Source of the DNA: Paeniglutamicibacter sp. Y32M11
GTDB taxonomy: Bacteria > Actinomycetota > Actinomycetes > Actinomycetales > Micrococcaceae
Direction: 5' to 3'
Assembly: GCF_019285735.1 (NCBI RefSeq)
Contig: NZ_CP079107.1
Coordinates: 372,001 to 436,000, forward strand
Length of the DNA stretch: 64,000 bases
Shown here piece by piece: positions 1-64,000 of the stretch (its first letter is position 1; each line of letters opens with the position of its first letter). The notes under the pieces were generated by a model, which ran no database searches, was not told the DNA's origin, and saw only the letters and a list, made by a program, of their open reading frames with translations. Position numbers and translations under genes: made by a program.

Positions 1-501
1 AGTCTCTTCCCAGCGCTCCGGGGTATCTAAGAGCAGCGCCTTGCCAATTCCGGTGCGGCTGAGCGGCATCCGTAACCCAATGCGGGATCGCATCTGCGCT
101 CCGCGCGTTCCTGGCACTTTGTCTACGTATAGAACCTGGGACTCGTCCTCGACGGCCAGGTGGACGGTGTCCTGATACTTTCGAGCCAACTCCTCAAGAA
201 TGGGCTTGGCGATCACCGGGACCGGGCTTTGATACAGGGCATGGAACCCGAGCTCGATCAAGGCCGGACCTAAACTGAAATCGGTTCCGTGACTACTACG
301 CAGGAACCCTCGCTGGTTCAGCAACTGCACCAGCCGATGAGCGGTGCTTTTCCCGATTCCAGTTGCTGCGGAGACCTCGTTCAATGTCGTTGCTCCATCG
401 GCGATGGCCCGCAAAACGTCAAGCCCACGCGCCAAGGTGAGAGTTCCGATCGGCGGAGTGTCCGCATGGCGGACAGGGGCTGGAGTGGGGTCTTGATTCA
501 T
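1..501 (-). CDS. IclR-family transcriptional regulator (3' end outside window)
   Basis: The complement reads from ATG at 501 to the window edge without a stop, giving about 167 residues; an in-frame ATG at 531 is an alternative start and neither has a clear Shine-Dalgarno. The N-terminal winged helix (LARGLDVLRAIADGATTLNE, then TGIGKSTAHRLVQLL) is typical of IclR, followed by the start of the IclR effector domain (LGPALIELGFHAL, VHLAVEDESQVLYVDKV). It is divergent from a galactonate degradation operon, so it probably controls that operon in response to galactonate or a breakdown product; this is inferred from position. The E. coli galactonate regulator is a GntR protein, so the regulator class differs here. 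The effector-binding C-terminus is not visible. Confidence 0.88.
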   Translation of the reverse strand, partial: MNQDPTPAPVRHADTPPIGTLTLARGLDVLRAIADGATTLNEVSAATGIGKSTAHRLVQLLNQRGFLRSSHGTDFSLGPALIELGFHALYQSPVPVIAKPILEELARKYQDTVHLAVEDESQVLYVDKVPGTRGAQMRSRIGLRMPLSRTGIGKALLLDTPERWEET

Positions 502-558
502 GGCTTGACTACTCTCGTCAGCGATTCTCATGATCGAATCAGGCTCGTCCGGAACTGG

Positions 559-580
559 GTCGCATCCCACTATATGCGAC
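559..580. promoter_or_regulatory. candidate operator between IclR gene and dgo operon
   Basis: A perfect 7-bp inverted repeat (GTCGCAT, 8-nt spacer, ATGCGAC) lies in the divergent intergenic region, roughly midway between the two start codons. It is a plausible IclR site by position only. Confidence 0.35.
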
Positions 581-676
581 GTGCTTTGAAATATTGGAAC
601 GACTGCTCCAGCCTTTCATGTGAACGGGAGCACATTGGACCCGTGACCGGAACCACGTATGAGGATTAGACGAGCA

Positions 677-1675
677 ATGTTGCACAGCACCGAAGGCCAG
701 TTGATCGCCCTTGATTGGGGCACAACATCCGCACGTGTTTATCTCTTGGGTGCCGACGGCACCGTGTTGGATCGCCGGAGTGAGCCATGGGGCATCTTGC
801 AAGTAGCCGAACGCGGGCAAGCAACATCAGTCAGCCTGCAAGCTTCCTTCGAACAATGTCTAGAATCGCTATGCGGCGACTGGCTAGCCCAGTATCCTCA
901 TGTGCCGCTGCTTGCCTGCGGCATGGTCGGAAGCAAGCAGGGCTGGGCCGAAGCCGCCTACACTCAGACACCGGCGGACTTACACTCCTCCGAGATGGAA
1001 TTGAGAACTGTGGAACTGGCCAATGGGCGAGTGCTGCACATCATTCCCGGAATCATCGACAAAAAGGCCCTCCCGGACGTTATCCGGGGGGAAGAAACTC
1101 AGATCCTCGGAGCGCTGCACATGCAAGGCGCTATCGACCCCGACGTACCAGCCGAACCACGGCTGATGTTGTTGCCGGGGACGCACTCCAAGTGGGTGAC
1201 GCTCAGCGGTGCAATCGTGCAGCGATTCAGCACCACAATGACCGGCGAAACCTTTGCGCTACTGTCCAAGCACAGCATTCTTGCCAAGTTGATGGAACCG
1301 AACCCCGAGATCTCCTGGATCGCTTTTAAACGTGGGGTGGAGATCGCACGTTCTCAGCATGGACAAGCCGGAATCATGATGACAGCCTTCTCGGCTCGAA
1401 CCCTGGTCCTCACTGGTCAGTTGGAACCGATCGATATTCTCGATTACCTCTCCGGATTGATGATCGGGTCTGAGATCCGTGGAGTCTTCGACTCCTGGAC
1501 CGGGGACCTTCCGCAAAGCATCACCATCTGCGGCAATGAGAACCTGAGTGCCCGCTACAAGGCGGCGCTGCAAATATTTGGCATCGCCAACATCCATGTC
1601 CTGAATGACACCGCATCGGCAGGCATGTGGAAGGTCGCTCACAACACCGGCTTGCTCAGTGGGCAGCCCGTATAG
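677..1675 (+). CDS. dgoK: 2-dehydro-3-deoxygalactonokinase
   Basis: About 332 aa from the ATG at 677; an in-frame ATG at 659 would add six residues but lacks a ribosome site, and GAGGA precedes 677 at long spacing. The enzyme phosphorylates 2-dehydro-3-deoxy-D-galactonate in the De Ley-Doudoroff galactonate pathway. Family features seen: the N-terminal phosphate-binding segment IALDWGTTSARVY, the central LLPGTHSKW loop, and MTGETFALL. It is the first gene of a same-strand operon with aldolase, dehydratase and transporter, which supports the specific assignment over a generic sugar kinase. Confidence 0.9.
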   Translation: MLHSTEGQLIALDWGTTSARVYLLGADGTVLDRRSEPWGILQVAERGQATSVSLQASFEQCLESLCGDWLAQYPHVPLLACGMVGSKQGWAEAAYTQTPADLHSSEMELRTVELANGRVLHIIPGIIDKKALPDVIRGEETQILGALHMQGAIDPDVPAEPRLMLLPGTHSKWVTLSGAIVQRFSTTMTGETFALLSKHSILAKLMEPNPEISWIAFKRGVEIARSQHGQAGIMMTAFSARTLVLTGQLEPIDILDYLSGLMIGSEIRGVFDSWTGDLPQSITICGNENLSARYKAALQIFGIANIHVLNDTASAGMWKVAHNTGLLSGQPV

Positions 1676-1742
1676 CTTCGGGCAACAGAGATTTCGCAAC
1701 ACTTTTTCGCAGACGCAAATAACTCTTAGAAAGGTCAGCATC

Positions 1743-2387
1743 GTGATCGAGGCATCACCTCAAAGGACATCCACCGGACTCGTCGCCATCCTGCGCGGGC
1801 TGCACCCCGACGAAGCAGAAGCAGTTGGTGCCTGCCTGTACGAAGCAGGGTTCAGGTCGCTAGAGGTTCCGCTGAATTCTCCCGATCCATTAAAAAGTAT
1901 CAAGATCCTGCGCAGTACCCTGCCTGCCGATGTCCGGGTCGGCGCCGGAACGGTGCTCAATGTTGAGCAGGTTCGGGCGTGCAAGGCCGCCGGGGCGCAG
2001 ATCATCGTCTCGCCCAACACTAACGTCAACGTCATCGCCGAAACCGTGGCCCTGGGCATGGATTCCTTCCCGGGGGCAGCTACCCCCAGCAACGCCTTTG
2101 ACGCCATCGAAGCCGGCGCCCGCAACGTCAAGATTTTTCCGGCCGAACAGGTAGGGCTGGGTGGGTTTAAAGCCTGGACCGCGGTGATCCCCTTGGAAAT
2201 CGGGCTGATTCCCGTCGGCGGCGTCAACGAGGAAAACATGGGCGAGTGGGTCGACGCCGGAGCCACCGGATTTGGCATCGGCTCGGCCCTTTACAAGCCC
2301 GGACGAGGTATTGAAGATCTGCGCGTCCGCGCCACCAACATTGTCCGCGCCTACAACACGATCCACGAGACGAGGAAGTCCGCATGA
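1743..2387 (+). CDS. dgoA: 2-dehydro-3-deoxy-6-phosphogalactonate aldolase
   Basis: 214 aa from a GTG start preceded by AAAGG; the frame stays open upstream but only this start has a ribosome site and the right family length. The class I KDPG/KDPGal aldolase splits KDPGal to pyruvate and glyceraldehyde 3-phosphate. Motifs seen: VAILRG at the N-terminus, VGAGTVLN, the SPNTN segment, and [11 protein letters not shown], which holds the Schiff-base lysine. The last four bases overlap the dehydratase start (ATGA), indicating translational coupling. Confidence 0.92.
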
Positions 2388-3532
2388 AAATCACCAAACT
2401 GACCACCTACATGGTTCCGCCTCGCTGGCTGTTTCTGAAGGTTGAAACCGACGAGGGCATCGTGGGTTGGGGAGAACCGGTACTCGAGGGGCGTGCAGCC
2501 ACCGTGGCCGCGGCTGTGGATGAACTCTCGGATTACGTCATCGGCAAGGATCCACGGAATATCGAGGATCTGTGGACCGTCATGTACCGTGCCGGCTTCT
2601 ACCGCGGCGGCGGTATCCACATGAGTGCGCTGGCGGGTATCGACCAGGCACTGTGGGACATCAAGGGTAAGGCCCTGGGCGTGCCAGCCTACGAACTGCT
2701 TGGCGGCAAAGTCCGGGACAAAATGCGGGTTTACTCGTGGATCGGCGGCGATCGCCCCTCGGAAACCGCGGCAGCGGCACGCGCAGCCGCGGACCGAGGA
2801 TTCACCGCCGTGAAGATGAACGGCACCGAGGAAATGCAGTACATCGATACCTGGGACAAGGTTGAGAAGTGCCTCGAGAACGTTCAAGCGGTTCGCGAAG
2901 CGGTGGGCACCAATGTGGGCATCGGCGTGGACTTCCACGGCCGTGTGCACAAGCCCATGGCGAAGGTGCTCATCAAGGAACTCGAGCCCTATAAGCTCAT
3001 GTTCATTGAGGAGCCGGTACTCAGCGAAAACGTTGGGTCCATGCTGGATGTTTTGCGCAACACACCCACTCCCATTGCGCTGGGAGAGCGGCTGTATTCC
3101 CGCTGGGACTTTAAAGACATCATCGCCTCCGGCGCCGTGGATATCATCCAGCCCGATCCTTCGCACTGTGGCGGCATCACCGAGGCCCGCAAGATCGCGG
3201 CCATGGCCGAAGCCTACGACGTAGCAGTCGCGTTGCACTGCCCGCTGGGCCCGATCGCGCTGGCAGCCAACCTGCAAATTGATGCGGGTTGTTACAACGC
3301 CTTCATCCAGGAGCAATCCCTGGGAATCCACTACAACAAGTCCAATGACCTCCTGGACTATGTGCTTGACCCCTCGGTCTTCGCCTACGAGGACGGCATG
3401 GTCGACATCCCGACCGGCCCCGGCTTGGGCGTTGAGGTTAACGAGGAATATGTCATCGAGCGTGCGGCCGAAGGTCACCGCTGGCGCAACCCGGTTTGGC
3501 GTCACAAAGACGGGTCCTTCGCAGAATGGTAA
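2384..3532 (+). CDS. dgoD: D-galactonate dehydratase
   Basis: 382 aa, enolase superfamily (mandelate racemase subgroup), converting D-galactonate to 2-dehydro-3-deoxygalactonate. Seen: N-terminal capping domain with [18 protein letters not shown], the LLGGKVRD hinge, the metal-ligand region (GVDFHGRV, then FIEEPV), the [15 protein letters not shown] segment, and [13 protein letters not shown] holding the catalytic histidine region. Length and motifs fit DgoD closely. The start overlaps the aldolase stop by 4 nt. Confidence 0.94.
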
Positions 3533-3537
3533 ATCGA

Positions 3538-4860
3538 ATGCCACAGACCATGCCGTCCGTCGCCGAGCCCATCACCGGCTCCGCGAAGCGGACCAGGATG
3601 CGCTACGTCGTAGCCATCATGCTTTTCCTGACAGTTGTCATCAACTACATGGACCGCTCGAACCTTTCGGTGGCAGCGCCATTAATCTCCGCGGAATTCG
3701 GCTTGGACACGGCCCAGCAAGGCCTGCTGCTATCGGCATTCGGCTGGACCTATGCGGCCATGCAGCTCCCCGGGGGCTGGTTGGTTGACCGCGTACCGCC
3801 GCGGCTGCTTTACCCGATTTGCCTCGTTCTATGGTCCGTTGCCACCATCTTCATGGGCATGGCCGGGAGCTTCGTCGCGCTGATTGTTTTGCGTCTGGCC
3901 GTGGGTGGTTTTGAGGCACCCGCCTACCCGATCAACAACAAGGTAGTCACCGCCTGGTTCCCGGAACGCGAACGAGCCACCGCCATTGGGTTCTACACCT
4001 CGGGCCAGTTCATTGGCCTCGCGTTGCTGACTCCGGTGCTGATCTGGTTGCAGCACGCCATGAGTTGGCACTGGGTATTTGTGATCACCGGTGCGGTGGG
4101 TGTGCTCTGGGGTGTGCTGTGGTACCTGCTGTACCGCAACCCGATGGACTCCAAACGGGCCAACACCGCGGAAATCGAATACATTCGCGCCGGCGGCGGA
4201 CTAGTCTCCCTGGGCAGCGATGAAGCCAACGAGGTCAAGCCGAAGCTGACCAAAAAGGATTTCGCCCTCGTCTTGGGGCGCCGCAAGCTGTGGGGCATTT
4301 ACATTGGCCAATTCTGCCTGACCTCTACCCTGTGGTTCTTCCTGACCTGGTTCCCCACCTATTTGGTGTCCTACCGTCAGATGGATTACATCAAGACCGG
4401 GTTCCTGACCTCGTTGCCGTTTATTGCCGCCCTGGTGGGCGTCTTGATCAGTGGGGTGCTCTCGGACTTCATGCTGAAGCGCGGTGTCAGCCTGGGCACG
4501 GCACGCAAACTGCCCATCATCATCGGCTTGCTGCTGTCCATGAGCATGATCGGTGCCATCTTTACCGACAGCACCGCGCTGGTCATCACCTTCATGTCCA
4601 TCGCGTTCTTCGGAAATGGGCTGGCCTCCATCACCTGGTCGTTGGTTTCGGCTCTGGCTCCGGCCCGACTAATTGGACTGACCGGTGGCATGTTCAACTT
4701 CATCGGCAACCTGTCCTCGATCGCCACCCCGATTGTCATCGGTTTATTGGTGACCAAGACCGACTTCGGTCCCGCCTTCATTTACATGACGGTGATCGCC
4801 GCGGCCGGCATCCTGTCCTACGTGTTACTCGTAGGCAAGGTCAAGCGTGTTGAAGGATAA
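3538..4860 (+). CDS. dgoT: MFS transporter, galactonate-type (ACS family)
   Basis: About 440 aa with 12 predicted membrane segments. The open frame extends upstream into dgoD, but the ATG at 3538, six nt after the dgoD stop, gives the normal family start (RMRYVVAIMLFLTVVINYMDRSNL). The NYMDRSNLSVAAP signature and WFPERERATAIGFYTSGQFIG belong to the anion:cation symporter branch that includes DgoT and glucarate/hexuronate porters. Operon position implies D-galactonate uptake by proton symport; the exact substrate is inference. A strong terminator follows. Confidence 0.85.
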   Translation: MPQTMPSVAEPITGSAKRTRMRYVVAIMLFLTVVINYMDRSNLSVAAPLISAEFGLDTAQQGLLLSAFGWTYAAMQLPGGWLVDRVPPRLLYPICLVLWSVATIFMGMAGSFVALIVLRLAVGGFEAPAYPINNKVVTAWFPERERATAIGFYTSGQFIGLALLTPVLIWLQHAMSWHWVFVITGAVGVLWGVLWYLLYRNPMDSKRANTAEIEYIRAGGGLVSLGSDEANEVKPKLTKKDFALVLGRRKLWGIYIGQFCLTSTLWFFLTWFPTYLVSYRQMDYIKTGFLTSLPFIAALVGVLISGVLSDFMLKRGVSLGTARKLPIIIGLLLSMSMIGAIFTDSTALVITFMSIAFFGNGLASITWSLVSALAPARLIGLTGGMFNFIGNLSSIATPIVIGLLVTKTDFGPAFIYMTVIAAAGILSYVLLVGKVKRVEG

Positions 4861-4878
4861 CTAAGACAACACCACAAA

Positions 4879-4922
4879 GGCCGGGGCTCTGCACATCATG
4901 ATGATGCGCAGAGCCTCGGCCT
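4879..4922. terminator. bidirectional terminator after dgo operon
   Basis: A stem of about 15 bp (GGCCGGGGCTCTGC against GCAGAGCCTCGGCC, small bulge) around an ATCATGATGAT loop lies between convergent genes. The T-tract is weak on the plus strand. Confidence 0.7.
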
Positions 4923-4943
4923 ATTAATTGGCGTGGGTGGTGT

Positions 4944-5483
4944 TTAGCGGTTGTAGCCAACGTGTGCGAGAGCCTGACGCACGAGATTCTCGCGACCGCC
5001 GGCGAATTCTTCTTGAATATTTGGGCTGAGCGCTTCTTCCGGCGTGAGCCAGGTGAGCTCGAGTGCATCCTGACGCGGTGAGCATTCTCCGCGAACCGGA
5101 ACGATGTAGGCCAGTGCCACGGCATGCTGTCGTTCGTCGGTTAATCCCGTTTCCGAGGGAGAGGGGAAGTACTCCGCCACGGTGAAGGGCGCGGGGCTCG
5201 GCGGCAACTGCGGCATGGCCAGCGGGCCAAGGTCCTTTTCGATGTGGCGAGTCAGCGCGGCCCGAATGGTTTCCCGGTACATCACCCTGCCCGAGACGAA
5301 GGTACGCAGCATTCGCCCCTCGGGATCGGCGGTGAGCAATAGCCCGATCTCCATGACGTAGCCGAGCGGATCCAGGCGTACCGGGATCGCTTCGATGTAG
5401 AGCATGGGCAACCGGGCGCGGGCCTCGTAGAGGTCTTCATCGGACAACCAGCCGGGATAGGGATCCGGAGTGCGAACGTTCAT
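4944..5483 (-). CDS. NUDIX-like protein, DUF4916 type
   Basis: 179 aa from ATG at 5483; six more residues are possible from 5501. The sequence (WLSDEDLYEARARLPMLYIEAIPVRLDPLG, then VAYIVPVRGEC and ELTWLTPEEAL near the C-terminus) resembles the actinobacterial DUF4916/NUDIX-hydrolase-like family. I do not see a canonical NUDIX box (GX5EX7REUXEEXGU), so catalytic activity is uncertain. It is a single gene convergent with the dgo operon and divergent from a drug exporter. Confidence 0.7.
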   Translation of the reverse strand: MNVRTPDPYPGWLSDEDLYEARARLPMLYIEAIPVRLDPLGYVMEIGLLLTADPEGRMLRTFVSGRVMYRETIRAALTRHIEKDLGPLAMPQLPPSPAPFTVAEYFPSPSETGLTDERQHAVALAYIVPVRGECSPRQDALELTWLTPEEALSPNIQEEFAGGRENLVRQALAHVGYNR

Positions 5484-5642
5484 GTTCCCATCTTGTCCCA
5501 TCGACCCCGTGGCTGGCCACGCCGTGGGCCGTGTTGTGAGATTCCCAGAATGTTTTCACTTTGGGGAATGAACCGTGGACACCCAGCGCTAGAATGAAAT
5601 GTTCATCAACGCCACCCCCTTTTATGGAAGAGGCCACTACCC

Positions 5643-7079
5643 GTGACCGAGACCAGCACCAAACTTAACCCCAAGGATCTTGCCACCATCACGGTGCTGA
5701 TCGTTTCCGCGTTTGTGGTGATCCTTAACGAAACCATCATGAATGTGGCACTGCCGGTGCTCATGCATGAATTCAAGGTCAGCGAAGAAGCCATTCAGTG
5801 GCTCTCGACGATCTTCATGCTCACCATGGCCGTTGTCATCCCGGCCACCGGATTCCTGCTCCAGCGCTTCAGCACTCGCGGGGTCTTTATGCTTGCGATG
5901 ATCCTGTTCACCGCCGGAACTCTGCTCGCAGCGGGCGCTCCAGGCTTCGAACTGCTGCTTGCGGCCCGGGTGATTCAGGCGTCGGGTACGGCAATTATGA
6001 TGCCGCTGTTGATGACCACGGTCCTTGACCTGGTGCCGGCGGAGCGACGCGGAGTCATCATGGGCAATGTGTCGATCGTGATTTCCGTGGCGCCGGCCAT
6101 CGGCCCGACCATCTCCGGGTTGATCCTGCAGTTCCTGAACTGGCGCTTCATGTTCCTGATCATTGCTCCGATCGCCCTAGCGGCGCTGCTCATTGGCGCA
6201 CCGCGGCTGAATAAGGTGGCAGAGGCCTCCAAGATGCCGCTGTCGATCGCCTCGGTGATCCTCTCCGTTCCGGCCTTCGGCGGTCTGGTCTTGGGACTCA
6301 GCAGGCTCTCGGCCAATGGACTGAACGCCCAGACCGTGGCGATCCTCGTGATTGCGGTGCTGGCGTTGGTGTGCTTCACGATGTTGCAGCTTCGCCTGCA
6401 AAAGAAGGACCACGCGCTGCTTGACCTGCGTACCTTCAGCTACCGACCCTTCACGCTGTCACTCTCGCTGATGATTCTGGCGATGGTGGCACTGTTCGGG
6501 GTGATCATCCTGTTGCCGATGTACCTGCAGAATGTCCGTGGGCTAGACACCCTGGCCACCGGCCTGATGCTCTTGCCCGGTGGATTGCTGATGGGGCTGT
6601 TGGCCCCGTTTGTTGGGCGACTCTTTGACAAGGTGGGCCCGCGCCCGCTGGTGATCCCGGGAGCCGTCATTCTGACCCTGGTGCTCTTTGGCTACTCGCG
6701 CCTGCTTGGGGCCGAGACGGCCATCGGCATGATTATTGCCTTGCACCTAGCGATGTCATTGGCTCTCTCGCTGATCTTCACCCCGGCGTTCACCACCGCA
6801 CTGAACCCGTTGCCGCATTCCCTGCACTCCCATGGTTCGGCGGTACTTTCCACGCTGCAGCAGTTGGGCGGGGCCGCGGGCACAGCCCTGCTCGTTGGTG
6901 TCTTGGCATCGCGCATTGGTGCCGGAGCCGAAGCCGGAATTGATCCGATTCAGGCTCAGATTAATGGATTCTCCGCGGGCTTCATGGTCGCGGCAATCTG
7001 CTCCGTCGGAATGATCATCATTTCGCTCTTCCTCACCAAGGCAGAGACTCCTGCTTCCGCGCCGGTCCACGCCCACTAA
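5643..7079 (+). CDS. MFS multidrug exporter, DHA2 (14-TM) family
   Basis: 478 aa from a GTG start with an upstream GGAAGAGG. Fourteen hydrophobic segments and motif C (SVAPAIGPTISGLILQFLNWR) identify a drug:proton antiporter of the EmrB/QacA/Lmr group. Motif A is partly visible as LLQRFSTRGVFMLAM. Close kin export lincomycin, antiseptics or other toxic compounds; the substrate here is unknown. Transcribed alone, with a terminator downstream. Confidence 0.88.
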   Translation: MTETSTKLNPKDLATITVLIVSAFVVILNETIMNVALPVLMHEFKVSEEAIQWLSTIFMLTMAVVIPATGFLLQRFSTRGVFMLAMILFTAGTLLAAGAPGFELLLAARVIQASGTAIMMPLLMTTVLDLVPAERRGVIMGNVSIVISVAPAIGPTISGLILQFLNWRFMFLIIAPIALAALLIGAPRLNKVAEASKMPLSIASVILSVPAFGGLVLGLSRLSANGLNAQTVAILVIAVLALVCFTMLQLRLQKKDHALLDLRTFSYRPFTLSLSLMILAMVALFGVIILLPMYLQNVRGLDTLATGLMLLPGGLLMGLLAPFVGRLFDKVGPRPLVIPGAVILTLVLFGYSRLLGAETAIGMIIALHLAMSLALSLIFTPAFTTALNPLPHSLHSHGSAVLSTLQQLGGAAGTALLVGVLASRIGAGAEAGIDPIQAQINGFSAGFMVAAICSVGMIIISLFLTKAETPASAPVHAH

Positions 7080-7121
7080 TCACCGGCTTAATCTGATCCG
7101 GTGCCACTCGCGCTGGGCCAC

Positions 7122-7164
7122 ACACCACCCCGTTCTCCCTTTTGCAGGGATGGCGGGGTGGTGT
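7122..7164. terminator. bidirectional terminator
   Basis: Perfect 11-bp stem ACACCACCCCG / CGGGGTGGTGT with a 21-nt loop, between the convergent exporter and Lrp-type regulator genes. Confidence 0.7.
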
Positions 7165-7191
7165 ACTTAACCCGCAGTATGCAGGAGCGGA

Positions 7192-8184
7192 TCAGGTGAC
7201 GACCTCTCCGGTGGGACGCCCCTCCGGATCCAGCATCCAGCCCATGCGTTTGAAGGCGTGCACGCCCACGCAGGCCTCGATGATCTCCACGCCCGGGACG
7301 CGAACGGCCAGTCTGGCCTCCACATCCGCAATGTCGGCAGGGGTACGCAGCTGCATCATGAACGTCATGTTTGCCGCGCCGGTCGTGGCGGCGCAGAGAC
7401 GAAGTGTTCGCTGTTCCATCAGGAATGCGGCCACGGTGTCGGCGGTGCCGGCCGGGACCTTGGCGAACCACTGCACCGTTAACGGGTAGCCGGTGTAATG
7501 ACTCGCCAGTTCGCAGCGCAAGGTCACCATCCCGGTTTCTAACGCCACCTTCAGGAAGCGGCCAGTGGTGGAGGGGTGCTGCCCGGTGGCCTGAGCGATC
7601 TCCGTGGCGGTGGCCCTGCCATCGTGCATGAGGACCCGGAGCATGGGCCAAAAGGTATCCGGGATGATGGTCGGCTGAGACAGCGGTGGATGGATGAGCC
7701 GTTGGAGCTGCGCCTGCTGCGCGGGAGAGAGTACGTCCAGTCGCCATGCGTTGCCGGTGGCATACAGCTTGGTGCACAGCGAAACCTTGGTGCGTTGGAC
7801 GCCGCGGGTACCGCGGATGCGAGGGAGGACCTTGCGCGCCATGTCCAGCCAGTCGGCGGCCAGACAGGTAAGCCGGAAGTCTGCCGTACTGGTCGCGTCA
7901 TCCACGGTCAGCACCTCGGTGATCGCGCAGAGGTCCGCCTGCACCTCCTCGATGAGCGCCGGATCCGCCACCACGTCGATGAAGGCGGTGCAATGCTGCT
8001 CCGGGCGCCCACTCAGATGTCCCAGAACCCAGGCCATGCGGTCCTCGCGCAAACGCGCCCAGCGCGCAGAAAGTGTTGCCGGGTGCCGCCCGAGAATCGT
8101 GCCCAACTCTGACCAGCCGGCCCGCGGAGCAATTTGCAATGCGTGCACCAGCTGTAGGTCTTCGACCGGTAGTTCCATCGACAC
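7192..8184 (-). CDS. Lrp/AsnC-family regulator with duplicated modules
   Basis: 330 aa, about twice a standard Lrp protein. Two HTH units are visible: residues ~5-50 (ELPVEDLQLVHALQIAPRAG, then SELGTILGRHPATLSARWARL) and ~175-225 (MLRVLMHDGRATATEIAQAT, then HPSTTGRFLKVALETGMV). Each is followed by an alpha/beta ligand-type domain. This double architecture is a known actinobacterial subfamily. It is divergent from an M20 amidohydrolase and an MHS permease, so it probably controls them, with an amino acid or acylated amino acid as effector (inference). Confidence 0.87.
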   Translation of the reverse strand: MSMELPVEDLQLVHALQIAPRAGWSELGTILGRHPATLSARWARLREDRMAWVLGHLSGRPEQHCTAFIDVVADPALIEEVQADLCAITEVLTVDDATSTADFRLTCLAADWLDMARKVLPRIRGTRGVQRTKVSLCTKLYATGNAWRLDVLSPAQQAQLQRLIHPPLSQPTIIPDTFWPMLRVLMHDGRATATEIAQATGQHPSTTGRFLKVALETGMVTLRCELASHYTGYPLTVQWFAKVPAGTADTVAAFLMEQRTLRLCAATTGAANMTFMMQLRTPADIADVEARLAVRVPGVEIIEACVGVHAFKRMGWMLDPEGRPTGEVVT

Positions 8185-8196
8185 ACCTTTCCTTTC

Positions 8197-8235
8197 AGTG
8201 CAATAAAACGTGGTTTAAAAGCTAGCTAGTGCAAT
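8197..8235. promoter_or_regulatory. direct-repeat candidate binding sites for the Lrp-type regulator
   Basis: AGTGCAAT occurs at 8197-8204 and 8228-8235, each followed by an A/T run and CG. The copies are 31 bp apart, about three helical turns, in the divergent promoter region. Confidence 0.4.
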
Positions 8236-8337
8236 TTTTCGTGAATGTAGCTCCATTATCCTGCCACGGCCCCACTCTCAATAGTGACATAGCTCACCGA
8301 ATGGTGGGCGATGGAAATCAGAAAGAGGACACGGGGC

Positions 8338-9573
8338 ATGAGCACCGCTACCACCGCTATTGTGCAGGACGCAGCCGAACTCCTTCCGGAGATCACCCGC
8401 CTGCGCCATGCGCTGCACCGCGAACCCGAAACCGGGTTGCAGCTGCCACGAACCCAGGAACGAGTGTTGCAGTGGCTTGAGCCCCTCGGATACGAAATTT
8501 CGCTGGGAACCGATCTCACCTCGGTGACGGCAGTTCTGCGCGGAGGAGCCTCCACGGCCCCCGCCGGCGAGCGCCCCACGGTATTGCTGCGCGGTGACAT
8601 GGATGGACTGCCACTGCAGGAAAAGTCCGGTGTTGAGTTCGCCTCGCAGACTGGTGCGACCATGCATGCCTGTGGGCACGACCTGCACACAGCGATGTTG
8701 GCCGGAGCCGCAACCCTATTGGCCGAGCGCCGCGACTCCCTCACCGGGGATGTGGTGTTGATGTTCCAACCCGGCGAGGAAGGCTGGGACGGTGCGAGCC
8801 GTATGGTGCGCGAAGGCGTACTGGAGGCCAGCGGAAAGAAGGTCGATGCCGCCTTTGGGTTGCATGTGATGAGCTCGATGGGATCCACCGGAGTATTTAC
8901 TTCCAAGGATGGCGCGGTGATGAGCGCCTCGGATGGATTGTTCGTGACGGTGCGCGGTGCCGGCGGGCATGGCTCGGCACCCTTCGCGGCCAAGGACCCG
9001 GTGACCGCTGCCGCGGAAATGGTGACGGCCCTGCAGGTAATGGTGACCCGCCAGTTCGACGTCTTTGACCCGGTGGTCATCTTCGTCGGGGTGTTGCGGG
9101 CCGGAACGGCACGCAACATTATTCCGGACACCGCCTACTTCGAAGCGACCATCCGTTCCTTTAGTCACGCGAACCACGACAAGCTCCAGCTTGTTGTCCC
9201 CGCCTTACTCCAAGGCATCGCTCAGGCCCACGGGCTGGAGGTTGAGGTGGGATACCGCACCGAGTATCCCACCACGATTAACGCCGTAGCGGAAACGCAA
9301 TTTGCGGCAGACGCGGTACGCGAACTCTTTGGGACGGATTCCTTCACCACCATGGCCAGCCCCCTGGCCGGTTCCGAGGATTTCTCCCGGGTACTTCAAG
9401 AGGTTCCCGGTGCATTTATCTTCCTCTCGGCGCTGACTCCCGGTGTGGACGGTTCATCTGCCGCCTACAACCACTCCCCATATGCACGTTTTGATGATTC
9501 GGTGTTGGGTCGCGGTACCGCGCTCTACACGCAGCTGGCCACCACCAAGCTCGCTTCCCTGGCAACACGCTAA
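8338..9573 (+). CDS. M20-family amidohydrolase (hippurate/N-acyl amino acid hydrolase type)
   Basis: 411 aa from ATG at 8338, preceded by AGAGGAC. Metal-binding and catalytic segments of M20D peptidases are present: LLRGDMDGLP, MHACGHDLHTAM, MFQPGEEGWDGA, and the dimerization domain GAGGHGSAP. RAGTARNIIPD and AGSEDFS near the C-terminus also match. The likely reaction is hydrolysis of an N-acyl or N-aroyl amino acid. The following permease gene suggests import of the substrate and intracellular hydrolysis. Confidence 0.9.
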   Translation: MSTATTAIVQDAAELLPEITRLRHALHREPETGLQLPRTQERVLQWLEPLGYEISLGTDLTSVTAVLRGGASTAPAGERPTVLLRGDMDGLPLQEKSGVEFASQTGATMHACGHDLHTAMLAGAATLLAERRDSLTGDVVLMFQPGEEGWDGASRMVREGVLEASGKKVDAAFGLHVMSSMGSTGVFTSKDGAVMSASDGLFVTVRGAGGHGSAPFAAKDPVTAAAEMVTALQVMVTRQFDVFDPVVIFVGVLRAGTARNIIPDTAYFEATIRSFSHANHDKLQLVVPALLQGIAQAHGLEVEVGYRTEYPTTINAVAETQFAADAVRELFGTDSFTTMASPLAGSEDFSRVLQEVPGAFIFLSALTPGVDGSSAAYNHSPYARFDDSVLGRGTALYTQLATTKLASLATR

Positions 9574-9620
9574 CCCCTCCCTTCCCCACTCACGCACACA
9601 CTCACTCGAGGATTTACGAC

Positions 9621-10985
9621 ATGAGCATCAAGGTCCAGCAGGTTCCCTCCGGTGGCCATCAGGCCCCCCAGCCCACCATCACGTCCAATGGCCATTCGGT
9701 TCCCGGCCAGTCCACCGTCAAGACCCTGCTAGGTATTGGCGCGGGCAACGCGGTGGAATGGTTCGACTGGGCCATCTACGCCACGTTCGCTTCCTTCATT
9801 TCCGGCCAGCTCTTCTCCAAGGCCGACCCGACCTCCGCGTTCCTGGCCACCATGGCGATCTTCGCCGTCGGCTTCGTCGCTCGCCCCTTCGGCGGTGCCT
9901 TCTTCGGGTTGATCGGTGACAAGGTCGGCCGCAAGGCCGCCATGACCATGGCCGTGGGTCTGGCCTCGGTCGGTTCGCTGATCATCGCGATTACCCCGAC
10001 CTACTCAAGCATCGGCGCCGGTGCCTCGCTGATCTTGCTGGTGGCCCGCCTGTTGCAGGGTCTTGCTCACGGCGGCGAGATGCCCAGCGCGCAGACCTAC
10101 CTCGCCGAGGTGGCCCCGGCCCCGAAGCGCGGGTTCTACTCCACGCTGATGTACTTCTCCGGGACCGCAGGCATTGTGGCCGGCACGCTGCTCGGCGCGA
10201 TCCTCACCGTCACCCTGACCAAGGAACAGATGGGCGCCTTCGGCTGGCGCATCCCCTTTGCCGTCGGTGCGTTGATGGGCCTGTACACCCTGATCATGCG
10301 CTCACGCCTGAAGGAAACCGAACAGTTCGAGGAACAGAAGTCGGCCAAGGCCGCGGCCGCCACCAAGGGTCCCTCGGTCTTCTCGCAAATCATGGCCAAC
10401 TGGCGCCAGGCGGTGCGGGTCATCGGTTTGACCGTCGGTTTGACCGTGGTCTACTACATCTGGTCCGTTTCGACCCCCGCCTACGCGATCGCCAACCTGA
10501 AGATGGATCCGGCCACCGCGCTGTGGACCGGCGTCGCCGCCAACCTGGTGTTCATGACCGCCCTGCCGTTCTGGGGCAAGCTTTCGGACCGCATCGGCCG
10601 TCGTCCGGTCCTGCTGATATCGGCACTGGGTGCCGCTGCCCTACAGTTCCCGATGTCCTCCCTGGTGCGCGGTGAAGCCTGGCAGCTGTTCGTCGCAATG
10701 TCGGTGATGCTCATCTTCATCGCCGCCTCCGCCTCGATCGTTCCGGCCGTGTACGCCGAGCTGTTCCCCACCGCGATCCGCACCATCGGCGTGGCCATCC
10801 CCTACGCCATCGCGGTGGCGGCCTTCGGCGGCACCGCTGCCTTCCTGCAGGCCGGGTTCAACGCCTGGTTCGGTATCCCCACCGGTGGCACGATCTTCGC
10901 GATCTACTCCATCGTCCTGCTGCTGATCAGTGCGCTCACCATCTACAAAATGCCGGAGTCCGTGGGCAAGGACCTACGCGGCTAA
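9621..10985 (+). CDS. MFS transporter, metabolite:H+ symporter (MHS) family
   Basis: 454 aa with 12 membrane segments. The signature GIGAGNAVEWFDWAIYATF, with charged residues in helix 1, and the GDKVGRKAAM loop are MHS hallmarks (KgtP, ProP, ShiA). LLQGLAHGGEMPSAQTYLAE is the matching region in helix 4. It lies 47 nt after the M20 hydrolase, so it probably imports the hydrolase substrate, an organic acid or acyl amino acid (inference). A good terminator follows. Confidence 0.87.
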   Translation: MSIKVQQVPSGGHQAPQPTITSNGHSVPGQSTVKTLLGIGAGNAVEWFDWAIYATFASFISGQLFSKADPTSAFLATMAIFAVGFVARPFGGAFFGLIGDKVGRKAAMTMAVGLASVGSLIIAITPTYSSIGAGASLILLVARLLQGLAHGGEMPSAQTYLAEVAPAPKRGFYSTLMYFSGTAGIVAGTLLGAILTVTLTKEQMGAFGWRIPFAVGALMGLYTLIMRSRLKETEQFEEQKSAKAAAATKGPSVFSQIMANWRQAVRVIGLTVGLTVVYYIWSVSTPAYAIANLKMDPATALWTGVAANLVFMTALPFWGKLSDRIGRRPVLLISALGAAALQFPMSSLVRGEAWQLFVAMSVMLIFIAASASIVPAVYAELFPTAIRTIGVAIPYAIAVAAFGGTAAFLQAGFNAWFGIPTGGTIFAIYSIVLLLISALTIYKMPESVGKDLRG

Positions 10986-11013
10986 GCGCAAGGGTACTGC
11001 CGCCATACACACC

Positions 11014-11065
11014 AAAGGTGCGGGCCGTCGGAGGAATTTCTCTTCCGCTGGCCCGCACCTTTTTA
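11014..11065 (+). terminator. rho-independent terminator
   Basis: 13-bp stem AAAGGTGCGGGCC / GGCCCGCACCTTT with a 23-nt loop, then TTTTT, directly after the MHS permease. Confidence 0.85.
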
Positions 11066-11111
11066 ATCCATGCGGCGACGAGTGAGCTTAATGGCACCGC
11101 GAGAGGAGCTT

Positions 11112-12221
11112 TTACCAGTGGGCGCGCCAGTACTGAGCGGCGAAGGGGACCTCGTCTGGGGCTGCACCCAGTTCTGCCGCGGCGGCAGCCGGCCAGTTGG
11201 GGTTCTTTAGGGCGGCCCGACCGATGGATACTCCGTCGGCGGCTCCCGTGACCAACACCTGTTCGGCCTGCGAAGCATCGTTGATCATGCCCACGGCCGT
11301 GACAAAAGCATCGGGGACGGCGTGCTTCACCGCGGTGGCCAATGGCACCTGGAAGCCGGGGCCGGTGGGCCCAAAGTACTTGCCGATTCCCGCGCTGGAG
11401 AGGTCAAAGGCCGTGACACCGAGTTCGTAGGCTTCGGTGGCGAAGCGTGCGGTATCTTCAATCCTCCACCCGCCCTCAACCCAGTCATCACCGGAGAATC
11501 GGATGGCCAACGGCTTGTGATCGGGCCACGCGGCACGCACCGCGCTGATCACTTCGCGGGCATAGCGGGTGCGGTTTTCATAACCTCCGCCGTATTCGTC
11601 GGTGCGGGTATTGGTCAATGGGGACAGGAATTGGTGAATCAGGTAGCCGTGGGCTCCATGGAGCTGGACGAGATCAAAGCCTGCCTCATCGGCACGACGT
11701 GCGGCCTCCGCCCAGTCTTGGATGGAAACCTTGATCTGCTCAACGGACATGGCAGCGGGGGAAACCAGGCCGAAGACTTCGGTTTCGGACGGTCCGGTGG
11801 TGTCCCAACCGCCATCTTGCACACTGATGCTTCCGACCTTGCCGTCGGCCGCTGCTTGCGGAAGCCACGCGTAGGTGGAGGCCTTGGCTCCGGCATGGGC
11901 CAGCTGAATTCCGGCTGCCGCCCCTTGTGAGTGGAGGAAATCGACAATCGGTGCCCACGCTTGGGTCTGCGTGTCGTTCCAGATGCCAGCGTCGTGGTCG
12001 CTGATGCGTCCCTGCGCGGTGATGGCCGCGGCCTCGGTCATGACTAGGCCGAATCCTCCAGCGGCACGAGCTCCCAGGTGAGATAGGTGCCAGGCGTGCG
12101 GAACACCGTCGCGGTTGGTGACCGAATACTGGCACATCGGCGCCAATACCGTGCGGTTCCGTAGTTTCAGGCCGGGGCCCTGTGGGGTAGTCAGTTGGAC
12201 CGGGGTGAAGAGTTTGCTCAT
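11112..12221 (-). CDS. NADH:flavin oxidoreductase, old yellow enzyme (YqjM-like)
   Basis: 369 aa from ATG at 12221; a GTG at 12239 would add six residues and neither has a clear ribosome site. A TIM-barrel FMN ene-reductase: RTVLAPMCQYS holds the redox-tuning cysteine of the YqjM class. HAGAKAS, LVQLHGAHGYLIHQFLSP, the NTRTDEYGG loop, RFSGDDW and GAADGVSIGRAAL mark the flavin and substrate sites. It would reduce alpha,beta-unsaturated carbonyls with NAD(P)H. Monocistronic in appearance. Confidence 0.92.
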   Translation of the reverse strand: MSKLFTPVQLTTPQGPGLKLRNRTVLAPMCQYSVTNRDGVPHAWHLSHLGARAAGGFGLVMTEAAAITAQGRISDHDAGIWNDTQTQAWAPIVDFLHSQGAAAGIQLAHAGAKASTYAWLPQAAADGKVGSISVQDGGWDTTGPSETEVFGLVSPAAMSVEQIKVSIQDWAEAARRADEAGFDLVQLHGAHGYLIHQFLSPLTNTRTDEYGGGYENRTRYAREVISAVRAAWPDHKPLAIRFSGDDWVEGGWRIEDTARFATEAYELGVTAFDLSSAGIGKYFGPTGPGFQVPLATAVKHAVPDAFVTAVGMINDASQAEQVLVTGAADGVSIGRAALKNPNWPAAAAAELGAAPDEVPFAAQYWRAHW

Positions 12222-12289
12222 GTTCGGAGCAACAGGCACGCCGCTTCGGCTATTCCCAGCAGCACCGATCCGCGGATCGGGGCGAAACC

Positions 12290-13051
12290 TTAAGGGCGGG
12301 TCTGCTCGCCGACATCCGCATTCGATTCAACGATCCGCAGATAGCCGTGATCGGGGTGTTGCACGAACAGCACACGTGAGGCATTGTCCTCGTCGATCCG
12401 ATAGCCGATGGGAGTTTTTGAAACTCGTTCCACCAGAGTCTCCAGGTCACCCGCGTACTCCAGCGAAAGTTCAATGCGAGACGATTCCCCCGGGCATACC
12501 TCAATGCGCCCGCCGTGTTTGGCCCGGTATTGCACCGAGGAGGCGTCGGGGGAGTGCGCATAGGATTTTGCCCCGATGTTCTGCAGGGTCTTTATGATGC
12601 CCGACGGGTCGGGGGTGTGCCAGCGGATCAGGACCGTGAGGTTCCCGCGGGGGTTCTCCGCGCTCCCGGTGAGCTCTGGCGGCGTTCCGTCGGTGTCCAG
12701 CGGATCAACCGCCAGCGCGGTGAATTTCACCGAGTCGGGAGCGGTGATATGTGCCACCGTGGGGCCAGCGCTACCGGGCGCTGCGGGGATCAACGTGACG
12801 GGCGTGCCATCACTGATGGTCCAGCGCGCGAAAATCTCCAGATCGCGCACCTCGAAGTGCAGCTCTGTGCCGGCGTCGCTGGCATCTTGCACCAGGATGC
12901 GCCCCGCATCGGCAGCGAAGCATCGATTGGTGTTGCTCGTTGACCCAGCGGTGGCGGGAAGCTGCGTCATTTCGCGCAGTCCCAGAGCTAAAAATAGTTC
13001 GGACCAACCTGCAGCATGGCCGGTTCGCAAGGTGGGGCGGATGCGAAGCAT
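12290..13051 (-). CDS. VOC/glyoxalase-like domain protein
   Basis: 253 aa from ATG at 13051, chosen for the GGAGAG about six nt upstream. Two related halves with LRTGHAAGWSELFLALGLRE at the start and LYIRIVESNADVG-like ending (HPDHGYLRIVES) look like a duplicated vicinal-oxygen-chelate fold. I do not see a full set of conserved metal ligands, so it may be a binding protein rather than an enzyme. Function unknown. It lies just upstream of and on the same strand as the OYE gene. Confidence 0.6.
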   Translation of the reverse strand: MLRIRPTLRTGHAAGWSELFLALGLREMTQLPATAGSTSNTNRCFAADAGRILVQDASDAGTELHFEVRDLEIFARWTISDGTPVTLIPAAPGSAGPTVAHITAPDSVKFTALAVDPLDTDGTPPELTGSAENPRGNLTVLIRWHTPDPSGIIKTLQNIGAKSYAHSPDASSVQYRAKHGGRIEVCPGESSRIELSLEYAGDLETLVERVSKTPIGYRIDEDNASRVLFVQHPDHGYLRIVESNADVGEQTRP

Positions 13052-13332
13052 CGAGGGCTCTCCAAGTGGTGTTGCTGGGCCCTGGGAGCCGTCGGGCAAG
13101 GGCCGGGTTGGTGGTTAACAACAGTGTATTTCGAACAACCGACCAACCTCGACCGAACTTCATCGGGTTACGGCCGCGGTAGCGGTTTTGGTTCGTGATG
13201 AGGGGCGGATCGTCACGAGGGTGGGAGTCGAGGCATACCGCATGATGCATATGTCATGATCGCCGGGATTGGCCCGGCACCCAGCACGCTAGCCACTGGT
13301 GCAGTGGGCGCATGACGTGGTGGGATGATTGC

Positions 13333-13905
13333 ATGGCAATTCTGTTGGAAGAACTTTTGGTCCCCGATGCCGCCGCTTGGCGAGCATGGTTAAGCGAGCA
13401 TCACGCGAATCATCCCGGCGTACGCCTGGTTCTACACAAAAAGGGCGGCACTACCACCGAACTCACCTATGCTCAGGCGGTGGATCAGGCGCTCTGTTTT
13501 GGCTGGATTGATGGACAACGCACCGGCCGTGATGAACACAGCCATTACAACCGTTTTACCCCGAGGACTGCTCGGAGCAAGTGGTCGGTCAGGAACGTGG
13601 CCAACATTAAGCGACTCAGCGAACTGGGTCTGCTGGCACCGTCCGGCCTCGCCGCCGTAGAGGCCGCACAAGCCGATGGCCGTTGGGATGACGCGTATGA
13701 GGGGCAAGCGACGGCAAAACTGCCACAAGATTTCCTTGATGCGGTGGAGGGGCATCCGAGAGCGCAGGAAAAACTTCAAACGCTCAGCGGAGCCGAACGT
13801 TTCGCCATCTATTACCGGCTACACACCGTTAAGGGCGCCGATACCCGGCAAAAGAAAATCGCCGGTTATCTCGCGCGACTCGACGCTGGCGAGGGAATTC
13901 TTTAG
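13333..13905 (+). CDS. YdeI/OmpD-associated family protein
   Basis: 190 aa from the ATG at 13333 (a GGGATG stretch precedes it); an ATG at 13312 is also in frame. WRAWLSEHHANHPGVRLVLHKKG, the ALCFGWIDGQRTG motif and FTPRTARSKWSVRNVANIKRL are characteristic of the YdeI (bacteriocin-protection, OmpD-associated) family, whose biochemical role is not settled. Its last four bases overlap the convergent amidotransferase gene. Confidence 0.85.
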   Translation: MAILLEELLVPDAAAWRAWLSEHHANHPGVRLVLHKKGGTTTELTYAQAVDQALCFGWIDGQRTGRDEHSHYNRFTPRTARSKWSVRNVANIKRLSELGLLAPSGLAAVEAAQADGRWDDAYEGQATAKLPQDFLDAVEGHPRAQEKLQTLSGAERFAIYYRLHTVKGADTRQKKIAGYLARLDAGEGIL

Positions 13906-14648
13906 ACCGAGGGCCCGTAGCGCTGCACGAAGTTACCCAGGACCAACGACGGCCATTGCACCCGTGCACTCAAGGCCTCGTCATGTAACCGTTGGGCCTC
14001 GTGCGGTGGGAAGTACCCGGCATCACGATAAATGAGGATCCGCTGGGCCAATCCCTGTGGATCAAGTTCGGGGTGGAACTGCGTGGCATAGAGGTTGGTC
14101 TTGACGCGGAACATCTGTACCGGGCATGCGGCCGATTCCGCCAGCAATATCGCCGTCGAGGGCAGACTCGAAACGGCCTCCTTGTGCCCAACAAAGGCAT
14201 CAAACTCCGCGGGGAGCCCGGTCAGCAGTGGATCGTTTTGCCCCTGTGTCGTCAGCCGGATATGTGACGTGCCCACGGGTTCGCCGTATCGTCGATCGAT
14301 CAGTGCGCCCTGATGTGCGCCTAACGTTCCCACGCCATAACATGCGCCAAGAAACGGGAAGTCATCGTGAACCAGCACATCAAGGAGTCTGGACAGGTCT
14401 GATTCGCACCGCAACTGAAGATCCGATTTCAGTAGCGGATCCTCCGAGGTGTTAAAGGGGCTGCCTCCCAAGATGACGCCGGGACAATGCTCTAACCCCA
14501 GTGTCGCAATCTCACCCAGTGGTTCCCGGTCGAGTCGGATCACGCGCAGCGCATCGGCGGGTAGACCGCTGGCGGCCAGCAGCCCACGGACCTCGTCGGA
14601 AGCAGCAAGATCATGTTCTCGCGTGGAAATAAAGATGAAACGCCCCAT
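13902..14648 (-). CDS. class I glutamine amidotransferase-like protein
   Basis: 248 aa. The nucleophile elbow [12 protein letters not shown] (Cys) and FHPE (His-Glu) give a complete GATase1 triad. SPFNTSEDP replaces the usual oxyanion-strand motif of GMP synthase. It is a stand-alone protein of the GuaA N-domain-like family found in many actinobacteria, with unknown amide acceptor. Tail-to-tail overlap of 4 nt with the YdeI gene. Confidence 0.85.
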
Positions 14649-14822
14649 CTCTGCAGTCTACGACGCAAGCCTTACCTGGACGGAGAAATTACCCCTTCTG
14701 TCGTGGACGTTCTCGGACTAGTCTGGAACCAGTTAATGGGCGCTAACTCAACCCGGCAAGCTGAGATTGCTTTCCGAAAGAACAGCCAGCGCCAGAAGCC
14801 TCGAGGACAAGGACTAAGCAAC

Positions 14823-15602
14823 ATGCTCATCACCGACTCGGTTGCACTCATCACCGGTGGCGCCTCAGGCCTTGGAGCCGCCACCGCTCGCGCACTATAC
14901 GCCGCCGGGGCCAGCGTGGTCCTGGTCGATTTGCCCTCATCAAAGGGCGAAGAAGCGGCCGCAGCACTGGGTGAACGCGCCAGATTTGTACCGGCGGATG
15001 TCACCAACGAGGAGCAGGTGAGGGCCGCGATCGCCGTTGCCGCTGAATTGGGCAGCCTTCGCATCGCGGTGAACTGTGCCGGGGTCGCCACCCCGGGCAA
15101 GGTGCTCGGTCGCGAGGGAGTACTCCCGCTGGCCAATTTCGAGAAGGTCATTGCCATCAACCTCACCGGCACCTTCAACGTGGTGCGCTTGGTCGCCGAA
15201 GCCATGGCAGCAACCGAACCGGTCATTGATCCGCTCACCGGCACCGCGGAGCGCGGCGTCATCATCAATACCGCCTCCGTGGCGGCCTTTGATGGGCAAA
15301 TCGGTCAGCCGGCATATTCTGCCTCCAAGGGCGCTGTCGCGGCCATGACCCTTCCCCTGGCCCGCGAACTTGCCCGCCATTACATTCGTGTCATGACTAT
15401 CGCCCCGGGCATCTTCGAGACGCCGATGATGGCCTCGCTCTCCGCGGAGGCACAAGCCTCCCTGGGGGCCCAGGTGCCGCACCCGGCACGGCTGGGCAAA
15501 CCCGAAGAGTATGCGGCTCTGGTGGGGCACATCCTAGCCAACCAGATGCTTAACGGCGAAACCATCAGACTTGACGGAGCCATCCGCATGGGGCCGAAAT
15601 AG
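14823..15602 (+). CDS. short-chain dehydrogenase/reductase (3-hydroxyacyl-CoA dehydrogenase-like)
   Basis: 259 aa from ATG at 14823 with AAGGA upstream; the frame is open further 5' but without a comparable start. TGGASGLG is the Rossmann nucleotide site, with an acidic residue after beta-2 (VLVDLPSS) favouring [20 protein letters not shown] and [19 protein letters not shown] hold the catalytic Ser-Tyr-Lys. [16 protein letters not shown] resembles type II 3-hydroxyacyl-CoA dehydrogenase (HSD17B10-like), suggesting fatty acid or branched-chain oxidation, but no beta-oxidation neighbours are present. Confidence 0.88.
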
Positions 15603-15647
15603 CGACAGCGCGTTTCCTGACACGGTTCGGGGGAGCTGAGCGTCTGC

Positions 15648-16424
15648 TCAGCGCGGCAGCAGCTCTCCAGCCTTGACCCTTTGATTCAGCCGGTTTGCCT
15701 CGACGGGTGCTGGGCATACGGCGTGGGGCGAGAAAGCCATCGGATAGTTCAGGGTGCGATTAAAGTCGATGGTCACAGATCCGTCGGCGGCCGGCGCCTT
15801 GACCGTGACAAAGCGCCAGGCCGCTGTCTGCTCACCATTGGTGAGATCTCTAAAGTCTAGGGTGAGTGACCCGTCAACGTTTTGCGAGGCGGCTAGCACT
15901 TCACGCTGTCCGCCCAGTACGAAGTTGACCTCTCCCACCAGCTCTGTCTTGAGTTTGGTGTCCGGGCGGAAGCTATCAATGGGAACCACCTTCGGCGCAT
16001 GGAAGGCAGTGTACTGGCCGGGGACGATGAAGTCAGGATCGTAGGGGAATATCGGCACCCCGGTGAAGGCCTTAAGTCGGGGATGGGTGCGTTCACGGGT
16101 GCGAATCATGTATCGCCCGTCCCTGACCCCCAGCTCCACCAGCGTGTCACCATGACGAACAAAGTGCATGGATTCATCCTCGTGCAGTGATTGCACCAGA
16201 GTCCCCGATACGGGGTCACCATCCGCTGTTGTTACGCAATCCTCAGCGTCAAAGGTGGCATGGGCGGAGGTTCCGCTTGCGCTCCAATATCCGGGTAGCA
16301 AGTCCAGTTTTCCCGGCACGTCGGGAAGCCATTGATAGCTGCTGAGCGAAAGCCAGCCGTAGGGAACGGCAAGGCCCTCTTCGCGTAGGCGACGCCACTG
16401 TGTGAATTCTATTGGTGCACTCAT
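15648..16424 (-). CDS. DUF1684 family protein
   Basis: 258 aa. The C-terminal block with DFNRTLNYPMAFSPHAVCP followed by PVEANRLNQRVKAGE is the diagnostic end of DUF1684 proteins, and LSLSSYQWL plus PGYWSASG near the N-terminus also fit. The molecular role of the family is unknown. It is divergent from a small gene at 16529 and convergent with the SDR gene. Confidence 0.85.
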   Translation of the reverse strand: MSAPIEFTQWRRLREEGLAVPYGWLSLSSYQWLPDVPGKLDLLPGYWSASGTSAHATFDAEDCVTTADGDPVSGTLVQSLHEDESMHFVRHGDTLVELGVRDGRYMIRTRERTHPRLKAFTGVPIFPYDPDFIVPGQYTAFHAPKVVPIDSFRPDTKLKTELVGEVNFVLGGQREVLAASQNVDGSLTLDFRDLTNGEQTAAWRFVTVKAPAADGSVTIDFNRTLNYPMAFSPHAVCPAPVEANRLNQRVKAGELLPR

Positions 16425-16528
16425 TGAATCAGTTTCCCACTATTACCGCAGCAGTGTCAGCAGGTGAAAATGGTGTCCACCCGGCCTTGGGCCTGTGGAG
16501 CTTCGGGGCACGCACTAGGCTTGTTTTT

Positions 16529-16834
16529 ATGCCTTCCTACCGCGCGCAGTTGAACATCATGGGTCTTCGGCCCGGGCACGCCCCCGAAGCGGTCATGGAC
16601 AGAGCCGTAGCTTCGCTGGCTGTGACTCACCACGTAGATGCCAACCAGCTCGATGTTGTTGCCGGGGTTCCTCGGATCACCGTGCGCTACACCGTAGAAG
16701 AAGACGGCAACCCGGATGGGCAAGCCATCACCAGCGCCGCAGCGATGCGAGCGGCGGTGGAGACCGTGGCTATCAGTGAAAGACTGGTGGTGTTGCGTCG
16801 TACTCGGGGACGCTGGATCACCCTGCGCCGTTAG
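16529..16834 (+). CDS. small conserved-looking hypothetical protein
   Basis: 101 aa from the ATG at 16529 (MPSYRAQLNIMGLRPGHAPE). The frame extends upstream to 16412 but codon bias only looks coding from here. The sequence mixes alpha and beta character with no membrane segment and ends in a basic tail (RRTRGRWITLRR). I do not recognise a family; restriction to Micrococcaceae would be my guess. Confidence 0.55.
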   Translation: MPSYRAQLNIMGLRPGHAPEAVMDRAVASLAVTHHVDANQLDVVAGVPRITVRYTVEEDGNPDGQAITSAAAMRAAVETVAISERLVVLRRTRGRWITLRR

Positions 16835-16852
16835 CCCAGGGGGTACAAAGAC

Positions 16853-18826
16853 TTAATCGAAGTCGGTGGGTTTGCCGCGGGCGGCACGGTGTTCGGCATG
16901 GTGAATCTGGTAACGCCGGTTTTCCGTGGCGAGAAGCGCCACGAAGCAGGCCATGCCAGCAAGGATCGCAATCCAGATGGAGCTGTGCGAACCCACGGCT
17001 CGCGGCACTAACAGCCAGAACATGCCCCAGCTAAAGCCGATGGCTAGGATGATGCGCCCGCGTTCGGTCATCGCCAGGGCCACCGCCGCGTATCCCGTGG
17101 CGATGACGAGGATTGGTGCCACCCAGATCACTGCCCAGCCGGCACCCCAAGACTGCAAAATCGAGGCGAAACTTGATGCGGTCACCACCAGCGTGAATCC
17201 GGTCATCAGGCTGATGGGCGCATCGGTCAACATTCGCTCACGGTGGTTCCGTGCGGTCTTCTCGTTCAATCCGCGCACCGCGGTGTACAGGAACCAGCAA
17301 CTTGCGGCGGAGAAAACGAAGGCGGGCAACAACCAGTCATTAATGGCACTGATCATCCAGAGAGTGGCCGCCACGAGGGCCAGGGTAAAGGGCAGCCCGA
17401 TGAGACGTTGGCGTACCGCCGAGCGTTGTGTGGCTGTCCACGAATAGGCCGAGGCCAATGCCGACCACACAAAAATTAGGGGCCACAACAGATGCGCACT
17501 CGGTGCCGTGGACAGCAGTGAATAGTTTGACCCCAAGGACTCCACTGACCCGGAGGCCAAGGTGCTCAGGCAGATCAATGACACAACGCTCGCCCCCACC
17601 GCAGTAATGGTGAGCAGTATGCGGCGACGTTTGTCTGCCGGAACTTCTTCCGGGTTCTCGCCGGTCTCCGGCAACGCATAGGGAGCCTCGTATACTGGCT
17701 CAACCGTTGCTTGCTGATTGTCGATGGCCGCCTTGGCGCTGGCGACTAGTTCCGCTAGCTGCTCCGCGCCCATGGGTTGGCTAGAGTCGCGCATTTTCGA
17801 TCGCTGCCCATCACCGAGGGCCGAATCATCCCACCGAGTGGCAGACTCTCCCGGTGCCTGTCCGGCATTGGGTGCGGAGTCCAGATTTCCTGCATGAAGC
17901 TCGGTTTCGGGATCTTCACTAAATTCTGTGGCGGCAGCAAGCTGGGCTTCTTCAGCCAACGCGGCGTCGATTGCCGCTTGGGTGGCGGCTGCCGTTTTGA
18001 CCTTTTCTGCGAGCTCCGCGTCGGCGGCTGCCTTGGCTTCGGCCGCGATTCGGGCGTTTTCTGCGAGCTCCGCGTCGATTGCCGCTTGTGCCTCGGCTTG
18101 CGCTTTGGCCTTTTCTGCTGCCTCGGCGTCGGACCGGGCCTTTGCTGCGGCCTCGCGTGCGATTGCTTCTTCTCGAGCCACTCGTGCAGCCTCGCGTTTG
18201 GCAGCCTCAGCCGCGGCTTCCGCACGGGCGACCTCGACCAACCGATTGCGTTCCTTGAGCTCTGCGGCCTTGGCCCGTTCAACGCGCTGTTCCTGCCAGC
18301 GCTGCTTGAGCGTTGAGGGAGCCGCGTAAATCTTGTCGCCCAGCTTTTCCCATGCGGGATTGGGTAGGGAATCGAGCCAGCCGTTGATGGCAGCGAAACC
18401 GCCGGACATGGCGGCTTTCTTCTCGTCCGCATTGGCCATGGATTTGGAAGAGGATTTAGCACCTGTCGGAGCTTCTTTGCTCGCGAGGTGGTGAAGTGGC
18501 GCATCGGCGCGGTCCGGGTTCGCAGATCCCTTGATCAAGGAGTTGATCGAGTCGGGCTCGGTGGTGTGCTGGCGTGGAACGGGGTGCGAGATGCGTTGCG
18601 AAACATGTTCCTCGGCACCGACCGGTGCATCGGGGGAGGATTCCTCGTTGGCCCGGACCAGGTCGGTGGGGGCCGATGCCTCGGAAGGCGCCGTTTTAGT
18701 ACTCTTTTTCGTGAAGCCGTTGGCAGCAGCGTCATTGACTGGCCCGGGGGCCTTGTCTGGCTGTTTAGGATGAGGCAGTTCCGATTCCTGAGGTGCGGAG
18801 GAGGTCCATGTATCGGAATTACTCAT
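16853..18826 (-). CDS. large membrane protein with Ala/Glu-rich coiled-coil repeats
   Basis: 657 aa from ATG at 18826, chosen for AAGGAG six nt upstream. Residues ~1-190 are low-complexity and polar. Residues ~190-330 are a long Ala/Glu/Lys/Arg coiled coil ending in three near-identical 18-residue units (AAIDAELAENARIAAEAK type). After a short acidic linker, residues ~430-650 hold about eight to ten membrane segments. The W-rich WPLIFVWSALASAYSW segment is faintly like TspO/MBR proteins, but I would not assign that family. It could be an envelope protein with a cytoplasmic rod. Function unknown. Confidence 0.75.
   Translation of the reverse strand: MSNSDTWTSSAPQESELPHPKQPDKAPGPVNDAAANGFTKKSTKTAPSEASAPTDLVRANEESSPDAPVGAEEHVSQRISHPVPRQHTTEPDSINSLIKGSANPDRADAPLHHLASKEAPTGAKSSSKSMANADEKKAAMSGGFAAINGWLDSLPNPAWEKLGDKIYAAPSTLKQRWQEQRVERAKAAELKERNRLVEVARAEAAAEAAKREAARVAREEAIAREAAAKARSDAEAAEKAKAQAEAQAAIDAELAENARIAAEAKAAADAELAEKVKTAAATQAAIDAALAEEAQLAAATEFSEDPETELHAGNLDSAPNAGQAPGESATRWDDSALGDGQRSKMRDSSQPMGAEQLAELVASAKAAIDNQQATVEPVYEAPYALPETGENPEEVPADKRRRILLTITAVGASVVSLICLSTLASGSVESLGSNYSLLSTAPSAHLLWPLIFVWSALASAYSWTATQRSAVRQRLIGLPFTLALVAATLWMISAINDWLLPAFVFSAASCWFLYTAVRGLNEKTARNHRERMLTDAPISLMTGFTLVVTASSFASILQSWGAGWAVIWVAPILVIATGYAAVALAMTERGRIILAIGFSWGMFWLLVPRAVGSHSSIWIAILAGMACFVALLATENRRYQIHHAEHRAARGKPTDFD
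17940..18100. repeat. 54-bp tandem repeat encoding 18-residue coiled-coil units
   Basis: Three imperfect 54-bp units within the coiled-coil gene. A 21-bp block is identical at 18003-18023 and 18057-18077, exactly 54 bp apart, so the unit encodes 18 residues in frame. Confidence 0.7.
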
Positions 18827-19002
18827 TGTCGTCTCCTTCGTCGCCACCACGGCTGTTTGAGCCACTGCCCATGCGATGGCTTCCAGCGTACCGAAAACAA
18901 CATCTCGATGTCCGATTCCCACACTTGATTACTTAACCGGTCAGGATTCGGTCTGCCGGTGAGTGGACGGCTCGGAGTCGGTCGTGCCTCAATTGCTATT
19001 GA

Positions 19003-20076
19003 TCAGGCCGGAGATTCCGCGAGTTCGAGGGCGGAGGTATAGCTCACCGGTTCCCCGGAGATCGGGTCGATGAAGGAAATGCTACGCGCCAGCAATTGCA
19101 GCGGGCGGGCGTAATCGTCGGCAGCAAAATCCATGAGCGTGGGGTAGAAGGGGTCGTTGAGGATCCCGAGTCCTAGCGCGGCGAGATGCACACGAAGTTG
19201 GTGAGTCTTCCCCGAATGTGGGCTCAGCCTGAACTTTGCAACCCGAAGGCCAGCAAAATGCCCCGCGGAGACCCCGGTACCGAGTAACTCGATGCGTGAT
19301 TCGGCATTAGGTTTCCCCTCCTCGACGAGTGAACGCAGCTGACCCTTGATCTTGCTCATCCGATTGGTGTACACCACCGGTTCGCGGGACAGCGCCTCGA
19401 GTCGATCGGCTAGTTCGGCCGCCGTGAGCAGGTGATTACCGGGCCCCGCGCGATGATCAACAGCATTTCCACTGCGTTCCTCGGCGCTTCCGCCGAGCCC
19501 ACCGACTCCCAGCACCTCGCCGGCGGGTCGTCCCGCGACCGGAACCAGCGCGGAAACCGCCTCATAAGTTTTGGATATTTCGCGGCGCTCAAACAGGGTT
19601 TGGTAGGCGCCCCTAGTTTCCGGGTTCGTCGAAAAAAGCAGGATTCCTGCCGTTGCCCGGTCTAAACGATGCATCGGGATTAATTCCGGGTTGCCGACCC
19701 GGTTGCGCAGACGCACCAGCGCCGATTCCTGAATAAAACGGCCACCCGGGGTGGTGGGTAGGAAATGTGGCTTGTCGATCACCAGCAAATTTTCATCATG
19801 GTGCAGGATCGACTCGACGAACGGGATAGGTTCCTCGGCCGGCAGATTGCGGTAGTACCAAATGAATTCGTGTTCGCCCAGCGGGGTGTGCTCGTCGAGA
19901 ACCACTCCGTGAAGACCCACCACCTCACCATTTTTGAAGCGGCGGGTAATGCCCTGGGCATCAACGTGCCCAAAGCGGTGCAGCATGTAGGCGCAGACCG
20001 TGTCCCATGTTCCATGCGACGGCACACGCAGACGGGTTGCATTAACGCCGTTACGCACGGGAAGCGGGGAGATCAT
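19003..20076 (-). CDS. RluA-family pseudouridine synthase
   Basis: 357 aa from ATG at 20076; ATG at 20082 and GTG at 20088 are close alternatives. PMHRLDRATAGILLF contains the catalytic aspartate of the RluA/RsuA fold, and SGKTHQLRVHLAALG is the conserved C-terminal motif. The N-terminal part lacks a clear S4 domain. About 65 extra residues (~200-265) separate the core motifs. Target RNA site cannot be told from sequence. It follows the Nei gene by 19 nt on the same strand. Confidence 0.88.
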   Translation of the reverse strand: MISPLPVRNGVNATRLRVPSHGTWDTVCAYMLHRFGHVDAQGITRRFKNGEVVGLHGVVLDEHTPLGEHEFIWYYRNLPAEEPIPFVESILHHDENLLVIDKPHFLPTTPGGRFIQESALVRLRNRVGNPELIPMHRLDRATAGILLFSTNPETRGAYQTLFERREISKTYEAVSALVPVAGRPAGEVLGVGGLGGSAEERSGNAVDHRAGPGNHLLTAAELADRLEALSREPVVYTNRMSKIKGQLRSLVEEGKPNAESRIELLGTGVSAGHFAGLRVAKFRLSPHSGKTHQLRVHLAALGLGILNDPFYPTLMDFAADDYARPLQLLARSISFIDPISGEPVSYTSALELAESPA

Positions 20077-20095
20077 GGCCATGCCCACCAGTCTT

Positions 20096-20938
20096 TCACG
20101 GGTGGTTGCGGTCGGATTCCCCCATGCGCACCGTGGAGGCTTGGCAGGAGGCGCAGAAGTAGATGTCGCGCTCGGCGCTGCGATCCGATTCTGCCAGCGA
20201 CTCCTTGCTTAGTATTCCCCCGCAGCGCATGCACGCTTGACCCCCGCGTCCGTAGACCCAATAGGGATTCATCCCATCGGCGCCGGTGGTCACTCGCCTG
20301 GCCCGGTCCTTGTTGGCGTTCAGTAATCGATGCGCCAAATCCACCAGATGGTGCAGGTCCTCAACCTCTCCGGTGGCGGTGCGGGGATGGACGCGGGCCA
20401 CAAAAAGTAGCTCCGAACGATACACATTGCCCAGGCCGCACATGAGTCGCTGGTCCAGCAGGGCCAAACCAATGGGTCGCAGGGGTTCGGCGAGCAACCG
20501 GCGCACGGCCTCGTCGGGGTCCCATGAATGTCCCAGAGGGTCGGGGCCTAGATGCCCAATGACCTCCACCTCTTCATTGGTGCGAAGCACATGCAAGAAA
20601 CCAAGATCAAAGCCCACGGCGGTGAAGGCGGTATTGCCCAGCACCGCGCGAGCCTTAAAGGCCGGTGATCGCCAACGCTCGCCGGTGGCATAAACGTCCC
20701 AATGACCCTCCATGAGTAAATGCGAATGGATGCTCAGGGGCGGGGCGGAAACCCGTTCCGGGGGTCGCGTGCGAATGAGTAGATGCTTTCCGCGTGAAAC
20801 GACCGATTCGACCATCCAGTCCACCAAAGACAAGGTGGCATGGGCAGGTACACGAAAATCGCTCACGCTCAGGACCCTGCCCGCGAGGGCTGCCTCTAAA
20901 CGACGGGCCGTGCGAAATACTGTGTCCCCTTCGGGCAT
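20096..20938 (-). CDS. Fpg/Nei-family DNA glycosylase (endonuclease VIII type)
   Basis: 280 aa. After Met removal the protein begins PEGDTVFRTARRL, giving the catalytic proline and glutamate of the Nei branch. The H2TH region reads LLDQRLMCGLGNVYRSELLF, and the C-terminal zinc finger CMRCG-CASC is present. It excises oxidized bases and nicks DNA (bifunctional lyase). Actinobacteria usually carry several paralogs; this one resembles Nei2-type proteins. Start fixed by the requirement for MPEGD at the N-terminus. Confidence 0.93.
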   Translation of the reverse strand: MPEGDTVFRTARRLEAALAGRVLSVSDFRVPAHATLSLVDWMVESVVSRGKHLLIRTRPPERVSAPPLSIHSHLLMEGHWDVYATGERWRSPAFKARAVLGNTAFTAVGFDLGFLHVLRTNEEVEVIGHLGPDPLGHSWDPDEAVRRLLAEPLRPIGLALLDQRLMCGLGNVYRSELLFVARVHPRTATGEVEDLHHLVDLAHRLLNANKDRARRVTTGADGMNPYWVYGRGGQACMRCGGILSKESLAESDRSAERDIYFCASCQASTVRMGESDRNHP

Positions 20939-21050
20939 CGTGAAAACCACCATTCCAACTAGAGAGGAGCACCGGCTCAAGTGATCAGGTGATCCTAGTC
21001 ACCTAGCCTAGCCGGTGAGGGTGGACGGTGGGTGGAATATTCAAAATTGG

Positions 21051-24000
21051 TTAGGCCCTAAACCGCAAACCACTAGGAGTCGAGTAGAAGCCAGCGTGGC
21101 GAAGCGCGGAACCAAGCGGTGAATCGATGATGGGCTGACCATTGATCTTCTCGATGCCCAATTTGCCGATCGAACCCCGGCGCAACACCGCCACCAGCTC
21201 CGTGGCGATCGCATCCAGTAGGGCGGGATCCGCCGGCGCCGTCTCAACACCGATGCTCGGGGACAAAGAACTAAAGCCCAGGACCGTCTTTCCGCCGCGT
21301 TCCACATAAAGGGCCAGCGCCCCATCTACCAGCACCACCAAGGCCCCTGCCTTGCGTCCCGGGCGATGCCCGCCGGCCGCGTCGGGCCAGCTCAGGGCGG
21401 CCCCATAGGGGTTGGCCGGGTCGGTGGCAGCCAGTCCAAGCGCCATGGGAAGGTGTCCGCCATCGTCCTGCCGCACCAACGAACGCAACCTGTCGATGGT
21501 GGATGAGGTGGAGAATTGGGCGGCTCCGAGTCGCTCAACAAAGTAACCACGGCGAGTGTGCCCGGCCTCCTCTAATCTTCCCAAAACCCGGTACAGCTGG
21601 CCGAAACCGCCGGGCACCGATTCGGCGGCCACCGACCCACGAGTGATCACGCCGTAGCGTTCGAGCAGAAATTCTGCCGCCGCGTGCGCCCTAATGGTGG
21701 GATCCGCCAGCGGGGCCGGCAAGGCTGCCCAACGTCCCGAGGCGCTCTCGGGAGCCGGGCGCCGCCCGGAAAGTTCGATGCCCGCATCCTGACGACCGGC
21801 TCGCAGCATGGCCATGCGGCCCAACCTGGCGGTACGGGCTCGCGGTGCCTGTGCCGGTGCCCGGTGGGCATTTTTGCCCCCGGAAAGAAGCTGGCGCAGC
21901 GGTCCCAGCGTGTCGGGGGACGCCGCCGACGCCCAGAACAATTCCCAGAGCGCCTCAAGCACGAGTGCGGAGGAGGGCTCGGCCGTATCGTGGTTACCCG
22001 GTAACCCGTCGGGGTCCGGTAACCGAGCGCTCAGCTGAGCCAATTGCGGGACGAAGTAGGCGCCGGAGGAGCCCAATACGCCCAACAACTTGGAGGCCAA
22101 TGCCGAGAAGGTGGAGGTATCGGGCAGGGGCAGACTCAGCGGGGCATTCTCGAACGTATGCAGTGCCACCCATCCGTCATTGCCGGCTAGGGCTCCGGCT
22201 CCGGAGACCAAAACCTCACCGGCACTCATCAGCTCATCAAGCATCCAGGGCTGGTAGTCGCGAACCCGGGCGGGCAAGATGTGGGATTCCAGTGCGGAGG
22301 CAGGGACCGGGACACCGGCCAGCTGCTCCACCACGGCCATCACACCGTCCAATCCGTGCAGCCCGGCTCCGATGCCCTGCCAGGAGGGGAGGAACCTAGC
22401 AAACGTGTCCTGATCCACCGGTTCAACCTCGGCACGAAGTGCGGCCAAGGACCGCGAGCGGATCATCCGCAGCACCGCAGCGTCACAGTACTCGGTGGCA
22501 CTGATGCCTGGCGACGGAGCCTGATCCAACATTTCGGCCGGTCGGAAGGCCCCCACCATGACCCTGGTATCTGCCACCAAGCGCTCCAAGACGGAGGTGG
22601 TCACCGCGACTCCCAGCCCCAGCGCCACGGAAACATCGTGGGCGGTGAAGGGGCCGTGGGTACGGGCATAGCGGGACACCAGATCTCCCACCGGATCGGC
22701 CACCGGTTCAATGAAGGCCAGTGGCACCCCGTGCGGCAGCGGAACACCCAGTCCATCGCGCAGGCGCGGGGCATCCTCGATCGCGGCATAAACGTCACGA
22801 CCACCCAGACGCACGGCTAAGGCCCGGTTGCCGCGCACCAGCGCCTCGAGGTAGGTGCCGGCCGCGGTGAGCAGATCCGTCGACGAATCGACCTCGGGGT
22901 TCAGCCGTGCCGCGACCTCGTGCGGTTCCAGCGGGCCAAGCAGACGCAGCAAATCCGCGGTGCCTTCGAGCCCGGTCAATTTGCGGTTCTCCGCTACCCG
23001 CTGCAACTCGTCCTGGGTGCGGGCGATGACTCCGGCGTCCAGCAGTTCGCGCAGCTCGGTACGGCCCAATAATTCGTTCAGGAGCGCCGGGTCCAGGGAT
23101 AACGCGGCGGCGCGGCGTTCGGCCAGCGGTGAGTCACCCTCGTAGAGGAACTGCGCGACGTAACCAAAGAGCAGAGATTGGGCGAAGGGTGAGGGCAAAC
23201 GTGTCTGCACCTCACGCACCGCGATGCCGCGCGACGCCACCTGCCCCAGCAGGCTTTTGAGCGATGGAAGGTCATAAACGTCGTTGAGGCACTCGCGTAC
23301 GGTTTCCAAAATGATCGGGAAATCCGGGTATTTGCGGGCGACATCCAAGAGTTGGGCACTGCGTTGGCGCTGTTGCCACAACGGGGTGCGTTTGCCCGGG
23401 CTGGTGCGCGGCAGCAAGAGGGCCCGGGCCGCGCACTCACGGAAACGCGCGGCGAACAGCGCCGAGTTACCCACCTGCGCGGTGATGAGATCCTCGATTT
23501 CCTCGGGTTCAAAGGCAAAAAGCTCGGCACCGGGCGGCTCATCATCCATGGCCGGGACGCGCAGCACAATCCCGTCATCCGCCGCCATTGAGGAACCATC
23601 AAGCCCATAACGCTCGTGCAGCCGGGCCCCCACGGCCAGCGCCCACGGCGCATGGACCGGCAGTCCAAAGGGTGAGTGCAGGATGACTCGCCAGTCACCC
23701 AGCTCATCAACAAAGCGCTCCACCACCAGCGTCTTGTCGCTTGGCACCACGGAGGTAGCCTCCGCCTGAGCGCTGAGGTAGTTCAGCAGGTTCCCCGCGG
23801 CGAAGTCATCCAGTCCGATGCCCGCCAATTCCTCCCGGGCGGCACTCTGCCCGGACTGGACCAAGGATGCGGTGAACGCACCAAGGGCAGCACCGAGTTC
23901 CACGGGCCTGCCTTGGGAATCTCCCTTCCAGAACGGCAGTTTTCCGGGCTGCCCAAAGGCGGGAGAGACCAGCACTCGATCGTGCGTAATGTCCTCGATC

Positions 24001-25934
24001 TTCCAGCTGGTTGCCCCCAAGGCAAAGACATCCCCCACCCGGGATTCGTAGACCATTTCCTCATCCAGCTCGCCCACGCGGCGTCCGCCCTTGGAACCTG
24101 AACTTTCTTCGGAACCGATGAGGTAGACCCCGAAGAGCCCGCGATCGGGGATGGTGCCGCCGCTGATCACCGCCAAGCGTTGGGCCCCTGGCCGCCCGGT
24201 GAGCACTCCGGCGTCCCGGTCCCAGACGATGCGTGGGCGCAGCTGGGCAAATTCGTCCGAGGGGTATTTGCCCGCCAACATTTCCAGCGTCGCGGTGAAT
24301 GCTGCCCGCGGCAGCGAGGCGTACGGAGCGGAGCGCCGGACGGTCTCAAACCAGGCCTCGACACCAACGTCTTCGAGGGCACACGCGGCCAGGGTCTGTT
24401 GCGCCAGCACATCCAACGGGTTCGCGGGGATGTGTAACTTCTCAATCTTTCCCTCGCGCATGCGTGAGACGGTCAACGCGGTGGCCAGCAGGTCAGCTCG
24501 GTGCTTGGGGAAGAAGGTTCCGGTGGAGGTCTCCCCGACCTGGTGCCCGGCCCTTCCGACGCGCTGCAGGCCGGAGGCCACCGACGGTGGGGATTCGACC
24601 TGGATCACCAGATCCACCAGTCCCATGTCGATACCCAGTTCCAGGGAACTGGTGGCCACCACGGCGCGTAACACCCCGGTCTTCAAATCGTCCTCGATGG
24701 TGGCCCTGGTTTCCTTGGACACCGACCCATGGTGGGCACGAGCCAGCGGGATCACCGCCCCGGGCTGATCCGCCGGGAGACTGGTTGCGCTCATGCCCGC
24801 CTGCGCCATCATGGCCGCGGGCATTCCCGTGCCCGGTTGCACGCGCGTCACAGTGGTTCCGGCGCTCGGCTCGGCTCCCGGAGGTTCGATGCCGTTGGGC
24901 ACCAGAACAGCTTCGGTGGTTGATGCCGCTACCCGAGTTTCATGAATCTCATTCAGCCGGCCGGTGAGCCGCTCAGCCAGCCGACGCGAGTTGGCAAAAA
25001 CAATGGTCGAGCGGTTTGCCTCGATCAAATCGACGATTTGCTCTTCAACGTGTGGCCAGATGCTCGCTTGCGGAGCCAGCCCGGACCCGGGGCCCAAATC
25101 GTGGGCCGCCGCGGCGGCGGGTAAATCGGTCATATCTTCGACCGGGACGCGAACGCTCAGATCCCACGTTTTGGTGATGGGTGGGGCAATGATGCTCACC
25201 GGGGCGTTGCCGCCCAAGAATCGAGCGACCTCCTCGCGCGGCTCTACGGTGGCCGAGAGTCCGATGCGCTGGGCCGGGGTTGCCAATAGGTCATCAAGGC
25301 GTTCAAGAGATAAAGCCAGGTGGGCGCCGCGCTTGGTACCGGCTACCGCGTGCACCTCATCGAGGATGACGGTATGAACCTGCGACAGCGATTCGCGGGC
25401 CTTGGAGGTCAGCATCAGATAGAGCGACTCCGGGGTGGTGATGAGGATATCCGGCGGATGGGTCACCAATTTGCGGCGCTCATTGGCCGGGGTATCGCCG
25501 GAACGCACGCCCACCGAAACCTGAGGAATCGCGAGACCCAGATGCGCGGCGGTGGCTTTGATGCCAACCAACGGCGCCCGTAGGTTGCGTTCGACGTCCA
25601 CGCCGAGAGCCTTCAACGGTGAAATGTAGAGCACTCGTGTTCCGCCGGAGCCGGTGGTCTTTGACGTCGCAGGAAGCTGCTCCTGGAGGCCCGGCAACGC
25701 CGAATCCATGATGTCGGTGGCAGTCCGGGCAAAGGAATCCAGCGCCCAAAGGAAGGCAGAGAGTGTTTTGCCGGATCCGGTGGGTGCGACGACCAACGCA
25801 TGACGCTGCGTGGAGATGGCGTCCCAAGCCCCGATTTGAGCTGGTGTCGGCGCGGCGAAGGCACCCTCGAACCAAGCTCTCGTTGCGGGAGTGAACCGCT
25901 CTAGGACGTGCGTCGCATCAGCATTTTTTGCCAT
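21051..25934 (-). CDS. lhr: ATP-dependent helicase Lhr (long form)
   Basis: 1627 aa from ATG at 25934. Superfamily 2 motifs in the first ~550 residues: Q-like TPAQIGAWDAI, Walker A APTGSGKTLSAFLWALDS, DEVHAV (motif II), GLSATVEPRE (III), FANSRRLAERL (IV) and a glycine-rich QRVGRAGHQVGET (VI). The long C-terminal region covers the Lhr winged-helix, beta-barrel and Lhr-specific domains (WQRQRS-type linkers, YGVITRGSVAAESVPGGFGQ). Mycobacterial Lhr is a 3'-5' DNA-damage-induced helicase. Its neighbour Nei makes a DNA-repair neighbourhood plausible. Confidence 0.95.
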   Translation of the reverse strand: MAKNADATHVLERFTPATRAWFEGAFAAPTPAQIGAWDAISTQRHALVVAPTGSGKTLSAFLWALDSFARTATDIMDSALPGLQEQLPATSKTTGSGGTRVLYISPLKALGVDVERNLRAPLVGIKATAAHLGLAIPQVSVGVRSGDTPANERRKLVTHPPDILITTPESLYLMLTSKARESLSQVHTVILDEVHAVAGTKRGAHLALSLERLDDLLATPAQRIGLSATVEPREEVARFLGGNAPVSIIAPPITKTWDLSVRVPVEDMTDLPAAAAAHDLGPGSGLAPQASIWPHVEEQIVDLIEANRSTIVFANSRRLAERLTGRLNEIHETRVAASTTEAVLVPNGIEPPGAEPSAGTTVTRVQPGTGMPAAMMAQAGMSATSLPADQPGAVIPLARAHHGSVSKETRATIEDDLKTGVLRAVVATSSLELGIDMGLVDLVIQVESPPSVASGLQRVGRAGHQVGETSTGTFFPKHRADLLATALTVSRMREGKIEKLHIPANPLDVLAQQTLAACALEDVGVEAWFETVRRSAPYASLPRAAFTATLEMLAGKYPSDEFAQLRPRIVWDRDAGVLTGRPGAQRLAVISGGTIPDRGLFGVYLIGSEESSGSKGGRRVGELDEEMVYESRVGDVFALGATSWKIEDITHDRVLVSPAFGQPGKLPFWKGDSQGRPVELGAALGAFTASLVQSGQSAAREELAGIGLDDFAAGNLLNYLSAQAEATSVVPSDKTLVVERFVDELGDWRVILHSPFGLPVHAPWALAVGARLHERYGLDGSSMAADDGIVLRVPAMDDEPPGAELFAFEPEEIEDLITAQVGNSALFAARFRECAARALLLPRTSPGKRTPLWQQRQRSAQLLDVARKYPDFPIILETVRECLNDVYDLPSLKSLLGQVASRGIAVREVQTRLPSPFAQSLLFGYVAQFLYEGDSPLAERRAAALSLDPALLNELLGRTELRELLDAGVIARTQDELQRVAENRKLTGLEGTADLLRLLGPLEPHEVAARLNPEVDSSTDLLTAAGTYLEALVRGNRALAVRLGGRDVYAAIEDAPRLRDGLGVPLPHGVPLAFIEPVADPVGDLVSRYARTHGPFTAHDVSVALGLGVAVTTSVLERLVADTRVMVGAFRPAEMLDQAPSPGISATEYCDAAVLRMIRSRSLAALRAEVEPVDQDTFARFLPSWQGIGAGLHGLDGVMAVVEQLAGVPVPASALESHILPARVRDYQPWMLDELMSAGEVLVSGAGALAGNDGWVALHTFENAPLSLPLPDTSTFSALASKLLGVLGSSGAYFVPQLAQLSARLPDPDGLPGNHDTAEPSSALVLEALWELFWASAASPDTLGPLRQLLSGGKNAHRAPAQAPRARTARLGRMAMLRAGRQDAGIELSGRRPAPESASGRWAALPAPLADPTIRAHAAAEFLLERYGVITRGSVAAESVPGGFGQLYRVLGRLEEAGHTRRGYFVERLGAAQFSTSSTIDRLRSLVRQDDGGHLPMALGLAATDPANPYGAALSWPDAAGGHRPGRKAGALVVLVDGALALYVERGGKTVLGFSSLSPSIGVETAPADPALLDAIATELVAVLRRGSIGKLGIEKINGQPIIDSPLGSALRHAGFYSTPSGLRFRA

Positions 25935-25991
25935 TGTCCCCAGCCTAAACGGTGACCGCGTCAATTGGGGAAAAGAGATTTGCGCGTCGAA

Positions 25992-26450
25992 CTAAACGTG
26001 GTGGTACTTGCCGCCTCCGGCAATTTCCTGCGCGCGGTACAGCTGCTCTGTAAGGATCAGGCGCACCAATTGATGGGGGAAGACCAGCTTGGACAGGCTC
26101 CACACAAAATCGGCGCGGGCATGGACGGTGTCATCTACGCCGTAAGCACCGCCGATCACCACGGTGATGTTGCGTGAGGTGTCTAAGGGACGCTGCAGAG
26201 TCTTGGCCAGCGCGGGGGAGTCAATGTTCTTTCCACGCTCATCCAACAGCACCAAAAAGTCGCGTGTATCAACCTTGGCCAGAATTCGTTCTGATTCCTC
26301 GGTGCGTGCCGAATCGCCCTCTCTCGACGAGTGCGACAGCAGCTGCCACTTGATGTCGAAAGGCTTTTTCATGCGCTTTTCGTAGCGTTCGATTCCCTCA
26401 TCGACCCAAGATTCATGTTTTTTGCCGACGGCCAGCACGCGAATTGTCAT
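25992..26450 (-). CDS. rlmH: 23S rRNA pseudouridine-1915 N3-methyltransferase
   Basis: 152 aa, a SPOUT methyltransferase acting on ribosomes. The knot region is clear: FLVLLDERGKNIDSPALA, VVIGGAYGVDD, and the C-terminal FPHQLVRLILTEQLYRAQEI followed by GGKYHHV. Start at ATG 26450 gives the family N-terminus MTIRVLAVGKKHE. Transcribed ahead of lhr with a 57-nt gap. Confidence 0.95.
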   Translation of the reverse strand: MTIRVLAVGKKHESWVDEGIERYEKRMKKPFDIKWQLLSHSSREGDSARTEESERILAKVDTRDFLVLLDERGKNIDSPALAKTLQRPLDTSRNITVVIGGAYGVDDTVHARADFVWSLSKLVFPHQLVRLILTEQLYRAQEIAGGGKYHHV

Positions 26451-26561
26451 GTACCCATCTTCCCGTATCTCATGCTGCGAGGCCTGCATCGGGGTCAGCC
26501 TAGATGTCGGTGTGGATCGAGTATCAGTGCTTCCCCAGACGCGGGCACTAGGCTTTCTAGC

Positions 26562-27266
26562 ATGAGTTCACCGCGCCGTCCCACAAAGAACGGCCAACGG
26601 GCCGGCTCCATCCTAGTTTTTTGTCTGGCCATAGTTTTGGGCCTTTTTGCCGTGGCACGGAGGCTGTGGGTTTCGGTTGCCGCCGGGGGAGTGCCCCATG
26701 AGTGGGACATTCCATTGCTCGAGTGGATGGAATCCCACCGGACGCCTTTCGCAACGACGGTGGCGTGGGTGTTTAGTTCCGTGGGCGACACCTTGGGCAT
26801 GACCATACTGTCGCTGTGCGTTATTGGCCTTTTCTTCTTGCGCAGCCACAGCCTGTGGCCCGGTGCGCTCATTGCCCTGACAGCGGCCGGTTCGGTATCG
26901 CTGACGGTGGTGCTGAAAAATGTTTGGGGTAGGGCGCGACCCCCACTGGATGACGCACTATTGCCGATACCCGCCTCCTATTCGTTCCCGAGCGGGCACA
27001 CGCTGAACTCCGTGGCGATCTTAGGAGTCATCGGGTATCTGGCTTTCCTCATTCTGCAAAGCCAATGGGCCAGAATTGTGGCGCTGTCTAGCTTGGGGTG
27101 CCTCGCAGTGGGCGTGGGATGGAGCCGGATCTATCTGGGGCACCATTGGCTGACCGATGTCGGCGGTGGGTTACTGATCGGTGGATGTTGGGCCGCGGTG
27201 GTGATCATCATGCACCACTTTGTGTTGGTGAAGAACCGGCGCACCATCGGGTGGTTGCGGTTATAG
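26562..27266 (+). CDS. PAP2-family membrane phosphatase
   Basis: 234 aa with about six membrane segments. The three PAP2 motifs are present: KNVWGRARPP, YSFPSGHTLNS, and SRIYLGHHWLTDV. Such enzymes dephosphorylate lipid phosphates such as phosphatidic acid or undecaprenyl pyrophosphate at the outer membrane face. The ATG at 26562 opens with a short basic tail before the first membrane helix. Divergent from rlmH. Confidence 0.9.
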   Translation: MSSPRRPTKNGQRAGSILVFCLAIVLGLFAVARRLWVSVAAGGVPHEWDIPLLEWMESHRTPFATTVAWVFSSVGDTLGMTILSLCVIGLFFLRSHSLWPGALIALTAAGSVSLTVVLKNVWGRARPPLDDALLPIPASYSFPSGHTLNSVAILGVIGYLAFLILQSQWARIVALSSLGCLAVGVGWSRIYLGHHWLTDVGGGLLIGGCWAAVVIIMHHFVLVKNRRTIGWLRL

Positions 27267-27347
27267 GATTTTCCGTTTTTGGGGGTCCTCTTGTTCCCAA
27301 AATCGTCGTCCACTAACGCCTCGGCCTCGGGCGTAGGCTGGCGCGGA

Positions 27348-27584
27348 TCAGAGTAAGAGCTCGGCGGTTCCCGAGATGGCCGACGTGAGGAATATGACCG
27401 CGCTGATGAGTAGCATCCAGTCCGTAAACGTATACAACGCGAGCCTTCTCGCCACACGGTTGCGAGGCAGTGGCCTTCCTCTGCGGTGGGCCGGTTCATC
27501 GCGAGTCGGCTTCTCTTTTCCATGGGAGTAGATAATCACCGCCGCAAGTCCAATGGATACACCCCACGAGATCATCAGATCCAT
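27348..27584 (-). CDS. small two-TM membrane protein
   Basis: 78 aa preceded by AAAGGA at good spacing. Two hydrophobic stretches (MISWGVSIGLAAVIIY and WMLLISAVIFLTSAISGTAEL) flank a basic, hydrophilic middle (RRGRPLPRNRVARRLAL). No family recognised. Confidence 0.5.
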   Translation of the reverse strand: MDLMISWGVSIGLAAVIIYSHGKEKPTRDEPAHRRGRPLPRNRVARRLALYTFTDWMLLISAVIFLTSAISGTAELLL

Positions 27585-27715
27585 TAACGAAGTCCTTTAT
27601 CGGTTAGTTAAACTCAACCCTAGCCGGTCGTCCTCGTGCGCTAGGAGACTTGCTCGGCGAGTGAATATCGGTGTCTGACCTCAACGAAAGCTTCTCTCCC
27701 CAACCCCTATGCGGA

Positions 27716-28252
27716 TCATTCGATGCGGGAATACATATACATATCCTTCCGCTGCCCACCGACTTCCTGCCAGCTACGGAGTAACCCTTCGCGTGTGTAG
27801 CCGCAGCGTTCCGCAGCTCGCCAAGATCCTTCATTCCAAGGCTCAACGTAAAGTTCCAGCCGGTGTATTTCGGGCCGGCAAAGACCCCACCGCGAGATGG
27901 CGTCTAGGGCAGTAGAAACAATTCTCTTGTTTCGATGACGAGGACCAATCCAGTAGCCGATGCTGGCACGGCCTTGATCGGCATTTTTCAGCCACAATCC
28001 GATCTGGCCCACTGCTTGATCAGAGCCTGCATCGGAGATGGCGAAGGAGTATCCGGATCGATCCACAAGTCGATGATGCTGACGATCAATGAATTCACGT
28101 ATTTGGTCGTCCGTACCGGTGGCAGGAACTGTCGTAATCAGGGGAATCAGCGGATCGGTCGAAGCGTCTCGAATTAGCTCGGCATCCTCTGCCTTGAATG
28201 GCCGTAAACGATACGCCACGGCCTGCACGATGGGCTGACTTAACGGTTCCAT
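27716..28252 (-). CDS. GNAT-family N-acetyltransferase (RimJ/RimL type)
   Basis: 178 aa. Fold markers: YRLRPFKAEDAELIRDAS at the N-terminus, VGQIGLWLKNADQGRASIGYWI, then the acetyl-CoA region PRHRNKRIVSTALDAISRWG and LYVEPWNEGSWRAAERCGYTREG. The usual Q/RxxGxG/A loop is altered to RHRNKR, so cofactor binding may be unusual. The acceptor is unknown. Confidence 0.85.
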   Translation of the reverse strand: MEPLSQPIVQAVAYRLRPFKAEDAELIRDASTDPLIPLITTVPATGTDDQIREFIDRQHHRLVDRSGYSFAISDAGSDQAVGQIGLWLKNADQGRASIGYWIGPRHRNKRIVSTALDAISRWGLCRPEIHRLELYVEPWNEGSWRAAERCGYTREGLLRSWQEVGGQRKDMYMYSRIE

Positions 28253-28639
28253 TGGGAAAGCCTAACGGTGCCGGCGGTGAATGGTTCCTGCGCATCCTTG
28301 ATGCGGAGGAACCCGTAGCGATCGGCCAGAGCCCAGTGGGCGATTCAGGCGGGACGGTTCCCACCACGGCTCAGACCCGTTGGTTTGTACGCGGATAGTC
28401 TCCGGGTGGACCAAAATTCCATCAGGTCAGCTCCCTGCATATAGGTCAGAAAGTGTGTCCGCGATGGGCCTACTTCCCAACCGTCAGCGCGGCCAGAAGG
28501 ACTGCTCGAGTCGAACGGTTCGGTGAGTGGGCTTTCGCGGATGACCACGTTGCCGTTGAGTTCTTCATCCATACTACAAATAGGCCCAGACACCCTTGTG
28601 TCCTATAAGCCCAACGGCACACCACGTCGTGTTAACGAC
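28253..28639. other. intergenic stretch, no firm gene
   Basis: The complement has an open frame at 28345-28572 (75 aa, starting MDEELNGNVVIRE) without a ribosome site or recognisable family. It may be a remnant. I see nothing else here. Confidence 0.3.
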
Positions 28640-28677
28640 TGAAGGGTTTGGATTCCTTGCGGAATCCAAACCCTTCA
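28640..28677 (-). terminator. terminator of tRNA-Ser
   Basis: A perfect 17-bp stem with a TTGC (GCAA on the complement) loop, four nt downstream of the tRNA 3' end on the minus strand. Confidence 0.75.
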
Positions 28678-28680
28678 TAC

Positions 28681-28771
28681 TGGCGGTGACGGAGGGATTT
28701 GAACCCTCGGTACGGGGTTACCGTACACAACATTTCGAGTGTTGCACCTTCGGCCGCTCGGACACGTCACC
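28681..28771 (-). tRNA. tRNA-Ser (anticodon CGA)
   Basis: 91 nt including an encoded CCA. The 7-bp acceptor GGTGACG/CGTCACC, the T-arm GAGGGTTCAAATCCCTC, a long class II variable arm (TACGG...CCGTA) and the anticodon loop CTCGAAA on a CAACA/TGTTG stem are all visible. Confidence 0.96.
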
Positions 28772-28841
28772 AGACCAGAACACTCTACCGGGTAAATGGC
28801 CCACAACAAAAACGAGTGGTCCCTCGGGGCAGAATGTACCC

Positions 28842-30080
28842 ATGAGCACCTCACACGTTGTCGCCCGAATCGAACCGGACAAACTGACCGCGGAGCTACT
28901 GCGCGCCTGGTCGTGGCACCGGCAGGGGCTGGACGGGCGGATGGCTGGCCTCACGGCCCCCGCCGTCCTAGACACTGTGGGTTGGGCGCGGTCGGTCGGT
29001 GGTGCAAACGCCTACCTCACGTTATTTGCCCGGGCCGGCATCGGACGAGCCGAGGCCGATGCCGCGCTCGCCGAGCAAGAAATCCACGAGCTACCCACCG
29101 CACGGGGTTGCACCTACGTCCTGCCCGCCTCCGGCTACGCCTGGGGGCTGCAAATCGGGCATTCCTCGGCCGAGGCAGCCGTGAAAGTCCTGATGCGACT
29201 GGGTGTGGAGCGCTCGGAAATCGAGAGCCTATCCCAAGAGGTATTACAAGTCCTACGCGGCATACGAGGTACCGATGCCGAGGCCATGGACCCGCGAGGA
29301 CTGAAAAAAATCCTGGGCGACAAGGTCCGCAACCTGGGTGACGAAGGCAAGAAAAAGGGTGCCAGCACCACGCTGCCGGCAGCCCTTGGACTGTTACAGG
29401 CCGACGGGCGAATACGCCGCGTGCCGGTAAATGGGCGACTGGACCAACAACGCTATTCCTACGTGGCCTGGGAACTGGAAGGTACCGGGGAATCCGACGA
29501 CGTGGTGCGGGCCAGAATGCTCGAGCGGTTCCTCAGGTGGACCGGCGGGGCAACCCTAGGTCAGATCCGGTGGTTCACCGCCTTCACGGTGGCTCAGACC
29601 AAGGCTGCACTTGCTGCGGTGGGTGCCGTAGAAATCGATACAGCGGCTGGCGACCAGTTGTGGCTGCGACCAGCCGACGTGAAGGCATTGACAGCTTTCG
29701 AGGCGCCGTCGGCCGAGGATATCCAGCTGCTGTCGGGTTCGGATTCTTTGGTGCTATTGCGCCGTAATTCCGCTGATCTCTTTGATGAAGCGGGCAAAAT
29801 CGCGGTGGCCGGCATGAGTGGCTCCGCGCTCGCCGCAGACTTATCTGATCATCCGATCCTCGATCGAGGTCGGATCATTGGATTGTGGCAGTACGATCCG
29901 GAGAATTCCCGTATTGCCTGGTGGACGTTTGACCCCGCGAGTCCTGCGGTACGTGAACGAATCGGTCAGGTCGAACAGTGGATCACCGAAGATTTGGCAG
30001 ACTTTCGCTCGTTCAGCCTGGATTCGCCCACATCGCGAGCTAAGGACATTGCCAAGCTGGATGCGCGGCGGCTCGCCTAG
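28842..30080 (+). CDS. winged-helix DNA-binding protein (HTH_42, AlkZ/YcaQ-like)
   Basis: 412 aa from ATG at 28842. The N-terminal LLRAWSWHRQGLDGR motif (QxLD-type region), LPTARGCTYVLPASGYAWGL, the mid winged-helix LERFLRWTGGATLGQIRWFTAFT, and the C-terminal RGRIIGLWQYDPEN strand match the HTH_42 family. Related proteins AlkZ and YcaQ are glycosylases that unhook interstrand crosslinks. Catalytic function here is inference, since AlkX-type relatives may differ. Monocistronic after tRNA-Ser on the other strand. Confidence 0.82.
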   Translation: MSTSHVVARIEPDKLTAELLRAWSWHRQGLDGRMAGLTAPAVLDTVGWARSVGGANAYLTLFARAGIGRAEADAALAEQEIHELPTARGCTYVLPASGYAWGLQIGHSSAEAAVKVLMRLGVERSEIESLSQEVLQVLRGIRGTDAEAMDPRGLKKILGDKVRNLGDEGKKKGASTTLPAALGLLQADGRIRRVPVNGRLDQQRYSYVAWELEGTGESDDVVRARMLERFLRWTGGATLGQIRWFTAFTVAQTKAALAAVGAVEIDTAAGDQLWLRPADVKALTAFEAPSAEDIQLLSGSDSLVLLRRNSADLFDEAGKIAVAGMSGSALAADLSDHPILDRGRIIGLWQYDPENSRIAWWTFDPASPAVRERIGQVEQWITEDLADFRSFSLDSPTSRAKDIAKLDARRLA

Positions 30081-30092
30081 GCCACGAGGCTA

Positions 30093-30548
30093 TTAATCTT
30101 GGCGCCGTGCGCGGAAGAAATCGGTGAGCAAGCGTCCGCACTCTTCCTCGCGGACACCCGGATAAACCTCGACCCAGTGGTTGAGACGAGGCTCGCGCAG
30201 GATATCGAACACCGAGCCGACGGCGCCCGCCTTCTCATCCCAGGCGCCGAACACAACCCGGGGGATACGCGAAAGGACAATGGCTCCGGCGCACATGGCG
30301 CAAGGTTCCAAGGTGACCACTAGAGTGCAGTCTTCCAGACGCCAACCGTCATCACCCCCTGCCTCACGCAGTGCCCGGGCAGCGGCGCGGATGGCCACCA
30401 GCTCGGCGTGGGCGGTGGGGTCTCCATGAGCCTCGCGTTCGTTCCGGCCGGTGGCCAGCACCTTGGCGTCGGGGCCAATGACCACCGCGCCGATGGGAAC
30501 ATCTCCGGTCGTAAGGGCCGCCCGGGCCTCGACGAGGGCAAGGTTCAT
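30093..30548 (-). CDS. tadA: tRNA adenosine(34) deaminase
   Basis: 151 aa from ATG at 30548, the standard family length; an in-frame GTG at 30581 would add eleven residues. DPTAHAELVAIRAA supplies the zinc His and catalytic Glu, and VTLEPCAMCAGAIVLSRI the two zinc cysteines. It converts A34 to inosine in tRNA-Arg(ACG); a tRNA-Arg with anticodon ACG is encoded at 58223 in this window. FDILREPRLNHWVEVYPGV and the acidic-basic C-terminus also fit TadA. Confidence 0.93.
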   Translation of the reverse strand: MNLALVEARAALTTGDVPIGAVVIGPDAKVLATGRNEREAHGDPTAHAELVAIRAAARALREAGGDDGWRLEDCTLVVTLEPCAMCAGAIVLSRIPRVVFGAWDEKAGAVGSVFDILREPRLNHWVEVYPGVREEECGRLLTDFFRARRQD

Positions 30549-30581
30549 CAGCTCACTGTGGCTGGTTCGTTGAGGAATCAC

Positions 30582-30913
30582 TGTGCCAACTTTAGTTTGG
30601 CCGCGAGCGGAAGCGTAGTTTGGCAGCTGGTGCACTGGCGTGGTGAAGGTAAAAGTTCAGCTTCGGGCCGCGGCGAAGTCCGGAGCCGCGGCGGTGGCCA
30701 CACCGAGGTGGATGCTCGCGGCCAGTTTCTTGATGGCTGCGGCGGGGATTCTGCTGCTAGTCATGAGTGCGCGCATTCGCTGATTTTTCGCCCTAGGCTG
30801 CGTTGGTAATCAGTTCTTCGCCGGTCCGACAATCGAAACAATGGCGGGAATCACCCGATGTCCGAGCACAAAAACCGGGGAAGAGGGGGCCGTGGGCTGG
30901 TAGATTTTGGAGC
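30582..30913. other. intergenic region upstream of tadA and upp
   Basis: About 330 nt between divergent genes. No open frame here has coding character, and I see no riboswitch or repeat. It must hold the tadA and upp promoters. Confidence 0.4.
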
Positions 30914-31552
30914 ATGCGCGTACAGGTAATCGACCACCCATTGGTGGCCCATAAGGTATCGGTCCTCCGAGATAAGAACACCCCTTCGCCGGTCTTCCGG
31001 CAGCTGACCGACGAGTTGGTGACCTTGCTGGCGTACGAAGCCACCCGCGACGTCAAGACTGTCAAGATTCAGGTTGAGACTCCGGTCGCGACCACGACCG
31101 GTATTGCCTTCGCTAAGCCCACCCCGTTGGTGGTGCCGATCCTGCGTGCCGGCTTGGGCATGCTTGAGGGCATGACGCGTCTGGTGCCGACCGCAGAAGT
31201 TGGTTTCCTGGGCATGGCCCGCAACGAGGAAACCCTGGACATCATCACCTATGCCGAGCGTCTTCCCTCGGATCTGACCGGACGCCAGGTCTTCGTCCTG
31301 GATCCGATGTTGGCCACCGGCGGAACCTTGATCGAATCGATCAAGTTCCTCTTTGACCGCGGGGCCGAAGATGTCACGTGCATTTGCCTGATTGCCGCTC
31401 CCGAGGGCCTTGCCCGTCTGGAAGAGGCCTACGGCGATAACGACAAGGTCCACCTCGTCCTGGCTTCCTTGGATGAGAAGCTGGACGAGAAGTCCTACAT
31501 CGTTCCGGGTCTGGGCGATGCCGGAGACCGCCTCTACGGCGTAGCGCACTAA
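30914..31552 (+). CDS. upp: uracil phosphoribosyltransferase
   Basis: 212 aa from ATG at 30914 (TTGGAG just upstream). PRTase features: [14 protein letters not shown], the PRPP-binding loop [18 protein letters not shown], and the uracil-contacting C-terminus [15 protein letters not shown]. It makes UMP from uracil and PRPP (pyrimidine salvage). Single gene ending in a strong terminator. Confidence 0.96.
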
Positions 31553-31573
31553 CTCAGAGCCACTGTGGCTTAG

Positions 31574-31628
31574 AGGCGTCGGGCCGGCAGCAGAACCGAA
31601 GATTCTGTTGCCGGCCCGACGCCTTTTT
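31574..31628 (+). terminator. rho-independent terminator of upp
   Basis: A stem of about 24 bp starting AGGCGTCGGGCCGGCA, with one G-U pair and a seven-base loop, followed by TTTTT. It also lies at the 3' end of the convergent kinase gene. Confidence 0.88.
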
Positions 31629-31653
31629 GTGTGCCCGAAGGCTACGGCCTCGC

Positions 31654-33258
31654 CTAGAGGGCGGTGCCCTTGGGCTGGCTCGATCGTTTTGTTGGGTTCT
31701 TTAATGCGGATGATAGGACTGGATTGACCGCGGGTTTCTGCGGTTCGGGAAGCGGCAACCGGATCTCAAAAACGGTGTTGCCCGGGGTGGAAGACACTGT
31801 GATGGTTCCATCATGGGATTCAACGATGGCCTTGGCGATCGGCAGTCCCAGCCCGGTGGTGCCATCGGCTCCGGAACGAGCAGTGTCCGCACGGGTGAAG
31901 CGCTTAAACACTTGGGGTAAGAAGGCCTGGGTAATGCCCTCCCCGGTGTCATGGACCTGGAGCACTGCTTGATGAGTCGAGTTGTCCCGTTTGAGGCTCA
32001 CCGTGACGGTGTTACCGGCGGAGGTATGTTTGCGGGCGTTGGCGAGCAGGTTGGTGATGACCCGCCGGAGCGAGGAGGAATCCGCACTCACCACGAGGGG
32101 AGTGGCGGGGAGTCGTGTTTGCCAATGGTGATCGGTCGCCGTGATCCGGAAATCTTCCGTGATGTCGCCAGCTAGTTTGCCGAGGTCCACATCGGTCTTC
32201 TTCACCTGGTGCTTTTCATCCAAGCGGGCCAGCAGCAGGAGGTTCTCCACCAGTGAACTCATGCGGGCGCTCTGTTCCAGCACGCGTATCAGCGAGCGCT
32301 GCCCATCGTCGGAGAAATGCTCGGTAGCACTGATGAGCTCGGTGTACCCCCGGATGGCCGAGAGCGGCGTGCGCAGTTCATGAGAAGCATCGGCAACAAA
32401 CTGGCGCATTTGCGCCTCGGATTCTTCGCGTGCGGCAAAGGCCGTGGCAACGTTATCCAGCAATGCGTTTAACGCGTTGCCCACATCCCCGGATTCGGTG
32501 CCGGGAATCGAATCTTCCTCGGCGACCCGTGCGTCCAGGGCCAGCGTACCGGTTTCGAGCTGTGCCGTGGCCACCGAAGATGCCACGGCGGAGACACGTC
32601 GAAGGGGAGCCATCGAATGGCGAATGATCATTGAACCGATCAACCCGGTGGCTATCAGCCCGGCGAACGAGATAAATACCGTCATCCATCCGAGGGAGGC
32701 AAGAGTGCGCGCATTGGGGTCCAGTGGCAGGCCGGTGATCAGGGTTCCGGAACCCTTAGGATCTGATTTGGCGACCAACAAATAGTCACCAATGCTCAAT
32801 TCTCGTTTGGCAGGTGGCGCGTCAACAACCAAGGTGGACAGCGGGAGGGCGTCGTCTCCGACTATGTTGTTCCGCTGCCCGGTTTTCATGTCCAAGACAC
32901 CACCGGAAAATAGCAGACCGGATTCGATCTTGGCGTTGAGGGTTCCCGAAGCTTGGCCGGGGGCGAAGAGCGGAGTTCCGCTGTTGCCCTTTGACTGGCT
33001 CAGTGAGTATGTGGCGGCGCGTTCGGAAGCGTAAGCCAGCTGCTCATTAAGTTGGGCAGATAAGGTTTGGCGCATGCCGGCGTTGATGAGCAACCCGATG
33101 ACCGTGCAGACCAGCGCCAGCAAACAGACGACGGCTAAGAGCAGCCGGCGTTGCAGGGTCATGGGTGTCCGGTCTCGGGTAGCTGAACTAGCGGGGAAGA
33201 AATCCTGGATTTCACCATGCTCAGATGCCTCGGGTTTCGGTGTTGCTGAAGTGCTCAT
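31654..33258 (-). CDS. sensor histidine kinase (OmpR-type partner)
   Basis: 534 aa. Two membrane helices (residues ~36-62 and ~188-212) enclose a ~125-residue extracytoplasmic sensor. A HAMP linker (RHSMAPLRRVSAVASSVATA) follows. H-box FVADASHELRTPLSAIRGYTEL carries the phospho-acceptor His. N-box NLLANARKH, G1 DTGEG, F-box and G2 GLGLPIAKAIVESHDG complete the ATPase. Similar to actinobacterial TcrY/TrcS-like kinases; signal unknown. Its start overlaps the regulator stop by 4 nt. Confidence 0.93.
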   Translation of the reverse strand: MSTSATPKPEASEHGEIQDFFPASSATRDRTPMTLQRRLLLAVVCLLALVCTVIGLLINAGMRQTLSAQLNEQLAYASERAATYSLSQSKGNSGTPLFAPGQASGTLNAKIESGLLFSGGVLDMKTGQRNNIVGDDALPLSTLVVDAPPAKRELSIGDYLLVAKSDPKGSGTLITGLPLDPNARTLASLGWMTVFISFAGLIATGLIGSMIIRHSMAPLRRVSAVASSVATAQLETGTLALDARVAEEDSIPGTESGDVGNALNALLDNVATAFAAREESEAQMRQFVADASHELRTPLSAIRGYTELISATEHFSDDGQRSLIRVLEQSARMSSLVENLLLLARLDEKHQVKKTDVDLGKLAGDITEDFRITATDHHWQTRLPATPLVVSADSSSLRRVITNLLANARKHTSAGNTVTVSLKRDNSTHQAVLQVHDTGEGITQAFLPQVFKRFTRADTARSGADGTTGLGLPIAKAIVESHDGTITVSSTPGNTVFEIRLPLPEPQKPAVNPVLSSALKNPTKRSSQPKGTAL

Positions 33259-33995
33259 GAGGCAGGTTTGAGCATGTATCCGGCGCCACGAACGGTGTGG
33301 ATCATGGGTGATGCGTCGGCTTCGATCTTCTTACGCAGGTAGGAGATATACAACTCAACAATGTTGGCCTGGCCGCCGAAGTCGTAGTGCCAGACGTTGT
33401 CGAGGATCTGCGATTTAGAGACGACTCGGCGGGCATTAACCATCAAGTAGGAAAGCAGGTCGAATTCGGTAGCGGTGAGATTGATGCTCACTCCGGCACG
33501 CGTCACATCGTGGGAATCGGAATTCAGGACCAGATCCCCGACAACAAGTTCCGCGCTGTCGGCAGCGGTGGCGCCGGAGCGCTCGACCAATTTGTGCAGG
33601 CGCAGCAGTACCTCTTCGAGGCTGAAGGGCTTGGCTACGTAGTCGTCGGCGCCGATGCCCAGTCCCTCAATCCGGTCTTCCACCGCGTCTTTGGCGGTCA
33701 GGAAGAGCACCGGGACCTCGGGCAGGAACGTACGCACCTTGCGCAATACTTCGGGACCTTCAAAGCCGGGCAGCATCCAGTCCAAAACGAGGACGTCTGG
33801 GGAGGACTTGCGGGCGGCTTCCACTGCGGAGGGCCCGTCATGGGCAACCGTAGCTTCCCATCCGAGCATGCGGGTACCCATGGAAACCAATTCGGCCAAT
33901 GAGGGTTCGTCGTCAACGACAAGCACCTTGATGGCGGTTCCGTCCGGGTGAGTCAGTCGCGGTAGTTGCGTAGGGGAAAAACGAGAAGCAGGCAT
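33255..33995 (-). CDS. OmpR/PhoB-family response regulator
   Basis: 246 aa from ATG at 33995, chosen because GGAAGG precedes it; the frame is open for 68 more codons. Receiver domain: VLVVDDEPS, phospho-acceptor in VLVLDWMLPG, LTAKD and the VAKPF lysine. Winged helix at the C-terminus: LTATEFDLLSYLMVNARRVVS and YISYLRKKIE followed by HTVRGAGYML. Forms a coupled pair with the downstream kinase. Confidence 0.93.
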   Translation of the reverse strand: MPASRFSPTQLPRLTHPDGTAIKVLVVDDEPSLAELVSMGTRMLGWEATVAHDGPSAVEAARKSSPDVLVLDWMLPGFEGPEVLRKVRTFLPEVPVLFLTAKDAVEDRIEGLGIGADDYVAKPFSLEEVLLRLHKLVERSGATAADSAELVVGDLVLNSDSHDVTRAGVSINLTATEFDLLSYLMVNARRVVSKSQILDNVWHYDFGGQANIVELYISYLRKKIEADASPMIHTVRGAGYMLKPAS

Positions 33996-34582
33996 GGAAT
34001 AACCTTCCCTCCGAGGTGTAGGGCGGTCCTGTGGCCCGGCTGTGAACGGGCTGTGAGACCGTGTTTCACCCAGCTTAGAGCCTCGAGTCTTCGCAAGAGC
34101 GGAGTTTGCGCCACCAACTGTTGGTAGGCCCGTTGCTTGCGGGGCGGCCCCGGTGTAGGTGCGGCAACCCGAACGATGTGAATCGATTGGATTGGACAAA
34201 TTGCGCGGTCTGGAAGAATTTATAGGTCATTCCGCTTTGTTTGTATCTGACACGTCACCGATCTGTACAATGTGATGATCGACACGTTAAGCGCTGCAAG
34301 TCTCACATTGTGGACAAAACCTAAGTTTGTTACTTGCGGGTTCCCTTTATTACGGGGAAACTGATGATTGTGAATAGCGCAGCAACAGCACCCTTGAGCC
34401 TCCCCGGAGGCATGGCGATGACGCATCGTCAGTGTTGTTGTCGAATGCTCAGCTGAGTGTCGGAAACCTCCGGCGCTCAGTGACACTCGCATCGCTCCCA
34501 AACCTCGCACCAGCGAGGTAACCGGAGCACCTAAGCATTCGCGCCATTCCGTGGCATTCACACGAGTTAGAGGTAGAGCAGC
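33996..34582. other. long divergent regulatory region
   Basis: 587 nt between the response-regulator gene and the orphan winged-helix gene, with no convincing frame. A perfect 9-bp inverted repeat (ACAATGTGA at 34267-34275, TCACATTGT at 34303-34311) is the only structure that stands out. It presumably carries both promoters. Confidence 0.45.
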
Positions 34583-35380
34583 ATGTCGGTAACTTCCGGA
34601 TACGTCCATGTTTCAATCCGCAATGCGCAGTCTCGCGCCGCAGCAGCGCAGCGCACCACCGCGCCCGGCGGGTTCACCCCGGCCGGATATCGCCAGCTCC
34701 ATGCGGTCCCAGCAGCGACCGAAACTCGACCCATGACAGCTCCGACCCCGGTGGTAGTTCCGAACGGAACCCCCGGCCCGCAGCCCGTCACCGGGGATAC
34801 CACCGCACGAGGATTTGTGCTCTACGTGGGACTGGACGAGACCGTAGCTCAGGCACAGGGCACCTCGCTGGGTAAACTCGCCACGCAGGTCCGGGCCTTC
34901 CTGGCCACGCTTTCTCCCGAGGCTCAGACGCACGCAGCAGTGGCACTGGCCCCGGCGAGCGCCACGGGTGACAACATCGACGTCGTTCGTCAGGCCTTGG
35001 GAGACCCCACGGTCAACCGCCGCCCCCGTGTTGATTCCCGACCGGCAGCTCCGCGACCTTCCGGCGTCTTGATCGACCTTTCGCGCCGCGAAGTGCACCT
35101 TGATGGCGAAACCCTGAACCTGACGTTCAAGGAATTCGAACTGCTGAACTACCTCGTGGAAAACGGCACCCGCACCGTGGGCCGTGATGAGCTGCTTACC
35201 AACCTGTGGCGCAATGCCGAAGAGGTCCCCAACGAGCGGACCATCGACGTGCACATCCGTCGTTTGCGCTCCAAGCTGGGCCGTTTGGCCAACACCGTAC
35301 GCACCGTGCGCGGTCAGGGCTACCGCTTCTACGAGCACCCCGAGGTTGTCGTCTGGGCCGCCCCGGAATACACCATCTAG
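34583..35380 (+). CDS. orphan winged-helix transcriptional regulator (no receiver)
   Basis: 265 aa. The last ~100 residues are a typical OmpR C-terminal DNA-binding domain: DLSRREVHLDGETLNLTFKE, GRDELLTNLWR, IDVHIRRLRSKLG and VRTVRGQGYRFYEHP. The first ~165 residues are not a receiver: Pro/Ala/Thr-rich to residue ~70, then a small alpha/beta segment (GFVLYVGLDETVAQAQG). This layout is common in Micrococcaceae as a phosphorylation-independent regulator. Target genes unknown. A GAGG precedes the ATG; a perfect hairpin follows the stop. Confidence 0.85.
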   Translation: MSVTSGYVHVSIRNAQSRAAAAQRTTAPGGFTPAGYRQLHAVPAATETRPMTAPTPVVVPNGTPGPQPVTGDTTARGFVLYVGLDETVAQAQGTSLGKLATQVRAFLATLSPEAQTHAAVALAPASATGDNIDVVRQALGDPTVNRRPRVDSRPAAPRPSGVLIDLSRREVHLDGETLNLTFKEFELLNYLVENGTRTVGRDELLTNLWRNAEEVPNERTIDVHIRRLRSKLGRLANTVRTVRGQGYRFYEHPEVVVWAAPEYTI

Positions 35381-35398
35381 TCGCCACCTCTTATGTCC

Positions 35399-35433
35399 CG
35401 CCGGGACCGCATCCACGCGATGCGGTCCCGGCG
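35399..35433. terminator. terminator
   Basis: Perfect 15-bp stem CGCCGGGACCGCATC / GATGCGGTCCCGGCG with a five-base loop, then a short weak T-rich tail. Confidence 0.75.
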
Positions 35434-35468
35434 TCGTTTAACCCGGCGCCCCGCCTAAGCTTGGGTGC

Positions 35469-35990
35469 ATGAGTGAACACCATTTGAAGCGACTCGTATT
35501 ACTGCGCCACGCCAAGAGCGACTACCCGCTGGGAGTCAGTGACCACGAACGACCGTTGGGTGCACGCGGCGATAGGGAAGCGCCGGCCGCCGGTGTATGG
35601 CTGCGCGAGAATGCGGTGGTGCCCGACTACATCGTGCTCTCCGATGCCTTGCGGACGCGGGCCACCTGCGCTTGGATCATTAGCGAGCTGGGCGAAAAAG
35701 CTCCCACACCGTACCTGGACTCACGGATCTATGGGGCCTCGAGCACCACACTTTGCGCCATCATCAACGAAACGCCAGAGACGGTGACCACGCTGCTGGT
35801 CATTGGACACCAGCCGGTGCTGCAGGAACTCGCCATGCGCCTAGCCTCCGTCGAGTCGGATGAAGAGGCAGTTTACGAGCTGGCCATGGACTATCCCACC
35901 CTCGGCCTCACCGTACTGCAAACCGATAAACCATGGGCGGAGATCGACGGCCGCGATATGAAAGTGACCAACTTCGTGGTCCCACGCTAA
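35469..35990 (+). CDS. SixA-type histidine phosphatase
   Basis: 173 aa. LVLLRHAKSDYP has the catalytic RHxxS motif of the histidine phosphatase superfamily. SDALRTRATCAW and LVIGHQPVLQELA supply the second arginine and histidine. SixA relatives remove phosphate from phosphohistidine. Start ATG 35469 is 31 nt after the terminator. Confidence 0.9.
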   Translation: MSEHHLKRLVLLRHAKSDYPLGVSDHERPLGARGDREAPAAGVWLRENAVVPDYIVLSDALRTRATCAWIISELGEKAPTPYLDSRIYGASSTTLCAIINETPETVTTLLVIGHQPVLQELAMRLASVESDEEAVYELAMDYPTLGLTVLQTDKPWAEIDGRDMKVTNFVVPR

Positions 35991-36150
35991 GGCTGCGGTT
36001 CTGTTGGTGCACGGCACGTTCGGGGACGTCTGGGCAGTAAACACGGCCGATTTCGTGGGATGTGGCGGAAATCTGCATGAGAGTTTTGCTGACCCCTGAC
36101 CACGTCTTTTGGCACCATGGCGCACCGAAGATGAGAACGATGTCCCGATT

Positions 36151-36166
36151 ATGAGGACGTCCTCAT
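36151..36166. promoter_or_regulatory. 16-bp perfect palindrome upstream of the P-loop gene
   Basis: ATGAGGACGTCCTCAT reads the same on both strands, about 113 nt before the start codon. A degenerate half-copy (ATGAGAACGATGTCC) lies about 20 nt further upstream. Candidate operator. Confidence 0.5.
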
Positions 36167-36278
36167 GAACCGTTCACCAATTGCTTACTTTGAGGCCTTT
36201 GACTTGGAACAGCGCAGGAACAACTCCTGCAACCGCTTCCGATGCGGAACCAGATTCCGGCCCCCAAAGGACAACACC

Positions 36279-37433
36279 ATGAGCATCAGCACCAGCCTTG
36301 AAACCGACATCTTCGCAACACCCAACGCTGCCGCCGGAGACGTGCGACAGGAACTGATTGGCGCCGAACGCGCCCTGAAAATCCGTGCCGCCTACACCAC
36401 CCGTTTTGTGGCCACCGAGTTCTCCAAGCACCCCGAGGACTTCCACCTCATCGCCGGTGCGGCCATCACCCCGCAGCCCGGAGACGTGGTCATCGCCCGC
36501 GTCGCCGAAATCGGTAAGCACACCCGCCTCGAATCCCCGGTCTCCCGCCGCCAGCTGATGTTCGTGGGCCAGGAAATCATGGTCGCCTACGGCAACCGCT
36601 ACGCCCCGGACCAGTTCCTGGCCCACGTGCCCGACTCGCTGGAACCCTGCCACCTGATCGCCGGTGGCGGTCTGGCCGGCTACGTGACCCAAATGCACAC
36701 CTCCATCGACGCCGCCACCGCCATCGAACCGATCGGCCTGCTGGCCACCAATGATGGCGTGGTCAACCTGCGCGACTTCGCCCCGCTGCAGGTGGGCACC
36801 CCATCGCTGGCCGCGCTGCGCGCCGAGGGCACCGTGCGCCCACCGGTCATCGCGGTGCTGGGAACCTCGATGAACTCGGGCAAGTCCACCACCCTGGGCT
36901 GCCTGGTCAACGGACTATCCAACGCCGGGCTCAATGTTGCAGCGGGTAAGGCCACCGGAACCGGCGCGGGCAACGACCCGAACCTGTTCATCGACGCCGG
37001 CGCCTTCCCGGTCTGCGACTTCACCGATTTTGGCTACCCCACCACCTTCAAGCTCGGCTACGAGCAGGTCCGTGACCTACTGGCCGCGATGATCAACGAG
37101 CAGGCTGCCTCCGGCGCCGACGTGGTGGTCATCGAGATCGCCGATGGCCTCTACCAGGGCGAGACCTCCCGACTGCTGCGCGATCCTCTCTTTGCCGCCT
37201 ACGTGGACACCGTGGTGTTCTCCGCCCAAGACGCGCTCGGCGCCCGCGCCGGGCTGGATGTGCTGCAGGACGCTGGAGTACCGGTGGCAGCAATTTCCGG
37301 TCTACTCACCGCCTCCCCGCTGGCCACCGCCGAGGCCGCCGCACAGTTGGAGGTTCGGGTCATTGATACCTACGCCCTGTGCCGCCCAGAGGTCGCCACC
37401 GCACTGCTGCCGGTGCGCGCCGCCTCGCTGTGA
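36279..37433 (+). CDS. P-loop NTPase of unknown function
   Basis: 384 aa from ATG at 36279, which has AAAGGA upstream; a longer frame from 36165 has none. Residues ~1-175 form a domain unknown to me (RFVATEFSKHPEDFHLIAGA, then PGDVVIARVAEIGKHTRLES). Residues ~185-384 are a P-loop domain: Walker A VLGTSMNSGKSTTLG, a VVVIEIADGLYQGET acidic strand, and late NTPase-like strands. The C-terminal domain recalls MobB/BioD/CobQ-like NTPases. Its 3' end overlaps the next gene by 4 nt (GTGA), so the two are coupled. Confidence 0.7.
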   Translation: MSISTSLETDIFATPNAAAGDVRQELIGAERALKIRAAYTTRFVATEFSKHPEDFHLIAGAAITPQPGDVVIARVAEIGKHTRLESPVSRRQLMFVGQEIMVAYGNRYAPDQFLAHVPDSLEPCHLIAGGGLAGYVTQMHTSIDAATAIEPIGLLATNDGVVNLRDFAPLQVGTPSLAALRAEGTVRPPVIAVLGTSMNSGKSTTLGCLVNGLSNAGLNVAAGKATGTGAGNDPNLFIDAGAFPVCDFTDFGYPTTFKLGYEQVRDLLAAMINEQAASGADVVVIEIADGLYQGETSRLLRDPLFAAYVDTVVFSAQDALGARAGLDVLQDAGVPVAAISGLLTASPLATAEAAAQLEVRVIDTYALCRPEVATALLPVRAASL

Positions 37434-39151
37434 GCGGGAATATCTCCCACCTCGAGCTGCCCGAGGGTCCCACGACGCGGCCCCTGGAACTGGTGGAGAC
37501 ACGGCCAGCGGCAACGCTGCCGACGCCGCGCTTGCCCCAGCTCCTGCGCGGGAAGCGTCGTGGCCTCTTTGCCGCACTGTTGACCATCGCCATTCTGTGC
37601 GCGGGACTGGGCGTGGGCATTGCACTACTTCTGGGCTCATTGGTCAGTGGAGCACCAATGGTGCCGCTGAGTGTGGGCATCGCCGTGATGATCCTGGTCT
37701 GGGGCTATGGCAGGTATCTGGAACGTGTTGTGGCCGAAAAGCTGGGCCAGGACTACGTGGCCCAGCTGCGACTCTTGTTGATCTCGCATTCGTTGTTGGC
37801 ACCCAAGGTACCCTCGATGGGGATCACCGTGACGCGGGCCAGCAATGATCTTGCCGCGGTGCGCAACTGGGTGGCCCAAGGAATCGCGCCGTTACTGGCC
37901 GGCATCCCGTTGGTGCTGATCTCCATGCTCGGACTCTGGGCGTTGCACCCACTGTTGGCGCTGGCGCTGGCAGTTCCGGTGCTGCTCCTGAGCGTGGTCC
38001 TGCGACTTCTCGCTGGCCCCGCCTACGAGCGGGCCCGGATCCTGCGCCGGCACCGCGGCAACCTAGCGGCCCGCTTGGCCGACACGCTCGCGGCTGGCTC
38101 CGCGCTGGTGGCGGCAGGTGGTGTGTCCCGCGAACTTTCCAGGATCGCTGGCAGCGGAACCAAGGTGCGCGATGCTGCGGTGTCCCGGGCCCGGATGGCG
38201 GGTGTGTTGCGCGCCTGTTCGCTGGCCCTACCCCTGGCATCCACCGCGATTCTGGTGCTGGTTTCCCGGCATGCGGCGCTAGATGCCGGGCAGATCGCCA
38301 CGGCACTGACGCTGTTGGGACTGTGCGCGGCCCCGGTGGGGGAATGGGGCCGGATCGTGGAATACCGGCAAAATTATCGGGCAGCGGCCCGGATTATTGC
38401 TCCGCTGCTGGTGGAGGAAAGCGAGCTGACCGCCGGCCCCGCCCTACGGGAGAATGCTGCGCGGGCGGCGGCACAGATCCAGGCCTCGCGCGTTGCTGGG
38501 GTGTGGCTACGCGGGCTCGAAATCAACGGCCACCGGATCCCGGAGCTACGCGCAGCACCGGGGGAGAAAATATTGCTGCGTGGCAAAGATGCGCGCCTGC
38601 GCTCGGAACTGTTCGCGGTGTTGGCCACCGCGCGCACAAATGCGGGACAGATTTTGGGGGAGCTGGGCGAAGAACGCGAGAATCGCGGCCTGGGGTATGT
38701 GGTGGCCGGACAAATCCCCGGAGCCGTGAGCGAAAAGAAGCGCCGCCGACTGATCGGTGCCGCCTTTGCCTCGATGGTGCCAGAACGCGGCACCCTGGGC
38801 CGGGCCCTGCGGTACCGGCGCCCGGATACCGATCTTTCCCGGGCGTTGGATCTGGCGCGGGAACTCGGTGTGAGGATCGATTCGCTCGAGCAGCGGGAAG
38901 CCACCGCACTGCGTCGCGGAGGGATGCCGCTGACCCGCACCCAGCGTGCGGGACTGATGACGGCGCGGGCGATGCTCGGTTCCCCGGCGCTACTGCTGCT
39001 TGATGGCATCGATGCTCAATTGGAACCGCGTGCCAAGGCGTGGCTGGAGGAGACCTTGCTGAACTACCCGGGCGTGGTCATTATCGCCTCGGATGAGCCA
39101 TGGTGCGCGGGGTTTCGGCTCTGGGATCTGGATGCAGCGCAGCAGCCCTAG
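37430..39151 (+). CDS. degenerate ABC exporter-like protein
   Basis: 573 aa from a GTG overlapping the previous stop. Six membrane helices in the first ~320 residues with an exporter-like coupling segment (VPSMGITVTRASNDLAAVRNWV) resemble CydC/LapB-type ABC exporters. The C-terminal nucleotide-binding region is decayed. The Walker A site reads LLRGKDARLRSE without GxxGxGK[ST], the signature is LTRTQRAGLMTARAML without SGG, and Walker B is LLLLDGIDA without the catalytic Glu. ATP hydrolysis looks impossible without a partner, and none is adjacent. The frame is intact, so this looks like repurposing, not recent decay. Confidence 0.75.
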   Translation: MSGNISHLELPEGPTTRPLELVETRPAATLPTPRLPQLLRGKRRGLFAALLTIAILCAGLGVGIALLLGSLVSGAPMVPLSVGIAVMILVWGYGRYLERVVAEKLGQDYVAQLRLLLISHSLLAPKVPSMGITVTRASNDLAAVRNWVAQGIAPLLAGIPLVLISMLGLWALHPLLALALAVPVLLLSVVLRLLAGPAYERARILRRHRGNLAARLADTLAAGSALVAAGGVSRELSRIAGSGTKVRDAAVSRARMAGVLRACSLALPLASTAILVLVSRHAALDAGQIATALTLLGLCAAPVGEWGRIVEYRQNYRAAARIIAPLLVEESELTAGPALRENAARAAAQIQASRVAGVWLRGLEINGHRIPELRAAPGEKILLRGKDARLRSELFAVLATARTNAGQILGELGEERENRGLGYVVAGQIPGAVSEKKRRRLIGAAFASMVPERGTLGRALRYRRPDTDLSRALDLARELGVRIDSLEQREATALRRGGMPLTRTQRAGLMTARAMLGSPALLLLDGIDAQLEPRAKAWLEETLLNYPGVVIIASDEPWCAGFRLWDLDAAQQP

Positions 39152-39170
39152 GGCCCGGAGCCCCCGAACG

Positions 39171-39779
39171 TTAGCGCAGTGGCGCGGTGAAGGCCATGAC
39201 CGCCCCGACGCAGGATTCAATGCTGCGCTCGGGATGGAAAACCAAGCGGTCTCGGCCCAGGATCAGCGCCGCACCAAAGACCGCGGTCGCAAGTGTGTCA
39301 ATATCGACCGCGGTTTTATGAGGTGCCTCGGGAGTACTGCTGGCGATCTTTCTCAGTGCGGTGGCCACTAAGGTAATGACCTCGTGGCGCATGCTCGCCA
39401 AGGAGGTAGCCCATTGGCTGTCGGACTGCCATTGCTCGGAAATCCACAATTGGGCAAAGGACGGGTATTCGGCAATGAACTCCAGCGCATCGGCGATCAT
39501 CATCCGCAGTCCGTTCAGCGGATCAGGATCCTCGGCGCACTGTGCCAATCGTTCAAAGAGGATCGCCACACCGTAGTTCAGCAGCTCACCGATCAGCTCC
39601 GCCTTGGAACCGAAGTTGTAATACACGGTTCCCTTGGATACCCCTGCGGCCTTGGCGATCTCATCAACCGACACCGCGTGGTGCCCACGCGCCCCGATCA
39701 GTTCCATCGATGCGGTGAACAAACGATGCTTCGAATCGGTGGCACGCACCCTGGGGCGGGGTTCGGCGTTTTGACTCAT
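39171..39779 (-). CDS. TetR-family repressor of the YhgE operon
   Basis: 202 aa. The N-terminal HTH is ASMELIGARGHHAVSVDEIA followed by AAGVSKGTVYYNFGSKAELI. The C-terminal ligand domain is helical and unassigned. It is the last gene of a three-gene operon (4-nt ATGA overlap with yhgE). The operator-like palindrome at 43020 in the operon promoter suggests autorepression. Confidence 0.9.
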   Translation of the reverse strand: MSQNAEPRPRVRATDSKHRLFTASMELIGARGHHAVSVDEIAKAAGVSKGTVYYNFGSKAELIGELLNYGVAILFERLAQCAEDPDPLNGLRMMIADALEFIAEYPSFAQLWISEQWQSDSQWATSLASMRHEVITLVATALRKIASSTPEAPHKTAVDIDTLATAVFGAALILGRDRLVFHPERSIESCVGAVMAFTAPLR

Positions 39780-42094
39780 GCACTCAGCTCCGGATGCAGT
39801 GTTTTCAGGGACCAGGTCTTATGCAAGCGTACCGCCAGGGTGCTGGCCAGCAGGCCCAGCACGGTGTAGCCGATGAGCCCGGCCACCACGGGGCCGAGCA
39901 CCGCGAGATCCGCTCCGTACATCAGGTGCCGCAGGCCGGTGACAACGTGTCCCATGGGCAGCCATTGATGGGCAATGTGCAGGATCTTGGGGGTGGTTTC
40001 CCAGGGGAAGGTTCCGCCGGAGGAAACCAGCTGCAGCACCATCAACACCAGGACCACCATCTTGCCCGGCGTGCCGGCCAGGGCGCAGATGCCCTGGATG
40101 ATGGCGGTGAACGCCATCGACGCCAGCAGGAAGAGTCCCCAGGTCATCCACGGGTGGGCGGTATTGAGCCCGAGGCCGAAGATCACGACCAGGTAGAGGA
40201 TGGTCCCCTGAATGATCGAGATGAAGAAGAAGGGCAGCCAACCGCCGATGGCGATTTTCCAGTTGGAGGCGTTGGAGGCCAGCGCGCGTGCGGTAATCGG
40301 ACGCATGAGCTGGATGAGCATGAAGGCACCAATGAAGATGGCTAGGGTCATGAAGAACGGGGCCAGTCCTTCGCCGTAGACCGAGGCCTTGGCCTGATCC
40401 GTACGATCGACGGCTACCGGATCACCAATGATGGTCGAAACCTGATCGCGGTCTGCCGCGTTGGGGTTGGGTACCTCGTCGGTGCCGTCGGTGAGTTTGG
40501 TGGACAGTTCGGAGGAACCATCACTCAGTTCGGTGGCCCCGTCACCGAGCTCACCGACCCCGTCACCGAGGTCACCCACGCCGGCGAGCAGCGAGCCGGT
40601 TCCCTCGTGCAAGGTCGAGGTCCCGGCGGCCAGCGTTGAGGCGCCGGTGTCCAGCTTCTTGGTACCCGCCAGTGCGTCTGCTTCACCGTCGGCCAGGGTC
40701 TCGGCACCGTCGGAGAGTTTCTGGGCTCCGGTGTTGAGGGCGGAAGCGCCCGCACCGGCATCTGCGATGCCGGTTTTGAGCGCGGGCATGGCCCCGGCCA
40801 GGGTTTCGGTTCCGTCGGCCAGGGTAGAGAGGCCTCCGGAAAGTTGTTTGGCACCGGCCGCGACCTTCGCCGAGCCGTCGGCCAGAGCGGAGATCTGGGA
40901 TTGGGCGGTGGTCAATTGTTTTTTGGTGTCGGCCACCTGTTCGCTGACACCGCTGGATGTTGCGGCGTTCGTGACATCGGTGCGCAGGGTCTTGGCCTGT
41001 TCGCTGGTGAGGATCCCCTCGGTGACCAATTGATCCAGACGGGTGTTCAGGGCCTCGGTGGCCGAATCGATGCGGGTATTGGCATCTTTTTCCAGGGCGG
41101 TGAGGGTTTCTGCTGCCTGCGTGACTTTGTCATCCAGGGCCTTGTTACCGGCGGCCACCTCGGCGGCACCATCGGCGAGCCGGACGGACGCGTCGGAGGC
41201 CTTCTGCGCACCGTCATTAAGCTGTTGGGTATTCGCGGGAAGGGCCGAGGTTTTGGACTTTAGCTCGGCCAGCCCGGCGTTGAGTTTCTTGGTGCCATCG
41301 GCCAGCGTGCCAGCGCCGGCGGCGAGCGAGTTCGCACCGCTGGCGAGCTTCTTTTGCCCGGCCAACAGCGAGGAGGTGCCTTCGTGCAGGGAGTTGGCAC
41401 CCTGGGAAAGATCCGCGGCCCCATCATCAAGTTTGCCGGCTCCATCATCCAGCGTGTTCACTCCATCGGCCAGCGTGGTGACACCGTCGGAGAGCTTCAC
41501 GGTGCCGGTGTGTAGTTTCCCGGCGCCATCTGCGGCCTTGGACATTGAGGTGTGGATCTCGGTGAAGCCGGTGAGCAGGGCATCGGCGGTCTGCGTTCCA
41601 ACCTCGGCGGCCACGGTGTTATGCACCTGGCCGGCGAGCTTGTCGGCGAAGGTGCCCACCATGTAGTTGTTTGCATCGTTGGTGGTGAGTTTCAAGATGC
41701 CTTGTTTGGCCGCCTCGAAGTCGCCGGGGGAGGCGAGATTGGCGGAGAAATCTGCGGGGATGGTCATCGCGAAGGCATAATCGCCGGAGGCAACACCCGC
41801 CTCGGCTTCGGCCTCGGTGGACACCTGGTTCCAACCGAAGGTGCCGTCGTCCATCAATTCGGTGGTGACATCGTCACCTACGGCGAGGTCCTTGCCGTCC
41901 TTGGTGGAACCCTGATCCAGGTTCACGATGGCGGCCTTGACGTTGTGCAGATTGGAATACGGGTCCCAGTTTGCATAAAGGTAGAGCGCCCCGTAGAGCA
42001 GCGGGACCAGAGTCAATGCGGCGATCGCGATCTTCGGCAGGCGACCGGAGGTCATGCGCTTGAGTTCGGACAGAGCCAGACGCAACGTGGTCAT
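39776..42094 (-). CDS. YhgE/Pip-domain membrane protein
   Basis: 772 aa. One N-terminal membrane helix (LPKIAIAALTLVPLLYGALYLYANWDPY begins it) and about five C-terminal helices flank a ~450-residue extracytoplasmic region. That region has an eleven-residue-like repetition of L-x-x-G-A-x-x-L (for example LADGVNTLDDGAGKLDDGA), the phage-infection-protein/YhgE pattern. Family members resemble the membrane half of ABC-2 exporters and ESX/lipid-linked transporters; some are phage receptors. The adjoining ABC-like protein supports a transporter role. Confidence 0.9.
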   Translation of the reverse strand: MTTLRLALSELKRMTSGRLPKIAIAALTLVPLLYGALYLYANWDPYSNLHNVKAAIVNLDQGSTKDGKDLAVGDDVTTELMDDGTFGWNQVSTEAEAEAGVASGDYAFAMTIPADFSANLASPGDFEAAKQGILKLTTNDANNYMVGTFADKLAGQVHNTVAAEVGTQTADALLTGFTEIHTSMSKAADGAGKLHTGTVKLSDGVTTLADGVNTLDDGAGKLDDGAADLSQGANSLHEGTSSLLAGQKKLASGANSLAAGAGTLADGTKKLNAGLAELKSKTSALPANTQQLNDGAQKASDASVRLADGAAEVAAGNKALDDKVTQAAETLTALEKDANTRIDSATEALNTRLDQLVTEGILTSEQAKTLRTDVTNAATSSGVSEQVADTKKQLTTAQSQISALADGSAKVAAGAKQLSGGLSTLADGTETLAGAMPALKTGIADAGAGASALNTGAQKLSDGAETLADGEADALAGTKKLDTGASTLAAGTSTLHEGTGSLLAGVGDLGDGVGELGDGATELSDGSSELSTKLTDGTDEVPNPNAADRDQVSTIIGDPVAVDRTDQAKASVYGEGLAPFFMTLAIFIGAFMLIQLMRPITARALASNASNWKIAIGGWLPFFFISIIQGTILYLVVIFGLGLNTAHPWMTWGLFLLASMAFTAIIQGICALAGTPGKMVVLVLMVLQLVSSGGTFPWETTPKILHIAHQWLPMGHVVTGLRHLMYGADLAVLGPVVAGLIGYTVLGLLASTLAVRLHKTWSLKTLHPELSA

Positions 42095-43002
42095 GAGAGG
42101 TCCTTTGCTGCGGTGGGAAGTGTGGTGGTTTCGACCGGGGCGTCCTCGATCGCATCGACCGGTGAGGTGACCTCCGGGATGTCCATGCTTGCTAGATGTG
42201 CTGGAGTAGAGCCCTCGAGGTGCTTCGGGGAGGATTCGGCTTCGTCGGGGATATCAACGCCGACCGCTGGAGCTGGCTCGGGGTCTGCGAGGTGTGCCGG
42301 TGCTGCCACGGTTTCGGGTTCCTCCGTGGGCTCGTCCGCGGGGAGATCCGCGTCAATCGAGCCGAAGGGAACCTCCAGCTTGTCCTGAATGCCGCCGTCG
42401 TAGGCGGTGGGGCCAGACCACTGTTCGGGGAGGCGCTGCACCACGGCGATGATGGCCGGGGCTCGTTCGCCGGTGGACACCGATCCTAGGTAGGAGCACC
42501 ACAAATCCTCGGGAATCCCGTGGCGGTCCGGGGTGTCGAAGACCAACAGCTCAACGTGGGCATCTTCAAGGGCCAGCTCGGTCATCAGGGTGAGGCGATC
42601 AAGCGGTTCGATGGCATCGAGGTATTGATCGGCCAGGGGCTCCAGATGGTGCTCTTGAATCCACGTTTTGGTCTTGGGTCGTCGCCGTCTGGAACCCGGA
42701 ATGAGCGAAAGGTCCTCGGCCACCAGGTCGCGGACCTTCATGTGTGCCTCCGGATCGTTGATCTGCGGGGAGTCGACAATGGCGCTGATGCGGCGCACCG
42801 CCTTGAGTGAGGAATCCCCGAGCCAGCTGACGCTTCCCTCGCTGGGGCGCATGCGTGCGCTTAGTCCCAGCGACAGCGCGGTGCGCGTGGTTTGGGTATC
42901 GGCCTGGATCAGCAGAAGTTCGCCGCGCGCGACGGCAAGGCTGGTGGGATCCAGCAGGGGCAAGTGGCGACCGGCAATGGCCAGGTTATCGGCGATGAGC
43001 AC
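42091..43002 (-). CDS. ABC ATPase-like protein with degenerate motifs
   Basis: 303 aa, first gene of the yhgE operon. The fold can be followed (LDPTSLAVARGELLLIQAD, SVSWLGD, ISAIVDSPQIN, the VELLVFDTPDRHG Walker B-like strand). Walker A is IQADTQTTRTALSLG, without GxxGxGK[ST], and the Walker B Glu is replaced by Thr. No LSGGQ is seen (LDRLTLMTELALEDA in its place). A ~95-residue acidic, Pro-rich tail follows residue ~210. It may act as a non-hydrolysing partner or scaffold for YhgE. 4-nt overlap with yhgE. Confidence 0.75.
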   Translation of the reverse strand: MLIADNLAIAGRHLPLLDPTSLAVARGELLLIQADTQTTRTALSLGLSARMRPSEGSVSWLGDSSLKAVRRISAIVDSPQINDPEAHMKVRDLVAEDLSLIPGSRRRRPKTKTWIQEHHLEPLADQYLDAIEPLDRLTLMTELALEDAHVELLVFDTPDRHGIPEDLWCSYLGSVSTGERAPAIIAVVQRLPEQWSGPTAYDGGIQDKLEVPFGSIDADLPADEPTEEPETVAAPAHLADPEPAPAVGVDIPDEAESSPKHLEGSTPAHLASMDIPEVTSPVDAIEDAPVETTTLPTAAKDLS

Positions 43003-43019
43003 AAACTAATCGTAAACCA

Positions 43020-43035
43020 AACTGACTGGTCAGTT
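43020..43035. promoter_or_regulatory. candidate TetR operator of the YhgE operon
   Basis: AACTGAC-TG-GTCAGTT, a perfect 7-bp inverted repeat with a 2-nt centre, 18 nt upstream of the first codon of the operon. It resembles operators of TetR repressors of this type. Confidence 0.6.
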
Positions 43036-43157
43036 CAATTAGTGTTTTTGTCTGTTGCGACACGTGACGACTCCGGGTGCGCAACCTTAGGACACGATAG
43101 GGCAACTTTTAGCCCTTGATCTCCATGTGAGGGCGTTGTTCGGGGGAAGATGGGGGC

Positions 43158-44177
43158 ATGATCAAGAGGTTTTGGGTCGGCGGATATTCGCCGGACGGTG
43201 GCGGTACCAGTCAGGGCATCCGAACGATGGGTATCAATAATGGGGTGCTCACGGACCTCGGGCTGGCCCACGCCGCAGATTCCCCCTCGTGGCTGACCGT
43301 CCACCCGACACTGCCGGTGCTCTATGCGGCGCTCGAACATCGGGGTGAGGTGGCTGCCTATACGATCGTGGGCACCGACCGGCTTGCCCCTTTGGGGCGT
43401 CCGATTTCCGCCGGAGCGCTGGTATGTCACCTGGCCTTGGCCGGAAGTTATCTCATCGCCAGCTGCTACGGCGATGGGAAGATTTTGATCTACCCGCTAG
43501 CCACCGACGGTTCGCTGGGACTGCCCAGTCTGGCGCCGACCTCCAGAGATCCCTTTGCGGTCCCCGGTCATGAGGGGCGGGCATCGCATTCTCATCAAGC
43601 CACGGTGTTGCGTTCGGGAAGGATCATCACCACCGATCTTGGGCACGATTCACTGCGCCTGTGGGAACTGCTTGATGGCCAATTGCTGCTGCAACAAGTC
43701 ATCGTCTTGCACAAGGGCGACGGCCCGCGACATCTAGTGGAGCATCCCTCGGGGTTCATTTATGTCGCTACCGAACATGGCGCTGAAGTCATCACGCTGA
43801 GCCCCGACGCTTCGGGCGAATATCGTGAGGTGGCCCGAACCGGGCTTGGCGAAGAGATTGTGCCCGGCGAACATTTTCCTGCCGAGTTGTCCTTGGACAA
43901 GTACCGAGACCGTCTTTACATCGGTGTTCGTGGCGCCCAGAAGGTAGTGGTGCTTGGGCTTAAGGCGGGAATCCCGGTGCTCGTGGGCAGTTCGGCCTGT
44001 GAAGGGGAATGGCCGCGGCATCATCTGCAGGTGGGTGACTCAATGCTGGTGGCCAATCAGCTGTCCAATACGGTCGAGGCCTTCGAGTTGGATGCCGGGG
44101 ATGGGATTCCTTCTGTGCGTCTGGACTCCCTGGTGATGGAAAGTCCCACCTGCATCACCGCCCAAGTGGCATCGTAG
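43158..44177 (+). CDS. lactonase family protein (beta-propeller)
   Basis: 339 aa of the YkgB/Pgl-type seven-bladed propeller family. Seen: MIKRFWVGGYSPDGG at blade 1, SPSWLTVHPTLPVLYAALE, SHSHQATVLRSGRIITTDLGHDSL, GDGPRHLVEHPSGFIYVATE and GEWPRHHLQ. In the family these carry the metal-ligand and active-site residues. A 6-phosphogluconolactonase role is possible but unproven. Confidence 0.85.
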   Translation: MIKRFWVGGYSPDGGGTSQGIRTMGINNGVLTDLGLAHAADSPSWLTVHPTLPVLYAALEHRGEVAAYTIVGTDRLAPLGRPISAGALVCHLALAGSYLIASCYGDGKILIYPLATDGSLGLPSLAPTSRDPFAVPGHEGRASHSHQATVLRSGRIITTDLGHDSLRLWELLDGQLLLQQVIVLHKGDGPRHLVEHPSGFIYVATEHGAEVITLSPDASGEYREVARTGLGEEIVPGEHFPAELSLDKYRDRLYIGVRGAQKVVVLGLKAGIPVLVGSSACEGEWPRHHLQVGDSMLVANQLSNTVEAFELDAGDGIPSVRLDSLVMESPTCITAQVAS

Positions 44178-44314
44178 CAAGGCCGATTAAATACTTTGGT
44201 TTAAATAGGGCCTCGGGATCTAGGGCTCCAAAGATGGCGGACATCAATACTTTTGGGGCTACACGATATAGCACGTCAAGAACTCAAAGATTGAGTGATG
44301 GCAGAATTGAAGAC

Positions 44315-45547
44315 ATGAAAACGTGGACACAACTGGTTGATGACACCAAGCCGATGCCTGGTGGTCTCATAGGTCGAACAGTTCCCGTGGTGTTAGCACT
44401 GGTCATGTACGGGACCGACGTGCTGATGGACGGTACAACGTATGTTTCCAATCCAGGACTGCTTTTACTGGCCGCGCCGTTCATGTCGCTGGCTGCCTTG
44501 TCATTGGGTGTCTTGCCAAGCGTTTTCGTTTGGTACGTCAGTGCCATTCTGATTGGGCTGGCTGGCCTGCCCGGGATACTTGTCTTTGGAATGATCTTTC
44601 CATCGGTGATTGTCATGGCGGTGTGCTGCTGTCTTTTGCCGTGGAAATTTGCCCTTTTGTTCCCGATCTCATCCATAGCCTTGGCCTTAGGGCTGTTTCT
44701 CCTTTCGCCGGGAACACATGTGGTTCCCACACTGTTGTTGGTCCTCTTATGCAGCTTGGCAGCAGTGGCTGGTCTGAGCTTGAACATGTACCGGCGGCGA
44801 CACGAACGAAGTTCCGTGCAGATCCGAAACCTTGAGCAGGAACAGGCGCGCATACGTAGTGAAGAACGAACCCTTTTGGCACATGAGCTCCATGACATCG
44901 TCGCTCATGACGTGACTGTGATCGCGATGCAGGCCAGACGCGCCGAGTTTGTAGATGATCCGACCAAGACGGCAAGAATCCTGGAAGGGATCGGCGATGC
45001 TGCCCAGCAGACTCTTCAAGACCTGAGGAGTCTTGTGATGCTGCTGAAGCAGGAACTGGTGGTGCCCGACCCCGTCCCGTTACAAGGTCGGAACGACGAC
45101 GTAGAGATTCTCGGAACGGCTGCGATGTCGGGTGAAACTACGACTGCTGTGGGCTTCGTGAACGACCTGGACCGGGTTGTCGAGGCGTTGCGGAGGGCAG
45201 ATTTCGAGGTAGTCCTTCAGGTGGAAGGCGACGTGGCCAAGATCCCGGCCAGCCTTCGACAGGTCTTACGCCGTACCATTCGCGAACTTGGAACCAACGT
45301 GCTCAAGCATGCAAGCGTCAGTGGGACCGTCCTAGTGCATCTAGTTATCGGGGACGATACCGTGATGCTCAAGGCCGAAAACGAGGTTTCCTCCGGCAAC
45401 CCGATCATCTCGTCCCATACCGGGTTGGAAGCCATGATTGCTCGCTGTGAGATATTTGGCGGGTTTGTTGATTCTGGATTAACGGCCGAGCGTTGGTCGA
45501 CGTTCGTAACAATCCCGTTGGTGGGTTTACCGTTGCCGCGGCGTTAG
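44315..45547 (+). CDS. NarL-type sensor histidine kinase
   Basis: 410 aa from ATG at 44315 (longer start possible at 44234). Five or six membrane helices in the first ~160 residues, no large sensor. A coiled linker leads to the HisKA_3 H-box LLAHELHDIVAHDVTVIAMQ. The HATPase has N-box RELGTNVLKHA, but G1 and later motifs are weak (LKAENEVSSG; SHTGLEAMIARCEIFGG). Paired with the response regulator 98 nt downstream. The signal is likely membrane-derived (inference). Confidence 0.88.
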   Translation: MKTWTQLVDDTKPMPGGLIGRTVPVVLALVMYGTDVLMDGTTYVSNPGLLLLAAPFMSLAALSLGVLPSVFVWYVSAILIGLAGLPGILVFGMIFPSVIVMAVCCCLLPWKFALLFPISSIALALGLFLLSPGTHVVPTLLLVLLCSLAAVAGLSLNMYRRRHERSSVQIRNLEQEQARIRSEERTLLAHELHDIVAHDVTVIAMQARRAEFVDDPTKTARILEGIGDAAQQTLQDLRSLVMLLKQELVVPDPVPLQGRNDDVEILGTAAMSGETTTAVGFVNDLDRVVEALRRADFEVVLQVEGDVAKIPASLRQVLRRTIRELGTNVLKHASVSGTVLVHLVIGDDTVMLKAENEVSSGNPIISSHTGLEAMIARCEIFGGFVDSGLTAERWSTFVTIPLVGLPLPRR

Positions 45548-45645
45548 CTGGCGCCGTGGGAAGATGATGACTGCAGATGTTACTGCCGGCTGAGCTGGCA
45601 AGCCCAACGTGCGTGAATGCATTAGGTCCATATGGGAGGAAAACC

Positions 45646-46329
45646 GTGACGACAGTACTGCTGGTGGATGACGAGGCTTTGGCTAGGGAAATCCTGCGCG
45701 ACTATCTGTCTTCCGATCCGACTCTCCATATTGTGGGCGAGGCTTGCGACGGAAAAGCTGCGGTGGTTCAGGCTTCTGCCTTGCGTCCCGACGTGATACT
45801 CATGGATATGCAGATGCCCGTCATGGACGGAGTGGCCGCGGCCGCGCAGATTCATGACGCGCATCCCGAGATCGCTATCCTAGGACTCAGTACGTTTTCC
45901 ACGGACCGTTATGTCGTTGACCTGCTGCGGGCGGGCGCCTCCGGCTATCTGGTTAAGGACGCAAAGCCGAAAGAGATCACGACGGCCATCCGCACCGTCA
46001 TGGCGGGAGAATCGGTGCTTTCCCCCGAAGTCACCCGTCATGTGGTGCAGGGCCTTTCGACGTCCGTTCCGGCCGAGCTGATTCCCAATCCAACCCTCGT
46101 CGAAGTACTCACGGACAAGGAACTTGAAGTCATTCGGCTGCTTGGGAGGGGCATGAGCAACCGTGAAATGGCAGCCGAGCTATTTGTCACCGAATCCACC
46201 ATCAAGGCTCGATTCGTGAAGGTTATGAAGAAGCTCGGTGTCCGCGATCGGGTGCAAATCTTGGTGGCTGCGGTGGAGCACGGACTACTTGATACGAGAT
46301 TTGGGTCCCGCTCAGCCAAAGGTACCTGA
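45646..46329 (+). CDS. NarL/LuxR-family response regulator
   Basis: 227 aa from GTG at 45646, chosen for GGAGGAAAACC directly upstream; the open frame extends to 45577. Receiver: VLLVDDEALA, phospho-acceptor in DVILMDMQMPVMDG, and SGYLVKDAKP lysine. LuxR HTH: LTDKELEVIRLLGRGMSNRE, then LFVTESTIKARFVKVMKKLG. Forms a pair with the kinase. The island of IS relics begins about 55 nt after its stop. Confidence 0.93.
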   Translation: MTTVLLVDDEALAREILRDYLSSDPTLHIVGEACDGKAAVVQASALRPDVILMDMQMPVMDGVAAAAQIHDAHPEIAILGLSTFSTDRYVVDLLRAGASGYLVKDAKPKEITTAIRTVMAGESVLSPEVTRHVVQGLSTSVPAELIPNPTLVEVLTDKELEVIRLLGRGMSNREMAAELFVTESTIKARFVKVMKKLGVRDRVQILVAAVEHGLLDTRFGSRSAKGT

Positions 46330-46383
46330 AATTAAATGCATTCCCTGAACTTAAGTCCTGTTGCGTGTCGCAGCGGACGATTC

Positions 46384-47051
46384 CGGGATTTCATGGCCAA
46401 GGGCCGTACCCGTTCTACCAATGCCTTGAACGCCTTGGCTCGCCGCAACGACTTCGGTATTGATGCCCGCACGAAGCTCACCCCGGTGCAGATCGAAGAG
46501 ATCTCGCGGCGGCGTTAAAGTGAGGAATAACTGGCCCTTGGTATCGGCCGTGCCGAGGCGGTCCGTCTTGCCAAGCGCGTTCTGGACCTCGGAGAGCAGC
46601 TGAAGTCCAACGAGCCGAACTTGGACGAGCTGGTCAACGTCAGCGAGACAGCCCCGCTTTTCGAGGTGAAGGGTCTCCGGGCGGTGGACGCGGCAAAGTG
46701 TTTGGTAGCGTGGTCCCACGATGGACGGTCCATAGCGAGGCTGCCTTTGCGTGTCTGGCCGGGGTGAACCCCATCCCGGCACCGTCGGGATACACGGTGA
46801 GGCATCGACTGAATCAGGGAGTCGACAGGAGGCTCAACAGCGCCTTACACATGGCTGCGATCACCAGAATGACCTATGACTCAGAAACCTGCGACTATGT
46901 CGAGAAACGTCGGGCCGAGGGCAAGACGGACAAGGAAATCCGACGTTGCATCAAGCGCTATCTGGCTCGTCGCATATTCAGGATCCTGACCGCCTCGTCT
47001 CAGGCAAAAGGTTCAGGAAACGGCTTGACTAGATATAGAAGAGTCAGATAG
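46384..47051 (+). pseudogene. IS110-family transposase, C-terminal relic
   Basis: Reading frame 46384-46725 shows IS110-like GRTRSTNALNALARRNDFG, IGRAEAVRLAKRVLDLGEQL and LVAWSHDGR, interrupted by two stops at about 46516 and 46528. A frameshift near 46728 leads to SEAAFACLAGVNPIPAPSG, TVRHRLNQGVDRRLNSALHM and DKEIRRCIKRYLARRIFR, the Transposase_20 domain typical of IS110. The N-terminal catalytic domain is missing. Confidence 0.85.
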
Positions 47052-47736
47052 GACGCAACGCTGCGGGCCGAAACCGGGAACTTCATCCGTTGGGTGAACG
47101 CCAACAAGCTGACTACCTTGCACTTCCGCGCAGAGAAATGGGGAGGGCCGTCCACCGCCATCAGCACCGAGGAATGCTGGGAGGACGCGCGCCAGCTCCT
47201 CAACGATACAACGCTCAAACCTAAAGACCGAGTTGTGGTGCTCTTGGCCATCTTCTATGCCCAGCGTCTCTCCTCCATCAGCCGCCTGAGGCTCGATAAT
47301 GTCCACGTCGAGGTAGATCAGGTATTACTTCGGCTCGGGCGTGGACCCATCGTCCTGCCCGACCTCCTAGGAATCCTGATCAGGCAGGTGAAGGCCGACC
47401 TGCCTCTTCACACAGCCTTCTGCGCAGGGGAATCCTCACCATGGTTATTCCCCGGTGGCAGACCCGTACAAGCGATCAGCCCACCCCCAGTTGGGCATCC
47501 GACTCAAGAAACTTGGGATCCTACCCGGACTGGCGCGCTCCACCGCACTGTTCCAGCTCGCCATTGACCTGCCGGCGGCGCTGATGGCTCGCATGCTCGG
47601 AATCCACATCGGCATCGCGGTCCAATGGCAACGCGCCAGCAGCGGAGACGGGACGAACTACGCAGCCGATGTCAGCCGACGGACTCAACCCCGAAAGGAG
47701 GCATTCGGACAGTTCCAATATCCGAGGACCCCATGA
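47052..47736 (+). pseudogene. tyrosine recombinase/integrase, truncated and frameshifted
   Basis: The first frame gives RWVNANKLTTLHFRAEKWG, then NDTTLKPKDRVVVLLAIFYA, QRLSSISRLRLDNVHVEVDQ and PWLFPGGRPVQAISP. A frameshift at a CCCCC run near 47490 continues with LGIRLKKLGILPGLARSTAL, MARMLGIHIGIAVQWQRASS and YAADVSRR. This matches an actinobacterial site-specific integrase whose N-terminus is cut off at the IS110 relic. Confidence 0.8.
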
Positions 47737-48392
47737 CGAGCCGAACCCTTGCATCCCTGTGCCAATGCGCCCTTTATGACGTCGACGGGCACCGCATCAC
47801 GGCGTTGCTCACCAACGCACCCCGCTTCAACGTCGTATTCCTCGATGCCCGGTACCTGGCCCGAGCCAGACGCGAAAACCGCATCAAGACCCACAAGAAC
47901 GCGGGCTTGGGCCGGCTACCTTTCTATGCAATTGATGCAAACCAGCTCTAGGCCAACCTGGCCGTGCTCGCGGTCAACCGCGTGTCTTGGATGCAACTCT
48001 CCGTCCTTCCCGCAGGCCATGTTGCCTGAGTCCAGGACCTGAAGCGGTGGCGCTACCGGCTGTTCTCGATCGCCTGAAAGATCATCAGCAGTGCCCGGCA
48101 GAAAAGGCTGCTGGTCCCCGAATCCGAGCCCGAATCGCAGCTGCTCACCACGCTTATTCGAGGGCGCCGCACGGTTGCGAAACCGCTGGCGCAACGGCCA
48201 CCTCACGGCATAAGCATTCGCACCGAAGCACGCCCCCTCGAGATGAAAAAAGCCCCTTCTGGGAGATCGAACCCAGTCCCACAGTCAGCGACATGGCCAC
48301 CTTGGAATGATGGAAAAACGGGCAGGCTGCTGTTCTCTGGGAAATCACGGAACCAGCGGCCTGCATGCACTCGATGAAAAATCGAAGCTAGT
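47733..48392 (+). pseudogene. IS1380-family transposase, C-terminal relic
   Basis: In one frame with stops near 47949, 48027 and 48075: YDVDGHRITALLTNAPRFNV, RARRENRIKTHKNAGLGRLP, ANLAVLAVNRVSWMQLSVLP, DLKRWRYRLFSIA and KRLLVPESEPESQLLTTLIR. These are C-terminal IS1380 transposase segments. The tail toward 48392, with GAAAAATCGAAGCTAGTG, may be the element's right end; that part is inference. Confidence 0.78.
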
Positions 48393-48801
48393 GAGAAATG
48401 GTCGCCGGTTTTCCCGGGAAAGACACCGCGGCCACTTCCGTATCTGAATCCATATGGCGCCAGTCGGGCCCCGCCGACACCATTGAGCGCAAGGACCCTG
48501 CATGACTCAGTCAACTGCACCGCCGTGCTCGCTCCCGTGGACAGACTAGTACTCATGCAGGGCTTGGTGGATGATCTCCTCATGGGCCTACCACTAAGGA
48601 GCACCTGTCGTAGCCGCACTGTTCAAGCGATCAAGAAAGAACTGGGTGGTTCTCAAGGAGCTTGATGCACAGAAAAATGCGGTAATTTACGAGAATTGTA
48701 CTTTTGTATGATGCGCGTCAGGGCAGAACATGAAAAAGTAATTATGGACTGCAGTCGTCACTAACATGAATTGCTTGATCCCCTGCCTGAGGAGCTAAAA
48801 T
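48393..48801. other. unassigned stretch between IS relics
   Basis: About 400 nt with short frames only (for example a 60-codon frame at 48483-48665) and no recognisable domain. The end is A/T-rich and may hold a promoter for the small frame at 48802. Confidence 0.3.
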
Positions 48802-48909
48802 ATGGTTAACCTGCCTGTCGCCACGTCTCTAACATTTGGCTTCTTTGCAGATTCCTTGGCGAAGCCATCGTTCGGAAGCCTCTTTTGTTCGTACTTCGGC
48901 GTTTGCTGA
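48802..48909 (+). CDS. possible 35-aa peptide with two C-terminal cysteines
   Basis: A short frame with a good ribosome site (GAGGAG about seven nt before ATG). The peptide starts MVNLPVATSLTFGFF and ends in SLFCSYFGVC, with Cys at 29 and 35. It is hydrophobic, ends on a cysteine, and lies 1.7 kb upstream of the bacteriocin-like operon. It could be a signalling or antimicrobial peptide precursor, or chance. I know of no homolog. Confidence 0.3.
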   Translation: MVNLPVATSLTFGFFADSLAKPSFGSLFCSYFGVC

Positions 48910-48958
48910 TCTTTCTAAGAAAATGCGCCAATAGGGTCTGATCGTTAGGGTTTTCCCT

Positions 48959-49425
48959 TCGGTCTGTTGTCCCAGCGATGGGTGGTCCGGACCTCGCGGA
49001 TCAAGCGTCGCATGACGATGATGCTGTTGGCGAACCTGATCATCGCGTCATTGACTTTGGTCTTGCGTTCGGTGCAGATCAACAGTTTCTTGAAGCCGCG
49101 ATCGTGCCAGGCGCTGGTTCGTTTAACGACCCAACGGGCTCCGGCCTGCAGTGGTTCATCGCTGGTGCTGATGACTCCTTCGCATCCGAGTTCGATGAGC
49201 AGGGTACGGGTTTTGAGCTGTCGTAGCCGGCATCCAGGTGCACGGTGATCTGCGGTGCAGGTGGAACCCGAAGCGTGAGATTTTCTCTAGGGTGGGACGT
49301 ATCAGTGGGGAATCGTGTCGGTTAGCTGGTGCAGCTACGCAGCCGCGCGGGATGCCTTTGCCGTCTGTGAGGACGGAGCGTTTGGTGCCCATTTTGCCGC
49401 GGTCCACTGGGGATTTTCCGTGCAT
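48959..49425 (-). pseudogene. IS5-family transposase relic
   Basis: The complement gives SPVDRGKMGTKRSVLTDGKG, APANRHDSPLIRPTLEKISR, then after a frameshift GARWVVKRTSAWHDRGFKKL and IRFANSIIVMRRLIREVRTT. These are C-terminal half segments of an IS5-family DDE transposase. Frames are broken at least once and the N-terminal part is absent. Confidence 0.82.
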
Positions 49426-49491
49426 TTCCCCACCGCACGGGACAGTGGTAATGCAAAGTTGTGAGTGACTACTCGTGAACGATTCTTCCTA

Positions 49492-49506
49492 CACTGCCTG
49501 GCAGTG
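49492..49506. repeat. palindrome at the left side of the ISAs1-like relic
   Basis: CACTGCCTGGCAGTG, 7-bp arms around T, about 70 nt upstream of the transposase start. It may belong to the terminal repeat of the element; no right-end partner was found. Confidence 0.4.
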
Positions 49507-49517
49507 CTTTTAATGAC

Positions 49518-49576
49518 GAAAAACTCCTGTTAAAACGGGTGATTGTCTACGATCATCGTTCCAACAGGAGTTTTTC
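49518..49576 (+). promoter_or_regulatory. hairpin that would hide the transposase ribosome site
   Basis: GAAAAACTCCTGTT (49518-49531) and AACAGGAGTTTTTC (49563-49576) are perfect 14-bp inverted repeats with a 31-nt loop. The second arm contains the AGGAG of the transposase, whose ATG is at 49578. Confidence 0.6.
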
Positions 49577-49577
49577 C

Positions 49578-50470
49578 ATGCCATCTTCCTCCATCAACAT
49601 TCTCCATGGCCAACTGGAAGACATCCCTGAAGACCTCCACCGCTTCGTGACACCGGAATCTATCTTCTAGGCGCTCGCCTCGTTCCCCGACCACCACAAA
49701 CGCCGTGGCTTCCGGAACCAGCTGGGTTGGATCCTGGCAGTTGCGCTCTGCGCGGTGCTGGCTGGCTGGCGCAAGATCCGTCGTCGACATAGCAGACTGG
49801 TCCACCTCTGCCGCCTCCACCTCGTTGCGCAGCACCGAATTTGTGGCACCGCACGTCACCACTTTCCAACGCGCGCTCGCTTGCCTGAACGCCGAGGCCT
49901 TCGACCAAGCTCTGGGCACATTGATGCAAATGCAAGTCGACGCCCGTTTCATCGCCATCGACCGGAAAGAAATGCGCGGGGCCAAAATGGTGGCGGGGAC
50001 CGTATGCACCTCATGGCAGCACTGGACCACGACACCGTCAGCGGACAACTCGACGTCGGTATTAAAACAAACGAGATCACCCGACTTGACTCGCTTTTGG
50101 CGACATTCGGGGATCAGAAAGGCAAGACCATCACCATTGATGAACTGCATACGTTGGGACGCCATGCGCAGTTCCTTCACGCATGAGGTGCCCATTTTCT
50201 GATGACGGCGAAAGGGAATCAACCCAAGCAGCTCAGGCAACTCCACGCTTTGCCCTGGAAGGATGTTCCACTAGGGAACCAGCAGCAAGATACCGGGCAC
50301 GGGCGCAGGAGCATGCGCAGGATCAAGGTCGCTACCCTCACTGGCGGCATCAAGGTTCACCAGCCCCCCAACCCAGCTGCGCCGGACAGCGAAGTGGACT
50401 CAACTGGAGGGAGTTTCTACGTTGTCGAGTACGCACTATGTATGAGTACTTAGGTGCACAATTTGTCTGA
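49578..50470 (+). pseudogene. ISAs1-family transposase, frameshifted
   Basis: Segments in shifting frames match ISAs1: MPSSSINILHGQLEDIPEDL (then TAG at 49668), FRNQLGWILAVALCAVLAG, VVDIADWSTSAASTS and TTFQRALACLNAEAFDQALG, FIAIDRKEMRGAKMVAGT, MAALDHDTVSGQLDVGIKTN, ITIDELHTLGRHAQFLHA (TGA), then MTAKGNQPKQLRQLHALPWK. At least two stops and two frameshifts; the C-terminus ends abruptly. Confidence 0.85.
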
Positions 50471-50496
50471 TCGATGTGTACTTTAGTACACAATTT
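50446..50496. promoter_or_regulatory. tandem operator-like repeats upstream of the peptide gene
   Basis: Two 19-bp near-copies (GTACTTAGGTGCACAATTT at 50446 and GTACTTTAGTACACAATTT at 50478) lie 32 bp apart. The second includes a perfect inverted repeat, GTGTACT-TT-AGTACAC (50476-50491). They sit in an A/T-rich stretch about 120 nt before the precursor start. Confidence 0.5.
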
Positions 50497-50616
50497 ATTC
50501 CTTTTGGCCAAAAATATAAATTTAATGAATCTATTTGAGTTACGGTGATCTATGTAACTTTCGTCCATCTCACCCAGTCCGCAAAGATGTGCGGGCGATC
50601 AGGAAAAGGATCAATC

Positions 50617-50838
50617 ATGACCACCATTATGTACGAGGCCCCGACTGTATTCACTGCGAACGAGACCGCAGAGAACGGTGTGATACCGATCATTGCGGCC
50701 CTTGCGGGTGCCGTTTCTATTGCCACGGGCGCGAGCATCGGCCATGTTGTCTGGGTCTGCAGTCAATGCCCGGACAAGTGCCGGTCCTTTAGCCAGGCCG
50801 TGAACACCGTCAAGTCCTGGTGGGGCGCCGGCTGTTAA
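50617..50838 (+). CDS. putative bacteriocin precursor, four cysteines
   Basis: 73 aa from ATG at 50617, chosen for AAAAGGA seven nt upstream; a longer frame starts at 50545. Residues 1-21 (MTTIMYEAPTVFTANETAEN, then G) look like a leader. Residues 22-47 are a Gly/Ala-rich hydrophobic stretch. The C-terminal part has Cys48, Cys51, Cys55 and a final Cys73, with SWWGAG near the end, enough for two disulfides. Six same-strand genes for proteolysis, export and thiol oxidation follow after a hairpin. Codon use is more A/T-rich than in the flanks. I know no named homolog; the bacteriocin call rests on peptide shape and context. Confidence 0.7.
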   Translation: MTTIMYEAPTVFTANETAENGVIPIIAALAGAVSIATGASIGHVVWVCSQCPDKCRSFSQAVNTVKSWWGAGC

Positions 50839-50851
50839 GCTGCGCAACCCT

Positions 50852-50880
50852 GGGGTGGTCCACGAGAAGTGGGCCACCCC
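50852..50880 (+). terminator. hairpin between precursor and downstream genes
   Basis: 12-bp stem GGGGTGGTCCAC / GTGGGCCACCCC with one G-U pair and a five-base loop, followed by GAGCTTTTA. Likely a partial terminator or mRNA-stabilising end that favours precursor over the machinery genes. Confidence 0.65.
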
Positions 50881-50922
50881 GAGCTTTTACGTGTTTAAAG
50901 AAATATCATGAGGAGCGGTATT

Positions 50923-51105
50923 GTGGCAGATGTGACAAAAAAATCAAAGCAGTCAATGATTTGGTTACCGGCTTTAATTACAATTGTTGGAATTCTGGTA
51001 TCAATATTCCTTTATTCGTATCTTATTTGGTCGAACTGTGATTCGAACGGTCTAGGTGACTTTTTCACCGACGTGCGCCATTTTCACACTTCGCTAGGAT
51101 GCTGA
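50923..51105 (+). CDS. 60-aa single-TM peptide, immunity or second peptide
   Basis: Start GTG at 50923, chosen for AGGAG seven nt upstream; an ATG at 50908 is in frame. A basic N-terminus (ADVTKKSKQS) precedes one membrane helix (WLPALITIVGILVSIFLYSY). A short tail follows with Cys39 and a terminal Cys60. The next gene starts on the base after its stop. Small one-TM proteins next to precursors are often immunity proteins, but the two cysteines also allow a DsbA substrate. No family recognised. Confidence 0.6.
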   Translation: MADVTKKSKQSMIWLPALITIVGILVSIFLYSYLIWSNCDSNGLGDFFTDVRHFHTSLGC

Positions 51106-52041
51106 ATGGAGATCGCACACACTGGCTATGACGTCCGCGATCGCGTCAGTCGAAGTGAAGTGTTTACGTCGCTGAGTTCATTCCAAGGAAATCGTGTTGG
51201 CATGGAGCTCATGGAGCTCATACCAGACCAAGGAACCGTCGCTATCGGGCATCTTGTTGGTTCCTTGAATGAACGCTACGACGTCCCAAGTGATGCGTTG
51301 GAGTTAGATGTATGTAGATTCCTCCATGAGGCCCAGACGTCTGGTTACATAAATTTTTATTCCACATGGGCCAGGAATGCGAGTATGATGATGGTGCGCC
51401 GAGTGAAAGATTCGCAATACCTAACATTTCATAATCGCAATATAAAATTGACTTTGTGCCGACGAATATCTCTTAGTCCGACCTATTTTAACACTGCTAT
51501 GTTGGTAGCTAGATCGATGATGATTAATGGTCTCAGTATTTCCGTATTGCTCGGAGGCTTATTGCTCGGTCTATTCACGTCCGCTGAGATGCAGATTACC
51601 TATTTGACCTTGGTCAGCTTTTGCATCGGGATCATCTCGTCAACAGCCGTATTCGTTGCAGCCGGAGTAGTGCATGAGGCTGCACACTTGGGAGCTGCAC
51701 GCGGATGCAGTTCAACGCCGCAGTTTCTCTACCGCGAAGGTACATCTGTGGTACTTAATCGCCTGCGGACCTCGCCCGGTCAAGAGATCTGGATTGCCAC
51801 AATAGGTCCCGTCGCTGGTGCAATGGTTGCGTGGGGGCTGGCAGCCTTATGGATTGCGATGTTGCCACAAGCGGCCCCCAATCTTACTGAAACAGCGATT
51901 CAAAGTGCTCTAATTCTAGGATTGCCACTACTTCCTATTTTAACAAACATTGCCACACTTATTCCACCGTCACAGGACGGAAGAAACGTCGGTGCCGCGA
52001 TAAAGGAAATGGTCATGTCCAGAAAGGTGTCCCGTGCTTAA
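51106..52041 (+). CDS. membrane M50-type metalloprotease with N-terminal PqqD/RRE-like domain
   Basis: 311 aa. Residues ~30-85 (GTVAIGHLVGSLNERYDVPS, then VCRFLHEAQTSGYI) look like a PqqD-type RiPP recognition element. After two membrane helices, VVHEAAHLGAARG (HEAAH at 190-194) gives a zinc HExxH motif, and NIATLIPPSQDGRN near residue 290 fits the second M50 motif (Asp-Gly). This is site-2 protease architecture. I infer that the RRE-like part captures the leader peptide and the protease removes it. TAGGA lies upstream of the ATG. The end overlaps the ABC ATPase start by 8 nt. Confidence 0.75.
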   Translation: MEIAHTGYDVRDRVSRSEVFTSLSSFQGNRVGMELMELIPDQGTVAIGHLVGSLNERYDVPSDALELDVCRFLHEAQTSGYINFYSTWARNASMMMVRRVKDSQYLTFHNRNIKLTLCRRISLSPTYFNTAMLVARSMMINGLSISVLLGGLLLGLFTSAEMQITYLTLVSFCIGIISSTAVFVAAGVVHEAAHLGAARGCSSTPQFLYREGTSVVLNRLRTSPGQEIWIATIGPVAGAMVAWGLAALWIAMLPQAAPNLTETAIQSALILGLPLLPILTNIATLIPPSQDGRNVGAAIKEMVMSRKVSRA

Positions 52042-52765
52042 CATTTGCGACCTGCAAGCAACGGCCGGGGACTTTGTCCTCGGCCCAGTGACTCATGATT
52101 TTCGCCGAGGTATAACTTCTATAATCGGGCCCAACGGATCAGGGAAAACCACATTGTTCACATCTCTAGTGGGCGATGGGCGGGTGGATTCGGGCACTGT
52201 CATGTGGAACGGTTCTGCACTCGGACATAGGGACTTCGGAGCTTGGCATGGAGTGTCCTACATTCCTGACTCGAGTCATACCCTCTTCGACGAAATGACT
52301 TCAGAGGAGACATGGGCTATGGCCGCAAGAGTCCAAGAATTGCACCGAGCGACCGATACCATCATTTTGCTGGAAGAGGCCTTCAGCCTTGCTGAAAAGC
52401 TTGGGTTCTCCGAATTTGACAAGCGAACTAAGAACTTGAGCCTCGGGAACCGCAAGAAATCTCGCCTCATCTGTGGCTTAATGAACCGCCCAAGCCTCCT
52501 CTTGGTCGACGAACCGCAGAACGGCCTTGACTTCTTGACTAGCATCGCGCTCCGAGCCCAGTTGCAGGAGCTAGTCCGTGACGAAGGCTCCACTGTGGTG
52601 ATGTCTAATCACGATCTTGACTCTGTGGCACGTAGTTCGGACGAGATTCTTGCTCTCCGCGGAGGCCGCCTCGTCGAAGCCATCCGCCCTGCCGAATCTG
52701 GCCTGGAGAGTGCTGCGACGCGGATGGTTCAGATCTTCACGGAATTCACTGATGAAGCTGGGTAG
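52034..52765 (+). CDS. ABC transporter ATP-binding protein
   Basis: 243 aa from GTG at 52034 (AGAAAGG upstream), overlapping the protease gene. Walker A GPNGSGKTTL at 32-41, a signature-like LSLGNRKKSRLICG, Walker B LLLVDEPQNGLD, and the switch SNHDLDSVARSS. All catalytic residues are present. It would power export or immunity with the large membrane protein encoded next, whose gene overlaps it by 14 nt. Confidence 0.92.
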   Translation: MLNICDLQATAGDFVLGPVTHDFRRGITSIIGPNGSGKTTLFTSLVGDGRVDSGTVMWNGSALGHRDFGAWHGVSYIPDSSHTLFDEMTSEETWAMAARVQELHRATDTIILLEEAFSLAEKLGFSEFDKRTKNLSLGNRKKSRLICGLMNRPSLLLVDEPQNGLDFLTSIALRAQLQELVRDEGSTVVMSNHDLDSVARSSDEILALRGGRLVEAIRPAESGLESAATRMVQIFTEFTDEAG

Positions 52766-54245
52766 TCCTCTGAAGGTAGACGCTTATGTGACTCGGGCCG
52801 TCCTGGCCCAGAGCGTCCGGAGTGCAGAGTCGAAACTTCTGGGGCGATTGGCCTCCTCCCGTATCTTAAAGGTCTTGATTGGTCTTACGCTGCTCGCCTT
52901 GTATCTACTCCTACTTAACCGTTCTTGGAATCTAGGGCGTGAGCTGGACGCCGTGGGGCTTGGCTATCCGCTGCTATCCCTAGGGCTCTTCGGAATAGGG
53001 TATGCATCTTCGCTCTTTTTCATCGTGCAGCTATGCACTTCCACTCGGGCTATTCTCACCCGCAGCGCGGCACTCATGCCCTTCCCGATGAGTCACCGTG
53101 CAAGGAGAATCACCGCCATCGTGTCCGTCCTGTCCCCAGCAGTGACTGTCCTAGCATCTGGGGCCTTTCTTGTGCTCGCCTACGCTAGTGCTCTAGATCT
53201 CAAGGACCCTCGCGTAGGGGCGGCGTTCCTGGCAGGGGTAGTTAACGCCCTCCTACCAGCAACCTTAGTGGGGGGAGTGCTTACATGGGTCCAAGGACGT
53301 GGTAGATTCTGGCTGTCGCCGTGGGTCACCGGTGCTCTCATGATTGCAAGCGCCCCCATAGCTACATGGACCATTGCGCAGTTTGTAGAACGTTCGGACG
53401 TGCCGGCACTGCTGCAGGTAGTGCTGCCCGGCTCTATCCTTGAGCGCTCCATTGGCTTCACGACTACTGAGCTTTTGGTAACCCTTGGGCTCGGTGCGAC
53501 GCTCACGATCCTGATCGCGTTGATCGTCTCGCAGGTTGTGATCAAGGCAGACCAACGGAAGCCACCGTTAATGGCCTCCGCGCATCCGGATATGAACCCG
53601 CGCGAACGCATCTCAGGCCTTGCTGCAAAACCATTCAACGCCTACGTATCCACGCTCTCCGCCCGGAACGTGTCTCCCTGGCTGGAGACAATGCTATATG
53701 CAGGATTCGCACTCCTACTTACGCTGGCTGCGGTACGGTTCGGTCATACAGGCCGTATCGATGAAGCACGGATCCTCTTTTTCAGTGCTGGGTGGGCTAG
53801 CTCTCTCGCCGCTATGGGAATCTTCAGTTCCCTGGACCCATACGCTGAATTCCGTAGGTTTGGCGTTGCAAAGCGTGAATGGCTAGGTCTAGCTCTGGGA
53901 ATCCATACGAAATTGTCGGCTCTTGCCTTAACGCCAGCGGGTGCTTATGCGGCGGTTGCGGGTGCCCGTGGCTCATGGATCGGCTGGGAGAACCTTCTTA
54001 TGGGTGCGCTCCTCGGGGGAGCGGTGGTTTCAGTGGTTGGGTACCTACTACGCCGGTCTATGCTGACGGCACCGGGCCGGACGGCTGGAAGCATTGTTGG
54101 CGTGGGTGCGGCGTTTGGCGCGATCAGCCTTCGCCTTCATGCCCCTAAGGACATGGCGGCGTTAGTCGTCTCGATATTTTTAGTTCTACTTGCTGTGGTT
54201 GCGGTATTCATTTTTGAGGCTCGGAGGAAAAATGGCAATTCATAA
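52752..54245 (+). CDS. ABC transporter membrane protein
   Basis: 497 aa from ATG at 52752. About twelve hydrophobic segments, with a polar loop around residues 270-310. It resembles large ABC-2-type permeases found next to stand-alone ATPases in bacteriocin clusters, but no diagnostic motif was found. The strong gene overlaps at both ends imply coupled translation with the ATPase and the thiol-disulfide protein. Confidence 0.8.
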   Translation: MKLGSPLKVDAYVTRAVLAQSVRSAESKLLGRLASSRILKVLIGLTLLALYLLLLNRSWNLGRELDAVGLGYPLLSLGLFGIGYASSLFFIVQLCTSTRAILTRSAALMPFPMSHRARRITAIVSVLSPAVTVLASGAFLVLAYASALDLKDPRVGAAFLAGVVNALLPATLVGGVLTWVQGRGRFWLSPWVTGALMIASAPIATWTIAQFVERSDVPALLQVVLPGSILERSIGFTTTELLVTLGLGATLTILIALIVSQVVIKADQRKPPLMASAHPDMNPRERISGLAAKPFNAYVSTLSARNVSPWLETMLYAGFALLLTLAAVRFGHTGRIDEARILFFSAGWASSLAAMGIFSSLDPYAEFRRFGVAKREWLGLALGIHTKLSALALTPAGAYAAVAGARGSWIGWENLLMGALLGGAVVSVVGYLLRRSMLTAPGRTAGSIVGVGAAFGAISLRLHAPKDMAALVVSIFLVLLAVVAVFIFEARRKNGNS

Positions 54246-54930
54246 TAAGGACATCAATCGGGCTGGTAAATACGTTAGCAGAACGCTATCTTGGTTCATT
54301 GCAATAATGGCAGTGTTAATCGCCGTCCTTGTCATCTGGCTTGCCGTGCAGGCCAACAGCTCGACTAGGGCAAAGGGTGAGGCATCCCCGCACCATATGC
54401 CGGCTTCAGGGACAATGCCGGTGGGGTACGGGCCAAGAGGAGTGTCAGCGGGCACCTACTCCCCTAATGCGCGTGAGGTGGCCGTAATGGTCGACCCCTC
54501 CTGTCCGTTCTGTCAGGAGTTCATGAAATCCGACATTGACGAACTTAGGAAGGTTGCAGACAACCCGTCTATGAATCTTTACCTCATCCCGGTCAATATT
54601 TTTCCTGCTTCAGAAGTCAATCCAATCGCGCTGGAGCTGCTCCATGCCGGGATCGCCAATGGGAACATGGATCCCCTGATGGCTTACGGAATGATTTCGG
54701 AGGCCGCCAGAGTGGCAGCCGGCAACAAAGATAAGTTTCGGACTGAAATTGAAACCACGCCTCTGGCAAAATACTGGCCAACCGAGTGTTGCTCTGCATC
54801 CCTCGTCGAGTGGACTAAACACCATACACAGCAAAATCGATCTGGCATTGGCAAGGTTCCTTCTGGGGTGATCGACGGCGTACAAGTAGATATCGATACG
54901 CTCCGGAGGGAAGGGCTGGGAACCGATTAG
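54232..54930 (+). CDS. membrane-anchored DsbA/thioredoxin-like protein
   Basis: 232 aa from ATG at 54232, with GGAGGAAAA directly upstream. One N-terminal signal-anchor helix (residues ~20-41) places the rest outside. VMVDPSCPFCQEF holds the active-site CPFC (91-94), and a KVPSGVIDG loop near residue 208 gives the cis-proline region of the DsbA fold. There is also an adjacent Cys pair (TECCSAS). It probably forms or shuffles disulfides in the secreted four-Cys peptide, as BdbA does in sublancin-type clusters; this is inference. Confidence 0.85.
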   Translation: MAIHNKDINRAGKYVSRTLSWFIAIMAVLIAVLVIWLAVQANSSTRAKGEASPHHMPASGTMPVGYGPRGVSAGTYSPNAREVAVMVDPSCPFCQEFMKSDIDELRKVADNPSMNLYLIPVNIFPASEVNPIALELLHAGIANGNMDPLMAYGMISEAARVAAGNKDKFRTEIETTPLAKYWPTECCSASLVEWTKHHTQQNRSGIGKVPSGVIDGVQVDIDTLRREGLGTD

Positions 54931-55454
54931 GAATCATTCGCAGATCTTTGATCTTAATTCAAAACCAACCTGATCGTTCTTGCGTGTCGGCAAACCGTTT
55001 GATCCAGCGGTTTCATGGTTTGGGCTATGACTGGCCCACCCTCCCCGATTTGTTCAGGCTACATCGTGCACGTACGCGAGGTTGTTAGCCCAGCGGTTTC
55101 ATGGGTTGGAGATTCACTAACTGTGATTTGCGAGGAAAAGATCACCTGAACTGGGAAAATAAAGGTGTCTAAGCTTCACAGGCAGATCTGGTTACCCGCG
55201 GGGTAGCTGGCATATGCCGCAGGGTGGAGGGCTGGGACGCGGAAACTCCGGGACGCGTGGAACGCAGTGAGGAACGCTGAAGATATCGAGGGTTGACTGG
55301 TACGGCTGTCTTGGCTTATGGTGCCGCGCTCGCCCGATCCATGTTCAACCCTCGTGCCGTACATGGAATTTGCACAACCTCGGTCGTCCTGTAAGCGTGC
55401 GCGGGTTCCAAGGGTGGCAGGTCAAGATAATACCGTTTCTGGAAGAGTTTTGAC
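54931..55454. other. noncoding stretch downstream of the bacteriocin-like operon
   Basis: 524 nt without a convincing gene. It contains two near-identical 20-bp direct repeats (55004 and 55090, see the repeat entry) and no clear terminator for the operon. The rest resembles island debris. Confidence 0.4.
55004..55109. repeat. 20-bp direct repeat pair
   Basis: CCAGCGGTTTCATGGTTTGG at 55004-55023 and CCAGCGGTTTCATGGGTTGG at 55090-55109 differ at one base and lie 86 bp apart. Confidence 0.6.
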
Positions 55455-55859
55455 ATGGCAATAAACTATAGAGACGTACTACGTGAGATCGCCTACGACA
55501 ACTATGGATATGTCATCACCGCGGATGCAGTGGACGTTGGTGTGCTCGCCGTAGATTTGCCAAAGCTCAAAGTCCGCAATGGCCTCTACCGCCGAGGACA
55601 AGGTCTTTACCGTATGGCTGACCTCCCGCCGACCCCGCCGCGCAATGCCCGCCTACGGGGAGCTGATTCAGGCGCCAGCCGGAACGAAGGTTTCCCGCTA
55701 CCGAGGGATCCGCGGCCAGCAGCTCAGCGAAGCGCTCCTCGAGTGTCTGGGCAAGCCCCCGGCACTCGGCTCCGAACTGTTTTGGCAGTTAAGGCCCGCG
55801 CCGAGGGCCTGTTGACTAAGGTGATGTGGAACCGCGAGCGCAAGGAGCTCGCCGAATGA
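55455..55859 (+). pseudogene. AbiEi-type antitoxin, internally deleted
   Basis: The first frame starts MAINYRDVLREIAYDNYGYV and continues as an AbiEi N-terminal winged helix to GQGLYRMADLPPTPP. The middle of the gene is missing. A second frame gives APAGTKVSRYRGIRGQQLSE and ALLECLG, and the last part returns to the first frame (KARAEGLLTKVMWNRERKEL). The protein would be about 134 aa of mixed frames against roughly 200 or more normally. The antitoxin is probably non-functional. Confidence 0.75.
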
Positions 55860-56693
55860 GGTACGACACCCCCCAGTTGCCTCAACGCTCTTATCCGGCG
55901 AATGACGAGCTCAGGTGGAGACGAATCCCTCGCCCTTCGCCGGCGGACGGCGTTGGCTCTGGTCGCGATCGGAAAAATGCTTCCTGAGGGCGCGGTGAAA
56001 GGTGGCGGCGCGAGCGCGCTGCGTTGTGGCTCCAGCACCAGGTTCACTCGCGATCTTGACGCCACGCGCACGCACGGACTGGCGACATTCCGCGCCGACT
56101 TCAAAGAGTGCCATCGGGAAAGTGTGGGGTGCGTTTGCTGGAAGTCTCGTCGAGCGCCCCGCGAAACCCACGGGAATTCCTGCCTCGTACGTGATGAAGC
56201 TATTCGACTTAAAGCTTGACTGCGGGGGCGGAAGCATTGGTGCACAGTGCCCTTGGAACTTGGTCACAATGAGATCGGTGACGCTGACCATCCCGAGTTC
56301 GCTCTGGCGCCTGGCTTCAGTGAAATGTTCACTTCTGGGGGTCTCCCGCACCACACCCGGTGGCGGTAATGCCCGCTCGCCACCAAATCACCTAAAAATG
56401 CACATTTCCATCGTGTTCGGTAGCGACCGCGCCCGTGACCTCGCAGACCTTCGACTCCTAGATGCCCGCGGGCGTCTCGAATTCGCAGTGGTCCGGGCCA
56501 CTTGTAATCGTCTATTCGCCTACCGAAGGATTCGTTCCTGGCCTTCTTCAATGTTCGAGGGTGGGGGCTGGGTAACCCACTACACTGAAGCCGCCTAGGG
56601 CCTAGATGTGGTCCCTAATGCCGCTCCCGCCATCGAATGGCTACGCACGTTCATCGCCCGGATTGACCGAGCCTCGCCAAACGATCGGACATG
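55856..56693 (+). pseudogene. AbiEii-type nucleotidyltransferase toxin, frameshifted
   Basis: Starts MRYDTPQL overlapping the antitoxin stop (ATGA). The NTase core is in another frame: VKGGGASALRCGSSTRFTRD with the GS...R.TRDLD motif. SYVMKLFDLKLD, HPEFALAPGFSEMFTS, RARDLADLRLLDARGRLEFA and FEGGGWVTHYTEAA follow in further frames. The order and spacing match AbiEii (DUF1814) toxins. Several frameshifts and stops disable it. Confidence 0.78.
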
Positions 56694-57120
56694 ATCCTTG
56701 ACGGACTATCAAGCCAATTCGCACCAGTCCCGAAGCTGTATTCTCCTGGCATGACCAGGTTGGCGCGTGGCAGGGTCCCGGCTTGAGGATTCTATGCGCT
56801 GCCGAGATTGTACAAAACGGCGTGCTGACTCATATTAGTGAGCTCAGTACGATGGCGGTGCAGGGTGCGCGAGCGCTCATGGGCATGGGGTCTCAACGCG
56901 GGATCGCGAAGCGGACTTGGCGGCGATGGTGCTGACCGCCGAGATCGGTGAAGATGACGAGCGGGATGGCCTTGCTGTGCTTCTAGCCCCGCGTCAACCG
57001 ATCGATCACGGGCGATCCGTCCGGAATAGGGCTTATAGGACAGAAAGGGGTCGGTGAGGGGCCCGCTTCCCGACGGTAGCGCGGCAGAACGGGGTTTCTT
57101 ATAGCCTTGAGCCATTAACC
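56694..57120. other. unassigned island debris
   Basis: About 430 nt with no recognisable coding sequence on either strand. A few protein-like fragments on the complement (VIFTDLGGQHHRRQVRFAIP) could be an older IS relic, but I cannot name it. Confidence 0.35.
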
Positions 57121-57462
57121 GTGAATGGTTCTGGAAAATCGAAGCACAGTGATGTGTGCGGATCTCGGATGAAACGCAATGGAAAGACGACCGCCGGGAC
57201 CCAACGCTGGAGATACATTGACTGTGAAGCCAGCAGCGTCCGCAAACGTCGCGACCTAGCCCTCAAAGCAGAACTGGACCTGTTCCTGCAGTGGCTCATG
57301 GGCACGGATTCTCAAGCAGAGATCGGACCCGGTGGCGGTCGAACTTTCCGCCGCTCCACGCAGTGGTGATGGAACATCGAACCCACCCTCGCGGTCACCG
57401 GAAAGATCTACGGCCAAGTCCAGATGGACGGCATCTACCTAGGCCGGGGATGGTGCTGCCTC
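57121..57462 (+). pseudogene. IS1249-type transposase, N-terminal relic
   Basis: Reads KHSDVCGSRMKRNGKTTAGT, QRWRYIDCEASSVRKRRDLA and GGRTFRRSTQW, a zinc-finger-like N-terminus of IS1249-type transposases. A stop at about 57367 replaces an expected Trp codon. The same frame continues with WNIEPTLAVTGKIYGQVQMD and GIYLGRGWCCLI, then loses similarity. Truncated and interrupted. Confidence 0.78.
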
Positions 57463-57601
57463 ATAAACCCTCAAATACTGGCCATCCAAATCACGATAAT
57501 CTGCCGTTGCTCCAATCCGCGGCAGAATTTAGCTTCTCGGGCCCGGCGTGATCCTGCTTCGCCTGCGGTGTCTCATCGAGTGCTAAGCCCTCGTGCGCAA
57601 A

Positions 57602-57617
57602 TATAACATCTGTTATA
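57602..57617. promoter_or_regulatory. palindromic operator of the HTH gene
   Basis: TATAACA-TC-TGTTATA is a perfect 7-bp inverted repeat, 41 nt before the GTG start. It also overlaps -10-like TATAAC/TATAGT hexamers, so a bound protein would block the promoter. Confidence 0.6.
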
Positions 57618-57658
57618 GTCGGGATGTGGGGTAGTAATTTCGAGCTTTGGAGGTTGCC

Positions 57659-58117
57659 GTGAGTCAGAACGTTGATCCACCACGTGATGAGGACTTGGCG
57701 GGGCAGCTATTGCGCTCCAAGGAACTTGTAGAAGTCGCTTTGCTTGACTACAAGCGGACGCTTAAAGCTGCGCACCGGCAGATGACGCAGGTTCAGATGG
57801 CCAAGGTGTTGCGCTTATCGCAGCCGGCGGTGGCCAAGGCGCTGCAACGTGCCGCGAAAGTGCCAGATGCCGTGCAAGGCTTCGGGGCAGCCTCGCCGCA
57901 TGAGCTATGCCAGCGATTTGCCGCGGGCTTGATTGGCCGTGAGGAGGTAATCTGCGAGTTGGTAGCTTGGCCATACCGCAGTGCCCCGAAGTTCAATGAA
58001 TTTGGTGAGTTAGAAAGTGACATTGCCGGAACGTTCATCGACGTGGACAATGCGGTATCTTTCGGATTGATCGATGAATCGATTTACGAAGATGTTCTTA
58101 AGCGGCTCACCGCGTGA
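57659..58117 (+). CDS. small HTH protein, probable autoregulated repressor
   Basis: 152 aa from GTG at 57659 with GGAGG upstream. Residues ~42-72 (QMTQVQMAKVLRLSQPAVAKALQRA) are a helix-turn-helix. The C-terminal half (LCQRFAAGLIGREEVICELV, then FIDVDNAVSFGLIDESIYED) is acidic and alpha-helical. It looks like an antitoxin or partner-less repressor found on islands. I do not recognise a named family, and no toxin partner is adjacent. Confidence 0.75.
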   Translation: MSQNVDPPRDEDLAGQLLRSKELVEVALLDYKRTLKAAHRQMTQVQMAKVLRLSQPAVAKALQRAAKVPDAVQGFGAASPHELCQRFAAGLIGREEVICELVAWPYRSAPKFNEFGELESDIAGTFIDVDNAVSFGLIDESIYEDVLKRLTA

Positions 58118-58189
58118 GATGAATCTAGGAGAATTCTCGTGGGGAGCCATGACGAGATGGTTTCGCATTGCGATTCGGTCGTAGACCAC

Positions 58190-58218
58190 AAAAAAGCCGC
58201 GATTTCTCGCGGCTTTTT
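58190..58218. terminator. terminator between HTH gene and tRNA-Arg
   Basis: 12-bp stem AAAAAGCCGCGA / TCGCGGCTTTTT with a four-base loop. A-run and T-run on both sides make it work in both directions. Confidence 0.9.
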
Positions 58219-58222
58219 CATT

Positions 58223-58299
58223 TGGTGCGCCCAAAGGGATTCGAACCCCTGACCTTCTGTTCCGTAGACAGATGCTCTATCCAGCTGAGCTATGGGCGC
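58223..58299 (-). tRNA. tRNA-Arg (anticodon ACG)
   Basis: 77 nt with encoded CCA. The acceptor GCGCCCA/TGGGCGC, D-arm AGCTCAGCTGGATAGAGC, anticodon loop CTACGGA and T-arm AGGGGTTCGAATCCCTT are all present. A34 would be converted to inosine by TadA, which is also encoded here. Confidence 0.97.
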
Positions 58300-58544
58300 A
58301 TATTTTATTGTTGATCCAGCCTCACGGCTTGACCTCGAACAACTATACATAGCTTTTGCCCGGCGGTCGATTCCATCGTCCGAATCGTGCCCGAACTCAC
58401 CTTCTTATCTGTCGCAAGTGGGGTGTTAGCTGTCGCCAGCGGGTGAGCTTTGCCCGCTTTGAGCGGTGGCACCAGGCTCAAAGCCGGGAGGTGTTCGGTG
58501 TTGACATTTATTGAAAGCCATGGAATCTTGTATCTAGCGATCTT

Positions 58545-58558
58545 GTGAGAGCGCTCAC
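58545..58558. promoter_or_regulatory. LacI-type operator 1
   Basis: GTGAGAGCGCTCAC, a perfect palindrome with the central CG of LacI/GalR sites, 146 nt upstream of the binding-protein start. Confidence 0.75.
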
Positions 58559-58567
58559 ACTGGTTTG

Positions 58568-58581
58568 TGAGAGCGCTCTCA
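58568..58581. promoter_or_regulatory. LacI-type operator 2
   Basis: TGAGAGCGCTCTCA, perfect 14-bp palindrome, centred 23 bp after operator 1. Confidence 0.8.
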
Positions 58582-58630
58582 ATATTCGACGATTCCCCGG
58601 TACGTCTTGCGAAGGGTGCTCGTCGGCACG

Positions 58631-58650
58631 AAATGAGAGCGCTCTCATTT
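58631..58650. promoter_or_regulatory. LacI-type operator 3
   Basis: AAATGAGAGCGCTCTCATTT, a perfect 20-bp palindrome centred 66 bp after operator 2. Such spacing suits DNA looping or co-operative binding. Confidence 0.82.
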
Positions 58651-58703
58651 TTGATCAAACTCCATTCACACGCAGCACCACCGACGCATACAAAGGAGTG
58701 AAC

Positions 58704-60029
58704 GTGAAGATTTCACGCCACACTAGGACCGCCACGGCCCTCGCAGGAGCAGCAGCCTTCGCACTCTTGGCAGTGGGGTGCTCCTCCGGAGCCACCTCGG
58801 CCGAGCCGGCCTCAAGCGATAACCCGGTGACACTGACCGTCACCACGTTCGGAACCATGGGACTCGACGGCCTGTACAAGCAGTACGAAGCCGATCACCC
58901 GGGCGTCACCATCAAGGCCACCAACATCGACACCGGCGGAAACGCGCTGACCGATTGGAAGACGAAGCAGGCCGCCGGGGCCGGGCTGCCCGATGTCCAG
59001 GCCGTTGAAGAGGGCTGGCTCGGTCAGGTCATGGCCGTCTCGGACTCCTTCACCGACCTCGGTCAGTACGGTGCGGCAGACATCAAGGACCGCTGGGTTT
59101 CCTGGAAGACCGAACAGGCCACCGACTCAAAGGACCGCGTGATCGCCTACGGCACCGATATCGGTCCGGTCGGCCTGTGCTACAACAAGAAACTCTTTAA
59201 GGAAGCAGGGCTTCCCACCGATCGCACCGAGGTTGCTGCCGCGCTGGGCGGGGACGATGCCACCTGGGCCAACTACTTCGAGACCGGCAAGAAGTATAAG
59301 GCGGCCAGTGGCAAAGCCTGGTACGACCAGTCCGGCTTCGTCTGGAACTCGATGGTCAATCAGCTGCCCGAGGGCTACTACAAGGCAGATGGCTCGTTGA
59401 ACATCGAGGGAAATACCGCACTGGCAGAGCGCTGGGATGAACTGGCCGGCGGTGCCGCCGCGGGTCTCTCCTCGGGCCAGACTCAGTGGGACTGGGGCAA
59501 GGGCAAGGCCTTTGTCGACGGATCCTTCGCGACCTCCGTCTGCCCGGGATGGATGCTCGGTGTCGTCCAAGGACAGATTGAAGCCGCTGGCGGAAACGCC
59601 GACTCAGGATGGGACTTTGCCGATGTCTTCCCCGGCGGTCCCACCAACTGGGGAGGAACGTTCCTGACGGTACCCACCACGTCCAAGCACCCGGCCGAAG
59701 CGGCCGAACTTGCCGCGTACCTGACCGACGCAAAGTCACAGGTCGCGGCCTTCCAAGCCGCGGGAACCTTCCCGAGCGTGACAGCTGCCCAAACCGATCC
59801 GGGCGTCACCGGCAGCAACGATTTGAGCAAGTTCTTCAATGATGCACCGGTCGGCGAGATTCTGGCCTCGCGTTCCGAGGGAGTCAAGGCCCAATTCAAG
59901 GGCGCCAACGACTCGGTCATTCAGGAGCAGGTCTTCGGCCCGGCAACCATCGCGCTGGATAAGGGAACCGACGGAAAGAGCGCATGGAATGACGCGCTGA
60001 CCACCCTGAAGAACCTCGACCTCAAATAA
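58704..60029 (+). CDS. sugar ABC transporter substrate-binding lipoprotein
   Basis: 441 aa from GTG at 58704 with AAAGGAG upstream; the frame is open back to 58545 through the operators. The signal peptide has a basic start (KISRHTRT) and a lipobox LLAVGCSS. The mature protein is a family 1 solute-binding fold (VTLTVTTFGTMGLDGLYKQY; GLPDVQAVEEGWLGQVMAV). The operon GH1 enzyme suggests a beta-glucoside or cellobiose ligand. A hairpin separates it from the permease genes. Confidence 0.93.
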   Translation: MKISRHTRTATALAGAAAFALLAVGCSSGATSAEPASSDNPVTLTVTTFGTMGLDGLYKQYEADHPGVTIKATNIDTGGNALTDWKTKQAAGAGLPDVQAVEEGWLGQVMAVSDSFTDLGQYGAADIKDRWVSWKTEQATDSKDRVIAYGTDIGPVGLCYNKKLFKEAGLPTDRTEVAAALGGDDATWANYFETGKKYKAASGKAWYDQSGFVWNSMVNQLPEGYYKADGSLNIEGNTALAERWDELAGGAAAGLSSGQTQWDWGKGKAFVDGSFATSVCPGWMLGVVQGQIEAAGGNADSGWDFADVFPGGPTNWGGTFLTVPTTSKHPAEAAELAAYLTDAKSQVAAFQAAGTFPSVTAAQTDPGVTGSNDLSKFFNDAPVGEILASRSEGVKAQFKGANDSVIQEQVFGPATIALDKGTDGKSAWNDALTTLKNLDLK

Positions 60030-60044
60030 TCCACCACGCAGTTC

Positions 60045-60077
60045 GGAGGCTCGGCGCACGCGTTGTGCCGAGCCTCC
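60045..60077 (+). promoter_or_regulatory. intercistronic hairpin after binding-protein gene
   Basis: Arms GGAGGCTCGGC (60045-60055) and GCCGAGCCTCC (60067-60077) are perfect 11-bp complements with an inner CAC/GTG pairing and no T-tract. Likely an mRNA stabiliser that keeps binding protein in excess. Confidence 0.6.
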
Positions 60078-60099
60078 GTCCCACTGGGAGAAGAGTCTC

Positions 60100-61215
60100 A
60101 TGACCAGCATCATCAGTCCGCCTTCGGAGCCGCAGCAAAAGCACGGCAGGCCCGATGCGGAAAGCACCGGTGCCCCCGGCTCCGGAACCAGCCCGCGTCC
60201 CTCGCTTCGCGCAAAGTTTGGCGCACTCGACGTTAAGGTATCGCCCTACCTCTACATCGCGCCGTTCTTTATCCTCTTCGCCATGGTGGGACTTTTCCCG
60301 CTGGTCTATACCTTTATCGTTTCCATCAACGATTGGGATCTGCTCTCGGGCGCGGGGGAGTGGGTCGGCCTGGAGAACTACGTCACCGAACTCACGGATC
60401 CGTACTTCTGGAACTCGCTGTTTAACACCTTCAGCATCTTCCTGCTCTCGGCCATCCCGCAGCTCATCGCGGCAACCTTCATCGCCGCCATCTTGGATCA
60501 GAATTTACGGGCCAAGACCTTCTGGCGCATGAGTATCCTCTTGCCCTACGTTGTTACTCCGGTGGCGGTGACGTTGATTTTCTCGAGCGCTTTCGACGAA
60601 AAATACGGGCTCATCAACAACTTCCTCCAACTGCTCAATCTCGATCCGGTCGCGTGGAAGTCCGAGGTTTTCCCCTCCCATATCGCCATCGCCTCGATGG
60701 TGAACTGGCGCTGGACGGGCTACAACGCGTTGATCCTGCTGGCAGCCATGCAGGCAGTTCCGCGTGAACTCCACGAATCGGCCGCGCTAGATGGTGCCGG
60801 AGCCTTCCGGCGCTTCTTCTCCATCACATTGCCGGGAATCCGCCCGTCCATGATCTTCGTGATCATCACCGCGACGGTCGGCGGCCTGCAGATCTTTACC
60901 GAGCCGAAACTCTTTAATCCCAGCAGCTCGACGCTGGGTGGACCCAACCGCGAATACCAGACCACCGTCTTGTACCTCTGGGACCTGGCCTTCAACCGCG
61001 GGGACTTCGGCAAAGCGTCCGCCGTGGCTTGGCTACTCTTCTTGATCATCATCCTGGTCGGGCTACTGAACTTCCTCATTTCCCGTTCCATTGCCTCCTC
61101 CGGTGGCGGCAGGGGCGAGAAAATTGGTCGCGCGGCACGACGTTCAGCACGAAAAGACGCGCAGCTCCTCGCCCGCGAAGCTGCGCAGGAGAACTCGAAG
61201 GAGCATCGGTCATGA
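60100..61215 (+). CDS. sugar ABC transporter permease, MalF type
   Basis: 371 aa with GGAGAAG upstream. Six membrane helices; the EAA loop in the last third reads ESAALDGAGAFRRFFSITLP GIRP region (ELHESAALDGAGAFRRFF). The basic C-terminal tail (RRSARKDAQLLAREAAQ) is long for the family. It pairs with the next permease, and no ATPase gene is in the operon, so a shared MsiK-like ATPase is expected, as is usual in actinobacteria. Confidence 0.93.
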   Translation: MTSIISPPSEPQQKHGRPDAESTGAPGSGTSPRPSLRAKFGALDVKVSPYLYIAPFFILFAMVGLFPLVYTFIVSINDWDLLSGAGEWVGLENYVTELTDPYFWNSLFNTFSIFLLSAIPQLIAATFIAAILDQNLRAKTFWRMSILLPYVVTPVAVTLIFSSAFDEKYGLINNFLQLLNLDPVAWKSEVFPSHIAIASMVNWRWTGYNALILLAAMQAVPRELHESAALDGAGAFRRFFSITLPGIRPSMIFVIITATVGGLQIFTEPKLFNPSSSTLGGPNREYQTTVLYLWDLAFNRGDFGKASAVAWLLFLIIILVGLLNFLISRSIASSGGGRGEKIGRAARRSARKDAQLLAREAAQENSKEHRS

Positions 61216-62108
61216 GCCTAAAAACCGCACTACCCCCGGCGAAAAATAGGAACGTTGTACCGGCCAAACCGGGACGCAAGCGTTCCTTCGGTCTGGACCG
61301 GCGGCCGGGCTTTCTCACCTATGGCTTGTTATTCGCCTTCTTCCTCGGCGGGGCCTACCCGTTGTGGTGGTCATTTGTCACAGGATCCGGCTCCGGCGGC
61401 GCCTTTGAAGGTTCGTTGCCGCCCATCTTCCCCGGCGAGGCCTTCCTGTCCAACGTCTCGGAGGTCTTCACGACCATCGACTTCTGGTCAGCCCTAGGCA
61501 ACAGCATTATCGTTTCGAGCATCATCACGATTTCGGTGGTCGGATTCTCCACGCTCGCCGGCTACTCCTTCGCGAAACTGCGCTTTCGCGGCAAGCAGGG
61601 ACTGATGGTCTTTGTGATCGCGACCCTGGCCGTGCCAACACAGCTGGGCATCATTCCGCTGTTCATGATGATGAAGCAGTTCGGCTGGACCGGATCCCTC
61701 GGGGCGATCATGGTTCCGACGCTGGTCACCGCGTTCGGTGTGTTCTTCATGCGCCAGTATTTAGTGGATGTCATCCCGGACGAATTGATCGAGGCGGCCC
61801 GTGTTGACGGAGCCAGCATGATCCAGACCTTCTGGCATGTGGGCGTCCCCGCGGCACGTCCGGCGATGGCGATCCTAGGTCTGTTCACCTTCATGACGGC
61901 CTGGACCGACTACCTCTGGCCGCTGCTGGTGGCACCGCAAAATCCAACGTTGCAGGTGGCCCTGAGCCAACTGCAATCGGCCAAATACGTTGACCACACC
62001 ATCGTGATGGCAGGTGCCGTGATGGCCACCATCCCGCTGCTGCTGCTCTTCGTAGTGGCCGGCAAACAACTTGTTTCGGGAATCATGGCAGGAGCAGTAA
62101 AAGGCTAA
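61212..62108 (+). CDS. sugar ABC transporter permease, MalG type
   Basis: 298 aa from ATG at 61212, overlapping the previous stop by 4 nt and preceded by AAGGAG. Six helices, with the EAA motif IEAARVDGASMIQTFWHVGV. Typical MalG start after a basic N-terminus. It partners the MalF-type permease. The stop TAATG shares bases with the beta-glucosidase start. Confidence 0.93.
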   Translation: MSLKTALPPAKNRNVVPAKPGRKRSFGLDRRPGFLTYGLLFAFFLGGAYPLWWSFVTGSGSGGAFEGSLPPIFPGEAFLSNVSEVFTTIDFWSALGNSIIVSSIITISVVGFSTLAGYSFAKLRFRGKQGLMVFVIATLAVPTQLGIIPLFMMMKQFGWTGSLGAIMVPTLVTAFGVFFMRQYLVDVIPDELIEAARVDGASMIQTFWHVGVPAARPAMAILGLFTFMTAWTDYLWPLLVAPQNPTLQVALSQLQSAKYVDHTIVMAGAVMATIPLLLLFVVAGKQLVSGIMAGAVKG

Positions 62109-63526
62109 TGAGCATCAACAAATTGCACGACTTTTCATGGCCCACGGGTTTCCTTTGGGGATCCGCAACGGCCGCAGCGCAGATCGAAGGCGCGGCACAC
62201 CTTGACGGCAAGGAGGATTCCATCTGGGATGCCTTCGCCCGCGTACCCAACGCCATTGCCGGTGGTGATCATCTGGAAGTGGCCGTGGACCACTACCACC
62301 GGTACACCGAAGACGTGGGCATCATGAAGAACTTGGGGTTGGATTCCTACCGGTTCTCCACGTCGTGGGCTCGAGTGGTTCCGGGCGGGCGAAGCGTTAA
62401 TGCCAAGGGGCTGGATTTCTACAGCCGATTGGTCGATGAGCTGTTGGAAGCCAACATCCTGCCGTGGCTGACTCTCTATCACTGGGATCTTCCGCAGGCT
62501 TTGGAGGAGCGTGGCGGCTGGGCCAACCGCGACACCGCCTATCGCTTTGTGGAATATGCTCAGGCGGTCCACGGCGCGCTCGGGGACCGCGTCACGCACT
62601 GGACGACATTTAATGAACCGCTTTGTTCCTCACTGATCGGCTATGCGGCAGGTGAACACGCACCGGGTCGCCGCGAACCACGTGCAGCACTTGCGGCGAT
62701 GCATCATCAGCATTTGGCCCATGGTCTTGCCACGTCCGAGTTGCGCGAGCTCGGTGTGGAAAAGATCGGCATTACATTGAACCTGACCAATGCCGTGCCA
62801 AATGATCCCAACGACTCGGCGGATCTTGATGCCGCCCGGCGCATCGATGCCCTGTGGAACCGCATGTACCTTGACCCGATTCTGTGTGGTTCCTACCCCG
62901 CGGACTTGCTCGAGGACGTGAAGGAGTACGGTCTGGCCGAACTCATCAAGCCCGGGGATTTGGTTGCCATTCACCAACCCATCGATTTCTTGGGTGTGAA
63001 TCACTATCACGATGACAATGTCAGCGGTCACCCTGCCTCGGCACATGCCGCTCCGGCAGTGGTTCCCACCAATAGCCCCAAGAGCTCTCCATTTGTCGGA
63101 AGCGAACATGTCTCCTTCCCCGCCCGGGACCTGCCGCTGACCGCCATGGGCTGGGAAGTGAATCCCGCGGGACTTCGCACCTTGCTGAACCGGCTGAAGG
63201 CCGACTATTCAAATCTGCCCCCGCTGTACATCACCGAAAATGGGGCGGCCTATGAGGACACCGTGGAAGCGGACGGTTCCGTGGCAGATAGCGAGCGCGC
63301 GGCCTACATCCTTGACCACATTGGAGCCGTTGCCGAGGCCATCGAGGACGGGGTGGATGTCCGTGGCTACTTCGTCTGGTCGCTGCTGGATAACTTCGAG
63401 TGGGCGTGGGGATACGCCAAACGCTTCGGCATTGTCAGGGTGGACTATGACACGCAGGAGAGAACCATTAAGGACAGTGGGCTTGCCTACGCGAAGCTGA
63501 TCGCGGCGAGTCGTACACTGGCATAA
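62108..63526 (+). CDS. bglB: GH1 beta-glucosidase
   Basis: 472 aa. The N-terminal WPTGFLWGSATAAAQIEGAA is the GH1 signature, HWTTFNEPLCSS carries the acid/base Glu, and LYITENGAAYED the nucleophile Glu. Both catalytic residues are intact. No signal peptide, so it hydrolyses imported beta-glucosides in the cytoplasm, consistent with the upstream ABC importer. The start overlaps the permease stop. A terminator follows. Confidence 0.96.
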   Translation: MSINKLHDFSWPTGFLWGSATAAAQIEGAAHLDGKEDSIWDAFARVPNAIAGGDHLEVAVDHYHRYTEDVGIMKNLGLDSYRFSTSWARVVPGGRSVNAKGLDFYSRLVDELLEANILPWLTLYHWDLPQALEERGGWANRDTAYRFVEYAQAVHGALGDRVTHWTTFNEPLCSSLIGYAAGEHAPGRREPRAALAAMHHQHLAHGLATSELRELGVEKIGITLNLTNAVPNDPNDSADLDAARRIDALWNRMYLDPILCGSYPADLLEDVKEYGLAELIKPGDLVAIHQPIDFLGVNHYHDDNVSGHPASAHAAPAVVPTNSPKSSPFVGSEHVSFPARDLPLTAMGWEVNPAGLRTLLNRLKADYSNLPPLYITENGAAYEDTVEADGSVADSERAAYILDHIGAVAEAIEDGVDVRGYFVWSLLDNFEWAWGYAKRFGIVRVDYDTQERTIKDSGLAYAKLIAASRTLA

Positions 63527-63531
63527 ACCGG

Positions 63532-63562
63532 ATGCCGCGGAATACTTCGTGTTCCGCGGCAT
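63532..63562 (+). terminator. terminator after beta-glucosidase
   Basis: 11-bp stem ATGCCGCGGAA / TTCCGCGGCAT with a nine-base loop; the T-tail is short (TTCT). Confidence 0.75.
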
Positions 63563-63623
63563 TTCTCCGTCGCCGTGACGGAAGAGTCGAGCCGGTAGCT
63601 GACAGCGAAAGTGGGAAAAGCGA

Positions 63624-64000
63624 ATGGGTGAGAGCGCTAAACCACAGCCGACGCTGGAATTGGTGGCTGCCCGGGCGGGGGTCTCGCGCGCCACGGTGTC
63701 TCGCGTCGTAAATGGCTCCACCAAGGTCAGCGCCGAGGTCAACGAGCAGGTCAATAAGGCCATTGCCGAACTCAAGTACGTCCCCAATAGGGCAGCGCGC
63801 TCACTTGCCAATGGGCGAACCAATTCCATAGCTCTGGTCATTCCGGAAAACGCGGCCAAGTTCTTCTCGGACCCCTATTTCGCCACCGTCATTCAAGGTG
63901 CTGCCATGTACCTGGCCGACACCGAATTCACTCTCACCCTGTTGATCGCCACCGAGGCCGATCCTGCCAAGACCGGACGCTACCTTCGCGGCGGCAATGT
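63624..64000 (+). CDS. LacI-family regulator (3' end outside window)
   Basis: 125 residues visible from ATG at 63624. The LacI HTH reads LELVAARAGVSRATVSRVVN, then AAIAELKYVPNRAARSLAN-type hinge (AELKYVPNRAARSLANGRTN) and the start of the periplasmic-binding-like domain (ALVIPENAAKFFSDPYF). It most likely binds the three palindromes at 58545-58650. TGAGAGCGCT at 63629-63638, inside its first codons, is a partial copy of the same site and suggests autoregulation. Confidence 0.92.
   Translation, partial: MGESAKPQPTLELVAARAGVSRATVSRVVNGSTKVSAEVNEQVNKAIAELKYVPNRAARSLANGRTNSIALVIPENAAKFFSDPYFATVIQGAAMYLADTEFTLTLLIATEADPAKTGRYLRGGN

What the first reader, a model, noticed from the sequence alone, without database searches (positions are those of the whole stretch)
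50617..54930. Intact six-gene operon for a disulfide-rich, RRE/M50-processed peptide
Seen: a 73-aa peptide with leader-like N-terminus, hydrophobic Gly/Ala core and four Cys (48, 51, 55, 73). A 60-aa TM peptide, a PqqD/RRE-like plus HEAAH protease, an ABC ATPase, an ABC permease and a CPFC thiol-disulfide protein follow, the last four with overlapping genes. Known: sublancin-type clusters pair precursor, exporter and thiol oxidase; RRE domains bind RiPP leaders. Inference: a new class of disulfide-bonded, leader-dependent bacteriocin without a dedicated modifying enzyme. It is the only intact cluster in an otherwise decayed island, which argues for selection.
Basis: partly seen in the sequence, partly recalled or inferred. 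Interest (0 to 1): 0.88.

Follow-up and report, generated by a model that had tools for sequence, protein, structure and literature searches.

The report
Membrane-matured, disulfide-bonded peptide gene cluster
An actinobacterium carries a six-gene set that probably makes a small membrane-spanning, disulfide-locked peptide, possibly a weapon against other bacteria, combining parts known separately from two recently described peptide classes.

Summary
In detail: six same-strand genes at 50617-54930. Nesterenkonia haasae has the same six genes in the same order; two genomes of another genus of the same family carry a shorter form. In all four the 71-77 aa precursor has a helix-length hydrophobic stretch ending at CxxC, four Cys, and a Gly-Cys at or one residue from its end. 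The protease joins a PqqD/RRE domain to a site-2-protease-like core (HExxH, distal Asp-Gly). It is rare: 4 of 313 family genomes, 1 of 374 class genomes. Best reading: a RiPP matured in the membrane. The RRE binds the leader (YEAPT, fitting the lasso-type YxxP motif and daptide MEAP), the protease removes it, a DsbA-like protein oxidises the cysteines, an ABC exporter extracts the product. The logic matches TMcins and the RRE-protease fusion matches daptides. It met some but not all defining features of each that I could test, so 'new class' is too strong; 'new variant' fits. All biochemical steps and any antimicrobial activity are inferred.

The parts
50446..50496 (.). two 19-base direct repeats GTACTTnRGTnCACAATTT (50446-50464, 50478-50496), the second within a palindrome; operator candidate
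   Evidence: Pattern derived from these two sites; with up to 2 mismatches no other match in the 4.17-Mb genome (1 match for the reversed control). Function inferred.
50617..50838 (+). 73-aa precursor: leader with YEAPTV, hydrophobic stretch (about 21-47 by eye; best 19-residue window 18-36), then CSQCPDKC...WWGAGC
   Evidence: homologues at E 2.7e-10, 9.5e-7 and 1.3e-6; 4 Cys in 4 of 4; no Pfam or NCBIfam match above cut-off.
50850..50883 (+). strong RNA hairpin after the precursor gene (13-14 pairs), candidate partial terminator or mRNA stabiliser
   Evidence: Fold of 50836-50900: -31 kcal/mol, z -4.34, 0 of 200 shuffles as low. The simple terminator scan did not list it.
50923..51105 (+). 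60-aa single-TM companion peptide, short Lys-rich N-terminus, tail with C39 and C60 (WSNCDSNGLGDFFTDVRHFHTSLGC)
   Evidence: 45% identical to the N. haasae peptide; 20 of the 27 identical columns lie in residues 34-60. No room for it in the two g7 clusters and no tblastn match there.
51106..52041 (+). RRE (PqqD-like) fused to site-2-protease-like M50 metalloprotease
   Evidence: PqqD E 1.4e-5, above cut-off; Peptidase_M50 only E 1.3 in the window copy; H190 E191 H194 and D291 G292 invariant in 4; weak PDB profile matches to mjS2P 3b4r (0.038) and two PqqD chaperones (0.18, 0.21).
52034..52765 (+). ABC transporter ATPase
   Evidence: ABC_tran E 1.2e-18.
52752..54245 (+). multi-TM permease, 497 aa, no Pfam family (9 hydrophobic segments counted here, 11 in two relatives)
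54232..54930 (+). membrane-anchored DsbA-like thiol-disulfide oxidoreductase, CPFC (CPHC in N. haasae)
   Evidence: Thioredoxin/DsbA Pfam matches below cut-off; best PDB profile match MdbA, E 0.011; CxxC in both.

Best explanation
The operon makes a small exported peptide that is matured in the producer's membrane. (1) The 73-aa precursor inserts by its hydrophobic segment; its N-terminus carries a YxxP-type leader motif. (2) The PqqD-like RRE of the 51106-52041 protein binds that motif, and the fused site-2-protease core cuts the leader off next to or within the membrane, leaving a product of roughly 45-55 residues: one helix plus a Cys-rich tail. (3) The DsbA-like protein oxidises the four Cys to two disulfides, folding the tail back on the helix (C48-C73 is a plausible outer pair). 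(4) The ABC ATPase and large permease extract and export it. (5) The 60-aa TM companion serves as escort or immunity, or is a second subunit. The product most likely acts on membranes of competing bacteria. Shown here: gene content, domains, catalytic residues, Cys and motif conservation, conserved gene order. Inferred: every biochemical step, the cleavage site, the disulfide pairing, the activity.
For: Same six genes in the same order in N. haasae; precursor, RRE-protease, ATPase and permease in two further genomes. Precursor in 4 of 4: hydrophobic segment ending at CxxC, 4 Cys, Gly-Cys at or one residue from the end. YEAPT(V/L) in 2 of 4, APRL in the other 2; the YxxP part of such leaders is essential for binding to a Bacillota RRE, and lasso RREs are said to recognise [Y/W]xxPx[L/V/I/F/A], which YEAPTV and YEAPTL fit (PMC13381572, passages). 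PqqD in 4 of 4, above cut-off in 2; M50 below cut-off in all 4 (E 2.4e-5 to 1.3). Active-site residues invariant in 4. TMcin genetics show S2P cleavage, DsbA-like oxidation and ABC export acting on a TM-helix precursor (PMC13252029); daptides have an RRE-S2P fusion and leader motif ELExMEAP (PMC10036551, passages).
Against: No activity, mass or expression data. Two of four clusters have no DsbA-like gene and no TM companion, and their permeases match the window permease only in place, size and hydrophobicity (no tblastn match at E 1; 23% identity in a three-row alignment for the one aligned). They lack the YxxP motif. DsbA and M50 assignments rest on sub-threshold matches plus motifs. Both AlphaFold models were poor (mean pLDDT 48.5 and 46.0), so no fold search was run. 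The window peptide's hydrophobic segment only just passes my TM threshold (1.62 against 1.5). The third Cys shifts position between subgroups.
Confidence: 0.62

Rival explanations
1. The peptide is a signal (pheromone-like) rather than a weapon: site-2 proteases also release short hydrophobic pheromones, and the ABC pair exports or senses it.
For: Site-2-type processing plus ABC also fits signalling (recalled). A LuxR-type regulator gene lies just downstream in N. haasae on the other strand (GerE 1.8e-18), and a kinase/LuxR-type regulator pair lies about 4 kb upstream in the window. Operator-like repeats precede the operon.
Against: A Cys-rich tail with a DsbA-like gene in the cluster is unusual for pheromones (recalled). 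I saw no regulator shared by all clusters, but did not search for one systematically. Rare, patchy distribution and a variable segment fit bacteriocins better.
Confidence: 0.15
2. It is a two-peptide system: both the 73-aa precursor and the 60-aa TM peptide are exported toxin subunits, both S2P substrates with disulfide loops.
For: Both have a TM stretch followed by Cys and a Gly-Cys near the end; the TM peptide's tail is its best conserved part. An architecturally similar ORF, hydrophobic stretch then two Cys (Cys 61 and 85; a third at 10 in the longest reading), precedes an ABC gene in L041.
Against: Homology between the two peptides is not supported: hhalign probability 1.8%, E 0.028; column shuffles p 0.13 and 0.19. 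The TM peptide has no leader motif and is missing in 2 of 4 clusters. Escort or immunity fits as well.
Confidence: 0.15
3. The operon is an ordinary membrane stress or quality-control unit and the small ORF is not a secreted product.
For: M50 proteases and Dsb proteins have housekeeping roles (recalled); the 33 other class-wide profile hits cover only the M50 part or little more.
Against: An RRE is not a feature of those housekeeping proteases as far as I recall; no match in the other 14 genomes of the window's genus at E 0.001; the operon lies in a segment absent from a syntenic congener.
Confidence: 0.08

Closest known systems
TMcins (TmcA-TmcP-TmcBC-TmcE-TmcD; PMC12328743, PMC13252029)
   Same: Precursor with leader, TM helix and a Cys pair (C25-C50 in mature TMcin-G1905, spacing 25; window C48-C73, spacing 25); site-2-type protease; ABC ATPase plus a large single-chain permease; DsbA-like gene in some clusters only, as here.
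   Different: TmcP is DUF3267 and no RRE is described in the text I read; the window protease carries an RRE and does not match DUF3267. Four Cys instead of two. No two-helix TmcE; a one-helix Cys-bearing companion instead, in 2 of 4 clusters. First-to-last Cys spacing varies here: 25, 27, 23, 23.
Daptides (mpa cluster; PMC10036551)
   Same: RRE fused to a site-2 protease; leader with EAP (ELExMEAP there, YEAP here in 2 of 4); aliphatic stretch; ABC transporter; occurs in Actinomycetota.
   Different: No aminotransferase, alcohol dehydrogenase, SAM methyltransferase or second RRE gene recognised in the window operon; C-terminal Cys instead of Thr; four Cys.
Lasso peptide leader recognition (PMC6784204, PMC13381572)
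   Same: YxxP-type leader motif; PqqD-type RRE.
   Different: No lasso cyclase or lasso leader peptidase recognised in the operon.
Epipeptides (EpeX/EpeP; PMC10885120)
   Same: M50 intramembrane protease matures a small antimicrobial peptide.
   Different: No radical SAM epimerase gene in the window operon (that epipeptides need one is recalled).
Actifensin (PMC6989792)
   Same: Disulfide-bonded actinobacterial bacteriocin with leader and ABC genes.
   Different: Its locus has a subtilisin-like protease; 'M50' does not occur in that text; different precursor.

Membership tests
TMcin | precursor with leader, TM helix and conserved Cys pinning the C-terminal part | tested here: met
   Hydrophobic segment then Cys, Cys at or next to the end, in 4 of 4; by architecture only, sequence homology to TmcA was not tested.
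TMcin | TmcP protease of the DUF3267 family | tested here: not met
   No PF11667 match listed up to E 10 in 4 of 4 proteases (HMMER filters drop most matches above about 0.1); PqqD and weak Peptidase_M50 instead.
TMcin | TmcE two-helix escort protein in the core operon | tested here: not met
   The window's small protein has one predicted TM segment.
TMcin | Trp flanking both ends of the helix | tested here: inconclusive
   By eye, Trp at one end only, and not the same end in all four.
TMcin | beta-barrel pore formation | not testable with these tools
   Needs experiment.
Daptide | RRE fused to site-2 protease | tested here: met
   PqqD at 29-82 above cut-off, HEAAH and distal DG; M50 Pfam match below cut-off. 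Homology to MpaP not tested.
Daptide | Dmp-forming enzymes and C-terminal Thr | tested here: not met
   None recognised among the six genes; precursors end in Cys or Cys-Ala, 4 of 4. The wider genome was not searched for them.
RiPP with RRE | PqqD-like RRE and co-conserved precursor with a recognition motif | tested here: met
   RRE in 4 of 4, precursor in 4 of 4, YxxP motif in 2 of 4; binding untested.
Lasso peptide | lasso cyclase (asparagine-synthetase-like; recalled) | tested here: not met
   No such family among the six genes.

The most novel reading that the evidence does not exclude
A distinct, RRE-guided family of membrane-embedded RiPPs that joins the daptide-type RRE-protease with TMcin-type disulfide and export machinery, with two disulfides. 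It splits into a DsbA branch with a Cys-bearing TM companion and a branch in which an ICMT-like enzyme may methylate the C-terminal cysteine, analogous to how daptides remove their C-terminal charge.
Probability: 0.35. Interest if true: 0.75.

Novelty: new variant of a known kind. Interest (0 to 1): 0.58.

Why it matters
Membrane-embedded RiPP maturation is described in the papers I found only from 2025-2026, for TMcins with a DUF3267 protease. A cluster with the same logic but with a fused RRE for leader recognition, and with four cysteines, would show that this way of making peptides exists in more than one form, and gives a searchable signature (RRE-M50, ABC pair, TM precursor ending in GC). 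It would also let one ask, on a single polypeptide, how an RRE presents a membrane-inserted substrate to an intramembrane protease.

Tried and rejected
Sublancin-type cluster: not taken as closest, since protease and export logic differ (recalled). TM peptide as a paralogue of the precursor core: suggestive by eye, not supported. Plasmid or viral occurrence: no plasmid match for the peptide, the permease, the DsbA-like protein, three of the family's four proteases (window, N. haasae, G639) or the L041 protease (E limits from 1 to 0.001); none in viral contigs by pattern. tRNA-Arg 58223-58299 as attachment site: no 13-base repeat of it elsewhere in the window. L043: the weak match is antisense to a long ORF, taken as chance by eye. 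L041 (G501): ABC, permease, a 96-aa small membrane protein, an M50-like protein and an ORF with a hydrophobic stretch and two following Cys, TMcin-like in layout; its M50-like protein matches the family profile over 64 columns (82.5%, E 9.9e-6), its permease does not match and no RRE was found, so it is not counted as a member. AlphaFold models were poor, so no fold search was made.
Full report
What is there. Six genes on the + strand, 50617-54930, in the order precursor, single-TM peptide, RRE-M50 protease, ABC ATPase, large permease, DsbA-like protein. The protease gene runs 8 bases into the ATPase gene, that 14 into the permease gene, that 14 into the DsbA-like gene; the TM peptide gene abuts the protease gene and lies 84 bases after the precursor gene. 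In that gap the RNA can form a hairpin of 13-14 pairs (-31 kcal/mol, z -4.34, 0 of 200 shuffles as low), which could give the precursor an excess of transcript; the simple terminator scan did not list it. Two 19-base repeats, 32 bases apart, stand upstream; with up to two mismatches they occur nowhere else in the 4.17-Mb genome, and the reversed control matches once (the pattern was derived from the two sites).

Relatives. The protease alone found only itself in 59 relatives and in the 15 genomes of its genus, nothing in plasmids, viral contigs or, by exact 8-residue patterns, genome contigs, and nothing full-length besides itself in 396 genomes of the phylum, where 66 others gave partial matches at E up to 0.1. 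In 395 family genomes it found G596 at 3.7e-13 (24% identity, residues 28-295) and weaker partial hits; 26 of 395 genomes matched at E 0.01 or better, itself included. G596 carries the whole set: 71-aa precursor, 66-aa TM peptide, RRE-M50, ATPase, permease, CPHC DsbA-like protein. Genome contigs names it Nesterenkonia haasae Hz 6-5, the only one of 70 pattern-matching stretches confirmed as a relative of the TM peptide; NCBI places it in Micrococcaceae, and the genome tool puts it in the window's family. The weak hit G639 and its congener G581 have full-length proteases (2 of 15 genomes of their genus; the other 13 gave only partial M50 matches), with precursor, ATPase and permease, then a small TM protein and an ICMT-like methyltransferase (Pfam ICMT 3e-13 for G581, 4.7e-13 for G639), before a kbl-like gene by eye. 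N. haasae is 1 of 30 genomes of its genus with a full-length match, 9 of 30 with any. A profile of the four proteases found those four again, as it must, and no fifth: 6 of 313 family genomes matched at 1e-8, the other two partially near 1e-9. In 374 class genomes it found the window and 33 others covering the M50 part or little more. The TM-peptide profile in 396 order genomes gave the own copy and seven weak matches, E 0.0017-0.0057; N. haasae was not among the matches, so presumably not drawn. These draws overlap and are samples, 2000 genome searches in all.

Pairwise strength. Against the N. haasae locus, tblastn gives peptide 2.7e-10, TM peptide 1.6e-13, ABC 3.4e-43, permease 4.4e-7, DsbA-like 1.2e-8, and no protease match at E 1; against G639 and G581, peptide 9.5e-7 and 1.3e-6, ABC 1.6e-34, protease 0.001 and 0.007, and no match for TM peptide, permease or DsbA-like. 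So for the second pair the permease is assigned by place, size and hydrophobicity.

Precursor. All four have a helix-length hydrophobic segment by a simple hydropathy count (19-residue means 1.62, 2.47, 2.23, 2.24 against a threshold of 1.5) followed by CxxC, four Cys, and Gly-Cys at the end (three) or one residue before it (N. haasae). First-to-last Cys spacing is 25, 27, 23 and 23; the third Cys sits elsewhere in the G639/G581 pair. The leader holds YEAPTV and YEAPTL in the window and N. haasae, and APRL without the Tyr in the others. Actinobacterial lasso leaders share YxxPxL (PMC6784204, passages). A 2026 paper gives [Y/W]xxPx[L/V/I/F/A] as the motif bound by lasso RREs and shows YxxP to be essential for binding in a Bacillota RiPP (PMC13381572, passages). 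Daptide leaders share ELExMEAP (PMC10036551, passages).

Protease and DsbA-like protein. PqqD is above Pfam's cut-off in two of four (25.7 and 32.9 bits vs 23.4) and below in two (17.4, 19.7); Peptidase_M50 is below cut-off in all (E 1.3 in the window, 4.1e-4, 2.4e-5, 3.3e-3 in the others). H190, E191, H194 and D291-G292 are invariant. A PDB profile search puts mjS2P (3b4r, E 0.038) and RseP (0.44) on the M50 part and two PqqD chaperones on the N-terminal part (0.18, 0.21), weak but in the right places. The DsbA-like protein's best PDB profile match is MdbA, E 0.011. AlphaFold with these thin alignments failed (mean pLDDT 48.5, 46.0).

Setting. The window is collinear with congener G003 from 13.3 to 44.17 kb and again from 58.19 kb; the 14 kb between, with the operon, is replaced by about 2 kb there. 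A tRNA-Arg gene lies at the right edge. So the operon sits in an acquired or variable segment; only this one congener was compared. An IS110-type transposase piece lies at 46698-47048.

Mechanism and comparison. The 2026 TMcin preprint (PMC13252029; outline, parts 1-3 of 5 and figure legends read) shows by mutation that a site-2 protease removes the leader of a membrane-inserted precursor, a DsbA-like protein makes the disulfide, an ABC transporter with a 12-helix permease exports it, and a two-helix protein is needed for cleavage. The 2025 paper (PMC12328743; outline and passages) describes the class in Bacillota and Actinomycetota, with the DsbA gene mainly in staphylococcal clusters. The window operon has a counterpart for each step except the two-helix escort, for which the one-helix Cys-bearing peptide is a candidate. 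Differences: RRE on the protease, no DUF3267 match, four Cys. Daptides supply the RRE-protease fusion, but no Dmp-forming gene was recognised here. I therefore call it a new variant: it works like a TMcin, with a daptide-like protease, and is filed under neither, since a defining feature of each was tested and not met. Homology to published TMcin or daptide proteins was not tested, so common descent remains open.

In-print check. Searches on M50/PqqD/RRE/site-2 protease with RiPP or bacteriocin, YxxPxL (43), actifensin (66), ICMT with RiPP (85), daptide with protease/disulfide/RRE (86), DsbA with RiPP (87) and TMcin (93) listed no paper that I recognised as describing this combination. Only the held open library was searched and supplements could not be read. 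RRE-Finder (PMC7470986) and the 2025 RRE survey (PMC12710340) do not contain the word M50 in their main text. No paper was read in full.

Noticed in passing
44234-46329: Histidine-kinase-like frame (HisKA_3, no ATPase-domain match) and LuxR-type response regulator at the left edge of the segment that congener G003 lacks; the regulator has only 38-46% identical matches in three congeners. Possible regulator of the operon.
   Followed up: partly
46698-47048: Fragment of an IS110-family transposase (Pfam Transposase_20, 8.7e-10).
   Followed up: no
L041:545-4043: In another genus of the family: ORF with hydrophobic stretch and two following Cys, ABC ATPase, 96-aa small membrane protein, 491-aa permease and M50-like protein; TMcin-like layout, no RRE found, on a 4.2-kb contig.
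   Followed up: partly
L077:8624-9473 and L042:9326-10178: A small TM protein and an ICMT-family methyltransferase follow the permease in both g7 clusters, whose precursors end in Cys; a C-terminal cysteine methyl ester is conceivable.
   Followed up: partly
window and L040 against L042 and L077: The TM companion and the DsbA-like gene occur together in two clusters and were found in neither of the other two.
   Followed up: no
L040:4583-5155 and 9641-10138: PadR-type (5.8e-21) and LuxR-type (1.8e-18) regulator genes flank the N. haasae cluster on the other strand.
   Followed up: no
58223-58299: tRNA-Arg at the right border of the variable segment, without a 13-base repeat elsewhere in the window.
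   Followed up: yes
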